Assembly (NCBI GenBank): GCA_016935885.1
Contig: JAFGQA010000369.1
Span: 1 to 5,757 of the forward strand
Length of the DNA stretch: 5,757 bases
Reading direction: 5' to 3'
DNA from: Phycisphaerae bacterium
GTDB taxonomy: Bacteria > Planctomycetota > Phycisphaerae > UBA1845 > UTPLA1
In this document: positions 1 to 5,757 of the stretch, piece by piece
How positions within the stretch are numbered: position 1 is the first letter of the stretch
Layout: each line of letters opens with the position of its first letter
The notes under the pieces: model-generated
What the model was told of the DNA's origin: nothing
Databases searched by the model: none
Seen by the model: only the letters and a program-made list of their open reading frames with translations
Program-made: the position numbers and the translations under genes

Positions 1-83
1 CCGGGGCCGAAGTGCTCAAACCCCGCAGGCGACATCACGTTTCTGCGAGCGACATCGCGGCAACGGAAACGCCGAACCGGTAG
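1..83 (+). CDS. Possible C-terminal tail of an upstream gene (partial)
   Basis: Frame 3 is open from the window edge and closes at a TAG at 81-83. It encodes about 26 residues ending in ASDIAATETPNR. The only support is position: the stop lies about 15 bases before a plus-strand hairpin that looks like a terminator, which is where a gene end is expected. The stretch is too short for a family assignment, and the other two plus-strand frames are also open over this distance, so it may be non-coding. An 8-base direct repeat, GCGACATC, occurs at 30-37 and again about 20 bases later. Confidence 0.25.
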   Translation, partial: GAEVLKPRRRHHVSASDIAATETPNR

Positions 84-98
84 AACCCTGTCGATTCT

Positions 99-122
99 CA
101 CCGCCAGAGGCGGTGGTTTGTT
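99..122 (+). terminator. Candidate intrinsic terminator
   Basis: A perfect 7-bp stem (CACCGCC at 99-105, GGCGGTG at 109-115) closes a 3-base AGA loop. It is followed by TTTGTT at 117-122. The stem is GC-rich and short and the T-tract is interrupted, so this is a moderate Rho-independent candidate. It would end transcription of whatever gene enters from the left and separate it from the small membrane-protein gene that follows. The opposite strand has no T-run after the hairpin, so it would act on the plus strand only. Confidence 0.5.
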
Positions 123-212
123 GATAGAATCAGAGCTGGCTTTGTTGGGTTTTCCAGATGTGTTGGGCTTTGCGGGCCTGTCGGCGTTCAACCGCCAGCC
201 CGCCGCCGGCTC

Positions 213-220
213 AAGGGAGA
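213..220 (+). promoter_or_regulatory. Ribosome binding site that decides a TTG start
   Basis: The sequence AAGGGAGA lies about 7 bases before a TTG at 227-229. It is the only Shine-Dalgarno-like match near the 5' end of this reading frame. The in-frame ATG at 158 has no such site upstream. Confidence 0.6.
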
Positions 221-226
221 CAGACG

Positions 227-634
227 TTGGAAGAACGAGAAGAGCCACAGCCCCCGGTGATCGAGTATGCAGCTTCAGTGAAGCAGGCGCCGGTTTCTCG
301 GTGGCTGGTCTTGTGCGGCCCGATCCTATGTGTGCTCTGTGCGATCGTCCTGCTCGGCGTCAGAGTGGCCGCTGCGTTTCACCCCGGGGGATGGCCCGGG
401 CTGACCGACTCGATGCATGGGCCGAATCCGCCGTTGATCAGCCGAATCGGTGATACGATTGCCTCGCTCGTACTTCTTCCGACGATGCTCGCAGGCGTAG
501 TTTGTGTCGCCACTTTTGTTTACGCGTCTCGTCGCAGAGACACCATAGCCCGCACCATTAACATTGTCGGTGCTATCGGGGCTTGCATCGTGTTCTTCTG
601 GGCCATGATGGACAACGTGCACCTGAACTTCTGA
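227..634 (+). CDS. Small three-helix membrane protein of unknown function
   Basis: The protein has 135 residues from a TTG start; an in-frame ATG at 158 would add 23 residues. I prefer the TTG because of its ribosome binding site and because the added segment is Arg/Pro/Ala-rich and looks like translated leader. The N-terminus is hydrophilic and acidic (MEEREEPQPP). Three hydrophobic segments follow, at roughly 26-48, 77-100 and 109-128. A Pro/Gly-rich loop (51-70, containing HPGGWPGL) joins the first two, and an Arg-rich turn (SRRRDTIART, 101-110) joins the last two. By the positive-inside rule that turn is probably cytoplasmic. No catalytic motif or known domain was recognised. The next gene starts 109 bases downstream on the same strand, so co-transcription with the glycosyltransferase is possible but unproven. 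Confidence 0.65.
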   Translation: MEEREEPQPPVIEYAASVKQAPVSRWLVLCGPILCVLCAIVLLGVRVAAAFHPGGWPGLTDSMHGPNPPLISRIGDTIASLVLLPTMLAGVVCVATFVYASRRRDTIARTINIVGAIGACIVFFWAMMDNVHLNF

Positions 635-743
635 GCAGCGAGAGAGAATGCGTTTGGGCGTCCCGATGACATTGGTGGGATCCTGGTCGAGCATTCGCTG
701 ACGGTTCTTGTGACCTGGTAACAGATGACGTTTGATGTGACAG

Positions 744-3143
744 ATGGCAGGCTGCAAGGTGCATAAGGCAGCGGTGAGCAGGCCGCGTGTTGGACTGATT
801 GTCCTGCTGATGACAGCGGGGATGCTGATCACCGTCGGGGGGATTTCGCCTGTCGCGCTGCTTGTGGCACTGCGTGGCGGTTCGGTCGCGGCCGGTGTGG
901 TGCTGGCGGCGACGGGTCTGGGGCTGTGGATCGTCCGTGGCCTGAAGCTGCACGGTGCGGAGGTCCGGTGGCAACTGCTGCTGGGGGCCGGATTGGGATT
1001 GGGCGCTATCTCGCTGCTTGTGTTGGGGCTGGGATCCGCCGGCGTGTTGGATCGAGCCGTCTGGGTGCCGCTCCTGGTGGCGTGCATGGTGGCCGGGCTG
1101 TGGCGCGTCCGCGCGATGTGCCGGAGCAGCAGGGACGCGGGCGAGCCGGCGGCCGAGACCGATGATGTGTGGATGCGGTGGTTGTGGTTGGCCGTCATAG
1201 GGTTTGGGGGCTTGGCGCTGCTGGCCGGGACGATGCCGCCGGGGATCCTATGGCCGGCGGAGGGGAACGGATACGACGTGCTGGAATACCACCTTGGCGT
1301 GCCACGGGAGCACTTCGAGGCGGGCCGGATCTCGTACCTGCCGCATAACATCTATGGCAACTTCCCGTTCAACGTGGAGATGCTGTATCTGCTGGCGATG
1401 GTCCTGCACGGCGGGCCGATCTCCGCCGTGTTCACGGCGAAGCTGCTGAACGTCCTTCTCGGGATGCTGGCAGTTGGGGCCGTGTGGCTGGCGGGCCGGG
1501 AGTTCGGCCGTGGAAGCGGGATCGTGGCGGGCGTGACCGCGGCGTCCTGTCCGTTTCTGACCTACCTGTGCGGGGTGGCGTATGTCGAGAACGGATTGCT
1601 GTTTTTTGCCGCGATGGCGCTCGGCGCTCTGCTGCACGCCGGGGGTGCGAGAAGGGATTCTCGCACCAGCGTCAGCGTGAGAAGGGATTCTCGCACCAGC
1701 GTTGGCGATTCTTGCACCAGCATTGGGGGTGCGAGAAGGGATTCTCGCACCAGCGTGCGGGCTCGTGGAGACCTCGGAGACCTGAGCAGCCGTTGGGGCG
1801 TCACGTCGGGGCTGTTGTGCGGATTGGCGTGTGGGTGCAAGTACACGGCGATCCCGGTGGTGTTTCTCCCGTTGGCGATCTCGGCTGTTTGGATGGCCTT
1901 TCGTATGCGGCCGGCACGGCCAGGCTTGCCGATCCTGTTCCTGCTCGGATGGGCGGTGGCGTTCGGACCGTGGGCGGTGAAGAACACCGTTGCGACGGGG
2001 AATCCCGTTTTCCCGTTGCTGCGAGACGTGTTTCCGGAGAGGGCGGGGATCTGGAACGAAGACGGAGCCGCTCGCTGGCACGAAGGACACCTGCCCGCTC
2101 CCGAGGATCGACCGCTGGGACGGCGCTTCGGCCGTTTGTGGCACGAGGTGCTCGCAGCGCCTTTGTTCGGGCCGGCGATCGGATTGGCGATTCTGGCGGG
2201 GCTTTTCGTCTTGCTGCGGCGCCTTCGGAACCGCGTGCCGCCGCGACCGGCCGGGGGGGGCGATTCCGCGGTAGGTGTGCCATCGGGCGCCGGGGAGGCC
2301 GACGGTTCCACCGGCCGAGGTTCCGCCGGCCGAGCCGACCAAGTTCCGGGGGGTGCTGCGCCGAGCTTGACCACGTGTTGGTTGATGTTCATCATCGGCG
2401 TCGCGACGTGGCTGGGGCTGACACACCTGGCGGGCAGGTTCGCCGTCGTATTGGTCGTTCCCGCGGCGGTGATCCTCGGCGGGACATGGCGGGTGGTTCG
2501 AGGGCCGACGTCGAGAGTGATCGGCGTGTTCGTTGTTCTGGCGGTCGTGCTCGTTAACCTGACCACGACGATGAACACATTTCGTCACGCGTCTGTATTC
2601 GAGGTTAGTTCATTACGGGACGCAGGACATACGGACGGATTGTCGTGGTTCACGGGCGGCCAGTGGCCGTGGCACGCGCACGTGCCGCGGTTGAACGCCT
2701 TGGCGGCAGACGGGCGGAAGGTCCTGATGGTGGGCGATGCGCGACGGTTGTACCTGGACAGAAACGTGGACTATTGCGTCGTGTTCAATCGCAACCCGTT
2801 CGCCGAGGCCGCGGAAGACCGTTCGCCGGCGGCGATGATCGAGTGGTTGCGCGGGCAAGGCTACGGCTACGTGTACGTGGACTGGGTGGAGATGCGGCGG
2901 CTGCGTGGGACGCGCTATGGGTTCTGGTCCACGGTTGACGCGGATCTGTTTCGACGAATGACGGAGGCGGGACTCGAGCGTCTCGAGGACTTCTCGTTTG
3001 GTGAGGGCGGCAGGCTTTACGGGACGTTGTTCAAGGTGGCAAACGGACCTCGCACAAGGCCAGTGTCACCATTTCTGGGGCCGGCGTCACCAGTTGGGGG
3101 CGAGGCTCAGCATGAGGATGCCGAAGGTGATCATGGCGGTTAG
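744..3143 (+). CDS. Polytopic GT-C (GT39-like) membrane glycosyltransferase
   Basis: The 799-residue protein probably transfers a sugar from a polyprenyl-phosphate donor to an acceptor on the outer face of the cytoplasmic membrane; the acceptor is unknown. About a dozen hydrophobic helices occur between residues 17 and 607. After the helix at 145-165 comes a large hydrophilic loop with GYDVLEYHLGVP (176-187) and YLPHNIYGNFPFNVEM (198-213). This is where GT-C enzymes carry their acidic catalytic residue; D178 is the best candidate and E181 is close by. GLACGCKYTA (360-369) matches the conserved G-x-K-Y-T helix start of GT39-like proteins. After the last helix (592-606) a soluble domain (about 628-765) contains KVLMVGDARRLYLDR. 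Oddities are an in-frame palindromic repeat block (300-337), a low-complexity Gly/Ala/Pro linker (499-540), and a C-terminal tail after LFKV (762-765) that overlaps the convergent gene. The start is uncertain: the ATG at 744 lacks a clear ribosome site, while an in-frame GTG at 774 has AAGG five bases upstream. The family call is firm; the substrate is not known. Confidence 0.85.
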   Translation: MAGCKVHKAAVSRPRVGLIVLLMTAGMLITVGGISPVALLVALRGGSVAAGVVLAATGLGLWIVRGLKLHGAEVRWQLLLGAGLGLGAISLLVLGLGSAGVLDRAVWVPLLVACMVAGLWRVRAMCRSSRDAGEPAAETDDVWMRWLWLAVIGFGGLALLAGTMPPGILWPAEGNGYDVLEYHLGVPREHFEAGRISYLPHNIYGNFPFNVEMLYLLAMVLHGGPISAVFTAKLLNVLLGMLAVGAVWLAGREFGRGSGIVAGVTAASCPFLTYLCGVAYVENGLLFFAAMALGALLHAGGARRDSRTSVSVRRDSRTSVGDSCTSIGGARRDSRTSVRARGDLGDLSSRWGVTSGLLCGLACGCKYTAIPVVFLPLAISAVWMAFRMRPARPGLPILFLLGWAVAFGPWAVKNTVATGNPVFPLLRDVFPERAGIWNEDGAARWHEGHLPAPEDRPLGRRFGRLWHEVLAAPLFGPAIGLAILAGLFVLLRRLRNRVPPRPAGGGDSAVGVPSGAGEADGSTGRGSAGRADQVPGGAAPSLTTCWLMFIIGVATWLGLTHLAGRFAVVLVVPAAVILGGTWRVVRGPTSRVIGVFVVLAVVLVNLTTTMNTFRHASVFEVSSLRDAGHTDGLSWFTGGQWPWHAHVPRLNALAADGRKVLMVGDARRLYLDRNVDYCVVFNRNPFAEAAEDRSPAAMIEWLRGQGYGYVYVDWVEMRRLRGTRYGFWSTVDADLFRRMTEAGLERLEDFSFGEGGRLYGTLFKVANGPRTRPVSPFLGPASPVGGEAQHEDAEGDHGG
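1641..1754 (+). repeat. Cluster of in-frame palindromic repeats inside the glycosyltransferase gene
   Basis: Copies 1 (1644-1667) and 4 (1728-1751) are perfect palindromes: GGTGCGAGAA, loop GGGA, TTCTCGCACC. They also share flanking bases, so about 32 bases are identical. Copy 2 has an intact right arm (1688-1697) but a left arm changed in its outer half. Copy 3 keeps only a slightly altered right arm (TTCTTGCACC, 1709-1718). Each copy is followed by AGC. The right arms are spaced 30, 21 and 33 bases apart, all multiples of three. The translation is GGARRDSRTS, VSVRRDSRTS, VGDSCTS, IGGARRDSRTS, at residues 300-337. The block lies between hydrophobic helices at about 275-297 and 352-385, so it extends a loop rather than breaking a helix. 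Confidence 0.9.
1767..1784 (+). repeat. 9-bp tandem duplication beside the palindrome cluster
   Basis: GGAGACCTC at 1767-1775 is followed directly by GGAGACCTG at 1776-1784. It is in frame and gives the repeated GDLGDL of the glycosyltransferase loop (residues 342-347). Its length, a multiple of three, and its position just after the palindromic copies suggest that the whole loop tolerates small expansions. Confidence 0.6.
2253..2333 (+). repeat. Low-complexity linker with a G8 run and a 15-bp tandem repeat
   Basis: A run of eight G occupies 2253-2260. A 15-base unit, GGTTCCACCGGCCGA (2304-2318), is repeated immediately with one change (2319-2333). Both fall in the part of the glycosyltransferase gene that encodes the Gly/Ala/Pro/Ser-rich linker (residues about 499-540) between two membrane helices. 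The tandem unit is five codons long and keeps the frame. The G-run is a plausible slippage site, which would truncate the protein if its length changed; that consequence is inferred. Confidence 0.6.
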
Positions 3144-3878
3144 CGTGCCCGCGATGGTCGTGATGCCGGCGATGCCCGCCGAGCGGTGGGCGAGCGATCC
3201 CGCGCTTTTGCGGCCGCTGTGTCGGCGAGCGATGTGTGCGGCAAGTGCGATGCAGACCACGGCGATGAAGACGCCGTAAAGCTGGCTGAGCAGTGCGATC
3301 GCCATGCCGGGGCCGATTCTGCTGACGTCATCCATACACCTCAACATGATGACAAGACCGATCACGGTGGCCAGGAATCCGCTGGCCAGGGCGAACGCCG
3401 CACCGAGTTGAAAGAATGTGACGGCGTCCTCGGCCGTCTTGCCGGGCGTGGGCTTGCGGAAGACCCACGCGAAGGCGTCGATGATGCCAGCCCAACCGTA
3501 GACGGCGAACAGGATCGTTACGGGCGTGAGCACGACGAGCACAGCCGCGGGAAAATCCAAGAATACGTCCAGGATCTCGCCGCCGCTCCCAAGGAACGTG
3601 GCATAGCCCCAAACTGCGAAGAATCCAACGATCCCGACAAGGGCGGAAATGAGGTTCCGATTGCGGTGCACCGGCGGCGTAGCCGGGCTGGTTACCTTGG
3701 GAGCCGTGTTGGGGTCCTGGTGTTCGGCAGGCTCGTCCGGCGGCTCGGACGCCTCCTCGAACGCCGGACTGTGGTAGGTGCCCTTGGTGACCGGGTCCAA
3801 ATCCGGGATGACGTTTTCTGGGGCCTGGAAATCTGGCTGGGTACCTAGGTGCTGACGGGTTGTGTTGATTCCTCGCAT
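3087..3878 (-). CDS. MotA/TolQ/ExbB-family membrane protein, short-loop form
   Basis: The protein has 263 residues. Residues 1-72 are hydrophilic and rich in Pro, Glu, Asp and Thr, and probably disordered. Hydrophobic segments follow at about 76-96, 110-131, 157-179, 188-216 and 234-260. The stretch FLATVIGLVIML (168-179), then RCMDDVSRIGPGMAIALL (180-197) and LYG, is the typical core of the MotA/TolQ/ExbB proton-channel family. GGEILDVFLDFPAAVLVV (99-116) resembles the N-terminal region of MotA. The loop between the second and third segments is only about 25 residues, whereas flagellar MotA carries a cytoplasmic domain of about 100 residues there, so a flagellar stator role is unlikely. The proline usual in the pore helix (AP before the LLGT-V-G motif) is Leu164 here, while Thr171 is kept. 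No MotB, ExbD or TolR partner is visible nearby. The start is supported by AAGGAG at 3888-3893. Its 3' end overlaps the glycosyltransferase gene tail to tail. Family assignment is good; function is unknown. Confidence 0.8.
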   Translation of the reverse strand: MRGINTTRQHLGTQPDFQAPENVIPDLDPVTKGTYHSPAFEEASEPPDEPAEHQDPNTAPKVTSPATPPVHRNRNLISALVGIVGFFAVWGYATFLGSGGEILDVFLDFPAAVLVVLTPVTILFAVYGWAGIIDAFAWVFRKPTPGKTAEDAVTFFQLGAAFALASGFLATVIGLVIMLRCMDDVSRIGPGMAIALLSQLYGVFIAVVCIALAAHIARRHSGRKSAGSLAHRSAGIAGITTIAGTLTAMITFGILMLSLAPNW

Positions 3879-3887
3879 CTTTCCGGA

Positions 3888-3893
3888 CTCCTT
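3888..3893 (-). promoter_or_regulatory. Strong ribosome binding site of the MotA-like gene
   Basis: Read on the minus strand, AAGGAG lies about 9 bases before the ATG at 3878-3876. It fixes that start and shows that the gene has its own translation signal despite lying only about 100 bases after nadB. Confidence 0.75.
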
Positions 3894-3980
3894 CGGCTCC
3901 GCTGAGGGTAGCGCTGCTGATATCGGCGCGCGGTTGCCACGCGATTAGATTCGGCCTTCACCAGCACCCACATCGCAGGA

Positions 3981-5630
3981 TCATGCCGGCAAGGGCTCGA
4001 AGGCCTGACGTATGCCGTCGGGGGTCCGTTCAATCGTGATATGGCCAAGATAGTTTTTGTCGTTTGTCTCCGGGAAGTCGTTGCGGTAATGGACGCCACG
4101 GGACTCCTGGCGGGCGAGGGCCGCCTGGGCTACGCACTTGGCGACGGTCAGCATGTTCTGCGTCTCCCAGCCCATGCGGTGTTCGAGGACCTTGTCCATG
4201 ACGTAGCGTCCCCAGAAGTTGATGATCTCGATGGTCTCGGCAAGGCGGTCGCCCGTGCGGTTGATGCCGGTGTTCCGCCAACATAGGGCCCGAAGGCTGT
4301 TTCGGACATCGGGCAGGTCGAGCTCGGTACGCAGGCTGGGTTGCATCAGATGGCTCAACGGCCGAGGCCCGATATGGCCGGAGAACTCCGTGGCCAGGTC
4401 GGCGGTGAGCCGGCCCACGCGCCTGCCGAAGACGAGCCCCTCGAGCAGGGAGTTGCTGGCCAGTCTGTTGGCGCCGTGTACGCCGGTAGCCGCCGCCTCA
4501 CCGCAGGCAAACAGCCCATCGATGGACGATCGCCCGGCAATGTCAACGGCGACGCCTCCAATCATGTAATGAGCGGCCGGGCGGACTGGGATGAGATCCC
4601 GGCTCACGTCGATGTCGAACTCGCGGCACAAGCGCGCAATGTTCGGGAATCGCTCGCCGAATCGGCCCGGCGCAAAATGGCGCACGTCTAAATAGACATT
4701 TGTAGCTTCAGTGGCCACGATATGTTGGAGGATGACGCGGCTGACGATGTCGCGCGGGGCAAGCTCGGCGTCGCGATGGTGTTCCACCATGAAGCGGTGG
4801 CCGTCACGATCGACGAGGCGCGCACCTTCGCCGCGGACGGCTTCGCTGATGAGCGCACGGGCCGCACCGGCGACGTACAACGCCGTGGGGTGGAACTGGA
4901 AGAACTCCATGTCGCGCAGCCTGGCACCCGCGCGAAAGGCGATCGCGTGGCCGTCGGCCGTCGCCGAGGGGGGATTCGTCGTTTCGCGGAACAGGTGGCC
5001 GCCGCCGCCGGAACACAAGATCGTCTGATTGGCCCAGATGATTTGATAGCCATACTTCTCGTGGTGCGTGACCGCCGCGGTGCAGCGGCCGTCTTCAACG
5101 ACCAGATCGAGGACGAAGCAATGCTCGAACAGGCGGATTCTGTTGCACGCCGTAGCGAGTTGGGCGAGGATGCGGCTGAGCTCGCGGCCCGTGGCGTCTC
5201 CCAGGGCGTGGACGACGCGCCTCGCCGAGTGGCCGCCTTCCATACCGAGGGCCACGGCACCGTCTTTCAGGTCGAACCTGGCGCCCCAGCGGCGCAGTTC
5301 ATCTAGACACTCGGGGCCCTCACGTGCCAGTGTCTCGATGACCTCGCGATGGCCGAGCCCCGCGCCAACCTGCACGGTGTCAGCAACGTGCGATTCGACG
5401 GAGTCATCGGCCCCGGTGACGACCGCGATCCCGCCTTGGGCATACGTCGTGCTGCAATCGGGCACGCGATCCTTGGTGACGAGCACGACGTTGGCGCTCT
5501 TGCCTGCCTCGATGGCGGCGCGCAATCCGGCAACGCCCGCACCTATGACCAGAACGTCGGTGAAGACCTGGCCGAGTCGTTGGGTGTCGAAGTTGATCAG
5601 ATACCGGCGTTGCGCGAAGTTCTCGCTCAT
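3981..5630 (-). CDS. nadB: L-aspartate oxidase
   Basis: This FAD enzyme oxidises L-aspartate to iminoaspartate, which quinolinate synthase (NadA) then uses in de novo NAD synthesis in the cytoplasm. Residue numbers assume a 549-residue protein starting MSENFAQRR. An N-terminal dinucleotide fold has VIGAGVAGLRAA (28-39). STTYAQGGIA (60-69) is the usual flavin-contact region. EGGHS (131-135) carries the Glu that separates NadB from succinate dehydrogenase flavoproteins. QFHPTALY (245-252), EAVRGEGA (263-270), LAPRDIV (290-296) and AAHYMIGG (352-359) contain His247, Arg266, Arg293 and His354; His247, Arg293 and His354 match E. coli His244, Arg290 and His351. HGANRLASNSLLEGLV (385-400) binds the flavin, and ARQESRGVHY with DFPE (about 506-520) is the typical C-terminal helical domain. 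Nothing essential is missing. An in-frame ATG at 5702 would add 24 residues; I prefer 5630 because the extension looks like translated leader and 549 is nearer the usual length, but neither start has a clear ribosome site. No nadA or nadC is present in the window. Confidence 0.95.
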   Translation of the reverse strand: MSENFAQRRYLINFDTQRLGQVFTDVLVIGAGVAGLRAAIEAGKSANVVLVTKDRVPDCSTTYAQGGIAVVTGADDSVESHVADTVQVGAGLGHREVIETLAREGPECLDELRRWGARFDLKDGAVALGMEGGHSARRVVHALGDATGRELSRILAQLATACNRIRLFEHCFVLDLVVEDGRCTAAVTHHEKYGYQIIWANQTILCSGGGGHLFRETTNPPSATADGHAIAFRAGARLRDMEFFQFHPTALYVAGAARALISEAVRGEGARLVDRDGHRFMVEHHRDAELAPRDIVSRVILQHIVATEATNVYLDVRHFAPGRFGERFPNIARLCREFDIDVSRDLIPVRPAAHYMIGGVAVDIAGRSSIDGLFACGEAAATGVHGANRLASNSLLEGLVFGRRVGRLTADLATEFSGHIGPRPLSHLMQPSLRTELDLPDVRNSLRALCWRNTGINRTGDRLAETIEIINFWGRYVMDKVLEHRMGWETQNMLTVAKCVAQAALARQESRGVHYRNDFPETNDKNYLGHITIERTPDGIRQAFEPLPA

Positions 5631-5731
5631 AGGAGTGCCATGATACAGCCCGGCCGGATGAATCGCGAGTGAGCGCAACGGCCGCGACACCACCGGGTTC
5701 ATGACGCATCCGGCTGTGGTCGATTCTGGGT

Positions 5732-5757
5732 GCTACGGGCAGCTTGTCCGCCCGTGC
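5732..5757. repeat. Hairpin at the window edge, upstream of nadB
   Basis: ACGGGC at 5735-5740 pairs with GCCCGT at 5750-5755 around a 9-base loop. With one bulged T (5734), GC at 5732-5733 pairs with GC at 5756-5757, and the stem may continue beyond the window because GGTGC on the left could meet GCACC. It lies about 100 bases upstream of the preferred nadB start and about 30 bases upstream of the alternative ATG. It could be a terminator of an upstream minus-strand gene, a leader structure, or a dispersed intergenic palindrome. No T-run is visible on the minus strand in the window. Confidence 0.4.

Follow-up and report, generated by a model that had tools for sequence, protein, structure and literature searches.

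The window (the whole stretch of DNA analysed, 5,757 nucleotides in length) contains a gene for a membrane glycosyltransferase whose reading frame stays open through a block of palindromic sequence. The open reading frame itself has no Pfam match at E 0.001; among its listed homologues there are matches to PF13231, PF02366 or PF26626, and some sources call them glycosyltransferase family 39 or ArnT-like. The features of the locus are collected in Table 1.

Table 1. The host gene and the palindromic units within it
Feature	Position	Strand	Description	Basis
Membrane glycosyltransferase, GT39/ArnT-like kind	744..3143	+	799 aa open reading frame, open through the palindrome block	
Unit 1	1644..1667	+	Perfect palindrome, hairpin B; followed by the tag CAGC at 1667-1670	Pattern search
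Unit 2	1675..1696	+	Hairpin B with decayed left arm (2 mismatches) and intact right arm; followed by CAGC	
Unit 3	1707..1721	+	Right-arm remnant with tag, 1 mismatch	Pattern search
Unit 4	1728..1751	+	Perfect palindrome, hairpin B; followed by CAGC	Pattern search
Whole array, translated	1644..1757	+	Residues 301-338 (38 residues), GARRDSRTSVSVRRDSRTSVGDSCTSIGGARRDSRTSV	120-protein alignment, codon score

The palindrome array and its peptide

Direct reading and a pattern search bear out the two perfect 24-bp palindromes, the copy with a decayed left arm and the right-arm remnant that had been described in the initial annotation. The perfect palindrome is GGTGCGAGAA-GGGA-TTCTCGCACC, and units 1 and 4, noted earlier to be alike, are identical over 32 nt, which includes bases beyond the palindrome. 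With up to three mismatches allowed the window has 3 occurrences of the pattern, whereas 200 dinucleotide-preserving shuffles have none. Unit 1 folds strongly as single-stranded DNA (z -7.0). Matches to the right arm start at 1656, 1686, 1707 and 1740, giving spacings of 30, 21 and 33, so these are indeed all multiples of three and the reading frame is uninterrupted. Multiple-of-three spacing alone is no proof of coding selection, however, because it is also favored by direct neighbor pairs called intergenic elsewhere, where division by three leaves a remainder of 0, 1 or 2 in 26, 10 and 9 pairs respectively.

The array lies in a loop that measures 53 residues from conserved anchor to conserved anchor, against a median of 12 in an alignment of 120 proteins that includes the host's own. 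The same loop varies among the homologues, and in four of them it is occupied by other long stretches. The peptides RRDSR, DSRT and SRTS are found in none of the other 119 listed homologous proteins. Across the gene the codon score falls below zero in the 90-nt windows that begin at 1614-1734, and it is positive on both sides.

A dispersed family of two-hairpin elements

Related copies were sought more widely, and the family, its anatomy, its distribution, its in-frame sites and its association with a transposase were observed in relatives of the window's host. In a full copy of about 55 nt, hairpin A (about CGGGAAGGGATTCCCG) is separated by some 8 nt from hairpin B, and a tag follows. Hairpin B of the family is GGTGCGAGAA-NGGA-TTCTCGCACC and the tag is AGC(G), with full copies ending CAGC. 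The two hairpins of full copies have the NGGA loop in common, and this is constant while the stems vary; the outer stem pair covaries, and of 220 copies 155 have G:C and 26 have C:G there. Copies end abruptly. Those with the right arm only are few, the exact right arm lacking a left partner in 10 copies and having one in 119. At its free end the family conserves AGC(G), which reads (C)GCT on the opposite strand. The GT[AG]G foot by which REPs (repetitive extragenic palindromes) are defined, or CGTC in their second superfamily, is not a general feature; of 140 full copies, 41 have GTGG or GTAG at the B stem. In all six frames the consensus unit is free of stop codons, which is unremarkable for its composition, as the same is found in 20% of 28-mer shuffles and 9% of 55-mer shuffles. 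A further palindrome family that might underlie the GETPVP peptide of protein P0002 did not turn up in number (GGGCGTCTCGCCC at 3 places in 115 loci).

Among the matches listed in a scan of public sequences, 116 of 120 stretches come from records titled as Planctomycetota groups. Twenty carrier genomes have between 2 and 204 copies each with up to two mismatches, against 0-2 for reversed patterns. Carriers make up 19 of 41 relatives, 293 further genomes sampled from the phylum all lacked the family, and viral contigs gave no match to the palindrome. The family thus appears to be restricted to one lineage of Planctomycetota. When an iterated codon model is used to call genes, 117 of 144 exact copies are intergenic although 80% of the DNA is called coding. 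These are the properties of a REP, a short palindrome of about 20-65 nt that is dispersed in many copies and lies chiefly between genes. Hairpin A is present in 12 of 33 copies inside genes compared with 123 of 192 outside (p 0.004). It is absent from the units of the window, and these may be inert singlets.

Some copies lie in frame within genes, as does the array. We find nine such copies in seven genes, with family matches on both sides of the insert; they are read in five reading frames, a behavior that resembles that of the Rickettsia palindromic elements (RPE), and the hosts include methylmalonyl-CoA mutase, ThiC, NeuB and other enzymes. The insert is missing in three of four aligned relatives of the mutase. 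The initial annotation had proposed a DNA or RNA element rather than selection on the protein, and had expected numerous scattered copies, both between genes and in frame, together with homologues lacking the block. That is the situation in the relatives, where copies are abundant, mostly intergenic, and the repeat peptide is not conserved among the listed homologues. If an Arg/Ser/Thr-rich loop had been selected as functional protein, the DNA symmetry would be a by-product. The open frame, the spacings and the variability of the loop are compatible with this, but the same DNA is read sense and antisense in several frames of unrelated proteins, and mostly lies outside genes. Together with the listed homologues that lack the repeat, the multi-frame reading leads us to reject selection at the protein level, for which the negative codon score also makes a poor case, and we consider it very improbable.

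A role for the hairpin in RNA, as a terminator, a stability element or a regulator binding site presented by the GGA loop, was also considered. The RNA fold of the whole block is strong (z -5.9), the loop is kept while stems differ, and ANGGA resembles the site bound by the regulator CsrA. Yet between co-directional genes 23 copies are sense and 29 antisense, with 14 and 9 inside genes, so there is no preferred orientation. Nor is there an excess between convergent genes; 95 intergenic copies divide into 52 co-directional, 23 divergent and 20 convergent, near the share of intergenic bases. No Rfam family reaches its gathering score in the window. On these grounds a function at the RNA level is rejected, and it seems to us very improbable.

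Association with a RAYT transposase

Neighboring copies are arranged in a manner that is familiar from REPINs. Among inverted pairs within 300 nt the tags point outward in 31 and inward in 3, the doublet arrangement that identifies a REPIN, and the spacing of the outward pairs peaks at 85 nt (7 of 31). Direct neighbor pairs are present as well (53), and there are tandem clusters with many periods.

One clade of genes for RAYTs (REP-associated tyrosine transposases) has the element on both sides at all 11 intact loci fetched, from 10 genomes, whereas this was so for none of the 21 fetched Y1 loci of lower identity. The 11 bracketed RAYTs fall on one side of a branch with support of 100/100. Four of four clade proteins scanned pass the NCBIfam RAYT model NF047646 with 107-116 bits (cut-off 80), and in the 11-row alignment the HxH and the Tyr are invariant, the latter in the motif YxHxNP. 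Both the RAYT-family gene and the flanking REPs that are expected of a REPtron are therefore present. The flanking copies are direct rather than inverted at two of the loci, and mixed at one. In a search with the Pfam Y1_Tnp model two of the 30 best loci had any copy of the element, and one of these (L150) is a RAYT of the clade. The other RAYTs of the clade score weakly on that model (24-29 bits), below the best 30, and because of these low scores the link to RAYT emerged from the weaker Y1 matches.

In genome G008 copies of the TTCACGCAC stem variant lie beside the RAYT, and genome-wide TTCACGCAC outnumbers TTCTCGCAC by 123 to 2, while in genomes with TTCTCGCAC beside the RAYT it is TTCTCGCAC that is the commoner. 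Within the 41 relatives, 6 of the 19 carriers have the clade RAYT (one as a fragment), as against none of the 22 non-carriers (Fisher p 0.006, with kinship ignored). It was not found in three copy-rich genomes, G005 (127 copies), G027 (34) and G053 (82).

The absence from copy-rich genomes could be explained if an unrelated transposase, or recombination by itself, moved the element as a MITE or palindrome, the RAYT association then being a by-product, for example of REPs collecting around RAYTs. The tandem clusters of many periods show that local duplication takes place without any transposase, and neither a target duplication nor an autonomous copy has been established. Set against this are the bracketing of 11 of 11 intact clade loci compared with 0 of 21 other Y1 loci among those fetched, and the agreement of the variant beside the RAYT with the genomic majority, which is clearest in G008. 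Moreover the MAGs are incomplete, and a RAYT could be lost while copies persist. We regard this alternative as unlikely.

Relation to known systems and origin of the array

The likeness to Rickettsia palindromic elements drawn in the initial annotation is apt for the behavior of the element, but it left unnamed the closer kind, REP/REPIN with RAYT. REP/REPIN sequences with a RAYT (TnpAREP), the REPtron arrangement, are high-copy palindromes with a conserved end motif, mostly intergenic, and the Planctomycetota family shares with them the inverted doublets, a family-specific RAYT bracketed by the element and a conserved loop (PMC3116915, PMC6006769, PMC8266576). It differs from the REPtron as described there in its free end, AGC(G)/(C)GCT instead of GT[AG]G, in having two hairpins with the same loop per REP, and in lineage. 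The intragenic GTAG and CGTC REPs, which include RPE-4 and RPE-6 of Rickettsia conorii and those of Opitutus terrae, likewise occur in frame within known enzymes, as singlets, pairs or clusters, and seem to leave the gene intact; the present family has another tag and sequence, and from RPE of the CGTC type it is set apart by description, in host phylum as well as tag (PMC3733652). Genes of TnpAREP subclass 2.4 carry in-frame REPs in a peripheral region of the protein with the frame undisrupted, but the host gene there is the transposase itself, whereas our family enters a range of metabolic enzymes (PMC6006769). Class 3 TnpAY1 genes occur principally in Planctomycetes, Acidobacteria and Proteobacteria, and these Y1 genes, partly of Planctomycetes, are similarly flanked by atypical hairpins that are sometimes in high copy; they have a Y----Q motif and a CnGA foot, in contrast to the YxHxNP and (C)GCT of our clade, which we do not place among them (PMC6006769). 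Elements of this general kind are already known, but this particular family seems to be new, as do its unusual terminal sequence and the transposase associated with it.

We conclude that the block very probably arose when a REP, belonging to a family with a non-canonical foot, was inserted and subsequently duplicated on the spot, and that it now forms a degenerate tandem array. Two inverted REPs with tags outward constitute a REPIN, and the same layout commonly brackets a dedicated RAYT gene. RAYT, as a single-strand-specific HUH/Y1 enzyme, would recognize the hairpin with its conserved loop in single-stranded DNA, cut near the tag and join REPs or REPINs elsewhere. Most surviving insertions are those between genes. 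A frame-keeping insertion in a tolerant loop could persist inside a gene and then be translated, and it could survive there because the consensus unit is stop-free in six frames. One hairpin-B unit would thus have landed in the glycosyltransferase loop and then multiplied there, with slippage or template switching as the probable mechanism, while arms were partly lost. The initial annotation had left the choice between recent duplication and independent insertions. Local duplication is favored, because flanking bases are shared among the copies; GT follows the tag in three of four copies in the window, compared with 6 of 101 exact family copies. The peptide encoded by the array is likely to be tolerated rather than selected.

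An intragenic, in-frame palindrome family is thus accompanied by a RAYT bracketed by the same element. In G008 the changed stem, common to the copies flanking the RAYT and those in the genome, provides a natural test of what the RAYT reads. There is also a warning for annotation: in proteins of these bacteria a stretch that is Arg/Ser/Thr-rich or VREGILAP-like can stem from a translated repeat and need not be a domain. More tentatively, and with about as much to be said against it as for it, a RAYT lineage of Planctomycetota might use a (C)GCT/AGC(G) foot in place of GT[AG]G and drive a two-hairpin REPIN that repeatedly enters core-enzyme genes in any frame. If true, the family would combine in-frame palindromes with an identified transposase of its own while standing outside the GT[AG]G type, and new protein loops would continue to arise from it.

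The palindrome array in the glycosyltransferase gene

The glycosyltransferase open reading frame of the window contains a degenerate array of four palindrome units (units 1 to 4), collected with the neighboring genes in the table. The initial annotation described two perfect 24-bp palindromes, a third copy with a decayed left arm and a right-arm remnant, and pattern matches confirm all four. The pattern at up to 3 mismatches is absent from all 200 shuffles of the window.

Genes and palindrome units within the window
Feature	Position	Strand	Remarks
Glycosyltransferase ORF	744-3143		799 aa
Unit 1	1644-1667		perfect 24-bp palindrome
Unit 2	1675-1696		palindrome copy, left arm decayed
Unit 3	1707-1721		right-arm remnant
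Unit 4	1728-1751		perfect 24-bp palindrome
MotA/TolQ/ExbB-family gene	3087-3878	-	strand opposite the glycosyltransferase; looks ordinary
FAD-binding oxidoreductase gene	3981-5702	-	FAD_binding_2 and Succ_DH_flav_C; looks ordinary; presumably L-aspartate oxidase

The addition of about 38 residues to the protein also stands, with the block occupying residues 301-338. The loop that holds it has 53 residues, compared with a median of 12 in 120 aligned proteins. In 90-nt windows the reading frame has codon scores between -5 and -13 over the block and positive scores on either side, as expected of DNA that has not evolved as coding sequence. We aligned the best 120 of 461 matching proteins, the window's own included, and the block peptides RRDSR, DSRT and SRTS occur in none of the other 119 listed homologues. 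In four of these (P0002, P0005, P0106 and P0115) the corresponding alignment columns hold 24-26 residues of unrelated sequence, and thus this position in the loop tolerates insertions. The loop of P0002 contains a peptide, MGETPVPQ, that resembles the translated palindrome of another family.

Units 1 and 4, noted earlier as identical copies, are the same across 32 nt, extending beyond the palindrome. The conserved CAGC end of the element (the tag) is directly followed by GT in three of the four units, compared with 6 of 101 exact family copies. The choice between duplication and independent insertions had been left open; on account of the 32-nt identity and the shared GT, one insertion that was then duplicated locally is the more likely origin of the array.

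Dispersal and anatomy of the element

A public one-genome-per-species collection, scanned for the palindrome whatever the four bases of its loop, has at least 120 such stretches. Of the 120 listed, 116 lie in records whose titles name Planctomycetota groups (mostly Phycisphaerae) and the other four in Bradyrhizobium, Nitratireductor, Vibrio and Gemmatimonadetes; a search of viral contigs gave no match. In 20 genomes picked as carriers, counted at up to 2 mismatches, there are 8-204 copies (ten genomes) and 2-82 copies (another ten), with 0-2 for the reversed pattern used as control. The many dispersed copies sought by the initial annotation are found, in relatives. The palindrome including its tag occurs in 19 of 41 relatives, and at up to 1 mismatch in one of 294 sampled genomes of the phylum, the center genome alone. 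Tandem clusters of the element with many periods are also found outside the window. Contigs C32, C36, C57, C72, C117 and C130 of one genome (G003) have long local clusters whose periods differ (about 44-60 nt), which points to local amplification.

Across 147 copies, oriented by loop and tag so that the tag is somewhat favored, the conserved stretch starts ~25 nt upstream of the main palindrome (hairpin B) and stops sharply past CAGC(G). Within it, hairpin A (about CGGGAAGGGATTCCCG) is separated by ~8 nt from hairpin B, which the tag follows. The two hairpins share an NGGA loop and differ in their stems; as RNA, the loop ANGGAT would look like an ANGGA site of the CsrA type. The outermost bases of stem B covary: of 220 copies, 155 have G:C and 26 have C:G. 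The free end is accordingly AGC(G), which reads (C)GCT on the opposite strand. Loci L001-L120 contain further NGGA-loop hairpins with other stems, such as GACGAGAT, ACCGAGAA, GCCGAGAA and CGCGGGAA, which may thus be subfamilies of the element.

Of the inverted neighbor pairs no more than 300 nt apart, 31 have outward-facing tags and 3 inward-facing ones; the spacing of the outward pairs peaks at 85 nt (7 of 31). The tags-outward arrangement is the geometry of a REPIN, an inverted pair of REP elements. There are 53 direct pairs. Among direct neighbors called intergenic the spacing leaves a remainder of 0, 1 or 2 modulo three in 26, 10 and 9 pairs, and as multiples of three are favored there too, such spacing is weak evidence of coding constraint.

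Copies inside genes

A codon model that had been trained on the loci called genes in 115 of the 120 and assigned 80% of the DNA as coding. Of 144 exact copies 117 are intergenic, 23 lie deep in called genes and 4 are close to gene ends, with no preference of orientation or strand relative to genes. Hairpin A accompanies 123 of 192 copies outside called genes compared with 12 of 33 inside (225 copies, up to 4 mismatches), and none is seen beside the window units. Intragenic copies tend to be without hairpin A, and we count this against reading the family as REP elements with a REP-associated tyrosine transposase (RAYT).

The 23 deep copies occupy 17 called genes, 14 of which match a Pfam family somewhere. 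Nine copies, in five different frames, are flanked on both sides by family matches in seven genes, encoding methylmalonyl-CoA mutase, NeuB, ThiC (amino-side match from a separate structure comparison), a xanthine dehydrogenase-type enzyme, a MobA-like transferase, a GT4-type glycosyltransferase and a PilM/FtsA-type protein (FtsA match exactly at the cut-off). The GT4-type gene (locus L081) has three exact copies in three frames, and an AAA protein (L009) has a copy in a sixth frame, outside its matched domain. The other 10 called genes are weaker cases because the copy lies past the matched domain or no family is matched.

Relative to solved structures the mutase has ~32 extra residues, and in the NeuB-, xanthine dehydrogenase- and MobA-type proteins the copy falls in a gap or an unaligned part. 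Between IPANIRH and the conserved core, ThiC (L060:622-2442, minus strand) is longer than solved ThiC structures by ~120 residues; one exact palindrome forms only part of this stretch, together with other hairpins and intergenic-looking repeats. Four of six mutase orthologues (77-83% identity) were aligned with the carrier; three have no insert, and in the fourth the site is occupied by a decayed palindrome.

A RAYT lineage bracketed by the element

Transposases of the Y1 type are present in all ten genomes tested. Of the 68 Y1 loci fetched, in which three places are represented twice, five are bracketed by element copies; at another four a copy flanks one side or lies at a greater distance. 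With one bracketed RAYT as query against 81 genomes, intact members of its clade show 62-81% identity (E no higher than 3e-76) among the matches listed; beneath them, identity is at most 39% among listed matches over at least 100 residues. Short fragments (51-75% identity) are listed in G006, G018 and G052. Each of the 11 distinct intact loci fetched, from 10 genomes, is flanked on both sides by the element; the copies are inverted with tags outward at 8 loci, direct at 2 and mixed at 1. A twelfth intact RAYT, in G006 (L040), lies between copies at 4055 and 4699. Contig C505 of that genome (L040, L209) has two RAYT copies 2,996 nt apart with element copies around each, apparently a tandem duplication; its short fragments lie elsewhere. 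At up to 4 mismatches the element is absent from all 21 fetched lower-identity Y1 loci, and no copy accompanies L227, a clade fragment at the beginning of a contig.

A tree of 32 has the 11 intact clade members together on the same side of a branch supported at 100/100; HxH and the tyrosine do not vary across an alignment of 11 rows, and all four clade members scanned pass the NCBIfam RAYT cut-off. The clade occurs in 6 of 19 carriers (one as a fragment) versus 0 of 22 non-carriers among 41 genomes (Fisher p 0.006, kinship ignored). G005, G027 and G053 are rich in copies, yet none of them has a clade RAYT among the matches listed, which also counts against the RAYT reading; these assemblies may be incomplete.

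The RAYT of G008 (L190) has four adjoining copies with the stem TTCACGCAC, which contains one mismatch. Exact counts of TTCACGCAC and TTCTCGCAC are 123 to 2 in this genome, 3 to 2 in G030, where the RAYT is likewise flanked by TTCACGCAC, 4 to 63 in G003, 6 to 27 in G006, 0 to 44 in G004, 0 to 18 in G007, 0 to 17 in G047, 0 to 11 in G024, 0 to 3 in G010 and 0 to 1 in G081. The RAYT-flanking variant is the commoner in every genome, with thin counts in G030, G010 and G081; this fits a cognate pair of RAYT and element. Two carriers lacking a clade RAYT have 7 to 48 (G005) and 2 to 34 (G053). The one-base stem mismatch of G008 is fixed in a genome-wide population of 123 places, RAYT flanks included.

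REPs, REPINs and RAYTs are already described (PMC3116915, PMC8266576 and PMC6006769), and PMC3733652 reports REP families in Planctomycetes as well as REPs that lie in frame within proteins, among them those of Opitutus terrae and the Rickettsia elements RPE-4 and RPE-6. The Planctomycetota family agrees with REPINs and REPtrons in geometry and in its RAYT partner, but its tag matches neither GT[AG]G nor CGTC. Among the open-license papers listed by searches for earlier descriptions, none names this palindrome family in its title or at the start of its abstract. The family therefore looks new, within a kind that is known.
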